Below the pieces are notes generated by a model. It worked only from the letters and a program-made list of their open reading frames with translations. It did not search any database and was not told the origin of the DNA. From Gallionella sp. (lineage in GTDB: Bacteria > Pseudomonadota > Gammaproteobacteria > Burkholderiales > Gallionellaceae): a DNA stretch of 64,000 nucleotides. Made by a program: the position numbers and the translations under genes. The DNA lies in assembly GCA_028687335.1 (NCBI GenBank), contig JAQUAI010000001.1, positions 186,001-250,000 on the forward strand, read 5' to 3'. Positions 1-64,000 of the stretch are shown one piece after another. Numbering within the stretch: position 1 is the first letter of the stretch; each line of letters begins with the position of its first letter.

Positions 1-891
1 TTTACCGAGCTTTCCGCTTACATCCGCGCGATTGATCAGCACGCTATCGTATCGGTAGCCGATACGCAGGGACGCATCACGCAGGTCAATCAAAAGTTTT
101 GTGAGGTGAGCGGTTATAGCGAGGCGGAGTTGATCGGGCAGGATCATCGCATCGTGAATTCCGGCCATCACTCGAAGAGTTTCTTCGTTGATCTGTGGCG
201 CACGATTGCGCAGGGAGAAATTTGGCGTGGCGAGTGTTGCAACCGTTCCAAAACGGGAGAGTTGTACTGGGTGGATTCGACTATCGTGCCGGTGAAAAAT
301 AGCGCGGGCGAGATCGAACACTATATTTCAATTCGCATTGACATCACCGAGCGCAAGTTGGACGAGCAGCGCATTACGCACCTCGCCAACCATGATGCAT
401 TGACTGGTTTGCCTAATCGCTATTTGCTGGAAGACCGTTTCAAAACGGTGCTAGCGGCCTGTCGGCGTGGCGAGATGAAGACGGCGGTTATGTTCATTGA
501 TCTGGATAAGTTCAAGCCCATCAACGATACGCTGGGGCACAAGGTTGGTGATTTGTTGCTGGTTGAAGTAGCGCAACGTTTGCGCAACAGCATCCGTGAA
601 GTCGATACGGTGTCACGTCACGGCGGCGATGAGTTCATTATTTTGCTGGCGGGAATTTCGGGCGTTGCAGATACCGAGGTGCTGGTGAAAAAGCTGCTGG
701 AGTCAGTGATTCGGCCTTACGAAATTTTAGGCAACACACTGACAATCAGCGCCAGTATTGGTATCGCCGTATTCCCCGACGACGGCGACGATATGGATGT
801 GTTGCTGAAACACAGCGATATTGCGATGTATATCGCAAAGCAAAAAGGCGGTAACAACTGCCAGTTCTATACACCGGATATGCACAAGTAA
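1..891 (+). CDS. PAS-GGDEF diguanylate cyclase, 5' end outside window
   Basis: The reading frame is open from the first base, so the start lies left of the window and 296 residues are visible. The first ~85 residues are a PAS domain (DTQGRITQVNQKFCEVSGYS, then an ISIRIDITERK exit motif). They are followed by a GGDEF domain with DALTGLPNR, the metal-site stretch FIDLDKFKPINDTLGH and an intact active loop RHGGDEF. Family knowledge: such proteins make cyclic di-GMP from GTP and the PAS part senses a ligand or redox state. No EAL domain follows, since the gene stops soon after the GGDEF fold. An internal GTG could be mistaken for a start, but the PAS domain clearly continues upstream of it. Sensory inputs further upstream cannot be seen. 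Confidence 0.9.
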   Translation, partial: FTELSAYIRAIDQHAIVSVADTQGRITQVNQKFCEVSGYSEAELIGQDHRIVNSGHHSKSFFVDLWRTIAQGEIWRGECCNRSKTGELYWVDSTIVPVKNSAGEIEHYISIRIDITERKLDEQRITHLANHDALTGLPNRYLLEDRFKTVLAACRRGEMKTAVMFIDLDKFKPINDTLGHKVGDLLLVEVAQRLRNSIREVDTVSRHGGDEFIILLAGISGVADTEVLVKKLLESVIRPYEILGNTLTISASIGIAVFPDDGDDMDVLLKHSDIAMYIAKQKGGNNCQFYTPDMHK

Positions 892-906
892 GAGGTGTCT
901 GACTCG

Positions 907-1000
907 GCTCCGCCCGCTGACAGCGGAAGGGGCGCTGCGTTGCAGCGTGGCATCCTCCGGCGTACTCCTTGCGGGTGCAGCGGAAGGTCGGGAGGGGTTT
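907..1000. repeat. GC-rich palindromic interspersed repeat, copy A
   Basis: This intergenic stretch aligns by eye with a segment inside cusB (about 18220-18335). Shared blocks include a GCTCC-CCC start, GGGG(C/T)GCTGCG, GCAGCG-GG-ATCC and GGCG(C/T)ACTCCT. Its right end, AGGTCGGGAGGGGTT, recurs at about 44377-44391. It sits between the convergent ends of the PAS-GGDEF gene and the LRR kinase gene. Confidence 0.6.
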
Positions 1001-1019
1001 AGCTTTGGCTGCAAACCCC
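994..1019. terminator. Hairpin between convergent genes
   Basis: GGGGTTT and AAACCCC form a 7-bp stem, extended by AGC/GCT inside the loop. It lies between two convergent genes and could end transcription from both sides. There is no T-tract on either side, so it is only a possible terminator. Confidence 0.4.
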
Positions 1020-1030
1020 ACTTATCCAGA

Positions 1031-2350
1031 TCAATCAGTGGCGATTTGCGCCAGCGTACATTCGATTTCGTCAAACAGCGGGCGTTGATTTATCTCGGGG
1101 GTGGCGCAGCGTTGTTGTAATACGCGCAATGCGGCAACGGCGGTGCGGGTCTCGGCTGTTGCGTCGCAGCGATCTAATAATTCTTCCAGCAGGCAGGCAT
1201 AGGCGCGTACTTCGATGCGTTGTAATGCGGTGGCTTGTTGTGTGTTTTTCGGCAAAAACGAGGCCGCGCCAAAGTCGCCCAAGAGGCTGTCGCCTTGTTC
1301 GTTCCACAATATGTTGTGCGCGTACAAATCGCCGTGCGTGATGCCTTGCGCGTGCAGGTGTGCGGCTACGGCGGCGATACCGCGTGCGATGTTGAGTGCG
1401 GTGGAAAAGTCGAACCGTGTTTCAGCGGGGTAGATGTCGCGCGTGCACGATTCCAAACTGGGCGGCCCTGCCAGATTGCGGAAGCTGGGTTCGATGAGTG
1501 ACATGACCAGCCCCGGTGTTTGTTCGGGATGGTCGGCAAGTTTACCGATGACAGGGATGAGTCCGGGGTGCGCGCCCGCCGCGATGCAGGCGGCTTTTTC
1601 GCTGCGCGGTAGGCCGTCGCTGGTGAGCGCACCTTTGAATATTTTTACCGCTACGGCGACATCGTTGGTGTGGTGATGAGCACGGTAGATGATGCCGGAT
1701 GCGCCTTCGCCCAGCTTGTGTTGTAAAGCGAGCGTGTGCCACTCGATCTGGGTGACGGGTAGTTGTGCCAGTGCGGCGACTTCGTGGCTATCGCTGCACG
1801 GGTTGCCGGAGTAGGCCAGCCAAGCCAGACGCGGCATTTCAAACAGCCAAGCCGGTAAGTACGCGAAACGGTTCGCGGCGATGCGCAGTAATTCAAGATT
1901 TTTGCATGCAGCCAGTTCGTCCGGCAGTTGCGTGAGTTGGTTGCCTGCCAGCATGAGTTTTTGCAGGTGCTCGCACTGGCCGAGCTCGGCGGGAATGGTG
2001 CTCAGGCGGTTGTCGGTAAGGATAAGCCAGCGCAGTTTTTTGGGCAGGGCGTTAGCGGGTAGGGCTTCGATTCGGTTGGCTTTGAAGCCAATCATTTCCA
2101 GATTTTGGCAGCGCCCCAGTACCTCCGACACGCGGGTGAAATGATTGTCGGAACAGAATATGACGCGCAGTTTGTGCAGGCGCGGCAAATCGTCAGGTAG
2201 GGTGGTTAAAGCGTTGCCGGAAAGGTTGAGTATTTCCAGCGTGTCGGCCAGCGCGAATATCTCCGGTGGAAATTCGGTGAGGTTGCAGCAAAGGTCGAGA
2301 CGTTGAATACCGGCCAGTTCACCGGCGCGCAGGGAGGCGAGTGTGTGCAT
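1031..2350 (-). CDS. Leucine-rich-repeat protein kinase
   Basis: A 439-residue protein with two parts. Residues ~15-185 are about seven leucine-rich repeats (for example LEILNLSGNALTTLPDDL). Residues ~205-435 are a eukaryotic-like protein kinase domain. The kinase core looks complete: glycine loop GEGASG at 214-219, lysine K236 in VAVKIFKG, catalytic HGDLYAHN (D341, N346) and metal-binding DFG at 359-361. The usual HRD is written HGD. No signal peptide or membrane segment is seen, so it should be cytosolic. It starts 18 nt after the stop of the upstream sensor cyclase and is probably co-transcribed with it. The LRR part presumably recognises a protein; substrate and partner are unknown. Confidence 0.85.
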   Translation of the reverse strand: MHTLASLRAGELAGIQRLDLCCNLTEFPPEIFALADTLEILNLSGNALTTLPDDLPRLHKLRVIFCSDNHFTRVSEVLGRCQNLEMIGFKANRIEALPANALPKKLRWLILTDNRLSTIPAELGQCEHLQKLMLAGNQLTQLPDELAACKNLELLRIAANRFAYLPAWLFEMPRLAWLAYSGNPCSDSHEVAALAQLPVTQIEWHTLALQHKLGEGASGIIYRAHHHTNDVAVAVKIFKGALTSDGLPRSEKAACIAAGAHPGLIPVIGKLADHPEQTPGLVMSLIEPSFRNLAGPPSLESCTRDIYPAETRFDFSTALNIARGIAAVAAHLHAQGITHGDLYAHNILWNEQGDSLLGDFGAASFLPKNTQQATALQRIEVRAYACLLEELLDRCDATAETRTAVAALRVLQQRCATPEINQRPLFDEIECTLAQIATD

Positions 2351-2368
2351 GAGGGAGGCTATGGCTGG

Positions 2369-4777
2369 TTAGGAGTGCTCTGAGCCTTGATGGTCGGAAT
2401 ATGCTGAGTGTTGATCGTAGACTCCGATATGGTAGGTGTTTTTGCCGGCCATTTTGGCCATGTACATGGCATGGTCGGCTTGACTTACTAGCTCGTCTTC
2501 GTTGCCCGCATTTTCGGAGTAGTGCGCGATGCCGATGCTGATGCCGATATGAACATTGTTTCCATCTATGTCGAAGGGGGCGGAAATGGCATTGAGGATT
2601 TTTTGCGCGATGGCGGCGACATCTTCCTGATTGTGCGCATCATTGAGGATGATGGTGAACTCATCACCGCCTAGGCGCGATACGGTGTCGCTTTCCCGAA
2701 CGCAGGCGAACATGCGCTCTGCGGCAATTTTCAGCACTAGGTCGCCAGCATGATGCCCTTGGGTATCGTTTACTTTTTTGAATCCGTCCAGATCCATGTA
2801 CAGCAGAGCCAGTCCGACTTCGTGCCGCTTGGCCAGCACCAGTGCCTGACGCAGGCGATCATAGAATAAGGCTCGGTTCGGTAGGCCGGTCAGCGTATCG
2901 TAGTGTGCCATGTGCTCGATACGTTGCTGGGCTGTCTGCTGTTCGGTGATGTCTTGAACGGTGCCAACGGAGCGTATCGGGGCACCTTGCGCATCAAAAG
3001 CGGTTTGGCAACGTTCAGATACCCACTTGATGCGCCCATCCTGCATGAGCAGACGATGAATGATTTCATACGGCTTCTGGGTTTTTAATGAATGGGTGTA
3101 GGTGCTATTCACCGATTCGCGATCCTCTGGGTGAACGTTATTGAGGAATCCTTCGTAAGTAGGACGGAAGTCATGGGAGTCGATTTCGAACAGCCTGAAA
3201 ATTTGCTCCGACCAGAAAAGTTCGCCGCTGATGTGATCCAGTGCCCAGTTGCCGAGATGTGAAATACGCTGCGCTTCCACCAGTCTTTCTTCGCTTTCGC
3301 GCATGCGTGCTTCGGCCTGTATGCGTTCGGAGATGTCGCGGTTGGATGCGCGTCGTCCAAGGTATTTTCCGGTTGTGTCGAATACTGCTTGGCAACTATG
3401 CTCGAGCCAGCGAGTCTGCCCGTCGGGCAGCGTAATGCGAACTACCAGTTCCGCAGGCTCGTATCCCACTTGTTCTAGCTGATGAAGATGATCCTTCATC
3501 TGTTGGCGATCTTGCGGGTGGGTGATTCTGACCAATAAATCCGGGTCTGAGATGAATTCCTCGGCGCTGCGGCCAGTGATGCGTTGGCAGGATGGGGAGC
3601 AGTAGACATAATTTCCTGCTGGGTCTATCCAGGTTTCCCAGTTGTGGGTGTAATCCGCGACGGCTCTGTAGCTGACATTCGCTTCGGCCAGCAAGTGCCA
3701 TGAGCGGGCTAATATCCAGCAAGCCGCGCCACTAAAGGCGAGCAGCAAGCCGAGTATCCATGCTGTCCGCTGCCAGATCACCTGCCGCAGCGCATCCAAT
3801 TGAGCCGCAGAGTAATGTGCAATCGATTTCCAGAAGTACTGACGGTATTCGAGTTCGCTGTGGCTTGGGGAAAACGCTTTGCCGGTACCTGTGGTGGTTT
3901 TTTGATTGGATAGGAGGGGATAGACCGTTTCCCATACCCATATTCCGTCATCGAGCATGACTTGACCGCTATCGTTGGCGCGTATGCGTTTCCATGCCGC
4001 AGGGGCGCGTACCGCAAGGGTTTGTTCTGGGCGATCAAACATGAATCCCCATTCGTCAGACGGGGTTGGGCTCATCAGCCAGAAGCCTTCGCGATTGACG
4101 AGCATGCGACTTGCCGCGATGTCGGCGGTTGCTTTGGCATAGGCTTGCAGCAATTTGGATCCGTAATAATTGAGTATGACGATCCCGCGCTTCCGGCCTG
4201 CCGCATCGGTAACCGGGGTGGCGATGCGGATCATGGGTTTATAGGGGATTTCGATCTTGTCTTGCTCGATGTTGAGGTCGAGCGGAGAAACGAATATTTC
4301 CCCAGGATTGAGTTTGATCGTGTCGGTGAAATAGTAGCGGGCGCTTTTGTTTTGGAGCTTGCTCGATGGAACGGATACGGGTTTGCCATTGAGGAAATCG
4401 ACGCGAACCATTTCCATGCCGCTCTCGTCGATCCAGCGTATCTGGTCGTAATCTTTTTTGCTATTGGAAAAATTCGCAAAATCTCGGGCCAAGTGTGCGA
4501 GGTGTTCCGGCGTAGGTTGTTCGATAGCACTGAGCAGGGCACTGTGACCGGACAGAAACATGAGATCTTTAGCGATGAATTCGATCTTGTCTGAAAGCGT
4601 GCCGGCTCCTAGCTTGGCATTGGATTCCTGTTGATGATGCAGTTGCGCGATTTCGTTCTGGATCGAGTTGCTGGCAAAGAAAACAGCAGCGCCGCTCAAC
4701 AGCAAAGCCAGCGGGAAAAATAGCTGTAAAAACAATTTGATGAGAATTTTTGAATTGCTTTGTAACATGATGATCAC
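2369..4777 (-). CDS. Membrane sensor diguanylate cyclase (Cache-PAS-PAS-GGDEF)
   Basis: An 802-residue inner-membrane sensor. A membrane segment at ~12-35 and another at ~338-358 bracket a ~300-residue periplasmic region with Cache-like features (RYYFTDTIKLNPGEIFVSPL). Two PAS/PAC units follow (~370-485 and ~500-615), then a GGDEF domain (~625-785) with RLGGDEF intact, so cyclic di-GMP synthesis is expected. The chosen start is a GTG with GGAG four bases upstream; an ATG three codons in is the alternative. No EAL domain is present. It is first in a two-gene unit with the LRR kinase, which suggests shared signalling, but that link is inference. Confidence 0.88.
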   Translation of the reverse strand: MIIMLQSNSKILIKLFLQLFFPLALLLSGAAVFFASNSIQNEIAQLHHQQESNAKLGAGTLSDKIEFIAKDLMFLSGHSALLSAIEQPTPEHLAHLARDFANFSNSKKDYDQIRWIDESGMEMVRVDFLNGKPVSVPSSKLQNKSARYYFTDTIKLNPGEIFVSPLDLNIEQDKIEIPYKPMIRIATPVTDAAGRKRGIVILNYYGSKLLQAYAKATADIAASRMLVNREGFWLMSPTPSDEWGFMFDRPEQTLAVRAPAAWKRIRANDSGQVMLDDGIWVWETVYPLLSNQKTTTGTGKAFSPSHSELEYRQYFWKSIAHYSAAQLDALRQVIWQRTAWILGLLLAFSGAACWILARSWHLLAEANVSYRAVADYTHNWETWIDPAGNYVYCSPSCQRITGRSAEEFISDPDLLVRITHPQDRQQMKDHLHQLEQVGYEPAELVVRITLPDGQTRWLEHSCQAVFDTTGKYLGRRASNRDISERIQAEARMRESEERLVEAQRISHLGNWALDHISGELFWSEQIFRLFEIDSHDFRPTYEGFLNNVHPEDRESVNSTYTHSLKTQKPYEIIHRLLMQDGRIKWVSERCQTAFDAQGAPIRSVGTVQDITEQQTAQQRIEHMAHYDTLTGLPNRALFYDRLRQALVLAKRHEVGLALLYMDLDGFKKVNDTQGHHAGDLVLKIAAERMFACVRESDTVSRLGGDEFTIILNDAHNQEDVAAIAQKILNAISAPFDIDGNNVHIGISIGIAHYSENAGNEDELVSQADHAMYMAKMAGKNTYHIGVYDQHSAYSDHQGSEHS

Positions 4778-4933
4778 TGGACTCCGAGCTCGATATTACG
4801 CTGGAATTTCCCTTGCGTCATTGAGGTGATGGAGTCGCTACGCGATGTAACGAGGATGGTTATCTCGAATTCCTGTAAATGGATGGCTATGTTTCGCTCG
4901 GCTAGGTTGATTTCAGAGCGATAGATTTACCAT

Positions 4934-6721
4934 TCAGTATCCCAGTGCGCGTGCGCTCTGATAGAAGATGAAGCTGATAACCCACGCCAAAGCGAGCGAC
5001 CACACAATGGACATGGCGGTGAAGCCGGATTTATTTGCTTCGGTGCGCAGGGTGGCGATGGTGGAGAGGCAGGGAGTGTAGATCAGGGTAAACAACATGA
5101 AGCTGTAAGCCTGAACCCAGTCTAGTTGTTGCGCCATGGCATTGCCGAGTGCGTCACCGGACAGCCCGTAGATGACGGCGAGCGAACCGATGACGATTTC
5201 TTTGGCGACAAAGCCGAAAAGCAGGGCGATGGTGAGTTGTTCGTTGATGCCGATGGGGGCAAAGATTGGGTGCAACGCGCTACCTATCATGCCTGCAATA
5301 GTGTCGCTGCTGGCGGGTGTGGCACTGCTGGGTAGATTGGTTAGCAGCCACACCAACACGACACCCGCGATGATGAATTGGCTGGCGCGCACAAGAAAAT
5401 GTTTTACTTCAAGCCAGCCGCGCAAGACTATCTGGCGGGCGGTGGGGAAGCGGTAGGGCGGTAGTTCCAGTACGAAAGGTTCGTGGCTCTGGAGTTTGTT
5501 TTTGAACAGCAGGGCGGTGAATATCGCTGCGATGAAGCTAAATAGATATAGGCTGAATAGCACCAGTGCAGCGTGACGCGGGGCGAATAGTGCGGCACTA
5601 ATGAAGACGAATACTTGCAGCCGTGCCGAGCAGAGCGAGAACGGGATCACCAGCATGGTGAGCAGGCGCATGCCGCGCGAGCGCATCACGCGCGTGCCCA
5701 TCAGCGCGGGTACGTTGCAACCGAAACCCATCAGCAACATGACGAAGCCGCGTCCATCCAGTCCGAGTCGCGCCATTAACGCGTCCATCAAAAAGGCGGC
5801 GCGCGAGAGATAGCCGCTGTCTTCCACCATCGCCATGAATAGAAAAAACAGGACGATGATGGGCACAAATGCGGCCACGGTGGATACGCCGTTGTAGAGG
5901 CCGTCGAGCAGCAGTCCGTGCAGCATGGCAGGCAGGCCGGACAAGGCCGGTTCGAGCAGACTTTCACGCACCCAAGATAAGGCTTCGGCAACGCCGCCTT
6001 GTAGTGGTTGACCAAGTAAAAAGATGCCTTGGAATAGCAGGTACATGATGCCAAAAAAAATCGGCAGACCGAGCCACGGGTGCAGCATTACGCGGTCGAG
6101 TTTGTCGGTGAGGTTTTCCGGTAATTGCGCGGGAATCTGTACTGCGTGTTTCATTACGCGCGCCATCTCGGCTTCGATGTGATCGTCTTGTTCGAGCTGG
6201 TTGCGTAATTGTTCGGCCATGCCTGGCGTCGGGTAGCGCAATGCTTTGGTGATGGCTTGTATTGCGTCGGGGTAGCCGTTTCCGTATTTGCCGCTGAGTT
6301 GCAGGATGGGCATTTCCAGTAATTCGGACATGCGTTTGTGATCGATAGTGATGCCGAGTTTTTTTGCTTCGTCGGCCATGTTTAGCAGTACGACCACGTT
6401 CATGTTGAGTTGCTTCAATTGCAACATCAGGCTCATCTGACGCTCGATTTGTGTGGCGTTCAGAATCACCAGCGCAAGATCAGGCACGTTGTCGTGCAAG
6501 AAGTGGCGTACCACTTGTTCATCGTCGGAAAAGCCGTGTAAGTCGTAGATGCCCGGTAGATCGATGATTTCGACCATGTCGCCGCCCAGCAATATCTTGC
6601 CGCTGAGAAGTTCTACCGTGATGCCAGGCCAGTTGCCGACACGGGCTGCGCCGCCGGTCATGCGGTTGAATAAGGTGGATTTGCCGGTGTTGGGCATGCC
6701 CAATAACGCGATCCGCTTCAT
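4934..6721 (-). CDS. feoB: Ferrous iron transporter FeoB
   Basis: A 595-residue inner-membrane Fe(II) transporter with an N-terminal G domain. G1 is GMPNTGKST (residues 8-16), G3 is DLPG, G4 is NMAD and G5 is in SGKYGNG. The rest is the polytopic transport part with two Gate-type blocks (for example GFGCNVPALMGTRVMRS). It is shorter than the ~770-residue E. coli protein, as in many betaproteobacteria, with a shorter G domain-membrane linker and C-terminus. Its ATG overlaps the stop of feoA by 4 nt, so the two are translationally coupled. No feoC gene follows. I saw no convincing Fur box upstream of feoA. Confidence 0.95.
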   Translation of the reverse strand: MKRIALLGMPNTGKSTLFNRMTGGAARVGNWPGITVELLSGKILLGGDMVEIIDLPGIYDLHGFSDDEQVVRHFLHDNVPDLALVILNATQIERQMSLMLQLKQLNMNVVVLLNMADEAKKLGITIDHKRMSELLEMPILQLSGKYGNGYPDAIQAITKALRYPTPGMAEQLRNQLEQDDHIEAEMARVMKHAVQIPAQLPENLTDKLDRVMLHPWLGLPIFFGIMYLLFQGIFLLGQPLQGGVAEALSWVRESLLEPALSGLPAMLHGLLLDGLYNGVSTVAAFVPIIVLFFLFMAMVEDSGYLSRAAFLMDALMARLGLDGRGFVMLLMGFGCNVPALMGTRVMRSRGMRLLTMLVIPFSLCSARLQVFVFISAALFAPRHAALVLFSLYLFSFIAAIFTALLFKNKLQSHEPFVLELPPYRFPTARQIVLRGWLEVKHFLVRASQFIIAGVVLVWLLTNLPSSATPASSDTIAGMIGSALHPIFAPIGINEQLTIALLFGFVAKEIVIGSLAVIYGLSGDALGNAMAQQLDWVQAYSFMLFTLIYTPCLSTIATLRTEANKSGFTAMSIVWSLALAWVISFIFYQSARALGY

Positions 6722-6996
6722 GTCGAGGGGAGCTCCTGTGCTGCCTCACGGCTGATTGATGCGCCGGTTTTGCAGATGCTGATTTTTGCCGCTTCGGTGC
6801 GCCGCAGGAGAATGTCAGTCGTGCCGATGCGTACCTGTAGTGGCCCAGAAAAACTGGCTTTACGAATCAGTTCGATTTTGCGGCCACTGCGAAATCCCAG
6901 TGCGAGCAGGCGCAAATGCAGCGCTTCGTCGGCATGAATGGCGACGATGGTGGCGGTTTCGCCCGGACTCAGGGTGGCTAGCGTGGTTGAAGGCAT
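6718..6996 (-). CDS. feoA: Ferrous iron transport protein FeoA
   Basis: A small cytosolic SH3-like protein that supports FeoB. The core (LSPGETATIVAI, then LRLLALGFRSG) and the closing strand LLRRTEAAKISI are typical. I place the start at the ATG giving MPSTTLATLSPG (92 residues). An in-frame ATG nine codons upstream adds only MQPEPSTTI, which is not family-like. The gene is divergent from dapA and overlaps feoB by 4 nt. Confidence 0.9.
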   Translation of the reverse strand: MPSTTLATLSPGETATIVAIHADEALHLRLLALGFRSGRKIELIRKASFSGPLQVRIGTTDILLRRTEAAKISICKTGASISREAAQELPST

Positions 6997-7059
6997 GATG
7001 GTGGTTGAAGGCTCTGGCTGCATTATTTCACAGCGGCATCGTTCTTGTCGCGTATGGCT

Positions 7060-7089
7060 TTGTTAAGGGTGCGACGATTGGGTTAGAAT
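7060..7089 (+). promoter_or_regulatory. Putative sigma-70 promoter of dapA
   Basis: A TTGTTA -35 and a TAGAAT -10 separated by 18 bp lie about 30 nt upstream of the dapA ATG. Transcription would start near 7096, leaving a short leader. Confidence 0.5.
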
Positions 7090-7118
7090 GCGACCTTTAT
7101 TTTTGCTGGCACAGCACC

Positions 7119-7994
7119 ATGATTACAGGCAGCATTGTTGCAATCGTCACGCCGATGCAGGAAGACGGCAGTTTAGACTTGATCGCGTTCCGTTCGCTTA
7201 TCGATTTCCATATCGCCGAAGGCACGGATGCCATCGTGGTTGTGGGGACGACGGGCGAATCCCCTACGGTGGATGTGGAGGAGCATGAGTTGCTTATCGC
7301 CGAGGCGGTAAAACATGCTGCTGGTCGCATTCCTGTTATCGCCGGAACCGGTGCAAATTCCACCAAAGAAGCTATCGAGTTGGCTTCGTTCTCCAAGCGT
7401 GCGGGCGCTGCCGCATCGCTAAGTGTGGTGCCTTATTACAACAAGCCGACGCAGGAAGGTTTGTATCAGCATTTCAAAGCCATCGCCGAAGCGGTGGATA
7501 TGCCGCACATCCTGTATAACGTGCCGGGACGTACCGCCGCTGACTTGCATAACGATACGGTGCTGCGTTTGGCGCAGATACCGAACATCATTGGTATCAA
7601 GGATGCAACCGGCAATATCGAACGCGGTAGTGATTTGCTGTTGCGCGCACCGAAGGATTTTGCCGTGTATAGCGGTGACGATGCCAGTACGCTGGCACTG
7701 ATGCTGCTGGGTGCGCACGGCACGATTTCGGTGACGGCGAATGTCGCGCCTAAGCTGATGCACGAAATGTGCGCTGCGGCGTTGCGTGGCGAGGTGTTCA
7801 AGGCGCGCGAAATCAATTTCCGTTTATTGGGTTTGCATCGTCATTTGTTCGTTGAAGCCAATCCGATTCCAGTGAAATGGGCGGTGGCGCGCATGGGCAA
7901 GATGAAAAATAATTTGCGTTTGCCACTGACACCGTTGTCGCAAAGCGCGCAAGCGACGGTCGAAGGCGCGCTGCGTCAGGCTGGCATCATTTAA
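7119..7994 (+). CDS. dapA: 4-hydroxy-tetrahydrodipicolinate synthase
   Basis: A 291-residue cytosolic enzyme that condenses pyruvate with aspartate semialdehyde, the first committed step to lysine and meso-diaminopimelate. The TTGES motif ([11 protein letters not shown]), the YNVPGRT tyrosine and the Schiff-base lysine in GIKDATGN are all present. The ATG giving [13 protein letters not shown] is chosen because it matches the family N-terminus and length (~292). An upstream in-frame ATG would add 38 unrelated residues and would overlap the promoter. The bamC gene follows 21 nt later, the dapA-bamC order also seen in enterobacteria. Confidence 0.97.
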
Positions 7995-8015
7995 CTTGTA
8001 GTTCACGGAGCACTC

Positions 8016-9134
8016 ATGAAATCTTTGCATATCGGAATTTCCACCTTGGTGATCGTCGCTTTGAGTGGGTGCAGTGCCGTTGGTCTGGGGAGCAAGCGCA
8101 TCGATTATCGCGCCGGTTCGGTACAAGCCCCTGCGCTTGAAGTGCCGCCTGATCTGACTTCGCCCAGCAACGAAGATCGTTACAAGGTTCCGGGCAGCGA
8201 GGGTGAGTCTGTTGCTACTTATTCCGGTTACAACGGCTCGGCCGCCAGTGCTGATGCGGGACGTTCGCGCGTGCTGCCACAGGCTGTCGGTGTGCGACTG
8301 GAGCGTAACGGCGGGCAGCAATGGTTGGTAGTGAAGGATTCGCCGGATGCAGTGTGGAGTGTGGTCAAGTCATTCCTAGGTGAAAACGGGTTGTCGATTA
8401 AAGTCGAAGATCAAACTTCCGGTGTACTCGAAACCGAATGGGCCGAAAACCGCGCCAGCATTCCAGAAGACGGTTTGCGTAAGTTGGTTGGTAAGGTGTT
8501 GGATAGCATTTACTCGTCGGGCGAGCGCGACCAGTACCGCGTACGTTTGGCGCGCACTGCCGACAATGCGACTGAAGTTCATATCACGCACAAAGGGATG
8601 GAGGAAGTCATCTCTTCCGATGGTAATACTTCGAAGTGGCAGCCGCGCGCCAGTGATCCTGAGCTGGAGGCGATCATGCTTCAGAAGCTGATGGCGCGCT
8701 TTGGTGCCGATCAGCAGGCGGTAGCGACGGTAACGCCATTGGCAAATGCTTCGGCTGCAAACGGTGCGGCTCCGGCGGGCGATGGTAAAGCTGCATTGCA
8801 GGAGGTTTTCGACGGCAGCCGTATCATTGTTATCAACGATGCATTCGACCGCAGTTGGCGTAAGGCCGGTCTGGCTGTGGAACGTGCTGGTTTGACGGTA
8901 GAAGATAAAGATCGCACGCGCGGCATTTATTTGCTGGCACCGCGTAAATCGGAGCGAGGCTGGATGGATACGCTGATGTTCTGGCAGGACAGCGAAGATA
9001 CGACTCGTCGTTTCCGTGTGGTCGTCAAGGATGGCGGCGCGGCATGCGAAGTCGCTGTGACGGATGAAGATGGCACCAGCGACGATACTACCAATAAGAT
9101 GATCGACGCGATTTACAAGAATATCGAGCAGTAA
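8016..9134 (+). CDS. bamC: Outer-membrane assembly lipoprotein BamC
   Basis: A 372-residue lipoprotein of the BAM complex. The signal peptide ends in the lipobox ALSGC, so it should be acylated and held at the inner face of the outer membrane. After the lipobox comes the BamC unstructured stretch with YRAGSVQAPALEVPPDL, followed by two helix-grip domains (~85-200 and ~245-370) separated by an Ala-rich linker. A GGAG sits before the ATG. Its position right after dapA supports the call. Confidence 0.9.
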   Translation: MKSLHIGISTLVIVALSGCSAVGLGSKRIDYRAGSVQAPALEVPPDLTSPSNEDRYKVPGSEGESVATYSGYNGSAASADAGRSRVLPQAVGVRLERNGGQQWLVVKDSPDAVWSVVKSFLGENGLSIKVEDQTSGVLETEWAENRASIPEDGLRKLVGKVLDSIYSSGERDQYRVRLARTADNATEVHITHKGMEEVISSDGNTSKWQPRASDPELEAIMLQKLMARFGADQQAVATVTPLANASAANGAAPAGDGKAALQEVFDGSRIIVINDAFDRSWRKAGLAVERAGLTVEDKDRTRGIYLLAPRKSERGWMDTLMFWQDSEDTTRRFRVVVKDGGAACEVAVTDEDGTSDDTTNKMIDAIYKNIEQ

Positions 9135-9151
9135 TTGTTGTCGGTCGTTGT

Positions 9152-9919
9152 ATGAGGTTTGCCTCGCTTGGTAGTGGCAGTGAAGGCAACGCTTTGTTGG
9201 TTGAGGTTGGCGATACGCGGCTGCTGATGGATTGCGGTTTTGGCTTGCAAGACACTGTTGGACGTCTTGCTCGTTGCGGCCTTGCACCGGAGCAACTGGA
9301 CGGTATTGTGGTTACCCACGAGCATGGTGATCACATCGGCGGCGTTGCGAGGCTGGCGAGAAAATATGCCATTCCCGTTTGGCTGACGCACGGCACACTG
9401 CGTACCCAGCCCGATGCTTTTTCCCAAGGGCTGGTCATTAACGAAATTGATTCGCATTGCAGCTTTGCGCTTGGCGATATCGAAGTTCACCCCTATCCCG
9501 TTCCCCATGATGCCGCAGAGCCAGTGCAATTCGTTTTTGGTGATGGTGCCCGCCGTCTGGGCGTATTAACCGACAGTGGATGCGGCACACCGCATATCGA
9601 ACAAATGTTGAACGGCTGTCAGGCATTGGTGTTGGAGTGCAATCACGATGTGGATTTATTAATGAATGGGCCGTATCCGGCATCGCTCAAGCATCGTGTT
9701 GGCGGACGTTTGGGACATCTCAGCAACATGCAAGCAGCTGAAATATTGGCGCGTCTGGACACTGGTGCATTGCAGCATCTGGTGGCGGCGCATCTCAGTA
9801 GTAAAAATAACACGCAAGAACTAGCACTGGCCGCATTGTCGGCTGCGTTAGGGTGCGAAGCGGAGTGGCTTGGAGTGGCGGTTCAGCAAGAGGGTTTTGC
9901 TTGGCGCGAGTTGTGCTGA
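9152..9919 (+). CDS. MBL-fold metallo-hydrolase (YycJ/VicX-like)
   Basis: A 255-residue metallo-beta-lactamase-fold protein. The main metal motif is THEHGDHIGG and later metal ligands are in LTDSGCGT and ECNHD. The N-terminus MRFASLGSGSEGNALLVE is typical of the YycJ/VicX-like subgroup, some of which are thought to be exonucleases; the substrate here is not known. It lies 17 nt downstream of bamC, so it is probably the last gene of the dapA-bamC unit, and a strong hairpin follows it. Cytosolic, no signal peptide. Confidence 0.85.
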   Translation: MRFASLGSGSEGNALLVEVGDTRLLMDCGFGLQDTVGRLARCGLAPEQLDGIVVTHEHGDHIGGVARLARKYAIPVWLTHGTLRTQPDAFSQGLVINEIDSHCSFALGDIEVHPYPVPHDAAEPVQFVFGDGARRLGVLTDSGCGTPHIEQMLNGCQALVLECNHDVDLLMNGPYPASLKHRVGGRLGHLSNMQAAEILARLDTGALQHLVAAHLSSKNNTQELALAALSAALGCEAEWLGVAVQQEGFAWRELC

Positions 9920-9951
9920 GCAAGTAAAAAGGAAAATGGGCAGTAGAAAAT

Positions 9952-9979
9952 AAAAAAGCCGACTTGCGTCGGCTTTTTT
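9952..9979. terminator. Bidirectional rho-independent terminator
   Basis: A perfect 12-bp stem AAAAAAGCCGAC/GTCGGCTTTTTT with a TTGC loop. It carries A- and T-runs on both sides and lies between the convergent MBL hydrolase and small lipoprotein genes, so it can serve both. Confidence 0.88.
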
Positions 9980-10000
9980 AACGTGCGTAAGAAGTATGAA

Positions 10001-10225
10001 TTACTTCTTTGCTTCTTCAGCAGGAACAGCAGCAACAGCGGATGCTGCGTCAGCAACAACAGCGGATGCAGCGTCAACAACAGCAGAAGCGGCTTCAACA
10101 ACAGCAGGAGCTGCAACAGCAACAGCAGAAGCTGCGTCAACAACAGCAGCAGTTTCAGCTGGCTTTTCGCCACAAGCAGTCAGAGCCAGAGCCAACAGAG
10201 CAACAACCAGAGCAGAGCTTTTCAT
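10001..10225 (-). CDS. Small Ala/Val-rich repetitive lipoprotein
   Basis: A 74-residue protein with a clear lipoprotein signal: MKSSALVVALLALALTAC, with Cys18 as the acylation site. The remaining ~56 residues are nearly all Ala, Val, Ser, Asp and Glu in imperfect repeats of (V)DAASAVV, ending in PAEEAKK. The repeats suggest a long amphipathic helix anchored to a membrane, loosely like Lpp or entericidin-type peptides, but no function can be assigned. AAGGAAA upstream is a good ribosome site, and a perfect -10 and an 18-bp palindrome lie in the leader. The reverse strand of the GCN codon repeats gives long Gln/Ser/Asn-rich frames that are not genes. Confidence 0.8.
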   Translation of the reverse strand: MKSSALVVALLALALTACGEKPAETAAVVDAASAVAVAAPAVVEAASAVVDAASAVVADAASAVAAVPAEEAKK

Positions 10226-10279
10226 TTTTAATTTCCTTGGGAGGTTAAGTTAATCAATCGAGATAAATTTTTTACCAGA

Positions 10280-10297
10280 TTTCCAAGTACTTGGAAA
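10280..10297. promoter_or_regulatory. Perfect 18-bp palindrome in leader of small lipoprotein gene
   Basis: TTTCCAAGTACTTGGAAA is its own reverse complement. It lies just downstream of a TATAAT on the minus strand, within the first ~25 nt of the predicted transcript of the small lipoprotein gene. It could be a repressor operator or a 5' stem that stabilises the mRNA. Confidence 0.5.
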
Positions 10298-10309
10298 CCG
10301 AGGCGCGGC

Positions 10310-10315
10310 ATTATA
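10310..10315 (-). promoter_or_regulatory. -10 element TATAAT for small lipoprotein gene
   Basis: A consensus TATAAT is read on the minus strand about 85 nt before the lipoprotein ATG, with transcription expected near 10303. The -35 region at the right distance (CTGTAT) is weak, so activation or an extended element may be needed. Confidence 0.45.
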
Positions 10316-10360
10316 GTGTGCTCTAAAAAAAAATACAGCTATTTTTGGGGGGATTTGTAT

Positions 10361-10852
10361 CTATAACCCTAATTTTGATGCGGAAATGCCGGAATGGGAT
10401 GTGCTCCACATTTCCAGAAAGCGGGATTTCAGCAATCTGGCCTGACTTGGGTCGTTGCGACCGAGGATACCGCGCGGGTCGTCAAAATGAAACCGGCGCA
10501 CAAAATTAACATCGTCAGCGACAGCAAGCGGATCGCTGATCTGACGTAGGTTTAGCGGGGTTTGGTGGATAAACATGCTGTTGCTAAACTGGGTTAGCAA
10601 CATGGTCATACGTGCGCAAGAGGTGGCTAAATAGTGGGTGTCATGTGTCAGTAAATAAAGACGATTGGCGGGATTGGACAGTAGAAAGGTGCGCAATACT
10701 TGGTAACGGACTTCACTGTTGAAGCCGATACCATCGAAATTTTTTTCAAAAATATACAATTCATGCTGCGCCAAGCCGCATAGCGTATCCAGTGCTTGGG
10801 TGTAGTCGGCGATGCCATCCAATTGGGTGTGTTGCAAGGCAGCTTCACTCAT
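10361..10852 (-). CDS. Uncharacterised protein (DUF7931-like)
   Basis: A 163-residue cytosolic protein without signal peptide or membrane segment. I do not recognise a defined enzyme motif. The overall pattern (HELYIFEKNFDGIGFNSEVRY near residue 30, then NRLYLLTHDTHYL) resembles the small betaproteobacterial DUF7931 family, sometimes found fused to acetyltransferases. It begins 15 nt after the stop of the roxA-like gene, so the two form one transcript. That suggests, without proving, a link to the ribosomal oxygenase or to translation. Confidence 0.65.
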   Translation of the reverse strand: MSEAALQHTQLDGIADYTQALDTLCGLAQHELYIFEKNFDGIGFNSEVRYQVLRTFLLSNPANRLYLLTHDTHYLATSCARMTMLLTQFSNSMFIHQTPLNLRQISDPLAVADDVNFVRRFHFDDPRGILGRNDPSQARLLKSRFLEMWSTSHSGISASKLGL

Positions 10853-10867
10853 GATTGCCTCCTGTTA

Positions 10868-11992
10868 TCAAGCTGGCGATAGATAACCGTCAAGATACCA
10901 CTGGTACAACAAATCTAATGTTTCGGCGGACTGAGGCATCTCTGCCGACAAGCTGCGCTGGTCTGCCAATGTGCGCAAGGCTTCGAAGCTGTCGCCGTTT
11001 GCGGAATAGGCTTCCCCATTCATAAATATCCAGCCTTTATGGCTCAGCATCTGCGACTTTAGGTCTAGCTCAAGGCCACGTTGTTGTACGCGCTGGGCGA
11101 ATTTGGCGGCAGATAAAGGGCGTTCTGGTGTATCAAAAAAGATGTGCGGCTTTGGCTCGGACAGATAGCAGCCGAGGAAATTGGCAATGTCTTCACGATC
11201 CCAGCGTATTTTCGCTACGGCGCTTTCCACCTGTTTGATCATGTCGATGCTGATCTTGGATGGGTGTTTTTGCGTCTTCAAGTCGGGATCGGCATACATG
11301 CCGTCGATATTGATACGGTCTTGCAGGTAAACCAGAAACTGTTCGCCCAGTTCTTGGTAGGCTGGGGTGCGAAAGCCGATGGAATAGGTCATGCAATCGT
11401 CCTCGGCGATGCCGTTGTGGGCGCAATGCGGTGGCAGATAAAGCATGTCACCTGCTTCCAGTACCCATTCCTGCTCGATTTTGAAATCACGCAGAATGCG
11501 CAGTGGGGCACCTTCGATCAAGGTGTGGTCAGCTTGGGTGGAAATTTGCCAGCGGCGATGTCCCAAACCTTGCAGCAGGAACACATCGTAGGAGTCGAAA
11601 TGCGGGCCGACGCCGCCGCCTTTGGGGGCATAGCTAACCATTAGGTCATCCAGCCGGGTATGCGGGATGAAGTCGAAGTGTTTGAGCAGCGCTGCGCCCT
11701 CAGGCAGGTGATGGTTCACACCTTGCACCAGCACAGTCCATTTTTTCTTGCCGAAATGCTTGAAATCATCCGCCTCAAAAGGCGTATGACACAGGCCAAA
11801 TTTGCCTTTGTCTTGAGTGACGAGGCGCGCTTGCACATCTTCTGTGCAGGCAAGTTGGATAAGCTCATCCGCGCCCAATAGTCCGGTGAAATCAGGTATG
11901 GCTTTACGTATCAGCAGGGGTTTTTTCTGCCAATAGTCGCGCAAAAATTCGTTGACGGATAGGCCGCCTAGCAAGGTAGATAGATTTTTCAT
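10868..11992 (-). CDS. roxA: Cupin/JmjC ribosomal protein hydroxylase (RoxA/YcfD family)
   Basis: A 374-residue Fe(II)/2-oxoglutarate oxygenase. The metal triad is visible: H131 and D133 in GPHFDSYDVF, and H192 in PPHCAHNG. The N-terminus FLRDYWQKKPLLIRKA and the C-terminal dimer/winged region fit the E. coli YcfD (RoxA) type, which hydroxylates an arginine of ribosomal protein L16. E. coli RoxA is 373 residues, so the length agrees. The protein is cytosolic and first in a two-gene unit. Assignment to L16 rather than another substrate rests on family similarity. Confidence 0.88.
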   Translation of the reverse strand: MKNLSTLLGGLSVNEFLRDYWQKKPLLIRKAIPDFTGLLGADELIQLACTEDVQARLVTQDKGKFGLCHTPFEADDFKHFGKKKWTVLVQGVNHHLPEGAALLKHFDFIPHTRLDDLMVSYAPKGGGVGPHFDSYDVFLLQGLGHRRWQISTQADHTLIEGAPLRILRDFKIEQEWVLEAGDMLYLPPHCAHNGIAEDDCMTYSIGFRTPAYQELGEQFLVYLQDRINIDGMYADPDLKTQKHPSKISIDMIKQVESAVAKIRWDREDIANFLGCYLSEPKPHIFFDTPERPLSAAKFAQRVQQRGLELDLKSQMLSHKGWIFMNGEAYSANGDSFEALRTLADQRSLSAEMPQSAETLDLLYQWYLDGYLSPA

Positions 11993-12091
11993 ACGTGCGA
12001 TTATAGCCTTGCAATAAGCGTGGCGGCTGTCGCGAAAAAATAATTCAGACGATGTGCTAAATATGTTTAGAATTGACCGCAGGAGGATGTG

Positions 12092-12571
12092 ATGCAGTCA
12101 ATACAATTAAACGCAGGCGTAGAAGCGCCGCATTTTGAATTACCAGATGCGGACATGGGAACCTTCGTGTTGACCGCCCAACACGGCAAAAAGAATGTTG
12201 TCCTGTATTTTTACCCGAAGGACGACACGCCGGGTTGCACCATGGAAGCGAATGAGTTCAGCGATATCTCAGATGAGTTTGACAAGCTGGAAACGCTCGT
12301 CGTCGGTATCAGCCGCGATGACTGTATCAGTCATGCCACGTTCAGGGATAAGTACGGACTGTCGGTCATCCTGCTCTCCGATCCCGATGCGCGCATTTGC
12401 AAGCGTTACGGTGTGATGGTCGAGAAAGAGGTCGATGGACACAAGAAGCATGTGATCCAGCGTTCCACTTTTGTGATTGATAAACAAGGCATGTTGCGTC
12501 ACGTGATTTATGGTGTCCATGCACATGGGCACGCGCAAGAAATTCTTAATTTAATAAAGGAAATGAAATGA
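12092..12571 (+). CDS. bcp: Bcp/PrxQ-type peroxiredoxin lacking the usual resolving Cys
   Basis: A 159-residue thiol peroxidase that reduces hydrogen peroxide and organic peroxides. The peroxidatic cysteine is C49 in DDTPGCTMEANEF. In E. coli Bcp a resolving Cys lies five residues later; here that position is Asn54. Other cysteines (in DDCISH and RICKRYG) may substitute, or it may work as a 1-Cys enzyme. The ATG at 12092 is preferred because AGGAGG ends five bases before it; an in-frame GTG one codon earlier is too close. The stop overlaps the slyD ATG by 4 nt, so peroxidase and chaperone are co-expressed. Confidence 0.9.
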   Translation: MQSIQLNAGVEAPHFELPDADMGTFVLTAQHGKKNVVLYFYPKDDTPGCTMEANEFSDISDEFDKLETLVVGISRDDCISHATFRDKYGLSVILLSDPDARICKRYGVMVEKEVDGHKKHVIQRSTFVIDKQGMLRHVIYGVHAHGHAQEILNLIKEMK

Positions 12572-13056
12572 AGATAGCAAAAGACACCGTGGTTAGCATC
12601 CGTTACGAACTGTTCGATTCTGAAGGTGAACTGCTGGAAAAGGTTGATGAGCCAATCAGTTATTTGCACGGCGGTTACGATGGCATTTTTCCACTGGTGG
12701 AAGAAGCGTTGCAGGGTAAAGCAGTAGGTGATAAATGCACGGTGACGATGCAGCCGGATGACGCTTTTGGCGAGTACGACCATAATCTGGTTGAAGTCGA
12801 AGCACGCAGCTCTTTCCCTAAAGAAGTGGCTGTTGGCATGCAGTTTGAGGGCGGCCCTGAGTCCGCTGAAGATGATGATTTCCTGCTTTACACCGTGGTT
12901 GAAGTCACCGACGACGAAGTGACTGTGGACGGTAATCATCCGTTGGCTGGCAAGACTCTCACCTTTGTGTGTAACGTGACTGGCGTGCGTGCTGCAAGCG
13001 AAGAAGAGTTGTCGCACGGACACATCCACGAAGGTGACTGCGGTCACGTGCACTAA
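12568..13056 (+). CDS. slyD: FKBP-type peptidyl-prolyl isomerase SlyD
   Basis: A 162-residue cytosolic prolyl isomerase and chaperone. The FKBP halves flank the insert-in-flap domain (~70-130), with YLHGGYDGIFPLVEEAL and PDDAFGEYD as family marks. The C-terminal tail is short and only mildly histidine-rich (HGHIHEGDCGHVH), compared with the long metal tail of E. coli SlyD, so any nickel storage role would be reduced. It is translationally coupled to the upstream peroxiredoxin. Confidence 0.93.
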   Translation: MKIAKDTVVSIRYELFDSEGELLEKVDEPISYLHGGYDGIFPLVEEALQGKAVGDKCTVTMQPDDAFGEYDHNLVEVEARSSFPKEVAVGMQFEGGPESAEDDDFLLYTVVEVTDDEVTVDGNHPLAGKTLTFVCNVTGVRAASEEELSHGHIHEGDCGHVH

Positions 13057-13101
13057 AACACTTCTCACTCCTATCGATTCCCGTCACTGATCGGATTGCA
13101 G

Positions 13102-14463
13102 ATGGCAAAAGCCAAGTCCATCTATAGCTGTACCGAATGTGGCGGGCAATCGCCCAAATGGCAGGGACAATGCCCGCATTGCGAAGCTTGGAACACGCTG
13201 GTTGAAACCGTTGCCGAGACTAGCGTTGCGGCGGGCAAAAATCGCTTTAGCGCACTAACCGCCAATGCCTCGGTACAGCGATTGTCTGATGTCGAGGCGG
13301 CAGAAGTGCCGCGCACACCTAGCGGAATTGTCGAATTTGATCGTGTGCTGGGTGGCGGTTTGGTGCAAGGCGCGGTCGTGCTCATCGGCGGCGATCCCGG
13401 CATCGGCAAATCCACACTATTGTTGCAGACACTTGCGCACCTTTCGGTGACGCGCAATGTGTTGTATGTCAGCGGCGAAGAGTCGCCACAACAGATCGCC
13501 TTACGCGCGAAACGTCTGGTGCTGGATGCCAGTTCGGTTCACCTGCTGGCGGAAATTCAGCTCGAAAAAATTCAGACCACCATTGCACAGCAAAAGCCCG
13601 ATGTAGTGGTGATCGATTCCATTCAAACGATTTACTCCGAACAACTTACCTCGGCTCCGGGTTCGGTGGCGCAAGTGCGTGAATGCGCCGCACAACTGAC
13701 CCGTATTGCCAAAAGCAATAACGTGACAATGATTCTCGTCGGTCACGTCACCAAAGAAGGTGCTTTGGCGGGGCCGCGCGTGTTGGAGCACATCGTCGAT
13801 ACCGTGCTGTATTTCGAAGGTGACACCCATTCCAGCTTCCGTCTCATCCGAGCGTTCAAGAATCGCTTCGGAGCGGTGAACGAGTTGGGCGTATTCGCCA
13901 TGACCGAAAAAGGGCTGCGCGAAGTGAGCAACCCGTCCGCGCTGTTTTTGTCGCAACACGGCACGCAGGTGGCGGGCTCGTGTGTGATGGTGACGCAGGA
14001 AGGTACGCGTCCGCTGCTGGTTGAGATACAAGCACTGCTCGACGATTCGCATGCGCCTACGCCGCGCCGTTTATCGCTAGGGCTGGAGCAAAACCGCTTG
14101 GCAATGTTGCTGGCGGTATTGCATCGTCATGCAGGCGTGGCTTGCTTCGATCAGGATGTGTTCATTAATGCCGTTGGTGGCGTAAAGATCACCGAGCCGG
14201 GGGCTGATCTTGCCGTACTACTCGCCATTGTTTCGTCATTGCGTAACAAGCCCTTGCCGGAAAAAATGGTGGTATTCGGTGAAGTGGGGCTGGCTGGCGA
14301 AGTGCGTCCCGTACAGCGCGGGCAGGAACGTTTGAAAGAAGCTGCCAAATTGGGCTTCACTCACGCCATCATCCCAAAAGCTAATGCACCCAAACACAAG
14401 ATAGATGGCATGACCATTATCGCGGTGGATAGAGTGGATGAGGCGGTGGAGAAGATGCGTTAA
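13102..14463 (+). CDS. radA: DNA repair protein RadA
   Basis: A 453-residue RecA-like ATPase that promotes branch migration in recombinational repair. Visible in order are a C4 zinc finger (CTECG...CPHC, residues ~9-28), Walker A GGDPGIGKST, the RadA-specific KNRFG motif and a C-terminal Lon-like domain. The ATG giving MAKAKSIYSC is chosen; a TTG two codons upstream is less likely. It is convergent with the cusF gene, with only 2 nt between the stop codons. Confidence 0.96.
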   Translation: MAKAKSIYSCTECGGQSPKWQGQCPHCEAWNTLVETVAETSVAAGKNRFSALTANASVQRLSDVEAAEVPRTPSGIVEFDRVLGGGLVQGAVVLIGGDPGIGKSTLLLQTLAHLSVTRNVLYVSGEESPQQIALRAKRLVLDASSVHLLAEIQLEKIQTTIAQQKPDVVVIDSIQTIYSEQLTSAPGSVAQVRECAAQLTRIAKSNNVTMILVGHVTKEGALAGPRVLEHIVDTVLYFEGDTHSSFRLIRAFKNRFGAVNELGVFAMTEKGLREVSNPSALFLSQHGTQVAGSCVMVTQEGTRPLLVEIQALLDDSHAPTPRRLSLGLEQNRLAMLLAVLHRHAGVACFDQDVFINAVGGVKITEPGADLAVLLAIVSSLRNKPLPEKMVVFGEVGLAGEVRPVQRGQERLKEAAKLGFTHAIIPKANAPKHKIDGMTIIAVDRVDEAVEKMR

Positions 14464-14465
14464 AT

Positions 14466-14816
14466 CTACTTGCGCCCGATCTTGACGATTACCCACTGCT
14501 TTTTTTCACCTTGCAACATTTCAAAGCGCACCGTGTCACCAGCCTTGAGGTTCTTGGGCAAGGGGGCGCTCAACGTGAACCACATGGTCATTGCCGGCCA
14601 ACCCAATTCAGCGATGGACTCATGCGCGATCTGTACCTTGTTTTCATTTGCGTTTACCGCTTTTAGCACACCGCTGCTTTGGTGCGTGATTTCGCTGCTG
14701 GCGGCGGGCATCGCCATTTGATGTTGCGACATGTCGTGTTCGTGCGAAGCTGCTTGTGCAACAACTGCGTTGCTTGCGGCGATGGCCAGGCCGATTGCGA
14801 GTGTGACCGTTCTCAT
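14466..14816 (-). CDS. cusF: Periplasmic copper chaperone, CusF family
   Basis: A 116-residue exported protein with signal peptide (cleavage near VAQAASHE) and a His/Met-rich N-terminus (HEHDMSQHQMAM). The C-terminal CusF OB-fold domain carries WPAMTMWF, whose Trp and Met residues bind Cu(I)/Ag(I) in the family. The ATG overlaps the cusA stop by 4 nt, so it is the last gene of the cus operon. A second CusF-like domain is fused to the end of CusB. Confidence 0.93.
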   Translation of the reverse strand: MRTVTLAIGLAIAASNAVVAQAASHEHDMSQHQMAMPAASSEITHQSSGVLKAVNANENKVQIAHESIAELGWPAMTMWFTLSAPLPKNLKAGDTVRFEMLQGEKKQWVIVKIGRK

Positions 14817-17800
14817 GATGTTTCCTTTCTATGGGAATGGATGGTTGAAGAAATCTGGTGTTGCTTGATCAGCGCATAGATCACCGGAATGACCAGCAGC
14901 GTGAGCACGGCCGAAGAGATCATGCCACCGACCATGGGGGCGGCGATGCGGCGCATCACTTCCGAGCCGGTGCCGCTGCTCCACAGGATGGGCAGCAGGC
15001 CAGCCATGATGGCCACCACGGTCATCATCTTGGGGCGCACACGTTCTACTGCGCCTTCCATGATGGATGCATATAAGTCCTGGGCAGTGGGTTGGAGGCC
15101 AGCCTCGGCGCACTTTGCCTGCACTTCCTGCCATGCCTTCTCCAGATAGATCAGCATCACTACGCCGGTCTCCGCCGCCACACCCGCCAGCGCGATGAAG
15201 CCAACCGCCACCGCCACGCTCAAGTTGTAATCGAGCAGCCACAGCAGCCACACGCCGCCCACCAGCGCGAACGGTACTGACAGCATCACCACCAGCGATT
15301 CCGTGACGCGTTTGAAGTTGAGATACAGCAGCAGGAAGATCAGCAGCAGCGTGATGGGGATCACGATCTTCATTTTGGCGATGGCACGTTCCATGTATTC
15401 GAATTGCCCGCTCCAGGTGGCGTAGTAGCCGGGCGGGAACTTCACTTCAGCCGCCACGGCCTTGCGCGCCTCGTCCACATACGAGCCGATGTCGCGCTCG
15501 CGGATGTCCACGTAGATGTAGGCGGAGAGCAGGGCGTTCTCGGTGCGGATACTCGGCGCGCCTTTGCTGAGGCTCACCCTGGCGACATGGCCGAGCGGGA
15601 TCATCGCGCCGTCCATAGTGGTCACCAGCACCTCGCGCGCGATGCGTTCCGGTGTGTCGCGCAGTTCACGCGGATAACGCACGCTCACGCCGAAGCGTTC
15701 CAGACCTTCCACCGTGGTGGTGACCATCTCGCCGCCCAGCGCGGTGGCGATGACGTCCTGCAACTCGCCGACAGTCAGCCCGTAGCGCGCCAGCGCCAAC
15801 CGGTCGGGTGCGATGTCGAGATAGAAACCGCCGGTGATGCGTTCGGCGTAGGCGCTGGTCGTGCCCGGAATCTTCTTGACCACGGCCTCGATCTGCTTGG
15901 CGAGGCGTTCCATCTCGTCCAGATTCTTGCCGTATACCTTGATGCCGATGGGCGTGCGGATGCCGGTGGAGAGCATGTCGATGCGTGCCTTGATTGGCAT
16001 GGTCCACGAGTTAGCCACACCGGGGAATTGCAGCGCGCGGTCCATCTCGGCGATCAGCTTGTCGGTATCCATGCCGTCGCGCCATTCCTCTTGCGGTTTG
16101 AGGTTGATCACCGTCTCGAACATCTCAAGCGGCGCCGGGTCGGTGGCGGTCTGCGCGCGCCCGGCCTTGCCATACACCGACGCGACCTCGGGGAAACTCT
16201 TGATGATCTTGTTCTGCGTCTGCAGCAGTTCGGCGGCTTTGGTCACCGACATGCCGGGCAACGCGGTGGGCATGTAGAACAGCGTGCCTTCGTTGAGCGT
16301 CGGCATGAATTCGCTCCCCAGCTTCATGGCGGGATAGATGCTCAGCAGCATCGCGGTGGCGGCGACGGCAAGCGTGGTTTTCTTGTGCTGCAGTACGGCG
16401 GCTATGAGTGGACGGTAGCCTGCGATGAGCCAGCGGTTGAGTGGGTTCGCTGCTTCCGGTTTGATCTTTCCTTTGATGAACAACAACATCAGCACTGGCA
16501 CCAGCGTGACCGAGAGCAGTGCGGCACCGGCCATGGCGAAGGTCTTGGTAAAGGCGAGTGGTGCGAACAAGCGGCCTTCCTGCGCCTCCAGTGTGAACAC
16601 CGGCAGGAAAGAAACGGTGATGATGAGCAAGGAGAAGAAGAGGGAGGGGCCGACTTCTTTACAGGCGGTCAGTATCGCGTCGAAACGAGATTCATCACCT
16701 TCCATGCGTTCCAGATGTTTATGCGCATTCTCGATCATCACGATCGCCGCATCCACCATCGCGCCGATGGCGATGGCGATCCCGCCCAGGCTCATGATGT
16801 TGGAATTCAGATTCAAAAAACGCATGGCGATGAACGCGATCAGCACGCCGATGGGCAGCATCACGATGGCGACCAACGCACTGCGCGCATGCATCAAAAA
16901 CACCATGCACACCAGCGCCACGATCAATCCTTCTTCCAGCAGCGTCTGCTTCAGCGTGGCGATGGCGCGCTGGATCAACTCGGAGCGGTCATACACGGTC
17001 TGGATGGTCACGCCTTCTGGCAGGCCGGGGGCGATCTCGGCGATCTTGGCTTTGATGTTCGCTATCACTTCCAGCGCGTTCTGCCCATAGCGCGCCATGG
17101 CGATGCCCGACACCACTTCGCCTTCACCATCCAATTCGGTCAGGCCGCGCCGTTCGTCCGGCCCCAGTTCCACACGCGCGATGTCGCGCAGCAGCACCGG
17201 CGTGCCGCGCTCGGCTTTCACCACCAGATTTTCGATATCCGCTTTGCCGCGCAGATAGCCGTGGCCGCGCACCATGTATTCGGTCTCGGCCATCTCCACC
17301 ACACGCCCGCCGACATCGCGATTGCTGTCGCGGATGACCTGCGACACTTTGCTCAACGGGATGCCGTAGGAACGCAGCTTCAGCGGGTCGACTGTCACTT
17401 GGTATTGCTGCACGAAGCCGCCGATGGATGCGACCTCGGCCACGCCGTGCGCCTTGGTGAGTTGGTAGCGCACATACCAGTCCTGCATGGTGCGCAGTTC
17501 GGCGAGGTCGTGTTTATCGCTCAACACGGCGTATTGGTACACCCAGCCCACGCCGCTGGCATCCGGCCCCAGTTGCGGCGAGACGCCTTGAGGCATGCGC
17601 CCGGCGATGCTGTTCAGATATTCCAGCACGCGCGAACGCGCCCAGTAGATGTCGGTGCCGTCCTCAAAGATCACGTACACGAACGACGCACCGAAGAAGG
17701 AGAAGCCGCGCACCACTTTTGATTTGGGCACGGACAGCATGGCCGTGGTGAGAGGGTAGGTGACTTGGTCTTCCACCACCTGCGGTGCTTGTCCCGAGTA

Positions 17801-17956
17801 TTCCGTATAGACGATGACTTGCACATCGGATAGATCAGGCAGCGCGTCCAGCGGCGTCTTCACCAGCGCATAGATGCCCGCCAGCGTGATGAACAGGGTG
17901 GCGAGCAGAACCAGGAAACGGTTCTTCGCCGACCACTCAATGATTGTGTTCAGCAT
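14813..17956 (-). CDS. cusA: Heavy-metal RND efflux pump CusA
   Basis: A 1047-residue inner-membrane proton-driven pump of the HME-RND family, with twelve predicted membrane segments and two large periplasmic loops. The TM4 region GAMVDAAIVMIENAHKHLE is the form found in Cu/Ag pumps rather than Co/Zn/Cd pumps. Length matches E. coli CusA (1047). Its start lies 20 nt inside the end of cusB. It should assemble with the CusB adaptor and CusC channel to expel Cu(I)/Ag(I). The long opposite-strand open frame over this gene is a composition shadow. Confidence 0.95.
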   Translation of the reverse strand: MLNTIIEWSAKNRFLVLLATLFITLAGIYALVKTPLDALPDLSDVQVIVYTEYSGQAPQVVEDQVTYPLTTAMLSVPKSKVVRGFSFFGASFVYVIFEDGTDIYWARSRVLEYLNSIAGRMPQGVSPQLGPDASGVGWVYQYAVLSDKHDLAELRTMQDWYVRYQLTKAHGVAEVASIGGFVQQYQVTVDPLKLRSYGIPLSKVSQVIRDSNRDVGGRVVEMAETEYMVRGHGYLRGKADIENLVVKAERGTPVLLRDIARVELGPDERRGLTELDGEGEVVSGIAMARYGQNALEVIANIKAKIAEIAPGLPEGVTIQTVYDRSELIQRAIATLKQTLLEEGLIVALVCMVFLMHARSALVAIVMLPIGVLIAFIAMRFLNLNSNIMSLGGIAIAIGAMVDAAIVMIENAHKHLERMEGDESRFDAILTACKEVGPSLFFSLLIITVSFLPVFTLEAQEGRLFAPLAFTKTFAMAGAALLSVTLVPVLMLLFIKGKIKPEAANPLNRWLIAGYRPLIAAVLQHKKTTLAVAATAMLLSIYPAMKLGSEFMPTLNEGTLFYMPTALPGMSVTKAAELLQTQNKIIKSFPEVASVYGKAGRAQTATDPAPLEMFETVINLKPQEEWRDGMDTDKLIAEMDRALQFPGVANSWTMPIKARIDMLSTGIRTPIGIKVYGKNLDEMERLAKQIEAVVKKIPGTTSAYAERITGGFYLDIAPDRLALARYGLTVGELQDVIATALGGEMVTTTVEGLERFGVSVRYPRELRDTPERIAREVLVTTMDGAMIPLGHVARVSLSKGAPSIRTENALLSAYIYVDIRERDIGSYVDEARKAVAAEVKFPPGYYATWSGQFEYMERAIAKMKIVIPITLLLIFLLLYLNFKRVTESLVVMLSVPFALVGGVWLLWLLDYNLSVAVAVGFIALAGVAAETGVVMLIYLEKAWQEVQAKCAEAGLQPTAQDLYASIMEGAVERVRPKMMTVVAIMAGLLPILWSSGTGSEVMRRIAAPMVGGMISSAVLTLLVIPVIYALIKQHQISSTIHSHRKETS

Positions 17957-19562
17957 GGCTTGTCTCCGCTTGTGTCGCTTTCAATTTAGTGACCACCCAT
18001 TCGCCTTCGCCGCGCTCGACGATCTCGAAGCTGATGGCACTGCCCAGCTTGATGTTGGCCGCCAGCGACGGATTCGTCAGCGCGAAGTCCATGGTCATGG
18101 CGGGCCACTTGAGCGCGGGGATGGGATCGTGGGTGATGCTCACGGTGCCGTCGTCGTTGATAGCTTCGAGTGTGCCTTGGGCTTGATGGCCCACGGGTTT
18201 TTGTGCCGCAGGCGTTGCTGCTCCTCCCCTGACTGGGGAGGGGGTGCTGCGCAGCAGCGGGGTATCCAGCGGCGCACTCCTCCCCGACTCCTCCCTCGCT
18301 CCTCCCCTGAGAAGGGGGGGCTGGGAGGGGAGGGGGTGGGGTACTTCGCTCATTCCACCCAACGCCGCCTTCAGATTACTCTCAGAATCGATGAGGAAGT
18401 TGGCGGCGGTGACGACCTGCTCACCTTCCGTGATGCCGTTCAACACTTCGACATAGTCATTACTGCGACCGCCTAGGGTGACGTTACGCGGCTCGAAGCG
18501 TCCTTCCGCCAATCTCACCAGCACCACTTGTCGCGTGCCGCTGTCGATGACGGCTGAGGTGGGGATGGCTAGCACTTTATTGCCTTTGCCTACGGCTAAC
18601 TGCGCGTTGGCGAACATGGCGGGCTTGAGCATAGCCTTTGGATTCGCGACATGGATACGCACTTGCAGCGTGCGCGTCGCGCTGTTCAAGGTGGGGTAGA
18701 TGAAATCGATTTTGCCGTCGAAGCTGTGCTGTGGATACGCATCAATATCAATTTTTGCCATGCTACCGAGTTGGAGTTGCCCGATCTCTTGTTCGGGTAC
18801 ATCGGCGATGACCCAGACAGTGGAGAGGTCGGCGATCTGATACAACACCTCGCCCGGCATGAAGCGCATGCCTTGCCCGGCTTTTTTCTCCAGTACGATG
18901 CCGGTTTCTTTGGCGTGGTAGCTGATGCGGTTGCCGCTTAGCTTGGCATTGCCGACATCCCAATTTTTCAGGCGTGTGGCACCGGCTTCGGCTAGGCGTT
19001 GCATGCTGTGTCGGGCTTCTTCATCGGCATCTTTCATGGCTGCCAAACCTTGGGCTGCGAGCGACTGTTCGCGCTGTGCCGAGACGAGCTCTGGGCTATA
19101 GGCTTCGAACAGCACTTGTCCTTTGGTGACGAGTTGGCCTGTGGTGTTGACATGCAGGCGTTCCACCCAGCCTTCGAACTTGGGCGCGATGGTGTAGGTG
19201 CGGCGCTCGTCGATCTCTACACGCCCAGTCACACGCAAGGTGCTGTTCAATTCACGCAAGGTCGTCGCTTCGCTCTTCACACCCAGCTTTTGCACCTTGT
19301 CGATGCTGATGTTGATGGAAGAAGTGGCCTGTTCTTCGCCTGAATACACCGCGACGTAGTCCATACCCATCGCATCTTTCTTAGGCACGGGCGAGGTGTC
19401 TGGCAGACCCATCGGGTTGCGGTAGTAGAGGATTTTGTTTTCGATTTTTGTATCAGCACTTGGCACCAGATGCTCGGTGCTGGTTTTTCCATACCAGTAT
19501 CCACTCCCCGCCATTGCGGATAGCAGTGCGGTACTCAGCAGTATTTTGTATGTCTTATTCAT
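17937..19562 (-). CDS. cusB: RND adaptor CusB with C-terminal CusF domain and repeat-derived linker
   Basis: A 541-residue periplasmic adaptor. After an N-terminal anchor comes a heavy-metal-binding segment (KILYYRNPMGLPDTSPVPKK), then barrel-sandwich, hairpin and membrane-proximal regions to ~395. A CusF-like domain with LKWPAMTMDFAL occupies ~460-535. The linker at ~406-448 is a Pro/Leu/Arg/Gly-rich stretch (QPPLLRGGAREESG, TPSPVRGG) encoded by a GC-rich palindromic repeat that also occurs outside genes in this window. The frame is kept, so the insertion is tolerated. It overlaps cusC at the start (4 nt) and cusA at the end (20 nt). Confidence 0.92.
   Translation of the reverse strand: MNKTYKILLSTALLSAMAGSGYWYGKTSTEHLVPSADTKIENKILYYRNPMGLPDTSPVPKKDAMGMDYVAVYSGEEQATSSINISIDKVQKLGVKSEATTLRELNSTLRVTGRVEIDERRTYTIAPKFEGWVERLHVNTTGQLVTKGQVLFEAYSPELVSAQREQSLAAQGLAAMKDADEEARHSMQRLAEAGATRLKNWDVGNAKLSGNRISYHAKETGIVLEKKAGQGMRFMPGEVLYQIADLSTVWVIADVPEQEIGQLQLGSMAKIDIDAYPQHSFDGKIDFIYPTLNSATRTLQVRIHVANPKAMLKPAMFANAQLAVGKGNKVLAIPTSAVIDSGTRQVVLVRLAEGRFEPRNVTLGGRSNDYVEVLNGITEGEQVVTAANFLIDSESNLKAALGGMSEVPHPLPSQPPLLRGGAREESGRSAPLDTPLLRSTPSPVRGGAATPAAQKPVGHQAQGTLEAINDDGTVSITHDPIPALKWPAMTMDFALTNPSLAANIKLGSAISFEIVERGEGEWVVTKLKATQAETSHAEHNH
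18220..18335. repeat. GC-rich palindromic interspersed repeat, copy B, inside cusB
   Basis: It contains nested inverted repeats (CTCCCC-TGACT-GGGGAG and CCCC-TGAGAA-GGGG). It aligns with the intergenic copy at 907-1000 and shares the palindromic style and end of the copy near 44316-44391. It is read in frame as ~40 residues of CusB between the adaptor and the CusF-like domain. Confidence 0.65.
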
Positions 19563-20785
19563 AATGGTTCTCCCAACAAGTTTTCAATATCGGCCAAGCG
19601 AAGTTGCGCATCGGTTTGCGCTTGCAGTTGTTGTTGACGTGCTTTCAATATCTGTTTTTGCGCGTCGATTAACAGGGCAAAGTCGGCCTTTCCCGTTTCA
19701 TATCCGGCCAGTGCAGACTGATAGCCCAGTTCGGCTTGTGGGAGTAAGCGTGTGGCGATGAGTGCTTCAGTACGTCGTGCTGCTTCCAAAGCGGCCACTG
19801 ATTCTGCTAATGCCGATTCAAGTTGATAGCGCAAGGCTTCCTGTTGTGCCGTGGCTGCTGCCACCGTGACTTCTGCTTCGCGCTCTCGGGCGCGGCGCGC
19901 CGACTGTTGCATGGGGATGTTGAATTCAACCATGAGATCCCATTGCCTGACGGTATTGCCCGTTTGTGTGGGTGCAATTCCCAATGTGAAATTCGGATAG
20001 CGATTCAGGTAAGTCAGCTCGCGGTCTTTGTTTGATGCGTGCAGATTTGCTTCCGCAATGCGTAGTTGCGGGCTATTGCCGCGCAGACGTTCCAGCAATG
20101 CTGTTTCATCCAGCTTGGCAGCGGCAGGCAAGGCAGGAAGTTGTGCGGGTTCAGCTAACGGTGCGTTAGCTGGGCGTGCCAGCAAGGCGTTGAGGCGCAC
20201 ATGGTTGTGATGTTGTTCGCTTTGCAGGGTAATCAGTTCGCCGCGCAATTGGGTTATTTCCAGTTGCGCACGGATCACGTCTTGCTGCGCGCCCAAGCCG
20301 TGCGCGTAGCGGGTTTGCGCAATCTGCTCCAGTTGTTCTAGCAAAACTAGGGTTTGCTGGGCCAATTGCGCGCTGCTACTGGTCAAATAACGCATGGCAT
20401 AAGTTTGTTTGATTCGCGTTGCCAATCCAGACCAAACGGAGGCGGCTTCGCCATCAGCTTGCGCAGCCTGAGCTTCTGCCGCGTCATGTTGCGCATCACG
20501 TTTACCAAACCACGGCACAGTTTGCATCAGCAGATAGCGTGTGTTGGTGGTGCGGTTAATGTCCATAAACTCCGTGCGCAAAACCGGATCGGGCAAGGCT
20601 CCGGCTGGTATGACGCGTTGTTGCGCCGCGTCAACGGTAAGGCGGCTGGAGGCTAGTTCGGGATTGTGTTCGCGCGCGTAGTCGAGTAAGCCGCCGAGGT
20701 TGCTGCCCAATGCGGCTTCGGTCGCATAGCAGGGTGCGAGGTTTAGCGTGCATAGCAAGGTAACAAGTAGGGAAAGTCGTTTCAT
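19559..20785 (-). CDS. cusC: TolC-family outer-membrane channel CusC
   Basis: A 408-residue outer-membrane factor of the cus efflux system. It has a Sec signal peptide (LLCTLNLAPCYATEA) and the two duplicated coiled-coil/barrel halves of TolC proteins (LLDYAREHNPELASS, later GYETGKADFALLIDAQKQ). The signal region contains a Cys, but LAPC is a weak lipobox, so acylation as in E. coli CusC is unsure. The ATG at 20785 is used because it starts the signal peptide; an upstream in-frame start adds 18 unrelated residues. First gene of cusCBAF. Confidence 0.9.
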   Translation of the reverse strand: MKRLSLLVTLLCTLNLAPCYATEAALGSNLGGLLDYAREHNPELASSRLTVDAAQQRVIPAGALPDPVLRTEFMDINRTTNTRYLLMQTVPWFGKRDAQHDAAEAQAAQADGEAASVWSGLATRIKQTYAMRYLTSSSAQLAQQTLVLLEQLEQIAQTRYAHGLGAQQDVIRAQLEITQLRGELITLQSEQHHNHVRLNALLARPANAPLAEPAQLPALPAAAKLDETALLERLRGNSPQLRIAEANLHASNKDRELTYLNRYPNFTLGIAPTQTGNTVRQWDLMVEFNIPMQQSARRAREREAEVTVAAATAQQEALRYQLESALAESVAALEAARRTEALIATRLLPQAELGYQSALAGYETGKADFALLIDAQKQILKARQQQLQAQTDAQLRLADIENLLGEPL

Positions 20786-20817
20786 GTTTGTGTCCCGTGA
20801 TGGTGAAATCACAGCGA

Positions 20818-20895
20818 TGGTCGCAAACGACCACCGCACCTAGCGGGACGAAACCGAAACTATGAAAGCAACAGACGGACTCGTCCCGCGTTAGG
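20818..20895 (-). promoter_or_regulatory. Two hairpins in the leader upstream of cusC
   Basis: One hairpin is TGGTCG-CAAA-CGACCA at 20818-20833. The other pairs CCTAGCGGGACGA (20839-20851) with TCGTCCCGCGTTAGG (20881-20895) across a ~29-nt loop and covers the stop codon of the upstream small gene. They could end or attenuate transcription between the His-rich gene and cusC, or be part of metal control. No T-tract follows either. Confidence 0.45.
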
Positions 20896-21274
20896 CGTGA
20901 ACGAGAGGAGGCGGCAGCAGAGGGAGCGTGGTGACAGAGGCAAATGTTTCCAAGGAGTTGGAAACGATGCCGGAGGTAATGCGAATTTCGGGTGTGTGAA
21001 GCGCAGGTACAGAAACATAGGCTGCGCAGGCTAGATGGCAGATGCCGCAATCGGTGCAGGCGGGCGTGGGCACTTCCGCAGCGACGGTGGTGGTGTCGAG
21101 ATGGTGATCATGTGCGTCGGCATGGTTGTGCGTTACTTCGTGTGATGCGACTACCTTATGGCACTCGCCGCTCTGCATTTGCATGGACACCGATGCGGCC
21201 AGCGCGCTGCCCGTGGAAAGCGGGAGCCACAGCAGCATAAGTAACGCGATGAATTGTCGGATCGATTGCTTCAT
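20891..21274 (-). CDS. Small exported His/Cys-rich protein (DUF2946-like)
   Basis: A 127-residue protein starting MKQSIRQF with a signal peptide (LLWLPLSTGSALAASV). The mature part has a His cluster (HEVTHNHADAHDHH) and a Cys-rich motif CTDCGICHLAC, resembling DUF2946 proteins found with metal-resistance genes. A role in periplasmic copper binding is inferred from these residues and from its place directly upstream of cusC. The start at 21274 begins the signal peptide; the longer frame adds ten unrelated residues. Confidence 0.7.
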   Translation of the reverse strand: MKQSIRQFIALLMLLWLPLSTGSALAASVSMQMQSGECHKVVASHEVTHNHADAHDHHLDTTTVAAEVPTPACTDCGICHLACAAYVSVPALHTPEIRITSGIVSNSLETFASVTTLPLLPPPLVHA

Positions 21275-21441
21275 GCATGCAGTGTGGCAAAAGGTTGCGG
21301 ACAAGTCAATTTGGAAAGTGGTGCTGGCTGCGGGGGAAGTTAGTTGGCTTACCGCAAGATATTTTCCGTGATCGGGTTGTGATTCGGTGCTGCTCGCGTT
21401 ACAGTTCAGCCGCTACAAACAATAATAACGAGGGGGCGGCA

Positions 21442-23880
21442 ATGACGATAACGATGATCGCAATCGTGCTGGTCGTATTTCTGGTGTTGGCATTTTTCCG
21501 TGCGTCGGTCATCAGTTGGGTGCTGGCCATTACCGTATCGGTTTTCTTTCTGGCCAGTTATCTGCGCATCACTGATGGGGCGCTGAACGGTATCTATCTT
21601 TCCCTACTGACTTTTTTCGTGCTATTCGGTATTGCACCGGTGCGGCGCATGCTGGTGAGCGGCAATGTCCTGAAATTATTCCGTCGCATCCTGCCGCAAA
21701 TTTCGGCAACCGAGCAAGAAGCGATTGATGCCGGTACGGTGTGGTGGGACGGCGAGTTGTTTAGCGGCGAGCCGGACTGGAATAAATTACTGGCTTTACC
21801 AAAGTGTGGATTACAGCCGCACGAGCAGGCTTTTCTCGACAATGAAGTCGAGCAGTTGTGCGCCATGCTGGACGATTGGGACATTACCCACAACCGTGCC
21901 GATTTACCGCCGCACGTCTGGCAATTCATCCGCGAAAAAGGCTTTTTCGGCATGATTATCCCCAAGCGCTACGGCGGGCTGGAGTTTTCCGCGCAAGCGC
22001 ATTCGGCTGTGGTGGCCAAGGTGGCTTCGCGCAGCGGTACAGCTGCGGTTACGGTAATGGTGCCAAATTCGCTCGGCCCAGCCGAGTTGTTGTTGCATTA
22101 CGGTACTGAGGCGCAAAAAGATCAGTATCTGCAACGTTTGGCGCAAGGCAAAGAAGTGCCGTGTTTTGCTTTGACCGGGCCGTTTGCGGGTTCGGATGCG
22201 GGGGCGATTCCCGACTACGGCATCGTTTGTCACGGCGAGTTTGCTGGTAAGAAAAATGTGCTGGGTGTTCGTCTGACTTGGGAGAAGCGTTACATCACGC
22301 TGGCCCCTTTGGCGACGTTGCTCGGACTGGCTTTCAAACTACATGATCCCGATCATCTGCTGGGAGGCGATGTGAATCGTGGTATTACGCTGGCGCTGAT
22401 TCCGGCTGATACGCCGGGCGTGCAGCTCGGTCGCCGCCACTTCCCGCTCAACTCGGCTTTTCTTAACGGCCCGACGCAGGGTGATGATGTGTTTATTCCG
22501 ATGGATTACATCATTGGCGGCACGTCGCGTGTTGGCCAAGGCTGGCGCATGTTGATGGAATGTCTTGCGGCGGGTCGCTCGATTTCGCTGCCAGCCAGCA
22601 GCATCGGCGGTATGAAAGTGGCCGCGCGCAGTTGCGGTGCTTACGCCCGCGTGCGCAAACAGTTCAAAACGCCTATCGGTAAATTCGAGGGAATCGAAGA
22701 ACCAATGGCGCGTATCGGCGGCCACACTTACATGATTGATGCGGCGCGGCGTTTGACCGCATTGGCAATTGATCTGGGCGAGAAGCCGTCGGTGATTTCC
22801 GCCATCATCAAATATCACGCTACCGAGCGCGGTCGCATCGTTGTCAATGATGCGATGGATATACACGGTGGCAAGGGTATTTGTCTCGGGCCGGATAATT
22901 ACCTTGGCCGTTTTTACCAGCAAGCACCGATTGGTATTACCGTCGAGGGCGCAAATATTCTGACGCGCACCCTGATGATTTTCGGGCAGGGCGCGATCCG
23001 ATCTCATCCCTATGTGCTGAAAGAAGTGGCCGCGACGCGCGAGCCGGATCATCAACGTGCCCTGCATCAGTTCGATGAAGCGTTGTTCGGGCATATCAGT
23101 TTTGCCTTGGGCAATGCGGCGCGCAGTTTTGTGTTTAGCCTTACCGGCGGGCGCGGCATTCCGGTTCCGCACGGACGCGAGACTAGTCGCTACTATCAGC
23201 AGCTCACCCGTTTTTCAGCCGCGTTTGCATTTGCGGCGGATGTTTCGATGGGCGTGCTGGGGGGCACTTTGAAGCGGCGTGAAAAGCTTTCCGCCCGCTT
23301 GGGTGATGTATTGAGTTTGCTGTACTTGTGCTCTGCCACGCTGAAGCGTTTCGAGGATGACGGGCGGCCAGAAGCAGATTTGCCGCTGTTGGATTGGGCG
23401 ATGCAGGACGCGCTGTACAAAATTCAGCAAGCCCTGCAAGGCGTGGTCGCCAATTTCCCATTCCTGTTGATGCGCGGCGTATTGTCGGCATTGATCTTTC
23501 CGCTGGGTGCGCGACTGTCACCGCCGTCTGATCAGCTTGGTCATCAAGTGTCGGCGCTAATGATGCAGCCGGGCGCGGCACGTGACCGTTTGACGGACGG
23601 GATATATTTGCCGCGCGACGAGCAAGATGCCTTGGGTGCACTGGAAGCTGCGCTTACCAGCACATTGCAATGCGAGCCTTTACTGGCGGTGGTCGAACAA
23701 GCACGCAAAGATGGCAAGCTGACAATGCCGGACGAGTTTCGGCGTCTTGCCGAAGCACGCGACAAAGGGATTGTTACGGCTGGGCAGGCGACGCAGTTGG
23801 AGCGTGATTACGCGCTGCGTCGCAAGGTCATTATGGTGGACGATTTTTCGTCTGCGGAGTTGGCGGTGAAGTACGAGTAG
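21442..23880 (+). CDS. fadE: Acyl-CoA dehydrogenase, FadE type
   Basis: An 812-residue FAD enzyme for the first step of beta-oxidation (acyl-CoA to trans-2-enoyl-CoA). Length matches E. coli FadE (814), and the protein has the same hydrophobic N-terminus (membrane segments ~3-25 and ~30-50), an acyl-CoA dehydrogenase core (~120-500; LTGPFAGSDAG, then YHATERGRIVVNDAMDIHGGKG) and an extended C-terminal domain. The ATG begins MTITMIAIVL; the open frame upstream is not family-like. It is first of a fatty-acid degradation cluster and divergent from the cus region. Confidence 0.93.
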   Translation: MTITMIAIVLVVFLVLAFFRASVISWVLAITVSVFFLASYLRITDGALNGIYLSLLTFFVLFGIAPVRRMLVSGNVLKLFRRILPQISATEQEAIDAGTVWWDGELFSGEPDWNKLLALPKCGLQPHEQAFLDNEVEQLCAMLDDWDITHNRADLPPHVWQFIREKGFFGMIIPKRYGGLEFSAQAHSAVVAKVASRSGTAAVTVMVPNSLGPAELLLHYGTEAQKDQYLQRLAQGKEVPCFALTGPFAGSDAGAIPDYGIVCHGEFAGKKNVLGVRLTWEKRYITLAPLATLLGLAFKLHDPDHLLGGDVNRGITLALIPADTPGVQLGRRHFPLNSAFLNGPTQGDDVFIPMDYIIGGTSRVGQGWRMLMECLAAGRSISLPASSIGGMKVAARSCGAYARVRKQFKTPIGKFEGIEEPMARIGGHTYMIDAARRLTALAIDLGEKPSVISAIIKYHATERGRIVVNDAMDIHGGKGICLGPDNYLGRFYQQAPIGITVEGANILTRTLMIFGQGAIRSHPYVLKEVAATREPDHQRALHQFDEALFGHISFALGNAARSFVFSLTGGRGIPVPHGRETSRYYQQLTRFSAAFAFAADVSMGVLGGTLKRREKLSARLGDVLSLLYLCSATLKRFEDDGRPEADLPLLDWAMQDALYKIQQALQGVVANFPFLLMRGVLSALIFPLGARLSPPSDQLGHQVSALMMQPGAARDRLTDGIYLPRDEQDALGALEAALTSTLQCEPLLAVVEQARKDGKLTMPDEFRRLAEARDKGIVTAGQATQLERDYALRRKVIMVDDFSSAELAVKYE

Positions 23881-23898
23881 TTTTGATCCGGGGGTGAT

Positions 23899-24717
23899 GT
23901 GAATAATCTGGCTGGAAAAACAATTTTTATTACCGGGTCGAGCAGGGGTATCGGGCGCGAGATTGCTTTGCGGTGCGCGCGCGATGGCGCCAATGTGGTG
24001 ATTATCGGCAAAACCGATTCCCCTCATCCGAAGCTACCCGGCACGATCCACACGGTTGTACAAGAAGTCGTCGAAGCCGGTGGGCAGGCGCTGGCGTTGC
24101 AGTTGGATGTACGCAACGAACAGGATATTTTGAAAGTGGTGGCGCAAGCGGCAGCGCATTTTGGCGGCATTGATGTGTTAGTGAATAACGCCAGCGCGAT
24201 CTATCTCACACCTACCGCGCAGACTCCCTCCCGACGGCTGGACTTGATGTGGGAAGTGAATACCAGAGCGACTTTTCTGGTGTCGCAAGCCTGCATTCCT
24301 TACCTCAAGCAGGCGGACAATCCGCATATTCTGACGCTCTCGCCGCCATTGAACTTGGATGAAAAGTGGTTCGCACCACATCTTGCTTACACGCTTTCGA
24401 AATACGGCATGAGCATGTGCATGCTGGGCATGGCGCGCGAATTTGCTGTTAATCGTATCGCCTGCAACAGCCTGTGGCCGCGTACCACGATTGCGACGGC
24501 AGCCATTGAATTTAATTTCCCCGAAGCCATTCTGCGTGCTTCGCGCCGTCCCGCCATTGTTGCGGATGCGGCTTATGCCATCCTGCGGCGAGATAGCGCG
24601 ACATGCACCGGCAATTTTTTTATCGACGAAGACGTGCTGCGCGCCGAGGGCGTGACTGACTTTTCCGGCTATGCGGTGAATCCCGACAGCGAACTGTTTA
24701 CTGATTTGTTTTTGTAG
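23899..24717 (+). CDS. Short-chain dehydrogenase, HSDL2-like
   Basis: A 272-residue NAD(P)-dependent oxidoreductase. TGSSRGIG is the nucleotide site, NNAS the structural motif, and YTLSK carries the catalytic Tyr and Lys. The stretch HILTLSPPLNLDEKWF is characteristic of the HSDL2-like subgroup, linked to lipid metabolism. It starts at GTG 18 nt after fadE. The likely substrate is a hydroxy- or keto-acyl chain, inferred from context. Confidence 0.87.
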   Translation: MNNLAGKTIFITGSSRGIGREIALRCARDGANVVIIGKTDSPHPKLPGTIHTVVQEVVEAGGQALALQLDVRNEQDILKVVAQAAAHFGGIDVLVNNASAIYLTPTAQTPSRRLDLMWEVNTRATFLVSQACIPYLKQADNPHILTLSPPLNLDEKWFAPHLAYTLSKYGMSMCMLGMAREFAVNRIACNSLWPRTTIATAAIEFNFPEAILRASRRPAIVADAAYAILRRDSATCTGNFFIDEDVLRAEGVTDFSGYAVNPDSELFTDLFL

Positions 24718-24727
24718 GGGGGAAGGT

Positions 24728-26527
24728 ATGGGAGAGATTGCATTGGATGTAATTGCACCGCAGCAGGCGGGCACCTTGCACGGTTTATTCATCGAGCGCA
24801 CAAAGCGCACACCGGACAAAATTGCCTATCGCCACTACATGCAAAATCGGTGGCGCGATTTTACTTGGGGCGAGATGAGTGGGCACGTCGCGCGCTGGCA
24901 GTCGGCGTTGGCCGAGCTTGGGTTGCAACCGGGTGATCGTGTCGCCATCATGCTGCGCAACTGTCCGCAATGGATGATGTTCGATCAGGCCGCGATGTCG
25001 CTTGGGCTGGTAGTTGTACCGCTGTACACCGTGGATAGACCCGACAACATTGCCTACATCATTAACGATGCCGGTGTGAAAGTGCTGCTGTTTGAGAACG
25101 AGGAGCAATGGCAAGCACTAAGCACGGTGCGTAATCAACTCACCAGCATTGTGCGCTTTGTCAGCATCGAGCTAATTCGCGCCGAGCACGAGCCGCGTCT
25201 GATTGCAGCGGATACATTTTTGCCGCCGTTCGCCGAGTTGCAGCCCGCGCTGCCGTGCCCGATGAATGCACTGGCCAGCATTATTTACACCTCGGGGACA
25301 ACGGGCAAACCTAAAGGCGTGATGCTAAGCCACGCCAATATGCTGAGTAATGCCCATGCCGCGCTGGATACTTTTGTTATGCGCGGAGATGATTTACTGC
25401 TGTCATTCCTCCCGCTGTCGCATACCTTTGAGCGCACCTGCGGTTATTACTTGTCGGTGATGGTCGGTGCGACGGTGGCTTTTGCCCGTTCCATTCCGCA
25501 ATTGTCGGAGGATTTGCAATTCATCCGCCCGACCATTCTGATTTCTGTGCCGCGCATTTACGAGCGTGTGTATGGCGCAATTCGTGCCAAGTTGGATGAG
25601 GGTTCACCGTTGAAGCGCAAGCTTTTCAATTTGGCCGTCGAAGTGGGGTGGGCGCGATTTTTGCGCGATCAGGGGCGCGGTGAATGGAAGCCTTCGTTCC
25701 TGCTGTGGCCGTTATTGAATAAGTTAGTGGCGCAAAAAGTGTTGGATCGTCTCGGTGGCCGATTGCGTACTGCCGTTAGCGGTGGCGCGGCACTGGCACC
25801 GGAGATTTCGCGCATGTTCGTTGGCCTCGGACTGCCCGTTGTACAAGGTTACGGCCTGACCGAAACCAGCCCGATCATCACTGGCAACAAGCTGGAGTGC
25901 AATTTCCCCGACAGCGTCGGACAGCCGATACGCGATGTGCAGATCAAGCTGGGCGAGCAGAATGCGCTGCTGGTCAAAGGGCCGAATGTGATGATGGGTT
26001 ATTGGAATAATCAGGAAGCCACAACAGCTATCTTTGATGCCGATGGCTGGCTTAATACCGGCGATGTGGCGCACATTAGCGATACTGGGCATGTCTATAT
26101 CACTGGCCGTATCAAAGAAATTATCGTCATGTCCAACGGCGAAAAAATTCCTCCGACGGATATGGAGATTGCCATTCTGCACGACCCGCTGATCGACCAG
26201 ATCATGATCTTTGGCGAAGCGCATCCGTATCTGGTGGCGGTTGCCGTAGTGAATCCTGAAATTTGGCAACACTTCGCGCAAGAAGTCGGCATTCGCCCTG
26301 AGATGGATGAGGCACTTAACGATAGTCGGGTTGAGGCTAAAGTGCTGCGCCGAATCGCCCGCAATTTGCGCGGCTTTCCAGGCTATGCCAAGGTCAATCG
26401 CGTTTATCTGATGCGCGAACCATGGAGTATCGACAACGGTCTGCTGACTCCGACACTAAAAATCAAGCGCAACGAAATCGCCAAGTATTTTGATGCGCAA
26501 ATCAAAATGCTTTACGAGGGACACTGA
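24728..26527 (+). CDS. Long-chain acyl-CoA synthetase (AMP-forming)
   Basis: A 599-residue AMP-forming ligase that activates free fatty acids with ATP and CoA. The P-loop-like motif is YTSGTTGKPKGVMLSH, followed by YGLTETSP (A5), TGDVAHI (A7) and GRIKEIIVMSNGEKIPP (A8). The size and motifs fit the FAA1/FadD15-like group rather than the shorter E. coli FadD. It begins 10 nt after the SDR gene, in the same operon. Probably membrane-associated from the cytosolic side. Confidence 0.92.
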   Translation: MGEIALDVIAPQQAGTLHGLFIERTKRTPDKIAYRHYMQNRWRDFTWGEMSGHVARWQSALAELGLQPGDRVAIMLRNCPQWMMFDQAAMSLGLVVVPLYTVDRPDNIAYIINDAGVKVLLFENEEQWQALSTVRNQLTSIVRFVSIELIRAEHEPRLIAADTFLPPFAELQPALPCPMNALASIIYTSGTTGKPKGVMLSHANMLSNAHAALDTFVMRGDDLLLSFLPLSHTFERTCGYYLSVMVGATVAFARSIPQLSEDLQFIRPTILISVPRIYERVYGAIRAKLDEGSPLKRKLFNLAVEVGWARFLRDQGRGEWKPSFLLWPLLNKLVAQKVLDRLGGRLRTAVSGGAALAPEISRMFVGLGLPVVQGYGLTETSPIITGNKLECNFPDSVGQPIRDVQIKLGEQNALLVKGPNVMMGYWNNQEATTAIFDADGWLNTGDVAHISDTGHVYITGRIKEIIVMSNGEKIPPTDMEIAILHDPLIDQIMIFGEAHPYLVAVAVVNPEIWQHFAQEVGIRPEMDEALNDSRVEAKVLRRIARNLRGFPGYAKVNRVYLMREPWSIDNGLLTPTLKIKRNEIAKYFDAQIKMLYEGH

Positions 26528-26528
26528 T

Positions 26529-26930
26529 ATGACGCATCAATTAACTACGACGCTGCCCAACCGCGAACCGACTATCCGCGTCGCGGCTATGCCGTCTGAT
26601 GCTAATTACACTGGTGACATCTTCGGTGGCTGGTTGATGGGGCAAGTAGACATCGCTGGCAGTGTGCCCGCTGTGCATCGCGCCAAGGGGAGGGTGGCGA
26701 CCGTTGCAGTCAACTCTTTCGTATTTAAACAACCGATTTTTGTTGGCGATCTGGTCAGTTTTTATACGCACATCGTCAAAGTTGGGCGCACCTCAATCAC
26801 GGTTAATGTCGAAGTGTATGTGCAGCGCAATCCTGAAAAACCAACATGCCTGAAAGTCACCGAGGCTACGTTAACTTATGTCGCGGTGGACGAGAATCGC
26901 AAGCCGCGTGTTGTGCCAGAAATAGAATAG
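26529..26930 (+). CDS. yciA: Acyl-CoA thioesterase, YciA family
   Basis: A 133-residue hotdog-fold thioesterase that hydrolyses acyl-CoA. The motif ANYTGDIFGGWLMGQVDIAG carries the catalytic Asp region. Length matches E. coli YciA (132). The ATG at 26529 comes one base after the stop of the acyl-CoA synthetase gene; an upstream in-frame start would overlap it by 13 codons. Its place in the cluster suggests release of stalled or excess acyl-CoA. Confidence 0.9.
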   Translation: MTHQLTTTLPNREPTIRVAAMPSDANYTGDIFGGWLMGQVDIAGSVPAVHRAKGRVATVAVNSFVFKQPIFVGDLVSFYTHIVKVGRTSITVNVEVYVQRNPEKPTCLKVTEATLTYVAVDENRKPRVVPEIE

Positions 26931-27005
26931 GGGCATGATTGTCCAGCAGTTTTGTGGTGCGTGATTTGGCTAGGCAGTAACTAAAACTAAGGGAGATAAA
27001 AAAAG

Positions 27006-28331
27006 ATGAAAAATTTCACACAATCGCTTTTGAAGGTTTCTTTGGCGGCGGCACTGACTGCTTTGTCTGGCAGCGCTGTTGCGGGTGGCTTCGGTCTGAT
27101 CGAACAAAGCGGCAGCGGCATGGGTAACGCATTTGCGGGCGGCGCGGCGAGTGCCGAAGATGCCAGCACGATTTATTTTAATCCGGCGGGGATGTCGCGT
27201 TTGAAGGGCAAACAGATTGCGGTGGCATTGCATGCGATCAATCCGAGTGCGAAGTTCACGCCATCGGCAACGGCAACAGGTGGTGCGTTGCAAGTGGCAG
27301 GTAACAACGGCGGAGATCCCGGCGGTTGGGGTTATGTCCCCAACGGCTATTTCGCCATGGAAATTGATCCGGCATTGAGCTTCGGCATTGGCGTGAATGC
27401 ACCGTTTGGGATGCAAACAGAATATGACGCAGGTTGGATCGGACGCTTTCAGGCGATGAAATCTAGTATCAAAACGGTCAATATCAACCCGTCTATTTCT
27501 TACCGCATGAGCGACACGGTAACTTTGGGTGCAGGTATCAGCTATCAAAAAATTGACGGTGAATTAACCAGCGCAACGAACTACAGCGCGGCGGCTTTTG
27601 CGGCGGGTGGTGCACCTTTGCTAGGCGCAATTGGCGGAGCGGGTGTGGAAGGCGTAACAACGGTTAAAGGTAAGGATGCCGCGTGGGGTTACAACTTGGG
27701 TGTGTTGTTTAACGCCACACCGCAAACCCGAGTGGGTTTAGCTTATCGCTCCACGATTAATTACACCCTAAATGGCACGGTGTCGTTCAGTAACCGTCCG
27801 GCGTTACTTGCCGCAGCCATTCCTGATGGTGCGGTAAATTTGAACATCAAAATGCCAGATACTTTTTCGGCAAGTGCCTTTCATCAGTTGAACGATAAAT
27901 GGGACATCATGGCCGATGCGACTTGGACTGGTTGGAGCGTATTCAAACAACTCAAGATTGACCGTGCCAGCGGTGTGAACCTGACGACCGTCCCGGAAAA
28001 CTGGAGCGATACATGGCGCTTTGCCGTAGGTGCAAATCACCATTACAACGATCAATGGACGGCGCGCATGGGGCTGGCCTATGACCAAACGCCCGTTTCT
28101 GATGCTTTCCGTACGGCGCGCATTCCAGATCAAGACCGCACATGGTTATCGTTGGGTGGACAGTACAAGCCGAGCAAAGAGTCGGCTATTGATTTCGCCT
28201 ATACCCACCTGTTTATTTCCAATGCGACCATCGCTGACAACAAAGCGGCAGCAGGTGCGGGTAATCTGGCGGGTACTTACAGCTCCATCGCAACTAATAT
28301 CCTTAGCGTTCAATATACGCACGGTTTCTAA
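27006..28331 (+). CDS. fadL: FadL/OmpP1 family outer-membrane fatty-acid channel
   Basis: A 441-residue beta-barrel with a signal peptide (ALTALSGSAVAGG). The mature N-terminus GGFGLIEQSGSGMGNAFAGG and the following ASAEDASTIYFNPAGMSRL are the hallmark of the FadL/TodX family, whose hatch domain admits long-chain fatty acids or hydrophobic compounds. The protein ends in an aromatic residue (THGF), as barrels do. GGGAGA precedes the ATG. Location within the cluster supports fatty-acid uptake. Confidence 0.93.
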   Translation: MKNFTQSLLKVSLAAALTALSGSAVAGGFGLIEQSGSGMGNAFAGGAASAEDASTIYFNPAGMSRLKGKQIAVALHAINPSAKFTPSATATGGALQVAGNNGGDPGGWGYVPNGYFAMEIDPALSFGIGVNAPFGMQTEYDAGWIGRFQAMKSSIKTVNINPSISYRMSDTVTLGAGISYQKIDGELTSATNYSAAAFAAGGAPLLGAIGGAGVEGVTTVKGKDAAWGYNLGVLFNATPQTRVGLAYRSTINYTLNGTVSFSNRPALLAAAIPDGAVNLNIKMPDTFSASAFHQLNDKWDIMADATWTGWSVFKQLKIDRASGVNLTTVPENWSDTWRFAVGANHHYNDQWTARMGLAYDQTPVSDAFRTARIPDQDRTWLSLGGQYKPSKESAIDFAYTHLFISNATIADNKAAAGAGNLAGTYSSIATNILSVQYTHGF

Positions 28332-28342
28332 GGCGTGTTCTG

Positions 28343-28368
28343 AAAGGGGAGGTGCAAGCCTTCCCTTT
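28343..28368 (+). terminator. Hairpin between fadL and the fadN-like gene
   Basis: AAAGGGGAGG and CCTTCCCTTT form a 10-bp stem with one G-U pair around a TGCAAG loop. It could be a weak terminator or an mRNA processing/stability element that sets the ratio of channel to enzyme. The T-tract is poor (GTATTTGG). Confidence 0.45.
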
Positions 28369-28385
28369 GTATTTGGAGAATCGAC

Positions 28386-30866
28386 ATGGGAAACGGAATT
28401 CGAATTCGCAAGGTCGCGGTGCTCGGTGCTGGTGTGATGGGTGCGCAGATCGCTGCGCATCTGGTGAACGCCAATGTCGAGACCTTGTTGTTCGAGTTGC
28501 CGGCAAAAGAGGGTGATCCGAACGGCAATGTGAACAAAGCGCTCGAGGGGCTGAAGAAGCTCGACCCCGCGCCTATCGCTAGTCCCAACAAACTTAGCTA
28601 CATCCAGGCTGCGAACTACGACCAGCATCTGGAGAAATTGCGCGATTGCGACCTCATCATTGAAGCTATCGCTGAACGCATCGATTGGAAATCCGACCTG
28701 TATCGCAAGGTCGCGCCGTTTGTGAATGCGAATGCCATCTTCGCGACCAACACCTCCGGTCTTTCCATCAACAAACTGGCCGAAGCCTTTCCTGAGAATC
28801 TGCGTCATCGTTTCTGCGGCATCCACTTTTTCAATCCGCCACGCTATATGCACTTGATCGAACTCATTCCGTGCAAGGGCACAGAAGCGGGATTGCTTGA
28901 TCAGTTGGAGACTTTCCTCGTCTCCACCGTAGGCAAAAGTGTTGTGCGCGCAAAAGACACGCCTAATTTCATCGCCAATCGCATCGGTGTGTTCTCTATG
29001 ATCGCCACCAAGCATCATGCGGCGGCGTTCAATCTTGGCTTCGATATGGTGGATGCACTGACGGGTCGTTATCTTGGTCGCCCCAAGAGCGCCACCTTCC
29101 GCACGCTCGACGTGGTCGGTCTCGATGTGTTCGCACACGTGGTCAACACCATGCGCGATAACCTAAACGAAGATCCGTGGCACAAGCATTATGAGTTGCC
29201 GGGCTGGTTCCAGTATCTGGTCGAACAGGGTTCGCTGGGACAAAAGACCAAACGCGGTATCTATCAAAAGATCGGCAAAGAGATACATGTGCTGGATCTG
29301 CATACCAAGGAATATCGACTATCCGACGCCAAGGTGGACGATGGCGTCAAAGATATTCTGCGTGAACGTGACTGGGCTAAGAAGCTCGCAGGGTTGCGTT
29401 TGAATCCGCATCCGCAGGCGCAGTTCCTGTGGGCTACCTTCCGTGATGTGTTCCACTACTGCGCACTACATCTGGGCGACATCGCCAACAATGCGCGCGA
29501 TGTCGATTTTGCCGTGCGTTGGGGTTTCGGCTGGGACAAAGGTCCGTTCGAGATATGGCAAGCGGCAGGCTGGCAGCAAGTGGCGGGCTGGATCAATGCT
29601 GACATCGCCGCAGGCAAAGCGATGGCGAGTGCGCCGTTGCCGTTCTGGGTGACTGCGCCATCGCGTATCGGTGTTCATTCTGAGCAAGGTTCATTCTCGC
29701 CCACCAGTCAGAACGATCAACCCCGTTCGACACTTCCCGTCTATCGCCGTCAACTATTCCCCGATGCGCTGCAAGGTGAGACGCACCACTATGGCGAGAC
29801 CGTGTTCGAGACCGATGAAGTACGTATGTGGCACATGGGCGACGGCATCGGCATCCTCAGTTTCAAGAGCAAGATGCACACTGTCAACAACGAAGTGCTG
29901 GATGGTGTGTTGCGCGCGGTGGACGAAGCCGAAGCAAACTTCAGCGCACTCGTCATCTGGCAGACCGAAGCACCGTTCTCCGCCGGTGCGAATCTGTTGC
30001 AATTGATGCAAGGCGTGCAAGAGACGCCGGCAGAGTCGGGTCTGTTCGGCAAACTCAAAGGCGCGGTGAATCGTGTGAAATACACCGCAGCAGGCGGTGG
30101 TGGCATGGGCGATCTGTTCAACGCGGCGACCGGCAATGTGCCTAAGGTCGAAGAGGTGGTGGCCAAATTCCAACAGACCTCGATGCGTCTCAAATATGCT
30201 CAAGTCCCCACCATCGCTGCTGTCGATGGCCTAGCGCTAGGTGGTGGATGCGAGTTCTCTATCCACTGCACACGCATCGTCGCCACGCTGGAAAGTTATA
30301 TCGGCCTCGTCGAAGTGGGTGTGGGATTGTTGCCCGCAGGCGGCGGCTGTAAAGAGATGGCTCAACGTGCCGCCGCCGAAGCAAGAGGTGGCGACATCTT
30401 CCCGATATTGAAACGCTACTTCCAACACATCGCCATGGGTGAAGTCGCCAAGAGCGCAGAGATGGCGCGTGAGATGGGTTATCTGCGTCCCTCGGATCGC
30501 ATCGTCCTCAACAAGTTCGAATTGCTACACATCGCCAAAGAAGAGGCCAAAGCGCTCAATGCCACGGCCTACCGTCCACCCTTGCATCAACATCAGATAC
30601 CTGTTGCAGGCCGCACCAGCATCGCCACCTTCAAGGCATCCATGTTGAACATGCTCGAAGGTGGCTTCATCTCCGAACACGACTACAACATCGGCTGTCG
30701 CGTGGCAGAGAGCATGTGCGGCGGAGATGTTGAAGCGGGTAGCCTGGTGGACGAGACATGGCTACTCGACTTGGAACGCAAGAACTTCATGGAGCTACTG
30801 GCGACTGAGAAGACGCAGGCAAGGATTGAATATATGTTGAAGAGTGGGAAGCCGTTGCGGAATTGA
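28386..30866 (+). CDS. 3-hydroxyacyl-CoA dehydrogenase / enoyl-CoA hydratase (FadN-like)
   Basis: An 826-residue bifunctional beta-oxidation enzyme with the dehydrogenase first. NAD site VAVLGAGVMGAQIAAHL is at ~10-26, the dehydrogenase C-terminal domains run to ~390, and the hydratase/crotonase fold is at ~480-700 (APFSAGANLLQL, ALGGGCEF, VEVGVGLLPAGGGCKEM). The order is that of Bacillus FadN, opposite to E. coli FadB. It should be followed by a thiolase gene, but here the accessory region begins at its stop codon. Its last 26 bases recur twice downstream. Confidence 0.92.
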   Translation: MGNGIRIRKVAVLGAGVMGAQIAAHLVNANVETLLFELPAKEGDPNGNVNKALEGLKKLDPAPIASPNKLSYIQAANYDQHLEKLRDCDLIIEAIAERIDWKSDLYRKVAPFVNANAIFATNTSGLSINKLAEAFPENLRHRFCGIHFFNPPRYMHLIELIPCKGTEAGLLDQLETFLVSTVGKSVVRAKDTPNFIANRIGVFSMIATKHHAAAFNLGFDMVDALTGRYLGRPKSATFRTLDVVGLDVFAHVVNTMRDNLNEDPWHKHYELPGWFQYLVEQGSLGQKTKRGIYQKIGKEIHVLDLHTKEYRLSDAKVDDGVKDILRERDWAKKLAGLRLNPHPQAQFLWATFRDVFHYCALHLGDIANNARDVDFAVRWGFGWDKGPFEIWQAAGWQQVAGWINADIAAGKAMASAPLPFWVTAPSRIGVHSEQGSFSPTSQNDQPRSTLPVYRRQLFPDALQGETHHYGETVFETDEVRMWHMGDGIGILSFKSKMHTVNNEVLDGVLRAVDEAEANFSALVIWQTEAPFSAGANLLQLMQGVQETPAESGLFGKLKGAVNRVKYTAAGGGGMGDLFNAATGNVPKVEEVVAKFQQTSMRLKYAQVPTIAAVDGLALGGGCEFSIHCTRIVATLESYIGLVEVGVGLLPAGGGCKEMAQRAAAEARGGDIFPILKRYFQHIAMGEVAKSAEMAREMGYLRPSDRIVLNKFELLHIAKEEAKALNATAYRPPLHQHQIPVAGRTSIATFKASMLNMLEGGFISEHDYNIGCRVAESMCGGDVEAGSLVDETWLLDLERKNFMELLATEKTQARIEYMLKSGKPLRN

Positions 30867-30867
30867 T
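30842..30867 (+). repeat. fadN-tail direct repeat, copy 1
   Basis: These 26 bases (GAGTGGGAAGCCGTTGCGG, then AATTGAT) cover the last codons and stop of the fadN-like gene. Identical at 32269-32294 and with two mismatches at 34193-34218. Copies 1 and 2 are also similar over a further ~110 bp upstream. Confidence 0.85.
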
Positions 30868-30922
30868 ATGCAACTTTATGTTGCTAAATTTGTAATTAGT
30901 AATTCAATTAATAAATATGTAA

Positions 30923-30953
30923 TTCACTGTTTAATAATAAAAACATATATAAT
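30923..30953 (+). promoter_or_regulatory. Putative promoter of the fic gene in an AT-rich spacer
   Basis: The 120-bp spacer after the fadN-like gene is far more AT-rich than its surroundings. A consensus TATAAT (30948-30953) lies 34 nt before the fic ATG, with a weak TTCACT -35 at 19 bp. No clear ribosome site precedes the ATG. Confidence 0.45.
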
Positions 30954-30986
30954 ATTTGTACTTAAAAAATTAAACTATTGTAATTA

Positions 30987-32147
30987 ATGAAGCCTTCGTT
31001 CGTAGATTACCCGCTCAGAATTCTTGAGTTGAACTTCTCGTCTCCGTTGACCGATGTGGTCATGGAGTTGGAGTATTTACGTCGGCTGCAACTTTCGGGA
31101 GACACCCCGCCTGCCGTATTTTTCCAACTCAAAAATATTTTCCATACGCTGGAAAGTCTGGGGTCTGCCCGTATCGAAGGCAACCACACCACGCTGGCCG
31201 ACTACATCGAAAGCAAAATCGAAAACGCGCCCAATCCCACCGAAAATATCCAAGAAATTCACAACATCGAGCAGGCGATGGATTATGTGGAAGAAGCGGT
31301 GCAGGTTGGCGGTCACATCACCGAACAATTGATACGCGAATTGCACCAGATGACTGTCGGTGGTCTAGTGCGTGAAGGCGACAAAACGCCCGGAAAATAT
31401 CGTGGCGGAAACGTGCAAATCGCCGGAGCCACACACTTGCCGCCAGATGTATCTGCTGTGCTGGGCTATATGCAGGAACTGGTCGAATTCATCAACCACC
31501 CCGACGCGCACAAGTACGATTTGCTGAAAATGGCACTGGCGCATCACCGTTTTTGCTGGATACACCCGTTTGGTAACGGCAACGGACGCGTGGTGCGGCT
31601 GCTGAGTTACGCCATGATGATTAAGTACGGCTTTAATGTGCAGACTGGTGGCAGAGTGTTGAACCCAACCGCAGTCTTCTGCAACGACCGCGATGCTTAT
31701 TACGCGAACCTGTCTGGTGCGGATGATGGGACGGAGCAGGGCTTGGAAGCATGGTGTCTCTATGTGTTGAGCGGCATCCGCGACGAACTGCAAAAAGTCG
31801 ATAAGCTCACCCGCTACGATTACCTACGCGATGAAATTCTCAAACCTGCGCTGGCGCACGGTAAATCCAGAAAACTGATAAACGCGCAGGAAGAAGTCGT
31901 GCTGGCGATGGCGATAGCCAAAAAAGAATTCAAGGCAGCCGATTTGGATGCCGTGTTACCCGCAATGACTGCGCGCCAAAGAACCTATCTCCTGTCGAAA
32001 TTACTGGCCGCCCAGATGATTCGCCCAACACGCGAAGGCGCGCGCAGCTACACCATTGATTTCTCCAACAACCACCTGCTGCGCGGCGTGATTTATGCGC
32101 TGGAACAGAAGGGGTTTATTCCGCCGCTGGTGAAGGCGGCAATGTGA
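30987..32147 (+). CDS. Fic-domain protein (class II, N-terminal inhibitory helix)
   Basis: A 386-residue Fic protein of the type that usually transfers AMP from ATP to Ser/Thr/Tyr of target proteins. The inhibitory motif SARIEGN is at residues 60-66, with E64 the expected inhibitory glutamate. The Fic core HPFGNGNGRVVR is at 193-204, with catalytic H193. The position that is normally Asp or Glu and binds Mg2+ (fifth residue of HPFx(D/E)GNGR) is Asn197, so metal binding or reaction type may differ. The C-terminal ~100 residues look like a winged-helix segment. It stands alone between two copies of the fadN tail. The target is unknown; no antitoxin gene is next to it. Confidence 0.9.
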   Translation: MKPSFVDYPLRILELNFSSPLTDVVMELEYLRRLQLSGDTPPAVFFQLKNIFHTLESLGSARIEGNHTTLADYIESKIENAPNPTENIQEIHNIEQAMDYVEEAVQVGGHITEQLIRELHQMTVGGLVREGDKTPGKYRGGNVQIAGATHLPPDVSAVLGYMQELVEFINHPDAHKYDLLKMALAHHRFCWIHPFGNGNGRVVRLLSYAMMIKYGFNVQTGGRVLNPTAVFCNDRDAYYANLSGADDGTEQGLEAWCLYVLSGIRDELQKVDKLTRYDYLRDEILKPALAHGKSRKLINAQEEVVLAMAIAKKEFKAADLDAVLPAMTARQRTYLLSKLLAAQMIRPTREGARSYTIDFSNNHLLRGVIYALEQKGFIPPLVKAAM

Positions 32148-32156
32148 ATATGATGG

Positions 32157-32293
32157 TGTGCAGTAGTGACGTGGAAGGGGGCGGCATGGCTCTCGATTTG
32201 GAGCGCAAGAATTTCATGGAGCTGCTGGCGATGGAGAAGACGCAGGCAAGGATCGAATATATGTTGAAGAGTGGGAAGCCGTTGCGGAATTGA
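32157..32293 (+). pseudogene. Second copy of the fadN 3' end (remnant)
   Basis: This stretch is similar to about 30715-30866 of the fadN-like gene. The last ~97 bases differ at about five positions, the region before them is more diverged and has lost about 13 nt. It keeps the reading frame of the last ~30 codons (KNFMELLAMEKTQARIEYML) and the same stop. It has no start and is not expected to be expressed on its own. It follows the fic gene and precedes the kinase, separating two accessory cassettes. Confidence 0.8.
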
Positions 32294-32294
32294 T
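32269..32294 (+). repeat. fadN-tail direct repeat, copy 2
   Basis: Identical to the 26 bases at the end of the fadN-like gene, followed by a different sequence (TTGATATCGCG against ATGCAACTTT). It marks the boundary between the Fic cassette and the kinase cassette. Confidence 0.85.
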
Positions 32295-32336
32295 TTGATA
32301 TCGCGAGCTATTGGTTTATGAGGGTAGACGGGAAAG

Positions 32337-33473
32337 ATGACTGAGAAAACAGTGAAGTTCGTAATTAAGAAAGACTTTGTCCTAAAGCAGGAGCTTGGGC
32401 AAGGGGCCTGTGGGCGAACTGTTTTGCTATTCGATAGTGATATTGATGAGCAGTTCGTGTGTAAGAAATATTCACCGATTCATGAAAGCATGAAAGAGGA
32501 GTTCTTTAAGAATTTTGTTCGTGAGATAAAGTTGTTGCACCTGCTCAATCACCAGAATGTTGTTCGAGTATTCAATTACTACTTATACCCAGAGCAACAA
32601 ACAGGATACATATTGATGGAGTATGTGAGAGGTTTTGATATTGAAGGCTACTTATCCAAGCATCCAGAAGATGTTAACGAGGTTTTTGTTCAGGTCATTG
32701 AAGGATTTACACATCTTGAGAAGAATCAAATTTTGCATAGAGATATTAGGCCTCAAAACGTTATGGTGACTGATGAAGGAATCGTAAAAATCATTGATTT
32801 CGGTTTTGGGAAACAAACTGTCAATCCAGAGGATTTTGGGAAAAGCATTACACTAAATTGGTGGTGTGAGCCCCCTCCTGAATTCAAGGAATCAATCTAC
32901 GATTACAAGACAGAGGTGTATTTTGTTGGGAAGCTGTTTGAAAAAATTATTTCAGATAGAAACATAGAGCATTTTAAACATATGAGTTTGCTTGGTCGCA
33001 TGTGTGTTGCTACCACACATGCTCGAATTGCTTACTTTGCAGATGTAAGGAAGGAACTGCTTTCTGAGAAATTCTTTGATATTGGATTCAATGATGCAGA
33101 GTTAGATGCATACAGGGAGTTTTCGAGCAGTCTTTATAACGCAGTATCAAAAATTGAGTCCAGCACGAAGTATTACGATGAAATTGGAGAAATTCAGGTA
33201 AAGATTGAAGAGTGCTACAAAAAAATAATGCTCGAAGAGTACGTGCCAAATAGTTCGCTGGTTCTTAATTGCTTTATCAATGGCTCTTATCATTACGACA
33301 CTCACTATTCGATTCGCGTGGATGTGTTGAAGGCGTTTATTGATTTGTTTAGAACAGCGTCCCGTGAAAAGAAAAATATCATCATTGGAAATATTCAGAC
33401 AAAACTAGATGCGGTGAAAAAGTACAGCAAGCCTGCCACGCCGTTTGATTTTGACGACGATATTCCGTTCTGA
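32337..33473 (+). CDS. AT-rich protein kinase with SSB-like C-terminal tip
   Basis: A 378-residue eukaryotic-like Ser/Thr kinase. The core is intact: glycine loop GQGACG (21-26), a VCKKY lysine (43 or 44), HRD at 134-136 within HRDIRPQN, and DFG at 154-156. The ~200-residue C-terminal part has no recognised domain. The last eight residues are DFDDDIPF, the same as the end of E. coli single-stranded-DNA-binding protein, which docks repair and replication proteins. Base composition is clearly more AT-rich than the neighbouring genes, which points to transfer. No membrane segment or signal is present. A role in phage defence or DNA-damage signalling is inference from the tip and the context. Confidence 0.88.
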   Translation: MTEKTVKFVIKKDFVLKQELGQGACGRTVLLFDSDIDEQFVCKKYSPIHESMKEEFFKNFVREIKLLHLLNHQNVVRVFNYYLYPEQQTGYILMEYVRGFDIEGYLSKHPEDVNEVFVQVIEGFTHLEKNQILHRDIRPQNVMVTDEGIVKIIDFGFGKQTVNPEDFGKSITLNWWCEPPPEFKESIYDYKTEVYFVGKLFEKIISDRNIEHFKHMSLLGRMCVATTHARIAYFADVRKELLSEKFFDIGFNDAELDAYREFSSSLYNAVSKIESSTKYYDEIGEIQVKIEECYKKIMLEEYVPNSSLVLNCFINGSYHYDTHYSIRVDVLKAFIDLFRTASREKKNIIIGNIQTKLDAVKKYSKPATPFDFDDDIPF

Positions 33474-33492
33474 TTTATAACCACATAACACC

Positions 33493-33884
33493 ATGACAAC
33501 ACCAGTCAACCCACAACTCGATTTCATCGAGATCACGCAACTGATCCACGCCGCGCGGCAGCGTGCGGTGCTGGCGGTAAATACGGCGTTGATCGAGTTG
33601 TATTGGCAGGTGGGGCAGTTCATCAGTCGCAAGATCGCGCAGGCGGAATGGGGCGATGGGGTGGTGGTGAAATTGGCCGAGCATCTTGCGCAGATTCAGC
33701 CGGGGCTGAGAGGTTTTACCCGCCCAAACTTATTTCGGATGCAGCAGTTTTATGAGGCATATCAATGGGATGAAAAAGTCTCACCACTGGTGAGACAATT
33801 GCCGTGGACGCACTGCTGCAAGCCAAGCTACATGAATTCTATTTGCAGAATGCACCGGATGAGGATTCGGAAATCGTAAAGTGA
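33493..33884 (+). pseudogene. DUF1016 (YhcG-type) nuclease gene with internal deletion
   Basis: The first ~97 codons encode the DUF1016 N-terminal domain (ALIELYWQVGQFISRKI, GFTRPNLFRMQQFYEAY). After VSPLVRQLPW the frame changes. In the next frame (from about 33801) comes ALLQAKLHEFYLQNAPDEDS with its own stop, which looks like the normal C-terminus of the family. The central part and the PDDEXK nuclease core (~200 residues) are therefore missing. The remaining 128-codon frame may still make a truncated protein. It begins 19 nt after the kinase gene. Confidence 0.75.
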
Positions 33885-33894
33885 GGAGCATGCC

Positions 33895-33933
33895 ATGAGC
33901 AAATAAGTCCAGGAAGCCTACATCGCCGCCGCG
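33895..33933 (+). pseudogene. Possible remnant of a thiolase (fadA-type) gene start
   Basis: GAGGAGCATGCC precedes an ATG whose codons read Met-Ser-Lys-stop-VQEAYIAAA. From memory, betaproteobacterial acetyl-CoA acyltransferases next to fadN-type genes begin MSK-Q-(V/I)Q(D/E)AYIVAA; a CAA to TAA change would explain the stop. Similarity ends after about 13 codons. It is short, so chance cannot be excluded, but a thiolase gene is what is missing from the cluster. Confidence 0.35.
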
Positions 33934-34088
33934 TATGCTGTATGCAAATAGCATATGAAATGTGCTTTAAGCTCAATCTGTTACCTTGCCGTATTCTCAG
34001 TTCTCGAATTTTGTAGTTAAGTTCCGCTTGATTTGTAGATGATCTGCTGGTGTATGCGTAAACAATCGAGGAAGTACTAAGTTAGCTT

Positions 34089-34192
34089 GATAACTGCATA
34101 ACGCCATAACAACGTCACTCAACCCACCATCGACTTCATTAAAATCACGCAACTGATGCTCGCCGCGCGGTGCTGGCGGTGAATATGGCGTT
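34089..34192 (+). pseudogene. Second, degraded copy of the DUF1016 gene start
   Basis: The sequence ATCACGCAACTGAT(G/C)C-CGCCGCGCGG-TGCTGGCGGT is shared with 33477-33595, but about 10 nt are deleted and the start codon is lost (CATAACAAC against CATGACAAC). The similarity stops at GCGTTGA, where the third fadN-tail repeat begins. Confidence 0.75.
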
Positions 34193-34218
34193 GAGTGGGA
34201 AGCCATTGCGGAACTGAT
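34193..34218 (+). repeat. fadN-tail direct repeat, copy 3
   Basis: Matches copies 1 and 2 at 24 of 26 positions (GAGTGGGAAGCCATTGCGG, then AACTGAT). It closes the accessory region and is joined directly to the DUF1016 remnant. Confidence 0.8.
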
Positions 34219-34307
34219 AAAAGCGTTATGCTGTTCACTCGGGCTGTAGAATCCGAAAAAACAGTAGAGAGCGCATGAGAGTTAAGTGCGTTCCTTGGAG
34301 GAGTGTT

Positions 34308-35702
34308 ATGCCGGTCGAAGAGGTTTCCGTTGGTCGCGGCGGCATATTTGTTGTGATCAGGGTGTATGAATATTTGCTCAAGATAAGTGGGGCGCTGCTC
34401 CCCTTGCTGGGTATATGGTATTTGCAGGCTTATCAGAGTCCGCAGATGTGTTCGGTTGAGCATGCGATGCACAATGTGGCGGTGTTGGCTGCCACGGTGC
34501 TGAGTGGTTTTGTAGCTTATGTGACTTGGCGCTGCTACCGTTATTCCGGCGAGCCTTTCCTGCGCTGGTTGACGCTGGGTTTTCTCGGCTTCACCATTAT
34601 TTACGCGCCTCACGGTTTATTCACCAGTATTTCGGACACGCATATGGCGCTGTTCCTGCTTTATGGACCAACATCACGTGTCGTCATGGGGGTGTTGCTA
34701 TTCATCGGTTTGCTGAGTTATGGCCGCCGCCGGGATGTGCAGTCGGAGCGCGATAGGCATGGGCGTTGGTGGCTATGGGGGGCATTCTTTCTTGCTATTG
34801 ATGTCGCCGTTGCGGTGGTGGCTGAGACTAGCTTGCTCAAGTTGCTGAATTGGCGCATCTGGCTGGAAATGAGTGCCTTGGTTGTTTCAATCAGCGGGGT
34901 TCTGATCGTGCTGGCGCGCCATCGTTCATTGCCGTTGATGATGACTTATGCGCTCTCGCTTGCCCTGTTTGCCCAGTCTTCTATTTCCTTCCTGCTGGCC
35001 ACGCCATGGAATCATCAATGGTGGTATGCGCATGCGGTATTCGCGGTGGGTTTTTTCTTTTTGAGCTACGGTGTGGTGCGGGCGTTTCTGACTACGGGTG
35101 CGTTCTCGACTGTGTTTAGTGCGGAAGAGCTGATGTCTAGGCTGCGCATTGAGAAAAATAACACGGAAGAGGCGTTGCGCCAGTTACAGGTGGCGAATAG
35201 CGAGCTGGCCTTGATGGCTTCGACTGATTCATTGACCGGGGCCAGCAGTCGCCGACATTTTCTTGCGACAGTCGGACTCGAATTGAGCCGAGCCGCGCGC
35301 AATGGGTTGCCGCTTTCACTGTTGGCGCTGGACATCGACAATTTTAAATCGGTGAACGATAAATATGGACATCAAGCGGGCGATGCGGTGCTTAGATACC
35401 TAGCGGAGTCGGTTAGGGATGCGCTGCGGCCACATGATGTATTCGGTCGGGTCGGTGGGGAGGAGTTCATGATCCTGCTACCAGATACCTCGAAGGGAGC
35501 GGCTTCGGTGCTGGCCGAGCGTATTCGCAGCAGGGTGGAAAGTATGGCGATCCCTTTTGTGGATGGTGTATTACGCGTGACCGTGAGCATCGGTGTCGCG
35601 GAATTTGGCATCGATGGAGAGATGCAGGACGAAGTGTTTAAGGTTGCCGATGATCGTCTGTACCGCGCCAAGCACGCGGGAAGGAATCTGGTCGTTTCCT
35701 GA
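34308..35702 (+). CDS. Membrane diguanylate cyclase (multi-TM sensor + GGDEF)
   Basis: A 464-residue protein with about seven to eight membrane helices in residues ~20-275 (an uncharacterised MASE-like sensor), a short coiled coil (EKNNTEEALRQLQVANSELALM) and a GGDEF domain. STDSLTGASSRRHF, LDIDNFKSVNDKYGHQAGD and the active loop GRVGGEEF are intact, so cyclic di-GMP synthesis is expected. The ATG at 34308 has GGAGGAG four bases upstream and is preferred over an ATG eleven codons earlier. It is the first intact core-like gene after the accessory region. Confidence 0.88.
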   Translation: MPVEEVSVGRGGIFVVIRVYEYLLKISGALLPLLGIWYLQAYQSPQMCSVEHAMHNVAVLAATVLSGFVAYVTWRCYRYSGEPFLRWLTLGFLGFTIIYAPHGLFTSISDTHMALFLLYGPTSRVVMGVLLFIGLLSYGRRRDVQSERDRHGRWWLWGAFFLAIDVAVAVVAETSLLKLLNWRIWLEMSALVVSISGVLIVLARHRSLPLMMTYALSLALFAQSSISFLLATPWNHQWWYAHAVFAVGFFFLSYGVVRAFLTTGAFSTVFSAEELMSRLRIEKNNTEEALRQLQVANSELALMASTDSLTGASSRRHFLATVGLELSRAARNGLPLSLLALDIDNFKSVNDKYGHQAGDAVLRYLAESVRDALRPHDVFGRVGGEEFMILLPDTSKGAASVLAERIRSRVESMAIPFVDGVLRVTVSIGVAEFGIDGEMQDEVFKVADDRLYRAKHAGRNLVVS

Positions 35703-35788
35703 TTGAAACAATAGGCGAAACTGTGCCAGTGTTGTTGCAAGTGTTGCAAAAGCTGAGAAGCGAATAAAAGACCTCAAAAATCCTGCCG

Positions 35789-35815
35789 GGGAAACCTATT
35801 TTCCCGCCGATTTTT
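35789..35815 (+). terminator. Rho-independent terminator after the diguanylate cyclase gene
   Basis: GGGAAA and TTTCCC form a 6-bp stem with a CCTAT loop, followed by GCCGATTTTTAT. It lies between convergent genes and overlaps the stop of the opposite gene. Confidence 0.5.
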
Positions 35816-37160
35816 ATCTCCGTCTTTTCCACCACAAATAACCGCCCATTCCCGCGAGCAGTAGCGGTAAGCCGAGTAACGCGCTGAAGCTGATGGCTGT
35901 GAGTTGGGCGGTGCTCAGTACTAGGTTGATGTCTTTCGCGGCGCGGGGTTGGATGGTGATAAGGCCGTCTTCGCTGGCAAGCCAGTTGACCATGTTTACG
36001 CCGAGATCAATGTTGCCGCCATTGCCGGCAAAGCTGTTGGCGAGGAAGGCGCCATTGCCGACCACGACGATGCGTTGTTCGCGGTCATTGATGTTGCGTT
36101 GCAGGGCAACGGCGATGACGGCGGGGCCTTGTGTGTCGTGTTGAGGGTCAAATCGCAGCGGAGCTTTGTTCGGATGGCGGCTCACCCAGCCGCGTGCGGC
36201 GACTTCGACGAGGACGTGATGTTGCCATTCGGGATTTTCATTCCACGAGATAGGGCGCGCTTCGGGGAATGCGGTGATGAGGTTGAAGTTGCGCGTGATG
36301 GCGTGCGGCGGATAGGCCGCACCTAGCGCCCATGTGGCGGGGGCGTTCATTTCGGCGGCGGCTGGGTCGATAACGATGCCGGGCGGTAATTGCAGGTCGA
36401 GTTTTTCAGCGAGGCGTTCTAGTCCGTGCAGCGGTTCGGCATCTACCAGCCAGAGCAGGTTGCCGCCGCGATCAATGTGACGCAGGAGTTTGTCCACTTC
36501 GCCCGGCAGCAGGTCAACTTGGGGTTGGGTGATGACCAGCATGCTGGCATTGTTTGGCACTTCTGGTGCCAAAGCTAAATTTAAATTGTTGATACGGAAG
36601 CCGTTGGCTTTGAGTTTTGCGCCAAACAGGCTGCCGAGCTCGTGGTTGGCGTTGCCGTCGAGTTTGCGTTCGCCATGGCCATCCAGATACATCACCACTT
36701 GTTCGCGGGTATGCGCTAAGCGCAGCAGGGTGCCGGTGAGGATGGATTCGTTCAATTGCGTCAGGTGTTCGCTGCGCCCGGCATAACTCACCACCATTTC
36801 GCCGTTGAGCTGGATATTGGCTGCGCGTGCTTTGGCTTCTTCTTTGGTGGGGTCGATGAAGACGATGCGGATGTCGCTTTTGTAACGCTGATAGAGCGAA
36901 ATGAAATCGCGAATGATTTTGCGGATGTCGCCTAGGCGGGCGTCTTGTTCGGTGGCGTATACGGTAATTTCGACAGGGCCTTGCAGTTGCTTGAGTACGT
37001 TAACGCTAACCGGCTCCAAGCTATTCAGGGCGTTTTGGGTCAGGTCGCGTTGCAGCACATGGCGCGTGGCGAGTTGTCCCAGGCCAATGGCAATGGCCAG
37101 CGTTAATGCGGTGAGCAGCAGATTGCGCAGGGCGGGCGAGGTGAGTAGTTTGCGCAGCAT
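35814..37160 (-). CDS. GldG-like ABC transporter auxiliary protein
   Basis: A 448-residue protein with an N-terminal membrane helix (~12-32), a large extracytoplasmic part (~35-415) and a C-terminal helix (~418-440) ending in WWKRRR. The periplasmic region has the GldG/ABC_transp_aux pattern (VNVLKQLQGPVEITVYATEQD, FIDPTKEEAKARA, YLDGHGERKLDG, LLWLVDAEP). It follows the permease gene by 3 nt, so it completes a three-gene ABC module. The substrate is unknown; gliding motility is not implied. Confidence 0.85.
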   Translation of the reverse strand: MLRKLLTSPALRNLLLTALTLAIAIGLGQLATRHVLQRDLTQNALNSLEPVSVNVLKQLQGPVEITVYATEQDARLGDIRKIIRDFISLYQRYKSDIRIVFIDPTKEEAKARAANIQLNGEMVVSYAGRSEHLTQLNESILTGTLLRLAHTREQVVMYLDGHGERKLDGNANHELGSLFGAKLKANGFRINNLNLALAPEVPNNASMLVITQPQVDLLPGEVDKLLRHIDRGGNLLWLVDAEPLHGLERLAEKLDLQLPPGIVIDPAAAEMNAPATWALGAAYPPHAITRNFNLITAFPEARPISWNENPEWQHHVLVEVAARGWVSRHPNKAPLRFDPQHDTQGPAVIAVALQRNINDREQRIVVVGNGAFLANSFAGNGGNIDLGVNMVNWLASEDGLITIQPRAAKDINLVLSTAQLTAISFSALLGLPLLLAGMGGYLWWKRRR

Positions 37161-37163
37161 GGC

Positions 37164-37907
37164 TTATCCGTAACGGCGATTGTTTTCGATGCGGCGCATC
37201 GTCAGCAGCAGAAATACAGTGCTGAATAAAATGAAAAATATGACATCGGCAGAGTTGATCAGGCCGCTGTTGAAATTTTGAAAGTGATGCAGTGGCGAGA
37301 TGGCATGCCAAGGCGAATTGGGGGCGGTCGCTACCATGTCGGCCAGCCATAGCCCGGCGAGTAAAGCCAGCGCACCGATGGCGGCAATGACGGGCTGCAC
37401 GGTGAGCGACGAAATATAGAGGCCGAGCGCGACGTAGCTGCCAGTGAGTAGCAACAGGCCGAGCCAATTGGCTGCGAGCAAACCGTGATCGAGCGGCGAA
37501 CCCAGCGCAAGGGTGTAAAGCATGAGCGGGACGGTGGCGGTGAGCATGATCAGAAAAATCAGCAGTCCGGCAAATTTACCTAGCACGATGTCGCGGCTGG
37601 CAATGGGCGATGAGAGCAGCAGGGAAAATGTTTGGTTGCGTCGCTCTTCGGCAATCAGGCGCATGGTGAACATCGGGACTAGCATCATCAGCAGTAAGGC
37701 GGCGGTGTTGAATAGCGGTGCAGCAATGCTGACGGTGACTCCGGGTGGGTTGGCAAGTTGCGCCAATTGTGGCTGCACATCGAGAAAGGCTTCCAGCATG
37801 GCGAGGAAAAACCAAGCGAGGATGAATTGCAGTGCAGCAAGGAAAAACCAAGTCGAAGGGGTGACGAACAGGCTGCGCAATTCGCGCAGGGCGAGCAGCT
37901 TAATCAT
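37164..37907 (-). CDS. ABC-2 type permease
   Basis: A 247-residue inner-membrane protein with about six membrane helices. The N-terminus RELRSLFVTPSTWFFLA and the motif MRLIAEERRNQTFSLLLSSPI are typical of ABC-2 permeases of the GldF/NosY type. It overlaps the ATPase gene stop by 4 nt. It should pair with the ATPase to form the transporter core. Confidence 0.88.
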   Translation of the reverse strand: MIKLLALRELRSLFVTPSTWFFLAALQFILAWFFLAMLEAFLDVQPQLAQLANPPGVTVSIAAPLFNTAALLLMMLVPMFTMRLIAEERRNQTFSLLLSSPIASRDIVLGKFAGLLIFLIMLTATVPLMLYTLALGSPLDHGLLAANWLGLLLLTGSYVALGLYISSLTVQPVIAAIGALALLAGLWLADMVATAPNSPWHAISPLHHFQNFNSGLINSADVIFFILFSTVFLLLTMRRIENNRRYG

Positions 37908-38650
37908 GGCTGTGTCTCCGTGATGCGGATGAAGTTGTCTTCAAGGTGGCCGGGTTCGCCGCCGTAACTCGCCAGCGCCGCCGTGGTGTCGCCGTAGATG
38001 AGTTTGCCTTCTTGCATGATTTGCACGCGGTCGCAGATGCTTTCCACTTCGCCCATCAAGTGGGTGGAGAGAATCACGCTGCTATGGTTGCCGAGTTCGC
38101 GGATCAGGCTGCGGATGTCGCGTATTTGCGCTGGGTCGAGGCCGACGGTGGGTTCGTCCAGCACGATCACATCCGGTGCGTGAATGATGGCTTGCGCGAT
38201 GCCGACGCGCTGTTGGTAGCCCTTGGATAAGGTGCCGATATTTTTTCGGCTGACCGCTTCCAGTCCGCAACGTTGCTTGGTTTGCGCCAGCGCAGTTGCG
38301 ACATCAGACTGTTTCATACCGCGCAGGCGCGCGGCAAAAGTCAGGTAATCGTCCACGCTGAGCTCGCGGTACAGCGGTGGAATTTCTGGCAAATAACCGA
38401 TACGCGCTTTGGCCAACGTTGGCTGGCGCAACAGGTCGATGCCGCAGATGGTGATTTCGCCGCTTTCCGGCAGCAGGCAGCCGGTCAACATCTGCATCGT
38501 GGTGCTTTTGCCCGCACCGTTGTGGCCGAGTAGGCCGAGCACTTCGCCGCGCCGTAATTCCAGCGAGACTTCATGGACGATGACGCGCTTGCCGAAGCGG
38601 CGTGTCAGCTTGTGTGCGGAGAGGGTGGTTTCGGGCAGTTGATCAGACAA
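37904..38650 (-). CDS. ABC transporter ATP-binding protein
   Basis: An ATPase with Walker A GHNGAGKST, the signature LSKGYQQRVGIAQA, Walker B VIVLDEPTVGLD and the H-loop STHLMGE. It energises the ABC-2 permease. The start is uncertain: I use the TTG giving LSDQLPETTLSAHKL (248 residues, near family size). An in-frame ATG about 20 codons upstream would run into the region just before the divergent TPR gene. First gene of the three-gene unit. Confidence 0.85.
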   Translation of the reverse strand: MSDQLPETTLSAHKLTRRFGKRVIVHEVSLELRRGEVLGLLGHNGAGKSTTMQMLTGCLLPESGEITICGIDLLRQPTLAKARIGYLPEIPPLYRELSVDDYLTFAARLRGMKQSDVATALAQTKQRCGLEAVSRKNIGTLSKGYQQRVGIAQAIIHAPDVIVLDEPTVGLDPAQIRDIRSLIRELGNHSSVILSTHLMGEVESICDRVQIMQEGKLIYGDTTAALASYGGEPGHLEDNFIRITETQP

Positions 38651-38725
38651 GATGGCGGCGGTTGAGAGTTGTGAGCGGGAGCGAATATAACCTAATATGT
38701 GCGCCCGCATCAAAACGGCATCATT

Positions 38726-40447
38726 ATGAAACCGCTAGGCTATTCCCTTATTGTCAGTCTGCTGCTGTCGGCCTGTGCACAGACTTCGCCCAAAGTTGAA
38801 TCGCAAGCACCTGTTGCGCCCGCGCCTGCCGTTGCGGCGCAGCTGGTGTTGCCAAATATCGAGCTAACCGATGCCTTGCTGTATGAGATTTTGCTGACCG
38901 ATATCGCCAGCCAGCGCGGACATAAAGCCTTGGCGGCAGAAGGTAGTGCGGATCTGACGAGCAAGACGCGCGACCCACGCATTGCTAAGCGTGCCGCACA
39001 ACTGGCTTTGGAGTCGGGTGATATGAACAAAGCGGTAGTGGCGTTGCGTCAGTGGCGCGAGTTGGAACCAACTTCGCCGTTGGCGGGGCGCATGCTAGCC
39101 ACGATTCTGCTACGCGGCGGCAAGCTCGACGAAGCTCAAGCCGAATTGGCGCTGGTGTTGCAGGGCAGTGAAGATCAGGGCGGCGCGCGTTTCGTGCAGT
39201 TGTTCCAGCTAGTTGCGGGCTATCCCGATAAAACGGCAGTGCTTAAGTTGATGCGCAATTTGACCGAGCCCTATTCTCAGGTGGCGGAAGCGCGTTGGGC
39301 ATTGGCGCAAACGGCGGTGCTGGCAAACGATAATGCGCTGGGTTTGAGCGAAGTTAAGGCGGCGCGCGGACTGAATCCTGAATGGGATATGGCGGTTTCT
39401 CTGGAAGCACAGCTGTTGCTTAAAACCGAGCCCAAGCAAGCGTTGGAGTTGTTGCAGCGCTATCTGGAACGCCACGCTGACGCGCGCGATATTCGTTTGC
39501 AGTACGCCCGCGCATTGCTGGAGCAAAAACAATATCAGGCGGCACGCGAGCAGTTCCAACGTTTGTCCAAAGAAAATCCGGAAAGTGCCGAGCTGGCTTT
39601 TGCGATTGCGCTGATCTCATTGCAAATGAATGATCTGAAAGGTGCTGAAACACAATTGCAGGAAGCCTTGAGCAAAGGCAATCAAAATCAGGATGCTGTG
39701 CGTTATTACCTCGCGCAACTGAGCGAGGCGAAGGAAAATTCGGCGGAAGCTATTGCGCGTTACCGCGAAGTGCAAGGGGGCGAGCATTATTTCCCCTCGC
39801 GTCTGCGCGTGGCGCATTTATTGGCGAAGTCGGACAAGTTGGACGAAGCACAGCGCGTATTGCACGAAACAGAGGCGGCGAACAATCAGCAGCGTGCGCA
39901 ACTGGTGATGTACGAAGCCCAGCTGTTGCGCGAGGCGATGCGCGCTGAAGAGGGCTATCAGGTTTTGCAGCAAGGATTGCTCAAGCTGCCAAATCACACT
40001 GACCTGCTTTACGAAACCGCAATGGCCGCCGACAAGCTCGAAAAGTACGAGGCGGCAGAGCAATTGCTGCGCAAGCTGATGCAATTGAAGCCGGATCATG
40101 CGCATGCGTATAACGCCCTGGGATACAGCTTTTTGGCGCGCAATGTGCGCATTGAAGAGGGTGTTCAATTGGTGGAGAAAGCATTGCAACTTGCGCCGAA
40201 CGATATTGCCATTATGGATAGCGTGGGATGGGGATATTTCCGTAGTGGCAAGTTGGATGACAGCATTGCTATGTTGCGCAAAGCATATGCGAGCAACCCT
40301 GACCCTGAAATTGCTACACATTTGGCTGAAGTGCTGTGGGCAAAGGGTGATAAAGAGGAAGCCAATAAACTCTTGCGGGATAGCTTGAAGGCCAATCCCG
40401 ATAATGCTTTGTTACAGGCGACCATCAAAAAATTGGCGGGGCAGTGA
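38726..40447 (+). CDS. TPR-repeat lipoprotein
   Basis: A 573-residue lipoprotein. The signal MKPLGYSLIVSLLLSAC ends in a lipobox with Cys17. The rest is Ala/Leu/Glu-rich helical hairpins of TPR type (for example AHAYNALGYSFLARNVRIEEGVQLVEKAL), about twelve repeats. It sits directly before lolB, the usual betaproteobacterial order, so a role in envelope assembly is plausible. The ATG beginning the signal peptide is used. Confidence 0.88.
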   Translation: MKPLGYSLIVSLLLSACAQTSPKVESQAPVAPAPAVAAQLVLPNIELTDALLYEILLTDIASQRGHKALAAEGSADLTSKTRDPRIAKRAAQLALESGDMNKAVVALRQWRELEPTSPLAGRMLATILLRGGKLDEAQAELALVLQGSEDQGGARFVQLFQLVAGYPDKTAVLKLMRNLTEPYSQVAEARWALAQTAVLANDNALGLSEVKAARGLNPEWDMAVSLEAQLLLKTEPKQALELLQRYLERHADARDIRLQYARALLEQKQYQAAREQFQRLSKENPESAELAFAIALISLQMNDLKGAETQLQEALSKGNQNQDAVRYYLAQLSEAKENSAEAIARYREVQGGEHYFPSRLRVAHLLAKSDKLDEAQRVLHETEAANNQQRAQLVMYEAQLLREAMRAEEGYQVLQQGLLKLPNHTDLLYETAMAADKLEKYEAAEQLLRKLMQLKPDHAHAYNALGYSFLARNVRIEEGVQLVEKALQLAPNDIAIMDSVGWGYFRSGKLDDSIAMLRKAYASNPDPEIATHLAEVLWAKGDKEEANKLLRDSLKANPDNALLQATIKKLAGQ

Positions 40448-40464
40448 TTCTTACGGTGGGCAGC

Positions 40465-41046
40465 ATGACACGAGGCGGTATCGCCTTTGTTTTGAGTGCG
40501 TTGCTTGCGGGGTGTGCTGTACTGCCAACAACCTCATCCCCTAGCGCGCCCGTCGTGCGCCCTGCGCAATCCGCATCGCTTGATTTTAGTTTTAATGGCC
40601 GTATTGCCATCACACGCCGTGAGCAGAAGCAGTCGGCTGGTCTGCACTGGCTGCATAGCACGCAAAAAGATGCCCTGTCTTTGTTGGCGCCACTGGGGCA
40701 AACGGTTGCGCGGATCGAGCGCGACGCGACGCGAGCCACGCTACAACAACAGGGCAAGCGTTATGAAGCGCCAGATGTGGAGGCGCTGATGATGCAAGTG
40801 CTGGGTTGGCATCTGCCGTTGGGCGGCTTGAATCATTGGGTGTTGGGCTTACCTTCGGCGACGGAAATAGAATCGCAGGAACGCGATGCACAGGGGCGTT
40901 TGTTATTGTTGCGGCAGGAAGGTTGGGAGATTCGTTATCTGCGTTATGCCGACGAGTCGGCGGCCAGCTTGCCCGTCAAGCTGGAATTGAAGCGCGAGGA
41001 TTTGAGCGTGATTTTGATTATCGATGAATGGGAGGCAGTGTCGTGA
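40465..41046 (+). CDS. lolB: Outer-membrane lipoprotein receptor LolB
   Basis: A 193-residue lipoprotein (lipobox LLAGC) that receives lipoproteins from LolA and inserts them in the outer membrane. SLDFSFNGRIAITRREQKQSAGLHW matches the LolB fold start; WHLPLGGLNHWVLGLP contains the typical PLxxLxxWxxG motif. I use the ATG at 40465 (after GGTGGG); a GTG 7 codons earlier overlaps the TPR gene stop. The ispE GTG overlaps its end by 4 nt. Confidence 0.9.
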   Translation: MTRGGIAFVLSALLAGCAVLPTTSSPSAPVVRPAQSASLDFSFNGRIAITRREQKQSAGLHWLHSTQKDALSLLAPLGQTVARIERDATRATLQQQGKRYEAPDVEALMMQVLGWHLPLGGLNHWVLGLPSATEIESQERDAQGRLLLLRQEGWEIRYLRYADESAASLPVKLELKREDLSVILIIDEWEAVS

Positions 41047-41891
41047 ATCAGCGTATTAGCTGCCCAGCACCAGCCAAACTCAATTTATTTTTGCATGTGA
41101 TCGGTCGCAGGGCGGACGGTTACCACTTGTTGCAGACGCTGTTTCGCTTTATTGATCTGCACGATACCCTGCACTTTATGCGGCGTGACGACGGGCAGAT
41201 ACGTCGCGTCAATACGATTGCGGGAGTTGATGCCGAGCAGGATTTATGTGTGCGTGCCGCGCGTTTGTTGCAACGCGAGACCGGTTGCAAATTCGGTGTG
41301 GACATTGAGGTTGAAAAACGCATTCCCATGGGCGGCGGTTTAGGCGGCGGGAGTTCCGATGCCGCAACGACGCTGCTGGCACTTAATCGTATGTGGTCGC
41401 TGGGTTTGTCGCGCCAACGGTTGATGGACTTGGGCTTGCAATTGGGGGCGGATGTTCCAGTGTTTGTATTCGGGGAAAATGCGTTTGCTGAAGGGGTGGG
41501 CGAGGCTTTACAGGCGTATTCACTACCTCCGGCTTGGTATGTTGTGCTATTTCCGCCTGTGCAAGTTCCTACCGCTAAAATTTTTACGCATCCAGAATTG
41601 ACACGCGACACGGTTTCTATCACAATGCGCGCCCTCTGTGACCCGAGGGCAGCGTTGCATAACGATTTGCAGCCAGTTGCGTGCAGTCTGTACCCGGAAG
41701 TAGCGCGGCACATCGACAGTTTGCGGCAGTTTGGCGCGGCGATGATGACAGGCTCTGGTGCATGTGTATTTGCACCATTTGCGAGCAAAGTTGAAGCAGA
41801 GGAAGTGTTGCGAAAATTGCCGCAGGATATGCGCGGTATCGTGGCACAAGGTTTGGACAGTCACCCGTTGCATGATTGGGTCGCTGAGTAG
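41043..41891 (+). CDS. ispE: 4-diphosphocytidyl-2-C-methyl-D-erythritol kinase
   Basis: A 282-residue GHMP kinase of the MEP isoprenoid pathway. PAPAKLNLFLHV is the substrate region, PMGGGLGGGSSDAATTL the ATP loop and TGSGACVF motif 3. The start is GTG with GGAGG eight bases upstream, overlapping the lolB stop; an earlier in-frame start lies inside the ribosome site. The lolB-ispE-tRNA-prs order is conserved in many betaproteobacteria. Confidence 0.95.
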   Translation: MNQRISCPAPAKLNLFLHVIGRRADGYHLLQTLFRFIDLHDTLHFMRRDDGQIRRVNTIAGVDAEQDLCVRAARLLQRETGCKFGVDIEVEKRIPMGGGLGGGSSDAATTLLALNRMWSLGLSRQRLMDLGLQLGADVPVFVFGENAFAEGVGEALQAYSLPPAWYVVLFPPVQVPTAKIFTHPELTRDTVSITMRALCDPRAALHNDLQPVACSLYPEVARHIDSLRQFGAAMMTGSGACVFAPFASKVEAEEVLRKLPQDMRGIVAQGLDSHPLHDWVAE

Positions 41892-41898
41892 GTTCTGA

Positions 41899-41973
41899 TG
41901 GGGAGTCGCCAAGTGGTAAGGCACCGGATTTTGATTCCGGCATTCGTAGGTTCGATCCCTACCTCCCCAGCCA
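41899..41973 (+). tRNA. tRNA-Gln (anticodon TTG)
   Basis: A 75-nt tRNA. The acceptor stem TGGGGAG/CTCCCCA is perfect, followed by discriminator G and an encoded CCA. The anticodon stem is CCGGA/TCCGG with the loop TTTTGAT, which gives TTG at 41931-41933. The T-arm GTAGG-TTCGATC-CCTAC is standard. Confidence 0.98.
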
Positions 41974-41980
41974 AATATTC

Positions 41981-41999
41981 GGGCGCGTGCCCTTTTTTT
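41981..41999 (+). terminator. Terminator-like hairpin after tRNA-Gln
   Basis: GGGC-GCGT-GCCC followed by seven T. The stem is short but the T-run is good. It would separate the tRNA from prs or attenuate read-through into it. Confidence 0.6.
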
Positions 42000-42018
42000 A
42001 TTTTATGAGAGGTTGCAC

Positions 42019-42969
42019 GTGGCTCACGACAGCTTAATGGTGTTCACCGGCAATGCCAATCCCAAGCTGGCAGAGGCTGTAGCCAAGCATCTCTCGATTT
42101 CCATTGGTCGTGCCAGCGTTGGTCGGTTTTCCGACGGCGAAGTGATGGTCGAGCTGTTGGAAAACGTACGCGGTAAAGATGTTTTTGTACTGCAATCTAC
42201 CTGCGCACCGACCAACGATAATTTGATGGAAGTGATGGTCATGGTTGACGCGCTGAAGCGCGCTTCTGCCGGTCGTATCACTGCCGCGATGCCTTACTTT
42301 GGCTACGCGCGCCAAGATCGTCGTCCGCGTTCCGCACGTGTGGCGATTACCGCCAAAGTGGTTGCAGATATGCTGTCGAGCGCGGGCGTTGACCGTCTGT
42401 TGACGATGGATTTGCACTCCGATCAAATTCAGGGTTTCTTCGATATTCCAGTGGATAACATCTACGCCAGCCCGATTTTGTTGTCGGACGTGTGGAAGCA
42501 TGACTACCCCAATCTGATCGTGGTGTCGCCGGACGTGGGTGGCGTAGTGCGTGCCCGTGCTTTGGCTAAACAATTAGATGCTGATCTGGCGATTATCGAC
42601 AAACGTCGTCCTAAGCCGAATGTGGCTAAGGTGATGAATATCATCGGCGACGTGGTTGGCCGTACTTGCATCATCATGGATGACATGGTGGATACCGCCA
42701 ATACGCTGTGCGAAGCCGCCAATGCTTTGAAAGAGCGCGGTGCTTCGCGTGTGCTGGCCTACTGTACGCATCCGGTGTTGTCCGGTCCGGCAATCGAGCG
42801 CATTAGCAATTCTGCGCTAGACGAATTGGTTGTGACCGACACCATCCCGCTGAGCCAAGCGGCCAAGGATTGCGGTCGTATCCGTCAATTGAGTACGGCA
42901 GAGTTGCTGGCGGAAACGATACGCCGCATCAATAACGAAGAATCGGTGAGCTCACTGTTTGCCGAGTAA
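42019..42969 (+). CDS. prs: Ribose-phosphate pyrophosphokinase
   Basis: A 316-residue enzyme that makes PRPP from ribose-5-phosphate and ATP for nucleotide, His and Trp synthesis. [19 protein letters not shown] is the N-terminus, [19 protein letters not shown] the ATP flexible-loop region and [10 protein letters not shown] the PRPP site. The GTG start is six bases after GAGAGG; a TTG two codons earlier is possible. Cytosolic hexamer in the family. Confidence 0.96.
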
Positions 42970-43047
42970 GAATGAGCACCGACCATGGGGGTCGATGCAA
43001 AGTGAGAGTTGTCTGGTCGCGGACGATTCTGTTTTTGGAGAAGTGAA

Positions 43048-43671
43048 ATGACTATCGAAATTATTGCAACAACCCGCAAAGCGCAAGGTACGGGTGCGAG
43101 CCGCCGTCTGCGTCATGCTGGCCGCGTGCCTGGCATCGTTTATGGCTCCGGTGAAGCCGTTATGATCGAAATGGATCAAAATGACATGTACTACAAGCTG
43201 CGCTCCGAAGCGTTCCACGCTTCCGTGCTGAGCCTGAATCTGGATGGCAAGAAAGAGTCCGTGATGCTGCGCGCTTTCGTCATGCACCCGTTCCGTCAAC
43301 AAGTTCAGCATATCGACTTTCAGCGCGTTGACGCAACCCATAAGATCCACATCAAAGTGCCGTTGCACTTCCTGAATGAAGAAGTTGCCCCAGGCGTGAA
43401 GACCGGCGGCGGTAAGATCAGCCACGTGATGCATGAGCTGGAAGTAAGCTGCCTGCCGAAAGATTTGCCTGCGCACATCGACGTTGATCTGGGCAAGCTG
43501 GAATTGGGCCACTCTATTCATGTTGCCGATTTGAAGTTGCCTAAGGGCGTTGAAGTCGCCGCTCACGGTGGTCATACTGCTGAAGCCGTGGTTGCAACCG
43601 TACAAGTGCCGCGTGGCGCAATCGAAGCAGCCGCAGCCGCTGCCGAAGAAACCGCACCAGCCAAGAAGTAA
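43048..43671 (+). CDS. rplY: 50S ribosomal protein L25 (CTC/TL5 form)
   Basis: A 207-residue 5S rRNA-binding protein. The N-terminal L25 domain (TRKAQGTGASRRLRHAGRVPGIVYG) is followed by the beta-rich TL5 C-terminal domain (VPLHFLNEEVAPGVKTGGG), so it is the long form rather than the ~94-residue E. coli type. It ends in an Ala/Glu-rich tail. GGAG lies seven bases before the ATG. Confidence 0.95.
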   Translation: MTIEIIATTRKAQGTGASRRLRHAGRVPGIVYGSGEAVMIEMDQNDMYYKLRSEAFHASVLSLNLDGKKESVMLRAFVMHPFRQQVQHIDFQRVDATHKIHIKVPLHFLNEEVAPGVKTGGGKISHVMHELEVSCLPKDLPAHIDVDLGKLELGHSIHVADLKLPKGVEVAAHGGHTAEAVVATVQVPRGAIEAAAAAAEETAPAKK

Positions 43672-43691
43672 GTCGGGGTTTAAACCGATGC

Positions 43692-43728
43692 AACCCGCCA
43701 CTGCTGATTTCGGCATGGCGGGTTTTTA
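43692..43728 (+). terminator. Rho-independent terminator after rplY
   Basis: AACCCGCCA and TGGCGGGTT form a perfect 9-bp stem with a 15-nt loop, then TTTAATTTTA. It lies just before the pth ATG, so pth may depend on read-through or its own promoter. Confidence 0.75.
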
Positions 43729-43737
43729 ATTTTAAAT

Positions 43738-44313
43738 ATGCCAGCTATTCGTTTAATTGTTGGTCTGGGCAATCCCGGACGTGAGTATGAAAATACGCGC
43801 CATAACGCCGGGTTCTGGTGGGTGGATGAGTTGGCGCGTTCGCATCGGTTAGACTTCAGAAACGAAGCCAAATTTCACGGCCTATCCGCGCGCGGAAATT
43901 TTCACGGACACGAAGTGTTTCTGCTTAAACCGCAAACCTTTATGAATGTGAGCGGGCGTGCTGTTGGTGCGTTGGCGCAGTTTTACAAAATTGCGCCAGC
44001 CGAAGTTTTGGTGGTGCATGACGAGCTAGATCTGCCGCCGGGCAGTGCTAAGCTGAAGCTTGGCGGCGGCCACGGTGGACATAATGGTTTGAAAGACATC
44101 ATCGCGCATCTTGGCACCAAAGAATTTTGGCGCTTGCGTATTGGTGTTGGGCATCCGGGCGATAGAGCAGAGGTGGTGAACTTTGTACTCAATGCACCAC
44201 GTAAAGAAGAGCAAGTTTTAATTGATGAGGCAGAGCGACGCGCACAAGATGTTGCACCACTCATCATTGAAGGAAAGCTAGAAGCGGCGATGTTGAAATT
44301 GCATAGTGCGTAA
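43738..44313 (+). CDS. pth: Peptidyl-tRNA hydrolase
   Basis: A 191-residue enzyme that recycles peptidyl-tRNA released from stalled ribosomes. The motif [19 protein letters not shown] carries the key Asn and His; [20 protein letters not shown] holds the catalytic Asp; [11 protein letters not shown] is also typical. Its place between rplY and ychF is conserved. Confidence 0.96.
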
Positions 44314-44315
44314 AA

Positions 44316-44391
44316 CCAACCCCCTCTAACTCCCCCCTTGCTAGGGGAGAACCGAGACTCCCCCCTGATAAGGGGAGGTCGGGAGGGGTTA
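44316..44391. repeat. GC-rich palindromic interspersed repeat, copy C
   Basis: The spacer between pth and ychF holds two small palindromes, CCCC-TTGCTA-GGGG and CCCC-TGATAA-GGGG. They are enclosed by AACCCCCTC at one end and GGTCGGGAGGGGTT at the other. The style and right end match the copies at 907-1000 and inside cusB. Confidence 0.65.
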
Positions 44392-44414
44392 AGAAGTTAA
44401 TAGAGGAAACGATC

Positions 44415-45506
44415 ATGAGTCTCAAATGCGGTATTGTCGGCCTGCCTAACGTAGGCAAATCCACCATGTTCAATGCGCTGACCAAAGCGGGCATCGCTGC
44501 GGAGAACTATCCCTTTTGCACCATCGAGCCAAACGTCGGCATCGTTGAAGTGCCTGATCCGCGCATGGGCGAGCTAGCCAAAATCGTCAAGCCGCAACGC
44601 ATGCAATATGCCATCGTCGAGTTTGTTGATATTGCAGGCTTGGTTGCGGGCGCTTCCAAGGGTGAAGGCTTGGGCAATCAGTTCCTCGCCAACATCCGCG
44701 AGACCGATGCCATCGTCAACGTCGTACGCTGTTTCGACGACGAGAATGTTGTGCACGTCGCAGGCAAGGTTGATCCATTGTCCGACATCGAAGTCATCCT
44801 CACTGAGTTGGCATTGGCAGACTTGTCCGTGGTTGAACGCACTATCCAGCGTGATGGTAAAAAAGCTAAGTCCGGCGACAAAGATGCGATCAAGTTGGTC
44901 TCCATTTTGGAAAAACTATTACCGCACCTGAACGAAGGGAAACCCGCACGCACCTTCAATCTGAGCGACGACGACAAAGAAATTATCAAGCCGCTGTGTC
45001 TGCTCACCATCAAGCCTGCGATGTATGTCGGCAACGTGTTAGAAGATGGCTTCGAAAACAACCCGCATTTGGATCGCCTGCGTGAACACGCCGCTAAAGA
45101 AGGGGCTCCTGTCGTTGCGCTCTGCGCCAAGATCGAAGCAGAACTGGCTGATTTGGATGATGCTGACAAAATGGAATTTTTAGCCGACCTCGGATTCGAC
45201 GAGCCCGGTTTAAACAAACTCATTCGCGTCGGTTACGACCTGCTTGGTCTGCAAACCTACTTCACCGCAGGCGTGAAAGAAGTGCGCGCATGGACCATCC
45301 ACAAGGGCGATACCGCACCGCAAGCGGCGGGTGTCATCCACACCGATTTCGAGCGCGGATTCATCCGTGCCCAAACCATCTCCTATGCTGACTTCATCGC
45401 CTGTGGTGGTGAGTCTGGCGCGAAAGAAAAAGGCAAGATGCGCGTAGAAGGTAAGGAATACGTTGTGCAAGATGGCGACGTTATGAATTTCTTGTTCAAC
45501 GTGTAG
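44415..45506 (+). CDS. ychF: Ribosome-binding ATPase YchF
   Basis: A 363-residue Obg-family P-loop protein that prefers [17 protein letters not shown] is the P-loop, [20 protein letters not shown] the switch II region, and the C-terminal TGS domain ([21 protein letters not shown]) closes the protein. Length equals that of E. coli YchF (363). It follows pth, as in most proteobacteria. Confidence 0.96.
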
Positions 45507-45520
45507 CGTTTTTGACTTAC

Positions 45521-45548
45521 TTGCACGGGGCGATGAAACTGGTAATAT
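45521..45548 (+). promoter_or_regulatory. Putative promoter of the leuA leader
   Basis: TTGCAC and TAATAT are separated by 16 bp. Transcription would start about seven bases after the -10, near 45555, which is the base before the leader-peptide ATG. Confidence 0.55.
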
Positions 45549-45555
45549 TCGCCCC
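45527..45555. promoter_or_regulatory. Inverted repeat overlapping the leuA leader promoter
   Basis: GGGGCGA and TCGCCCC form a perfect 7-bp dyad around the -10 region (15-nt spacer). It may be an operator for a repressor, or the end hairpin of the ychF transcript. Confidence 0.45.
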
Positions 45556-45636
45556 ATGCATTTCTCTACTCACATCGCTATTCTGCATTCCACGTTCAGC
45601 CTGCTGGCTGCGCTGCTGCTGCGCCCCGCGCGCTAA
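45556..45636 (+). CDS. leuL: Leucine-rich leader peptide upstream of leuA
   Basis: A 26-codon frame beginning MHFSTHIAIL and ending with SLLAALLLRPAR. Six leucine codons, all CTG, five of them in a span of seven codons near the end, are the mark of a ribosome-stalling leader that senses charged tRNA-Leu. It precedes leuA by 77 bases, in which a hairpin followed by TTTAT can form. The predicted transcription start is at or next to its ATG, so it may be translated from a leaderless mRNA. Confidence 0.7.
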   Translation: MHFSTHIAILHSTFSLLAALLLRPAR

Positions 45637-45665
45637 TCTCACATCCCCTGTTTTAGAAAAAGTCG

Positions 45666-45687
45666 CGGGATCATATTGATTCCGTTT
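45666..45687 (+). terminator. Possible attenuator hairpin before leuA
   Basis: CGGGATCA and TGATTCCG pair over 8 bp (one G-U) with a TAT loop, followed by TTTAT. Placed after the leader peptide and before leuA, it fits the terminator of an attenuator, though its T-run is short. Confidence 0.5.
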
Positions 45688-45713
45688 ATGCCCTATTTGA
45701 TTTGGAGCTCATG

Positions 45714-47249
45714 ATGAATAACAAATTGATCATTTTTGATACTACCTTGCGCGATGGCGAGCAAAGCCCTGGCGCAGCCATGACTAAAGAAAAGAAGATT
45801 CGCGTTGCCAAACAGTTGGAAAAGCTGGGAGTGGATGTCATCGAGGCGGGTTTTGCCGCCGCCAGTCCCGGTGATTTTGAGGCGATTCGTGCTGTTGCTG
45901 AAACGGTCAAGGATTCCACGATTTGTTCGCTGGCACGCGCCAACGAGCGTGATGTGCGTGCCGCCGGTGAGGCGATTCAGCCTGCGCAACATAAGCGTAT
46001 CCATACATTTATTGCGACTTCGCCGATTCATATGCAACACAAGTTGCGCATGAGCGAGGATGAGGTGGTAGAGCGCGCAGTGCAGGCGGTGAAATGGGCG
46101 CTGGAATATACCGATGATGTGGAGTTTTCTGCCGAAGATGCCGTGCGTTCTGAGATGGATTTTCTGGTGCGGGTGTTCGATGCGGTCATCAAGGCCGGCG
46201 CGAAGACTTTGAATGTGCCGGATACGGTCGGCTACAGCATTCCCTTGTTGTGGGGCGAGCGCTTCAAACAGTTGATTGCAACGGTGCCAAACAGCGATAA
46301 GGTGATCTGGTCCACGCATTGCCATAACGATCTCGGCATGGCATCGGCCAATTCTTTGGCGGCGGTGATGAATGGTGCGCGCCAGGTGGAGTGCACGATC
46401 AATGGTCTTGGTGAGCGTGCCGGTAATGCGGCTCTGGAAGAGATTGTGATGGCGGTCAAAACCCGCCGCGATGTATTTAACTTGGAAATGCGTATTGATG
46501 CAACCCAGATCGTGCCGACCTCAAAGTTGGTGTCGCAAATCACCGGCTATCCTATCCAGCCAAACAAAGCTGTGGTTGGTGCAAATGCGTTTTCGCATGA
46601 ATCCGGCATTCATCAGGATGGTGTGCTCAAGCACCGCGAAACCTATGAAATTATGCGTGCAGAGGATGTGGGTTGGAATGCGAACAAGCTGACTTTGGGC
46701 AAGCTGTCTGGGCGAAATGCGTTGCGCCAGCGTTTCCAGGAATTGAATATCAATTTTGATTCCGAAGAGGCTTTTGTTGCTGCTTTCCAACGTTTCAAAG
46801 AGCTGGCTGACCGCAAGCACGAGATTTTTGACGAGGACTTGCAGGCGATTGCCAACGAAGAGCCTGTAGCGAATGTGAGCGAGCATTATCAGTTGGTATC
46901 GATGCGCGCACATAGCGAGACAGGTAGCTTGCCTCAGGCGAAAGTGGTGCTCAGCATTTCTGATGTGCAGCATGAAGCAGAAGCAGAAGGCGGCGGGCCA
47001 GTCGATGCAACATTCAAAGCGATCGAGCAAGTGGTGCAGAGTGGTACTGAGTTGTTGCTGTACTCCGTTAACAACATCACCAGCGGTACGGATGCACAAG
47101 GCGAGGTAACCGTGCGCGTGGCCAAGGGCGGGCGCATTGTTAATGGGCAGGGTGCGGATACCGATATCGTAGTCGCATCGGCCAAAGCTTATTTGAACGC
47201 ACTCAATAAGTTACATGTTGGAATGGAGCGAGCTCACCCGCAAGTGTGA
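45714..47249 (+). CDS. leuA: 2-isopropylmalate synthase
   Basis: A 511-residue enzyme that condenses acetyl-CoA and 2-oxoisovalerate, the first step of leucine synthesis. [13 protein letters not shown] is the catalytic N-terminal motif, [19 protein letters not shown] holds metal-binding His residues, and the C-terminal ~120 residues are the leucine-binding regulatory domain. The second ATG (MNNKLIIF) is used because GGAG lies six bases before it; ATG and TTG codons 1-4 codons upstream are too close. Expression is probably controlled by the leader peptide. Confidence 0.96.
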
Positions 47250-47255
47250 ACTTTT

Positions 47256-47290
47256 CTCAATGCGTGCTCTCTGAGAGGGCGCGCATTGAG
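47256..47290 (+). terminator. Long hairpin after leuA
   Basis: A 16-bp stem with two G-U pairs (CTCAATGCG...CGCATTGAG outside, GCTCTC/GAGGGC inside) around a TGA loop. There is no T-tract after it. It may still end transcription or protect the mRNA end; the pentapeptide gene starts 30 nt later. Confidence 0.55.
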
Positions 47291-47320
47291 CGTTCATACT
47301 AATTTCAACAGGAGAGAGTC

Positions 47321-48370
47321 GTGAAGAAAATCGTATTGGGTACCGCACTGCTATTTGGTGCGTTGGCGAGTAATGCATGGGCTGATTGCTGGATTATTCC
47401 AAAGTCGCAGTGTCCACATGCCGAGTTGGCAGGCAAGCAACTGGCTGGCGCAGATATGCATGAAGCGATGCTGATGGAAGGCGATTTGACCAAGTCCGAT
47501 TTTTCCAAAGCGAATCTTAGAGGCACCAACATTTATCACGGCAAGCTGAACGGCGGTAATTTCAGCGAAGCGGATATGACCAATATCACTCTGTACCGTG
47601 CCGACTTAACCGGTGCAAATCTGACCGGTGCAAATCTGACTGGTGCCAAGCTCAAGGGTGCGAATCTGACCGAAGCCAATCTGACTGACACCAATCTGAC
47701 CGGTGCCGAGATCGAGCAGGCTGTGTTTGTTAGAGCTACCTTCTGCCGCACCACGATGCCAAACGGTATCGTCAACAGCGGCGCAAATTGCCCTGTGGTA
47801 AAGGGTGAAAAAGGTAAAGCGGAAGAGGCCGATAACAGTATCAACGGCTGCTTAATTCAGCCGCGTACAGTGTGTGCTAATGCCGCTTTGGTGGATGCCG
47901 ACTTGGGTAGTGCAAACTTGTCCGGTGCGCAGTTCTATATGGGCAATCTAGCACAGGCTAATTTGTTCAAGGCCAATTTGGGTAAAGCCAACTTGACCGA
48001 AGCCAATCTGGCGCGCGCCAATTTGACCCGTGCCAATCTGTCGCAAGCCAATTTGACGGAAGCTAATTTAAGCAAGGCGCAGTTGCGCGGTGCCCAGCTG
48101 GAACGTGCTAATTTGACCGGTGCAATTTTGCTGAATGCCGATTTGACCGATGCTGACCTGAGTGGAGCCAATATTTCAGATGCCACACTGACCGGCGCGA
48201 CTTTGTGCAATACCGTGATGCCTAACGGTACAGTGAATAACAGCAGTTGCTGGGCTGAAAAAAAAACTGAAGCGGTCGCCGAAACAGTGAAAGTAGAGCC
48301 GGTTGTTGAAACTGTTGCTCCAGTGACCAAACCGGTTAGCAAGGTGAAGAGTAAAGCTAAAGCCAAATAA
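47321..48370 (+). CDS. Exported pentapeptide-repeat protein
   Basis: A 349-residue protein starting at GTG behind GGAGAGAG. It has a signal peptide (ALASNAWA, cleavage before DC). Two right-handed beta-helix blocks of A(N/D)Lxx repeats lie at ~35-140 and ~185-290. Each block is preceded by WII/CLI-P-(S/T)-C-A-like segments and followed by FCRTTMPNGIVNSGANC or LCNTVMPNGTVNNSSC, so the gene is an internal duplication. The C-terminus is a Val/Lys-rich tail. Paired cysteines could cap each helix. Function unknown; it is not the cytosolic gyrase-inhibitor type because it is exported. Confidence 0.85.
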   Translation: MKKIVLGTALLFGALASNAWADCWIIPKSQCPHAELAGKQLAGADMHEAMLMEGDLTKSDFSKANLRGTNIYHGKLNGGNFSEADMTNITLYRADLTGANLTGANLTGAKLKGANLTEANLTDTNLTGAEIEQAVFVRATFCRTTMPNGIVNSGANCPVVKGEKGKAEEADNSINGCLIQPRTVCANAALVDADLGSANLSGAQFYMGNLAQANLFKANLGKANLTEANLARANLTRANLSQANLTEANLSKAQLRGAQLERANLTGAILLNADLTDADLSGANISDATLTGATLCNTVMPNGTVNNSSCWAEKKTEAVAETVKVEPVVETVAPVTKPVSKVKSKAKAK

Positions 48371-48388
48371 GTTGATGAATAGCTGAAT

Positions 48389-48420
48389 AGAGAGCCCGCA
48401 TTGTCGGGCTCTCTGCTTTT
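48389..48420. terminator. Rho-independent terminator after the pentapeptide gene
   Basis: AGAGAGCCCG-CATTGT-CGGGCTCTCT, a perfect 10-bp stem, then GCTTTT. It lies between convergent genes. Confidence 0.85.
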
Positions 48421-48440
48421 AGCCTACTGAAAGATGCAGG

Positions 48441-50968
<2,528 letters not shown>

Positions 50969-50972
<4 letters not shown>

Positions 50973-50997
50973 GAAAGCTTGCTTCACCGTTTATAAT
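50969..50997 (+). promoter_or_regulatory. Putative promoter of the YqhA-family gene
   Basis: CTGAGA and a consensus TATAAT separated by 17 bp overlap the end of yihY and lie ~30 nt before the YqhA-family ATG. Confidence 0.55.
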
Positions 50998-51026
50998 GCA
51001 CGTCTGTTTTTAAAAGGAGTTCAATG

Positions 51027-51596
51027 ATGGGTCTGCTGGAAAAGTTGTTTGAAAAAGGATTATGGAATAGCCGTTTTATTATTCTCGTTGCCGTAATTGG
51101 GAGTTTGTTGGCGGGTGTGGCGGTGTTCTATATGGCGACCGTTGATGTGCTGAGCCTGTTCCAGCACGCATTGCACTACGGCGACTCTTCTCTGACAGCA
51201 GAAGCCCGCAAAGCGTTACACGACAGCACGATCTCGCATATCGTTGAAGTGGTGGACGGCTATCTATTGGCGATAGTGATGCTGATCTTCTCGCTGGGTT
51301 TGTACGAGCTATTTATTAGCGATATCGACGATGCGCATGGCACCAAGTCTTCCAGCAAAATTTTGGTGATCAATGACTTGGATGATTTGAAATCGCGCTT
51401 GGCCAAGGTGATTTTGATGATCATGATTGTTACCTTGTTTGAAGAAGCACTAAATATGCATCTGAGTACACCATTGGATCTGGTTTATCTGGGAGCCAGT
51501 ATTACGTTGATCTCGTTGGCGCTGTATTTCACGCATGCCGCTGAGCCAGCGCATGCGCCCGATAGGGATGAGGCAGTGGATAAGCATGGTCATTAA
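51027..51596 (+). CDS. YqhA family (UPF0114) membrane protein
   Basis: A 189-residue inner-membrane protein with four predicted helices (~15-37, ~75-95, ~130-150, ~155-170). WNSRFIILVAVIGSLLAGV and LYELFISDIDDA are typical of the UPF0114/YqhA family. AGGAG lies seven bases before the second of two adjacent ATGs, which I use; the first is four bases away. Function is unknown. The tlpA-like gene starts inside its last codons. Confidence 0.85.
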   Translation: MGLLEKLFEKGLWNSRFIILVAVIGSLLAGVAVFYMATVDVLSLFQHALHYGDSSLTAEARKALHDSTISHIVEVVDGYLLAIVMLIFSLGLYELFISDIDDAHGTKSSSKILVINDLDDLKSRLAKVILMIMIVTLFEEALNMHLSTPLDLVYLGASITLISLALYFTHAAEPAHAPDRDEAVDKHGH

Positions 51597-52056
51597 GTTG
51601 CGCGTATTTTTGCTGCTGGCGGCACTCTGTTGCGCAGAGGTTGCCAGCGCGGCTGGTTTCGAGTTTGAAGATACTCAGGGAAAGATGCACCGGCTGGCGG
51701 ATTATCACGGTAAGTGGGTGCTGGTGAATTTTTGGGCAACATGGTGTCCGCCTTGCCTGAGTGAAATACCGGAGCTAGTCGCGTTGCATGACGCGCACAA
51801 GGCGGGCAATTTGGTTGTAATTGGCATTGCGATGGATTCTGGCTCGCGCAGCAAAATCGTTCATTTTGCCGAGGCTCACCACATTACTTATCCGGTTGTG
51901 GTGGGGAGCGGCAAAATTGCGGCGCAAATCGGTGAAGTGGAAGTGCTACCGACTAGTTATCTATACTCGCCGGAAGGTAAGTTGGTAAGTTATCAAGCGG
52001 GTGAGGTGACGCGTTCCAGCGTCGAGAGCTACATTAAAAGCAAGCAGCTCAATTAG
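51586..52056 (+). CDS. TlpA-like periplasmic thioredoxin
   Basis: A 156-residue exported thiol-disulphide oxidoreductase. The signal peptide (VFLLLAALCCAEVASAAG) is followed by a TlpA/ResA fold with the active site WATWCPPC. Such proteins reduce disulphides in cytochrome c or oxidase assembly; the target here is not known. The ATG overlaps the end of the upstream gene by 11 nt, pointing to coupling. Its end overlaps the opposite lytic transglycosylase gene by 8 nt. Confidence 0.9.
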   Translation: MVIKLRVFLLLAALCCAEVASAAGFEFEDTQGKMHRLADYHGKWVLVNFWATWCPPCLSEIPELVALHDAHKAGNLVVIGIAMDSGSRSKIVHFAEAHHITYPVVVGSGKIAAQIGEVEVLPTSYLYSPEGKLVSYQAGEVTRSSVESYIKSKQLN

Positions 52057-52756
52057 CCGCGAATCTTGCAGGGGAGTTATCCGCAGTCTTGCTGGGTAAG
52101 TCCCAATGGTTGCGCCATGCGGCACGAACCAGGTTGGGGTATTCCGGCTTGCCTAAGCTGCCGTTGTAACGCCCCAATGCGCGGTATAGATCGCCATTTT
52201 CGATTTTCAAATAGTAGCGCAGGATGGTGCAGCCATAGCGTAAATTGGTGCGCAGATGGAACAGGTTTTGTTCCTCGCTACCGATGGCTTTGGTCCAGAA
52301 TGGCATAACTTGCATGTAGCCGCGCGCACCAACACTTGATACGGCATACTTTTTGAAGCCGCTCTCAACCTCAATTAAACCCAAGACCAATTGTGGATCC
52401 AATCCGGCGCGCGAGGCCTCGTAATGCACCGTACTCAGCAGATCGATTCTGGCATCCGCATTCGGAATGCGTTTTTGCAGGCGGCGTGACATTTCGTTAA
52501 GCCAAACATCCGCCTCGTATTGGGTGGCGAATGCCAGTTTGGGTGGGGCCTGATCGGATACGCTACGTTGCAGTACAGCACGCACGCTGGCGGATAGGGC
52601 TTCTTCGCGTTGCGCTCCTGCTTGCGCGGTGAAACTCATGCACAAAGAGAGCAGCAGTAGCGATGTGCGGGGGGCTGGAATTGAGCGCAGGGCGGCACAG
52701 AGCATCTTGCTCGATCCACATTTTCCCGTTATCAATCCTGCCGTTTTTGTTTTCAT
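52049..52756 (-). CDS. Lytic transglycosylase, SLT domain
   Basis: A 235-residue exported murein hydrolase. After a signal sequence ([15 protein letters not shown]) comes the SLT fold with catalytic Glu in [15 protein letters not shown], then [12 protein letters not shown] and [10 protein letters not shown]. The first ATG is used because it overlaps the proS stop by 4 nt, though this places ~30 residues before the hydrophobic core. A start 17 codons later is possible. Confidence 0.87.
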
Positions 52757-54462
52757 AGTTTCGATTGTACGAGTTCGGCGGCCTGATGCAAATCTATCGA
52801 CGTGGCAGTTGCATCGTGACGTCCCTGATATTCCACTTTTCCTTCCTTTAGTCCGCGATCACCGATCACGATACGATGCGGGATGCCGATCAGTTCGAGA
52901 TCGGCAAACATTACACCAGGGCGTTCGTCGCGGTCATCCATCAACACCTCGACACCTGCCGCGTTGAGCTTTGCGTACAACGCTTCAGCAGCTTCGCGTA
53001 CTGCTTCACTTTTCTTGAAACCGATAGGTGCGATGGCAACTTGGAATGGAGCCATACCGGCTGGCAAGGTGATGCCACGTTCATCGAAATTTTGCTCGAT
53101 GGCGGCGGCGACAATGCGTGAGACACCGATGCCGTAGCAACCCATCTCCATGATTTGAGCTTTGCCGTTCTCATCCAAAAAGCTGGCACTCAGTGCTTCA
53201 GAATATTTGGTGCGCAACTGGAAAATATGCCCCACTTCGATGCCGCGACACAGTTCTAGCGTGCCCTTGCCGTCGGGTGACGTGTCGCCGGTGATGACGT
53301 TGCGAATATCTGCCACCAGATCCGGCTCGGGCAGGTCACGCCCCCAGTTGATGCCGGCCGTATGGAATTTGGGTTTGTTGCTACCGGCAACAAAATCGCT
53401 CATGGCGGCTACAGTCCGGTCGGCAATGACGCGGGTTTTGCTGCGATCAATACCGACTGGCCCGAGGAAGCCTGGTGGGCAAGCGAAGAAATCACGTATC
53501 TCGTCTTCGCGGGCAAAGCGAAATTCGGCCAAACCGGGTAGTTTGTTTACCTTGATTTCGTTCAGCGAGTGGTCGCCGCGCAACAGCAAAATAACGAGCT
53601 TTTCCTCGGCGATGATAGCCAGCAGCTTGACGGTGCGCTGTAGCGGAATGCCCAACAGCGCGGCGACATCTTCGCAGGTGGTTTGTTTAGGTGTATCCAC
53701 TTCGCGTAGCGCTTCTGTTGCGGCAGCGCGCGGCGTAGCGGGAACAACCGCTTCGGCTAATTCGACATTGGCAGCGTAGTCGGAGGCAGGACAATACGCC
53801 AAAGCGTCTTCACCGGAGTCGGCCAGCACGTGGAATTCGTGCGAGCCTGAGCCGCCAATCGCTCCGGTATCGGCCGCGACAGCGCGGAACTGCAAGCCCA
53901 GTCGGGTGAAAATGCGTGAATAAGTCTCGTACATGACACGATAAGTTTGTTCCAAGCTCTCAAAGTTGGCGTGGAAAGAATAGGCATCCTTCATCATGAA
54001 TTCACGTGCGCGCATCACGCCAAAACGCGGGCGTACCTCGTCGCGGAACTTGGTCTGAATCTGGTAGAAGTTCAGTGGCAACTGGCGATAGCTCTTCACT
54101 TCACGGCGCGCGATGTCGGTGATGACTTCTTCGTGTGTGGGGCCGAAGCAGAACTGGTTGTCGTGGCGGTCTTTGATCTTCAGCATTTGCGGGCCGAATA
54201 CTTCCCAGCGACCGGTTTCTTGCCACAATTCTGCGGGTTGCACGGCGGGCATGAGTAATTCGATGCCGCCACTTTTATTCATTTCTTCGCGCACTACCGC
54301 CTCGACTTTGCGCAGCACGCGCAATCCCAATGGCATCCATGTATACAAACCGCTGGAAAGTTTGCGGATATAGCCCGCACGCAACATCAGTCGATGGCTG
54401 GGTAGTTCGGCTTCGGAGGGCGCTTCTTTGAGCGTGGAAATGAAAAATTGCGAGACGCGCAT
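52753..54462 (-). CDS. proS: Prolyl-tRNA synthetase
   Basis: A 569-residue class II synthetase of the bacterial type (E. coli 572). The catalytic core has motif 2 [21 protein letters not shown] and motif 3 near [13 protein letters not shown]. The inserted editing domain (~225-385) carries [16 protein letters not shown]. The C-terminal anticodon domain includes [18 protein letters not shown]. It is first of a two-gene unit with the lytic transglycosylase. Confidence 0.96.
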
Positions 54463-54595
54463 GTCGATTTCTATCTGGGTAGTGGAAACAGGGGCGCGAT
54501 TTTACAGCGAATGCGAGCCAAGACGCGAGCCGAGCTTTCCTTAACAGGTGAAATGTGAAAGAATTCGGGCGTTAAATTAATCAGTAAGGTGGCAA

Positions 54596-55117
54596 ATGAT
54601 AGACCGAGACGGGTATCGCCCGAATGTCGGCATCATTATCACGAATGAAAAGAATCAAGTGTTCTGGGGCAAGCGGGTCAGACAGCACGCATGGCAATTT
54701 CCACAGGGTGGTATCCAGCACGGCGAAACGCCGGAGCAGGCGATGTATCGGGAGTTGCACGAGGAAGTGGGTTTGCTGCCACAGCACGTAAAGATTCTGG
54801 GGCGTACCAAAGATTGGATGCACTACGATGTGCCACAAAGCTGGAGTAAGCGGGAATCGCGCGGCGGTTATCGCGGACAAAAGCAGATATGGTTCTTGTT
54901 GCGTTTGGTGGGTCGTGATTGTGATGTATGTCTACGCGCTTGCACGCATCCCGAATTTGATGCTTGGCGTTGGAACGACTACTGGCTGGACATCAATGCA
55001 GTGATTGAATTCAAGCGAGATGTTTACACCATGGCGCTCAATGAGTTGGCGCGCTATCTCCCTGTAATCAAGGGACGCGTTCGCCAAGGGCTGCATGTAG
55101 AAGGACAAATTATCTAA
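54596..55117 (+). CDS. rppH: RNA pyrophosphohydrolase
   Basis: A 173-residue Nudix hydrolase that removes pyrophosphate from mRNA 5' ends and so starts decay. [17 protein letters not shown] is the family N-terminus. The Nudix box starts at [11 protein letters not shown] and ends RELHEEVGL. The gene lies divergent from proS, a common arrangement in betaproteobacteria. Confidence 0.95.
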
Positions 55118-55127
55118 AGGAGGAAGC

Positions 55128-55724
55128 ATGAAAGCAGAATACACAGAACTTAAATCTTACCCACTTAACACCGGCTCTACCTTTGTTCGCCCAATTCAGA
55201 CTTTGCCGGAGCGCGTCAAACTGAGCAGCCCCGCAGCTGACGTGATGACCGACTTGACCAAGGTTTCCGTGGTCAGCGTGCGTGCTAAAACATCAATGGA
55301 TAAAGCCAATGCCAAGATGATTAAGTATGGCGTGCGTATGTTGCTGGTGCTGGATGACAACGAACAAATCGCTGGCTTGCTGACCGCGACAGACGTACTG
55401 GGCGAAAAACCAATGCGTTTCCTGCAAAATATGGGCGGTACCCACGCCGATATCATGGTGCGCGACATCATGACAACACAGCGCGAAATGGAAGTATTGG
55501 ACATCGAAGAAGTCAAAAATGCCAAAGTTGGCAACGTCGTTGCCAGCCTCAAACATGCACATCGCCAACACTCTTTAGTGGTATCCAAGTCGGCTGATGG
55601 TCGCCAGTCTGTGTGTGGTTTGTTCTCCATTAACCAAATCGCCCGTCAACTCGGTGCACAAGTGCAGAGCTTTGAATTGGCCAACACTTTGTCCGAAATC
55701 GAAGCAGCGATTGCGCGCGGTTAA
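55128..55724 (+). CDS. CBS-domain protein
   Basis: A 198-residue cytosolic protein with a CBS pair: CBS1 at ~35-95 (ADVMTDLTKVSVVSVRAKTS, IAGLLTATDVLG) and CBS2 at ~105-180 (VRDIMTTQREMEVLDIEEVK, VCGLFSINQIARQLG). CBS pairs bind adenine nucleotides and usually report energy state. No catalytic domain is attached, so it probably regulates a partner. AAAGGAGG precedes the ATG and rppH ends 10 nt upstream, so the two are likely co-transcribed. Confidence 0.87.
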   Translation: MKAEYTELKSYPLNTGSTFVRPIQTLPERVKLSSPAADVMTDLTKVSVVSVRAKTSMDKANAKMIKYGVRMLLVLDDNEQIAGLLTATDVLGEKPMRFLQNMGGTHADIMVRDIMTTQREMEVLDIEEVKNAKVGNVVASLKHAHRQHSLVVSKSADGRQSVCGLFSINQIARQLGAQVQSFELANTLSEIEAAIARG

Positions 55725-55749
55725 GTTACAACTTTTAAGGTCGATTTCC

Positions 55750-56781
55750 ATGAATCCAATGTTGCGTCACGCTGCTACCGTTGTTGTACTGTTGTCTTTG
55801 GGCGCTTGTGCCTCGGTTGATAGTGCCAAAAAATCTGTCACAGGTTGGTTTGGCGGCGGTGATAGCACGCTGGCGGCTGCGCCGGACAAAAAGTTAGGCA
55901 GTTCCGGCCCGCTGCTGAAGTATGGTGCGACCCTGCGTGTCAGCAAATATGTTGACCAACGCAAGGTTGATCCGCGCCTGCTTGGTCGTGCTGAAGCACG
56001 CGTGCGCGGCATCGATGGCGACCAAATGATGATGGATCAGGAAATCGCCACACTGGTTACTGCCGCGATCAAGAAGCGTTTTGATTCTGAAGGCTTCCAA
56101 GTGATGGAAGGTAGTGCGGCAGGTAATGCACTGTTTGAAGTTTCCGGCGTGGTTAAAGAACTGGCACTCAACGTTAAAAATCGCGATGAAATATCCATCG
56201 CGATTGAGACTACTCTGAAAGATCTGGCGACAGGTGAAGTGGTGTGGTCGGGCATGGTCACCGAGAAAAATGAACGTTTTGCGGGAGTCTCTGGCAACAA
56301 CAAGGATGACGTAGTTGGCTACTTCAACAAAGAGTTGCGAGTCGCCAGTGCCAAAACAGTGGAGGCGGTGAGTTCGTCCTTGATGGCCGCTAAGCCGGAA
56401 TTGTTTAACCTGACCGCAGGAACCAAAGCGATTCCCGGCGTGACGGTTTATGTTGCGCCGAAAGCGGCGACAATGGCCGCGCCAAGTGGCGCAGCACCGA
56501 CTGGTTACGCTTATGGTGTACCGCAGGGCAGCGCAGTTCCGCCTCCGGCCTATATGCCGCACGCCAGTGCGACAGCGGGATTATTGTTGGTTAATACTAA
56601 TCCGCAACGTGCCAAAATTTACTTGGATGGCGTGTACTACGGTTTGTCGCCATTGCGTTTGGAAATGGAGCCGGGCGTACATGCCATTGGCGTGAAGCTA
56701 GAAGGGTACAAAATGGTTACCGAAAAAGTATCGGTACGCAAAGGTGATAACACCGAGATGGAGCTAAATCTGGAACGTTGA
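55750..56781 (+). CDS. Lipoprotein with C-terminal PEGA domain
   Basis: A 343-residue lipoprotein. The signal MNPMLRHAATVVVLLSLGAC has the lipobox SLGAC. The central part (~45-225) resembles small envelope lipoproteins with a YajG/LpoB-like feel (RFDSEGFQVMEG, LATGEVVWSGMVTEKNE), but I cannot assign a family. A Pro/Ala/Tyr linker leads to a PEGA domain (~280-343; NTNPQRAKIYLDGVYYGLSP), which often contacts the cell envelope. The ATG at 55750 begins the signal; the longer frame overlaps the CBS gene. Confidence 0.8.
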   Translation: MNPMLRHAATVVVLLSLGACASVDSAKKSVTGWFGGGDSTLAAAPDKKLGSSGPLLKYGATLRVSKYVDQRKVDPRLLGRAEARVRGIDGDQMMMDQEIATLVTAAIKKRFDSEGFQVMEGSAAGNALFEVSGVVKELALNVKNRDEISIAIETTLKDLATGEVVWSGMVTEKNERFAGVSGNNKDDVVGYFNKELRVASAKTVEAVSSSLMAAKPELFNLTAGTKAIPGVTVYVAPKAATMAAPSGAAPTGYAYGVPQGSAVPPPAYMPHASATAGLLLVNTNPQRAKIYLDGVYYGLSPLRLEMEPGVHAIGVKLEGYKMVTEKVSVRKGDNTEMELNLER

Positions 56782-56803
56782 TGCCATCGGTTACATAGCC
56801 AAT

Positions 56804-56829
56804 AAAAAACCCGCCGAGGCGGGTTTTTT
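56804..56829 (+). terminator. Rho-independent terminator after the PEGA lipoprotein
   Basis: AAAAAACCCGCC-GA-GGCGGGTTTTTT, a GC stem flanked by A- and T-runs. It is symmetrical and can serve both strands. Confidence 0.85.
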
Positions 56830-56906
56830 ATTAGCATTTTTAAACCTAGATTTTCATTCGCTGGTTTTTCGTAAATTTACAGCGACGGCATAAGTCTGAC
56901 TTAATT

Positions 56907-56937
56907 CGTCTTTGCGAGGAGCGCAGCGACGTGGCAA
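56907..56937. repeat. Fragment of a GCGAGGAGCG-type dispersed repeat
   Basis: CGTCTTTGCGAGGAGCGCAG, then CGACGTGGCAA. This wording (TTGCGAGGAGCG-AGCGACG-GGCAA) is familiar from short dispersed intergenic repeats in many bacterial genomes. Only one half is seen; it lies at the dut stop. Confidence 0.55.
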
Positions 56938-56944
56938 ACTAGAT

Positions 56945-57400
56945 TTAATGTTTTCCGGTACTGCCAAAGCCACCGCTTCCGCGTTCGCTGAGCGGGAACT
57001 CATCCACGATATTGAATTTGGCCTGCATGACGGGAACGATGACCAGTTGTGCCATGCGTTCCATCGGCATGAGCGTGAATGGAATCTGGCTGCGGTTCCA
57101 GAGCGAGACGAATACCTGGCCTTGATAATCCGAGTCGATGAGTCCGACCAGATTGCCCAGTACGATGCCGTGTTTATGTCCCAGCCCCGAGCGCGGCAAA
57201 ATCATCGCCGCGTAGCGGGGGTCATGCAAATGCATGGCGATACCGCTGGGAATGAGTTCGCACTGTTTGGGTTGGATAATCATGTTGTGGTCGATGCATG
57301 CACGTAAGTCGATGCCTGCGGAACCTGGTGTGGCATAGCCTGGCATCGCTTCACGCAGACGATGATCCAGTATTTTTATATCGACGTTGAGATGTTTCAT
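56945..57400 (-). CDS. dut: dUTP diphosphatase
   Basis: A 151-residue trimeric dUTPase (E. coli 151-152) that hydrolyses dUTP to dUMP and keeps uracil out of DNA. Motif 1 is [10 protein letters not shown], motif 2 [11 protein letters not shown], motif 3 GLIDSDYQG with the catalytic Asp, motif 4 RMAQLVI, and the C-terminal motif 5 [10 protein letters not shown]. The ATG overlaps the coaBC stop by 4 nt, the common coaBC-dut order. Confidence 0.96.
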
Positions 57401-58608
57401 TTATTGACTCCTTGGTAACACAGTGCAATGTGTTGCAATAGCTGGCGTGCTAGCGTCAGTTTGTCGGCACGCGGTAGCGGGTGTTGGCCAGCATCATCAA
57501 ACAGAATAAGTTCGTTATCCTCGCTGCCGATGGCTGACTGTGCCAGATTGCCAACCAGTAGTGGCAGTTTTTTTGAGCGTCGTTTTGCTTCCGCATATTC
57601 CGCGAGCTTTTCGCTTTCGGCAGCGAATCCTACGCAAAAAGGTGGGCTTGGAAGATTGGCGACATAAGCCAAAATATCTGGGTTTTGTACCAGTTGCAGG
57701 GTTAACGCATCGCCATTTTTTTTGATCTTCTGATCATTTGGCGTGGCAACGCGATAGTCGGCTACGGCTGCCACGCCAATGAATACATCGGTTTGCTCTG
57801 CGTATTGTTTGACTGCGCTGAACATTTCATTCGCCGTTGTGACATCGATGGTGGTTATGCCACGAGGGCGGGCAAGTGCAGTTGGGCCGGAAATAAGCGT
57901 GACGGTTGCGCCAAGCTCAGAGGCTGCTTGTGCAATGGCATAACCCATTTTTCCGCTGCTGCGGTTGGTGATGCCACGCACCGCATCAATCGGTTCGTAA
58001 GTCGGGCCGGCGGTGATGAGAATTTTTGTACCGTGCAGCATGTCGGCGCTTACGGTGGCGGATGTTGCGGAGAGAGCAGAAGCGATTTCCCGTGCCAAGG
58101 TTTCTGCTTCCAGCATGCGTCCCATGCCTTCTTCGCCGCAAGCTTGCAGTCCGCTCGCAGGGCCCAGCAGGGTTACGCCGTCCTGATTGAGTTGTTGCAC
58201 GTTACGTTGTGTTGCTGAGTTTGCCCACATTTGTTTGTTCATCGCGGGGGCAATAAGCAGCGGGCAATCTCGTGCTAAGCATAAGGTCGAAAGCAAATCA
58301 TCAGCTAAACCATGCGCCAGTTTGGCAATGAAGTCAGCCGTGGCGGGGGCAATGACGATGGCATCCGCGCTGCGACTGGAATGGATGTGAGTCATTCCTT
58401 GCGTGTCTTGCCATTGATCGAGCAAAACCGGTTTTCCTGTCAGTGCCTGCATGGTTGCGGGGGTGATGAAGTGCGTTGCCGCTTTGGTCATCGCCACCTG
58501 AACCGCTATGCCCTGCTTGACCAGCAGGCGAGCCAACTCAGCCGCCTTGTAGGCGGCTATTCCCCCCGTAATGCCGAGGATGATGCGTTTGTCGGTTTGC
58601 TGTTCCAT
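57397..58608 (-). CDS. coaBC: Phosphopantothenoylcysteine synthetase/decarboxylase
   Basis: A 403-residue bifunctional enzyme for two steps of coenzyme A synthesis. The N-terminal flavin CoaC domain has [13 protein letters not shown] and [17 protein letters not shown]. The C-terminal CoaB ligase has [21 protein letters not shown] use the ATG giving [16 protein letters not shown]; another ATG is four codons upstream, and the longer open frame overlaps the divergent radC gene. First gene of coaBC-dut. Confidence 0.94.
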
Positions 58609-58659
58609 AATGCGCCGCATCTTATCAAGAAACAGCCCGTATGGGATGAGGAGGGTGTG

Positions 58660-59334
58660 ATGGCAATCACTGACTGGCCAGAGGGAGATCGTCCGCGCGA
58701 GAAGTTGGTGCAACGCGGAGCTGCCGCGCTTTCCGATGCCGAGTTGTTAGCTATTTTTTTGCGTACTGGGGTGACAGGCAAAAGTGCAGTGGATCTTGCG
58801 CGCGACATCATCACGCGCTTTGGTTCGCTGACAGCAATGTTTGCCGCAAGTGAGGCTGATTTTTGCCAAATACACGGCATGGGGCCAGCGAAATATGTGC
58901 AGCTTCAGGCTGTATTGGAAATGTCGCGCCGAGCGTTGAAAGAGGAGCTGCAACGCGGCAATACACTGAGCTCACCCAAGGCGGTGCGGGAATATCTTCA
59001 GCTTCTGTTGGGAGGTAAGGCGCAGGAGGTGTTTGTTGTTTTGTTTTTGGATACGCAACATCGCGTCATCGCCAGTGAAGAGTTGTTTCGCGGCACGCTG
59101 AGCCAGACCAGCGTTTATCCGCGCGAAGTGGTCAAGCGCGCGTTAGCACACAATGCGGCGGCTGTTATTCTTGCCCACAACCATCCCAGCGGTGTAGCTG
59201 AACCCAGTCAAGCTGACAAAATGCTGACCGAGGCACTGAAACAAGCCTTGGGGCTCATTGACGTGCGCGTGCTAGATCATTTCGTGGTGGCGGCTGGAAC
59301 GCCGCTGTCATTTGCTGAAAACGGATTGATTTAA
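58660..59334 (+). CDS. radC: RadC/YsxA family JAMM-domain protein
   Basis: A 224-residue protein. A helix-hairpin-helix-like N-terminus ([37 protein letters not shown]) precedes a JAMM/MPN+ metal site with [18 protein letters not shown]. The name comes from an old repair phenotype; the true function is unsettled. The ATG follows GAGGAGGGTG; the longer frame upstream overlaps coaBC on the other strand. Confidence 0.93.
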
Positions 59335-59416
59335 TAGGTTTTTTCTATTGTTTAGGGAGTATCTGACATAGAATGTAAACGTGTTGAATACAGTAACAAT
59401 TTAAAGGGAGCAGGGT

Positions 59417-60940
59417 GTGAAATTTTCCAATGTTTTGATCTGCGGGGTATTGAGTGCCGCTTTTTTATTTAGCATCCCTGCCGATGCGCAAACACAGAAC
59501 ATAAAAGCCAAAAAGTCAAAAGCCGTAACGACCGCGAAAAAAAATAAGCGGAGTGAGATGAAGAAAGTCGATATTCACTCACAGCGCGAATCAATAGCGC
59601 GCGCTAAAGCAGCGCAAGAGGCCGCTGCCGCGCGAGCCGCCGAGCTTGCGCGCCAACAGGCTGAGCAAGCTGAACGCGACAAACCAATTGTCGAGGCGGA
59701 GGCTTTGATGAAGGCCAGCAAACCTGCGGAAGCCTACGCATTGCTTGAACCGTTTGAGTTTGATCGTTCCGGCGAAGTGCGTTTTGATTATTTGCTGGGT
59801 ATCGCCGCGCTGGATAGCGGCAAAGCCGACAAGGCGACACTTGCGTTTGAGCGTGTGTTGGCACTTGAGCCAAACTTTGCGGGTGCTCGGTTGGACATGG
59901 CGCGCGCTTATTACCAATTGGGTGATTTGCCGCGCGCGAAAACAGAGTTTGAGTCTGTGTTGGATCAAAATCCCCCAGAGGCTGCCAAGATGACGATTCA
60001 AAAATATCTGGATGCGATTCGCGCGTATGAAGATGCAAAGCACACGCGCATTAGTGCCTATGTCGAGGGTGTGATGGGGCACGACTCAAACGTCAATAAT
60101 TCAACGGCGCAATCTCAGATTCCTATTCCGGCTTTCGGTAATTTGGTATTTACGCTCAGTCCTACGAATCTGCAAAGTTCGGATAACTACGCTGGGCTGG
60201 CGGGCGGGGCTGAGGTGAGTCATAGCTATAACCAAAACTGGGGGGTATACGCAGGTGCGGATGCACGTCAGCGTAGCAATTTCACCATGGGTGCTTTTGA
60301 TGCTTTTAGTGTGGATGGACGGGCTGGCATTACCTATGCATCCGAGTTTGATATGGTGCGAGTTGGTTTGAGTGCCGGACAGTTCACGCTTGGAAATGAT
60401 CGCAATCGTGTGAGTACCGGTCTGATGGCAGATTGGCGACATAGCTTCAGTCCAGTTAATCAGATCAACTTGTTTACCCAGTACGGACGTAATCGTTTCG
60501 TTGATCCTGCGCTTCAGGTGAATGACTTTGATCAGTCTGTTATTGGCGCGGGCTGGATGCATGTTATGAATGATGGCAAAGCAGTGGCCTTCGTCAGCTA
60601 TTTCCTAGGAAACGAAAACGATGTTGCGCTAGCTGGGCGGGCAGATGGTAACAAACGGTTTGACGGCATCCGCATGGGGGGGCAAGCGGTGCTGAGGGAG
60701 AGTTGGGATGCATTCGCCAGCATCGGTGTCCAGTGGGGAAAGTATGACAAAACCAATGCGGCATTTTTGGTGCAACGCAGTGATCGTCAGGAGGATATGA
60801 GTGTGGGTATCAACTGGCGTCCTGCGCAAAGCTGGACAGTCCGACCGCAACTGATGTGGTCGCGCAATCACTCAAATATCATCATCTACGGATACGACCG
60901 AACCGATATATCGGTGACTGTCCGCCGTGATTTTAGATAA
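59417..60940 (+). CDS. TPR/beta-barrel outer-membrane protein (Slam-like architecture)
   Basis: A 507-residue protein with a GTG start after AAAGGGAGC. A signal peptide (FLFSIPADAQ) is followed by a Lys-rich stretch, an Ala/Glu/Gln-rich coiled coil (~60-95), three TPR-like repeats (~95-205) and a ~300-residue membrane barrel (alternating aromatic strands such as SAYVEGVMGHDSNVNNST, ending VTVRRDFR). Periplasmic TPRs plus a DUF560-like barrel is the layout of surface lipoprotein assembly modifiers, which move proteins to the cell surface. It is followed 13 nt later by a giant exported protein that could be its cargo. That pairing is inference. Confidence 0.78.
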   Translation: MKFSNVLICGVLSAAFLFSIPADAQTQNIKAKKSKAVTTAKKNKRSEMKKVDIHSQRESIARAKAAQEAAAARAAELARQQAEQAERDKPIVEAEALMKASKPAEAYALLEPFEFDRSGEVRFDYLLGIAALDSGKADKATLAFERVLALEPNFAGARLDMARAYYQLGDLPRAKTEFESVLDQNPPEAAKMTIQKYLDAIRAYEDAKHTRISAYVEGVMGHDSNVNNSTAQSQIPIPAFGNLVFTLSPTNLQSSDNYAGLAGGAEVSHSYNQNWGVYAGADARQRSNFTMGAFDAFSVDGRAGITYASEFDMVRVGLSAGQFTLGNDRNRVSTGLMADWRHSFSPVNQINLFTQYGRNRFVDPALQVNDFDQSVIGAGWMHVMNDGKAVAFVSYFLGNENDVALAGRADGNKRFDGIRMGGQAVLRESWDAFASIGVQWGKYDKTNAAFLVQRSDRQEDMSVGINWRPAQSWTVRPQLMWSRNHSNIIIYGYDRTDISVTVRRDFR

Positions 60941-60953
60941 TCGGAGGTTCCTC

Positions 60954-63900
60954 ATGTTGACTACGAAAAAAACATTTTATTGGTTCACTGTTGCCTCCGC
61001 CGGATACTTGCTGTCGGCATCAGTTGTGTTTGCCGATCAGGCTGGCAATGCGCAGTTTGTGAGCGGTACGGTACAAATCACCGACTCGTCCGGGCGTGTT
61101 AGAGGCTTGCAAAAAGGCGGTGTTATCAACGAGGGAGATACGCTGACTTCATCAAAATCTTCGGTTGCCCAGATTCGCATGGTTGACGGCGGTTTTATTG
61201 CGGTGCGCCCAGAGACCGAACTTAAATTTGACCAGTTTAAATTTGGCGGAAAAAACGGTGCCGAAGAAAAAAGTTTCTTTGGTTTATTTAAGGGGGGATT
61301 TAGAGCGGTAACCGGCCTTATCGGGCGCGTCAATAAACAAAACTATCGGATTACAACACCTGCGGCGACGATTGGTATTCGGGGCACTGACCATGAAACG
61401 GTGGTGGTGCTCCCTAACACGCTTGGTTTGCCACCGGGTACCTATAACATGGTCAACACCGGAGAAACGGCAATGATGACCGATGCGGGAGCCGTCTATA
61501 TCAGACCAGGAGAGGGCATGGCATTTTCCCCTGGAATGACTCAGCAACCTACCGTGATGCCAGTTAACGCGCAGCTGTTTAATGCGGCACCTGAATCAGC
61601 TCCGGCTCCTGCGGCAGCACAAGACAATCCAAGTGAGCAAAATGGTGGTGGACAGCAACAAGCTGGGAATGAGACGGGCGGAGAGGCAGGTGCGGCGGCC
61701 GAGAATGGAGAAGCTGGCAGTGCCGGAAATGGAGTTCAGAATCCAGAGACATCCGTTGCCGCAGGTGGCGAGCCTGTGCGCGAATCTGCTGTGGTTGACA
61801 ATATGGCTACCACTGCGCCGACAACAGTTAATGCAGGCACTGGAGTTGGCGGTGGCGCCACTCCGGCCCCAGCTCCGGCAGTGGTAGTGCCGCCAACATC
61901 GGTACCCGTTACGTTGACCAATACGGCAACCGGTACGACACTTAATACGACAACTCAGACACAGACGCAGGGTGGAACGACGACAGCATTGCCGGGTACG
62001 GTCGTAACGACTCCAGCAGCGACTACAACGGCGATCCCAGTGGACAATCGCATTGCTTGGGAAATTGCCGGTCTGTATTGGGGGCAGGCGCTGTCGGCAC
62101 CGACGGATGTGCTCCCTCAAGGTAATCCGCCTTCTTTTACTGAGCGCTTTGGCTTGACTGGTAACACTTACCAAATGACGATTGCTATGAATGGTGCGAC
62201 GGGGCCGACACTGGCGACGGCACCAGGAGGGATACAGTACGGTAGCTGGAGTAATGTAAGCGCGCCAACTTGGAGTGATAGCTATCCGTTTGGCTCAGGT
62301 AACGGTATGGGAGGCAGTGCTTGGATCTATGGGCCGACGGCATTTTGGAGTGCAACTCCAATGGCTGGCGTAATAAATTATTCACTAGATGGACATACAA
62401 CACCGACGGATTACTGGTCAGGTGGCACAGGCGTGTTGAATAGTGCTTCGCTGTCGGCAGACTTCACGAATATGACGGTGAGTTTGGCACTTAATCTGAC
62501 ATTTGGTGCAAATACCTACGGCTCTGATACCGCTGGGATGAGTATGAGTGCGGCATCGTCCAGTGGCAGTTTCTGGGGAAATTCGATCATCACTCAGAAT
62601 GGTGCTGCTTGCGCAAATTGTTATGGCAGCGTGCAGGGTGCGTTTAGTGCACAGGATTTCGCCGGTGCCATGGCGCAGTACTATATTGGGGACGGTTTAG
62701 GTAGCCAAATTGAAGGCGTGGCAGCCTTTACACGTAATGCTGGAGCCATGACACCTGTAACTCCTGCGGCAGGTTATAGCGTTTACGCGCGCCAAGGCTG
62801 GTGGGGCAACGTAGCGATGGTCACCAATACGGGGGGCGTGCTGACCAGCTATTCTACTGGGCAATCGAGTCAATCGGTGAGTTGTGCTGCGGGGGGATGT
62901 ACCGGCGCAGCTGGGACGGATGTAGCGAATACCGGCATTTGGTTTGGTAGCTGGGATCAAGGCGCGATGACTTGGAGTGGTAGTGGCACGGCTGGGCCGC
63001 AGCATTGGATTACAGGCCCCGTTGCCGGCCCTGCCTATTTGCCTGAAGTGCTCTTGGGAACTGCGACTTATGCTATGACTGGAGCCAGTTCGGTGACGGA
63101 CATGGCGGCGGTCAATGGACCGCTCAACGGTACATTGAATTCTGCTGCACTGACGGTTAATTTTACGCAGCAGACGGTTGCTGTCAGCATGGCCGGAACG
63201 GTTGGTGGGACTAGCTTTTTAGTGACTACGCCAGCAGGGAGCGAGGCAACGCTGAGCGGTAATAGCAGTGGTAGCGGTATGTCGACAAATTCTGCATTTT
63301 GGTTCAATGCGAATTGCGCGGGGTGTGTTAATTACGGCAGCAGCGGCAATGTCAGCGTGGTTGTAAATGGTACTGCTACCACGGGTAGTGGTTATGTCTC
63401 TGGGCAGTTGACTGGGCAGGGGCTGACGGGTGCCATTCTGAGTTATCAGCTCATGACGAGTTCGCCAACTGTGTCCACCTTGCAGGGCGTAGCTGCACTT
63501 GGCTTGGCGGCTAACACGCCGATCAATATGGCTACGTCTTACCGGATGGCGGCTGCGACGATGCCGACCTACACCTATCAAGGTACAGGGGCTGGTGTGA
63601 TCGGTGGATTCAATAACTCAACTAGGATCGCGCTGGATGGGGCGGGTAATTTGAATAAGTTTGATGCCAGCAATAATGGTTTGGCTCAAACCTATTCGAT
63701 TGCTGGTGCGACGGCAGTTGAACGCGGTACGGATCCTGTCAGCGGTATTAGCTGGGGCCGTTGGAGCGGCGGAACGCAGTCGGTACTGAACCGTGCTACC
63801 GTTGGAGTAGCTCCAGCAACCCAAGCGACCCCAGCCTCTGGAATGCATTGGCTACTCGGTCCAAGCATGACGGCAGCGGTTGATCTGCCCGTGAGTGGTA

Positions 63901-64000
63901 CGTTTAACTATGTCTTGGCCGGTGGTACGACACCGACTGATCAGGCTGGTGTGACGGGTGTTGTGCAGGCTGCCACTTTATCGGCTAATTTCACAGCCAT
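60954..64000 (+). CDS. Large exported FecR-domain protein with repeated modules, 3' end outside window
   Basis: The frame starts at ATG behind CGGAGG and stays open to the last base (more than 1015 codons). A Sec signal (AGYLLSASVVFADQ) lacks a lipobox. Residues ~38-150 are a FecR domain (GTVQITDSSGRVRGL, ITTPAATIGIRGTDHE). A long Pro/Ala/Thr/Gly/Gln-rich linker (~205-365) follows. From ~365 on come tandem beta-rich modules of ~230-270 residues with the pattern GxW...(W)IxGP...TPTD...LNSAxLSADFTxMTV and Cys pairs (ACANC, NCAGC). These look like beta-sandwich or barrel domains of surface proteins. It is probably secreted or displayed with help from the preceding TPR/barrel gene. FecR domains here are not iron-dicitrate sensors, as no sigma factor gene is near. 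Confidence 0.82.
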   Translation, partial: MLTTKKTFYWFTVASAGYLLSASVVFADQAGNAQFVSGTVQITDSSGRVRGLQKGGVINEGDTLTSSKSSVAQIRMVDGGFIAVRPETELKFDQFKFGGKNGAEEKSFFGLFKGGFRAVTGLIGRVNKQNYRITTPAATIGIRGTDHETVVVLPNTLGLPPGTYNMVNTGETAMMTDAGAVYIRPGEGMAFSPGMTQQPTVMPVNAQLFNAAPESAPAPAAAQDNPSEQNGGGQQQAGNETGGEAGAAAENGEAGSAGNGVQNPETSVAAGGEPVRESAVVDNMATTAPTTVNAGTGVGGGATPAPAPAVVVPPTSVPVTLTNTATGTTLNTTTQTQTQGGTTTALPGTVVTTPAATTTAIPVDNRIAWEIAGLYWGQALSAPTDVLPQGNPPSFTERFGLTGNTYQMTIAMNGATGPTLATAPGGIQYGSWSNVSAPTWSDSYPFGSGNGMGGSAWIYGPTAFWSATPMAGVINYSLDGHTTPTDYWSGGTGVLNSASLSADFTNMTVSLALNLTFGANTYGSDTAGMSMSAASSSGSFWGNSIITQNGAACANCYGSVQGAFSAQDFAGAMAQYYIGDGLGSQIEGVAAFTRNAGAMTPVTPAAGYSVYARQGWWGNVAMVTNTGGVLTSYSTGQSSQSVSCAAGGCTGAAGTDVANTGIWFGSWDQGAMTWSGSGTAGPQHWITGPVAGPAYLPEVLLGTATYAMTGASSVTDMAAVNGPLNGTLNSAALTVNFTQQTVAVSMAGTVGGTSFLVTTPAGSEATLSGNSSGSGMSTNSAFWFNANCAGCVNYGSSGNVSVVVNGTATTGSGYVSGQLTGQGLTGAILSYQLMTSSPTVSTLQGVAALGLAANTPINMATSYRMAAATMPTYTYQGTGAGVIGGFNNSTRIALDGAGNLNKFDASNNGLAQTYSIAGATAVERGTDPVSGISWGRWSGGTQSVLNRATVGVAPATQATPASGMHWLLGPSMTAAVDLPVSGTFNYVLAGGTTPTDQAGVTGVVQAATLSANFTA
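62226..64000 (+). repeat. Tandem protein-level modules in the FecR-domain protein
   Basis: Three module starts are visible near 62238 (YGSWSNV), 62943 (FGSWDQG) and 63750 (WGRWSGG). Each is followed by W(I/L)xGP and, ~60 residues later, by an (S)A(S/A)LxxxFT strand pair. The units are ~235 and ~270 codons long; the third is cut by the window end. Similarity is clear in protein but weak in DNA, so the duplication is old. Confidence 0.7.

Follow-up and report, generated by a model that had tools for sequence, protein, structure and literature searches.

SSB-Ct is a docking tag shared across bacterial DNA replication and repair. The sites that receive it are described as holding the last Phe in a hydrophobic pocket, its carboxyl group at a basic lip and the Asp residues along a basic ridge, and loss of the Phe or a Pro-to-Ser substitution is reported to lower binding (PMC10164576, PMC3594151). 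For RecG, a low-micromolar affinity for SSB-Ct (3.1 µM) is reported (PMC10164576). An engineered PriB chimera carrying the SSB C-terminal domain is reported to raise PriA stimulation (PMC8509808), and the SSB tail can thus work on another protein. Like the protein described here, the chimera is a foreign carrier of the SSB C-terminal domain, but it is engineered rather than natural and is not a kinase. A literature search on SSB-Ct, DIPF ends and kinases found no natural kinase with this end, a weak negative that covers titles and the openings of abstracts, with subscription papers mostly outside it.

Among bacterial kinases, the nearest working likeness is YabT of Bacillus subtilis, a putative transmembrane, DNA-activated Hanks kinase reported to phosphorylate RecA (PMC3708118). 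The likeness is that of a Hanks kinase that stands alone and is linked to DNA repair, and we claim no membership; YabT is coupled by its own DNA-binding motif, whereas the coupling proposed here is a protein-docking tail. For kinase-based phage defence, the nearest likeness is KKP, two kinases and a phosphatase on prophages, for which a phage replication protein is reported as the trigger of defence (PMC11341870).

The protein described here is encoded in the window, a 64,000-nucleotide stretch of DNA from Gallionella sp. Its 378-aa open reading frame (ORF; 32337..33473, plus strand) has KKYSKPATPFDFDDDIPF as its last residues before the stop codon. The end DFDDDIPF matches E. coli SSB-Ct, taken as printed in PMC10164576, at 8/8 residues; this identity was first claimed in a sequence-only reading of the window, and both the reading frame and the terminal sequence agree with it. 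The host SSB, identified by PF00436, terminates in SNFDNFDDDIPF and has the same tip. The parts of the kinase gene are as follows.

32337..33473, plus strand: coding sequence of the kinase with the SSB-Ct-like end, 378 aa, ATG start, stop codon included (ORF and seven full-length relatives)
32379..32960, plus strand: protein kinase domain, residues 15–208 (Pfam PF00069, E = 2e-32)
33069..33425, plus strand: C-terminal region of unassigned fold, approximately residues 245–363 (no Pfam or clear PDB match)
33426..33449, plus strand: short variable linker, residues 364–371 (0/8 columns invariant among eight sequences, gapped)
33450..33470, plus strand: SSB-Ct-like tip FDDDIPF, residues 372–378 (6/7 columns invariant among eight sequences)

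By its motifs the window protein is a Hanks-type protein kinase, for which phosphotransfer is predicted. The PF00069 score is 113.1 bits against a curated cut-off of 31.7, and the motifs GQGACG, FVCKKY, VREI, HRDIRPQN and DFGFG are present, with Arg in HRDIRPQN at the catalytic-loop position where Lys is the usual residue of Hanks-type kinases. The glycine loop, Lys, Glu, HRD...N and DFG-type residues are kept in all eight members of the family (HRDIRP; DFG or DLG), which upholds the earlier proposal of an intact active site from GQGACG, HRD and DFG. The kinase lobe probably continues to about residue 244, as suggested by an aligned R..SF..V..EL pattern. For the region beyond, a Pfam search with the C-terminal regions of two members matched no family at E ≤ 1, and a C-terminal profile gave a single match among PDB sequences, at E = 0.3; an AlphaFold2 model of the kinase, built from two sequences, has a mean pLDDT of 34.6. 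The SSB OB-fold domain PF00436 is absent from a Pfam scan of the window kinase, and the protein is, judged by its domains, not an SSB. It thus has the terminal sequence of bacterial SSBs at its extreme C-terminus, but differs from them in that the tip is attached to a kinase through a linker of 4–8 residues, measured across members from the last conserved Tyr.

Relatives are few. Of 24 candidate stretches in a scan of genome contigs, one was confirmed as a relative (L011, with 77% identity along its length). Whole-genome profile searches at E ≤ 1e-25 found the kinase in 4/300 and 4/399 genomes of the order, 5/158 of the family, a patchy distribution, and 1/369 of the class (the window's own); a profile of the C-terminal part, at E ≤ 1e-4, found it in 2/229 genomes of the phylum (the window's own and G1079) and in 1/158 of the family of G1079 (itself). 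Each count takes in the genome from which the search started, and the samples overlap, the two order samples among them, so the counts are not additive; some searches scored only part of the first-look candidates per genome (four in the 399-genome order search), so members were possibly missed. The class sample of 369 genomes seems identical in the full-profile and C-terminal-part searches. Two weak matches to the C-terminal part in that sample were rejected, one being valyl-tRNA synthetase-like and the other a non-kinase by eye.

The family therefore comprises eight distinct members: the window kinase, L011, G812 (L024/L046), G603 (L012/L019), G579 (L013/L020), G480 (L014/L021), G715 (L023/L047) and G1079 (L049/L050). 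L022 (G751) is the same gene as L011 and is counted once, and L030, L031–L037 and L048 are repeats of known members. G1079 comes from a different order within the same class, and the other members with known kinship belong to the order of the window genome. Whole-protein identities among the first seven members are 52–86%. In the kinase tree, three clades are supported at 100/99 or better, namely window, G812 and L011; G480, G715 and G579; and G603 and G1079.

The tip is kept throughout the family. The earlier reading had proposed that homologues be compared at their ends, where unrelated C-termini would mark the match as chance; F-x-DDIPF instead terminates 8/8 full-length members, across three clades and two orders of one class, five of the eight having come from profiles that include the tip (7 of 376 or 171 positions), and the match is therefore not a chance one. 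The eight ends are PFDFDDDIPF, ANFDDDIPF, FDSFDDDIPF, TPSFYDDIPF, FSDFDDDIPF, LPKFADDIPF, FPKFDDDIPF and EPTFSDDIPF. Among the eight members, invariant columns number 101/205 in residues 1–205, 27/158 in residues 206–363, 0/8 in the linker, where the alignment is loose because of gaps, and 6/7 in the tip. In pairwise comparison of the first seven, identity averages 18.8% for the linker and 92.5% for the tip. Furthermore, the tip codons, including those for Asp, differ silently between members, and dN is 0.081–0.179 in the seven pairs above 70% identity, in which NG86 dS was incomputable (−1) and was read as saturation. The conserved tip beside a variable linker, the silent changes in its codons and the dN values with dS read as saturated together indicate that the tip is maintained by selection.

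The DDIPF end is also specific. In seven kinase genomes (G1079 left out), DDIPF followed by a stop codon occurs at 15 places, against one for the reversed-pattern control. These are the kinase (seven), ssb (seven, of which two match PF00436 positions and the others were identified by eye) and a broken second ssb (one). The window genome contains DDIPF-stop at two places only, ssb and this kinase, so none of its six other kinase-like places has the tip; likewise, the tip is present in 0/5 distant kinases inspected from the plasmid collection. We considered a recent fusion of a host ssb fragment to the kinase and found it unsupported in a comparison of the DDIPF-stop codons, and of the residues before the tip, between kinase and ssb of the window genome: the codons differ silently, and the preceding residues differ as well. 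The broken second ssb, in G579 (L044, G579:C33), still encodes an MDDDIPF end.

The surroundings of the gene suggest a history of movement. The features next to the kinase in the window are as follows.

28386..30866, plus strand: fadB-like 3-hydroxyacyl-CoA dehydrogenase/enoyl-CoA hydratase, an insertion-site landmark common to L011 and G812
30987..32147, plus strand: Fic protein between fadB and the fadB-tail copy (Pfam Fic, E = 3.3e-17; full-length PADLOC SoFic, E = 1.9e-49), not a conserved partner
32185..32294, plus strand: copy of the fadB 3′ end, ~110 bp (30757–30867), just 5′ of the kinase (92.8% identity over 111 aligned positions)
33493..33879, plus strand: short DUF1016_N ORF 3′ of the kinase (Pfam, E = 9.7e-30 over residues 13–109 of 128, the N-terminal domain alone)

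In G812, the kinase lies directly 3′ of fadB (50 bp), whose product has 3HCDH and ECH domains, while in L011 HicAB lies between fadB and the kinase; a decayed fadB tail 5′ of the L011 kinase was suggested by eye, and blastn gave no significant match for it. Small accessory genes appear to use the 3′ end of fadB as a landing site, and the 128-aa DUF1016_N ORF is probably a remnant. The kinase family has a second landing site in the mutL region of two genomes of the window's genus, where a 53%-identical kinase lies: in G715 (L047:8983-12003), the kinase follows mutL on the same strand with a gap of 42 bp, and in G480 (L021:8940-12888), it is again downstream of mutL and codirectional with it, a transposase-like ORF (by eye) lying between them. 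In G579, the kinase is flanked by a convergent recQ and by a gene that looks by eye like an aminotransferase gene.

The earlier description of the gene as AT-rich is borne out, with a GC content of 0.382 against 0.540 in the 6-kb flanks, and the contrast extends to all eight members (0.36–0.44 in the kinase genes, 0.50–0.64 in the flanks). In addition, the window genome, G480 and G715 belong to one genus, yet the window kinase clusters with kinases from two further genera within the family, and the G480 and G715 kinases cluster with that of G579, from another family. This conflict between kinase tree and taxonomy would reflect either transfer or old duplicates with many losses. The best reading of the GC contrast, the patchiness, the differing loci and the conflict between tree and taxonomy is that the kinase gene moves horizontally. 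Phage- or plasmid-borne copies were looked for and rejected: no relative was confirmed among the viral contigs searched; 30 matches in phage records and 216 in plasmid records included none covering 80% of the window kinase; and of 205 plasmid matches to the G579 kinase, two covered 80%, at 23–24% identity.

We consider it reasonably probable that the window protein is a mobile kinase with a tail that mimics SSB-Ct, binds SSB-interacting proteins and so directs phosphorylation to them, or to proteins nearby, at single-stranded DNA (ssDNA). The residues kept in the tip, a C-terminal Phe with its α-carboxyl, Pro and the Asp side chains, are the set that the SSB-Ct pockets read, and the host encodes at least two known SSB-Ct receptors, chi/HolC (PF04364, E = 3.5e-39) and RecO (PF11967, E = 1.3e-19). 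Because these are the residues that the pockets read, the host has chi and RecO, and the tail works on PriB, docking on SSB-interacting proteins is strongly implied. Specifically, the carboxylate, Phe, Pro and Asp of the tip would enter the SSB-Ct pocket of SSB-interacting proteins of host or phage, such as chi, RecO, RecG, PriA, RecQ or ExoI. The docked kinase would then be placed where SSB-coated ssDNA is processed and would phosphorylate SSB-interacting proteins or a neighbour, with changed fork restart, repair or phage replication as the outcome. We infer the substrates, as well as a role in anti-phage defence or DNA-damage control. For E. coli SSB, a linker of 11–20 residues is reported as necessary (PMC10164576); with the 4–8 residues of the kinases, access to the pockets may differ.

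The main rival to docking, which we regard as unlikely but deserving weight, holds that the tail is bound within the protein, by an SSB-Ct pocket of the C-terminal region itself that keeps the kinase off, until SSB on ssDNA drives the tail out and thereby activates the kinase; the protein would then be a sensor of SSB-coated ssDNA. The 4–8-residue linker suits such an intramolecular contact, the C-terminal region has no known relative in Pfam or among PDB sequences, the tip of SSB is reported to contact the OB domain of SSB itself, an interaction favoured by short linkers (PMC10164576), and YabT is a reported precedent for a DNA-activated bacterial kinase (PMC3708118). However, residues 206–363 are far less conserved (27/158 columns) than the tip (6/7), and a private pocket could co-vary with the tail instead of keeping the SSB sequence. 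Somewhat less probable still is that the protein is an ordinary kinase with a regulatory or housekeeping function, its C-terminus being kept for a dimer contact, a turnover signal or binding to the clamp or another peptide groove, and having converged on SSB-Ct. Some members do lie among housekeeping genes (fadB, mutL), but the full pocket-reading set is matched (DD, P, F and a free C-terminus, with 8/8 SSB residues in the window), DDIPF-stop is common only to the kinase and ssb genes among the seven genomes, and patchy presence in the family (5/158 genomes) is ill-suited to housekeeping.

Conservation of the tip in 8/8 members would equally serve a tail that only competes with SSB for its partners, removing repair or replication proteins while the kinase acts elsewhere, and small-molecule competitors of SSB-Ct at ExoI, including a Pro-Phe mimic, are reported to disturb such complexes (PMC3594151). 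The kinase motifs, however, are kept in the same eight members, and the product of a single catalytic gene is unlikely to outnumber SSB; we regard this explanation as distinctly improbable. Least probable is a chance end of one protein. From residue frequencies in the long frames of the window, the probability that a gene ends in DDIPF is 2.2e-7, and about 5e-4 such ends are expected per genome (2400 genes assumed), or about 2e-5 for F-x-DDIPF. With so short a motif, single cases must arise over very many genomes, but 8/8 relatives in three clades keep the tip, and this conservation rules out a chance match unless the relatives found are unrepresentative.

If docking of the kinase is true, a natural non-SSB enzyme with SSB-Ct would show that the tag can be borrowed, and protein phosphorylation would be linked directly to the processing of ssDNA. 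We know of no earlier natural signalling enzyme that enters the SSB hub by imitating SSB, so the kinase would be the first. One terminal residue offers a simple handle on the link between kinase and ssDNA, and the tip, being identical to that of E. coli, is testable with E. coli proteins and laboratory phages. We give about even chances to a broader proposal, that SSB-Ct serves as an address label of mobile kinases, steering phosphorylation to the SSB interactome at ssDNA and probably stopping phage or plasmid replication or resetting stalled forks.

If the kinase is a defence gene, its suggested point of attack would be the SSB interactome. PADLOC models match the kinase domain only, mad6 at residues 11–175 (E = 8.4e-34) and PD-T4-6 at residues 9–157 (E = 7.7e-29). 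Membership of MADS/MAD6 was rejected, the MAD6 score of 80.6 bits being far under the NCBI cut-off of 460, as was membership of PD-T4-6, whose best model is matched at profile positions 7–157 of 327 only. The PD-T4-6 label also falls on a gene reported in all analysed strains of Streptococcus thermophilus, with modelled domains that resemble a Ser/Thr kinase and kinase-binding modules (PMC11514479). The label is therefore broad, and the mad6 and PD-T4-6 matches do not indicate a defence role. No second kinase and phosphatase of the KKP kind were recognised beside the kinase in the ORF lists of the loci, in which ten neighbours and two window neighbours were domain-scanned.

Across all eight loci, no constant neighbour gene was seen, DNA-repair and defence genes included. 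The sequence-only reading had placed the kinase in an accessory region with Fic and DUF1016 genes; both are present, but the setting is local to the window genome and does not recur as a constant context. Defence-like neighbours occur at some loci, namely Fic and the DUF1016_N ORF in the window, HicAB in L011, and a TIR gene and a Fic gene (L019:11283-12038) beside the kinase in G603, and none was recognised at the other loci at fadB, mutL or recQ. In G1079, the kinase ends 17 bp before L050:9130-9708, which matches DUF4145 below the threshold (19.8 bits, cut-off 23.1) and whose product is a possible partner of the kinase at that locus.
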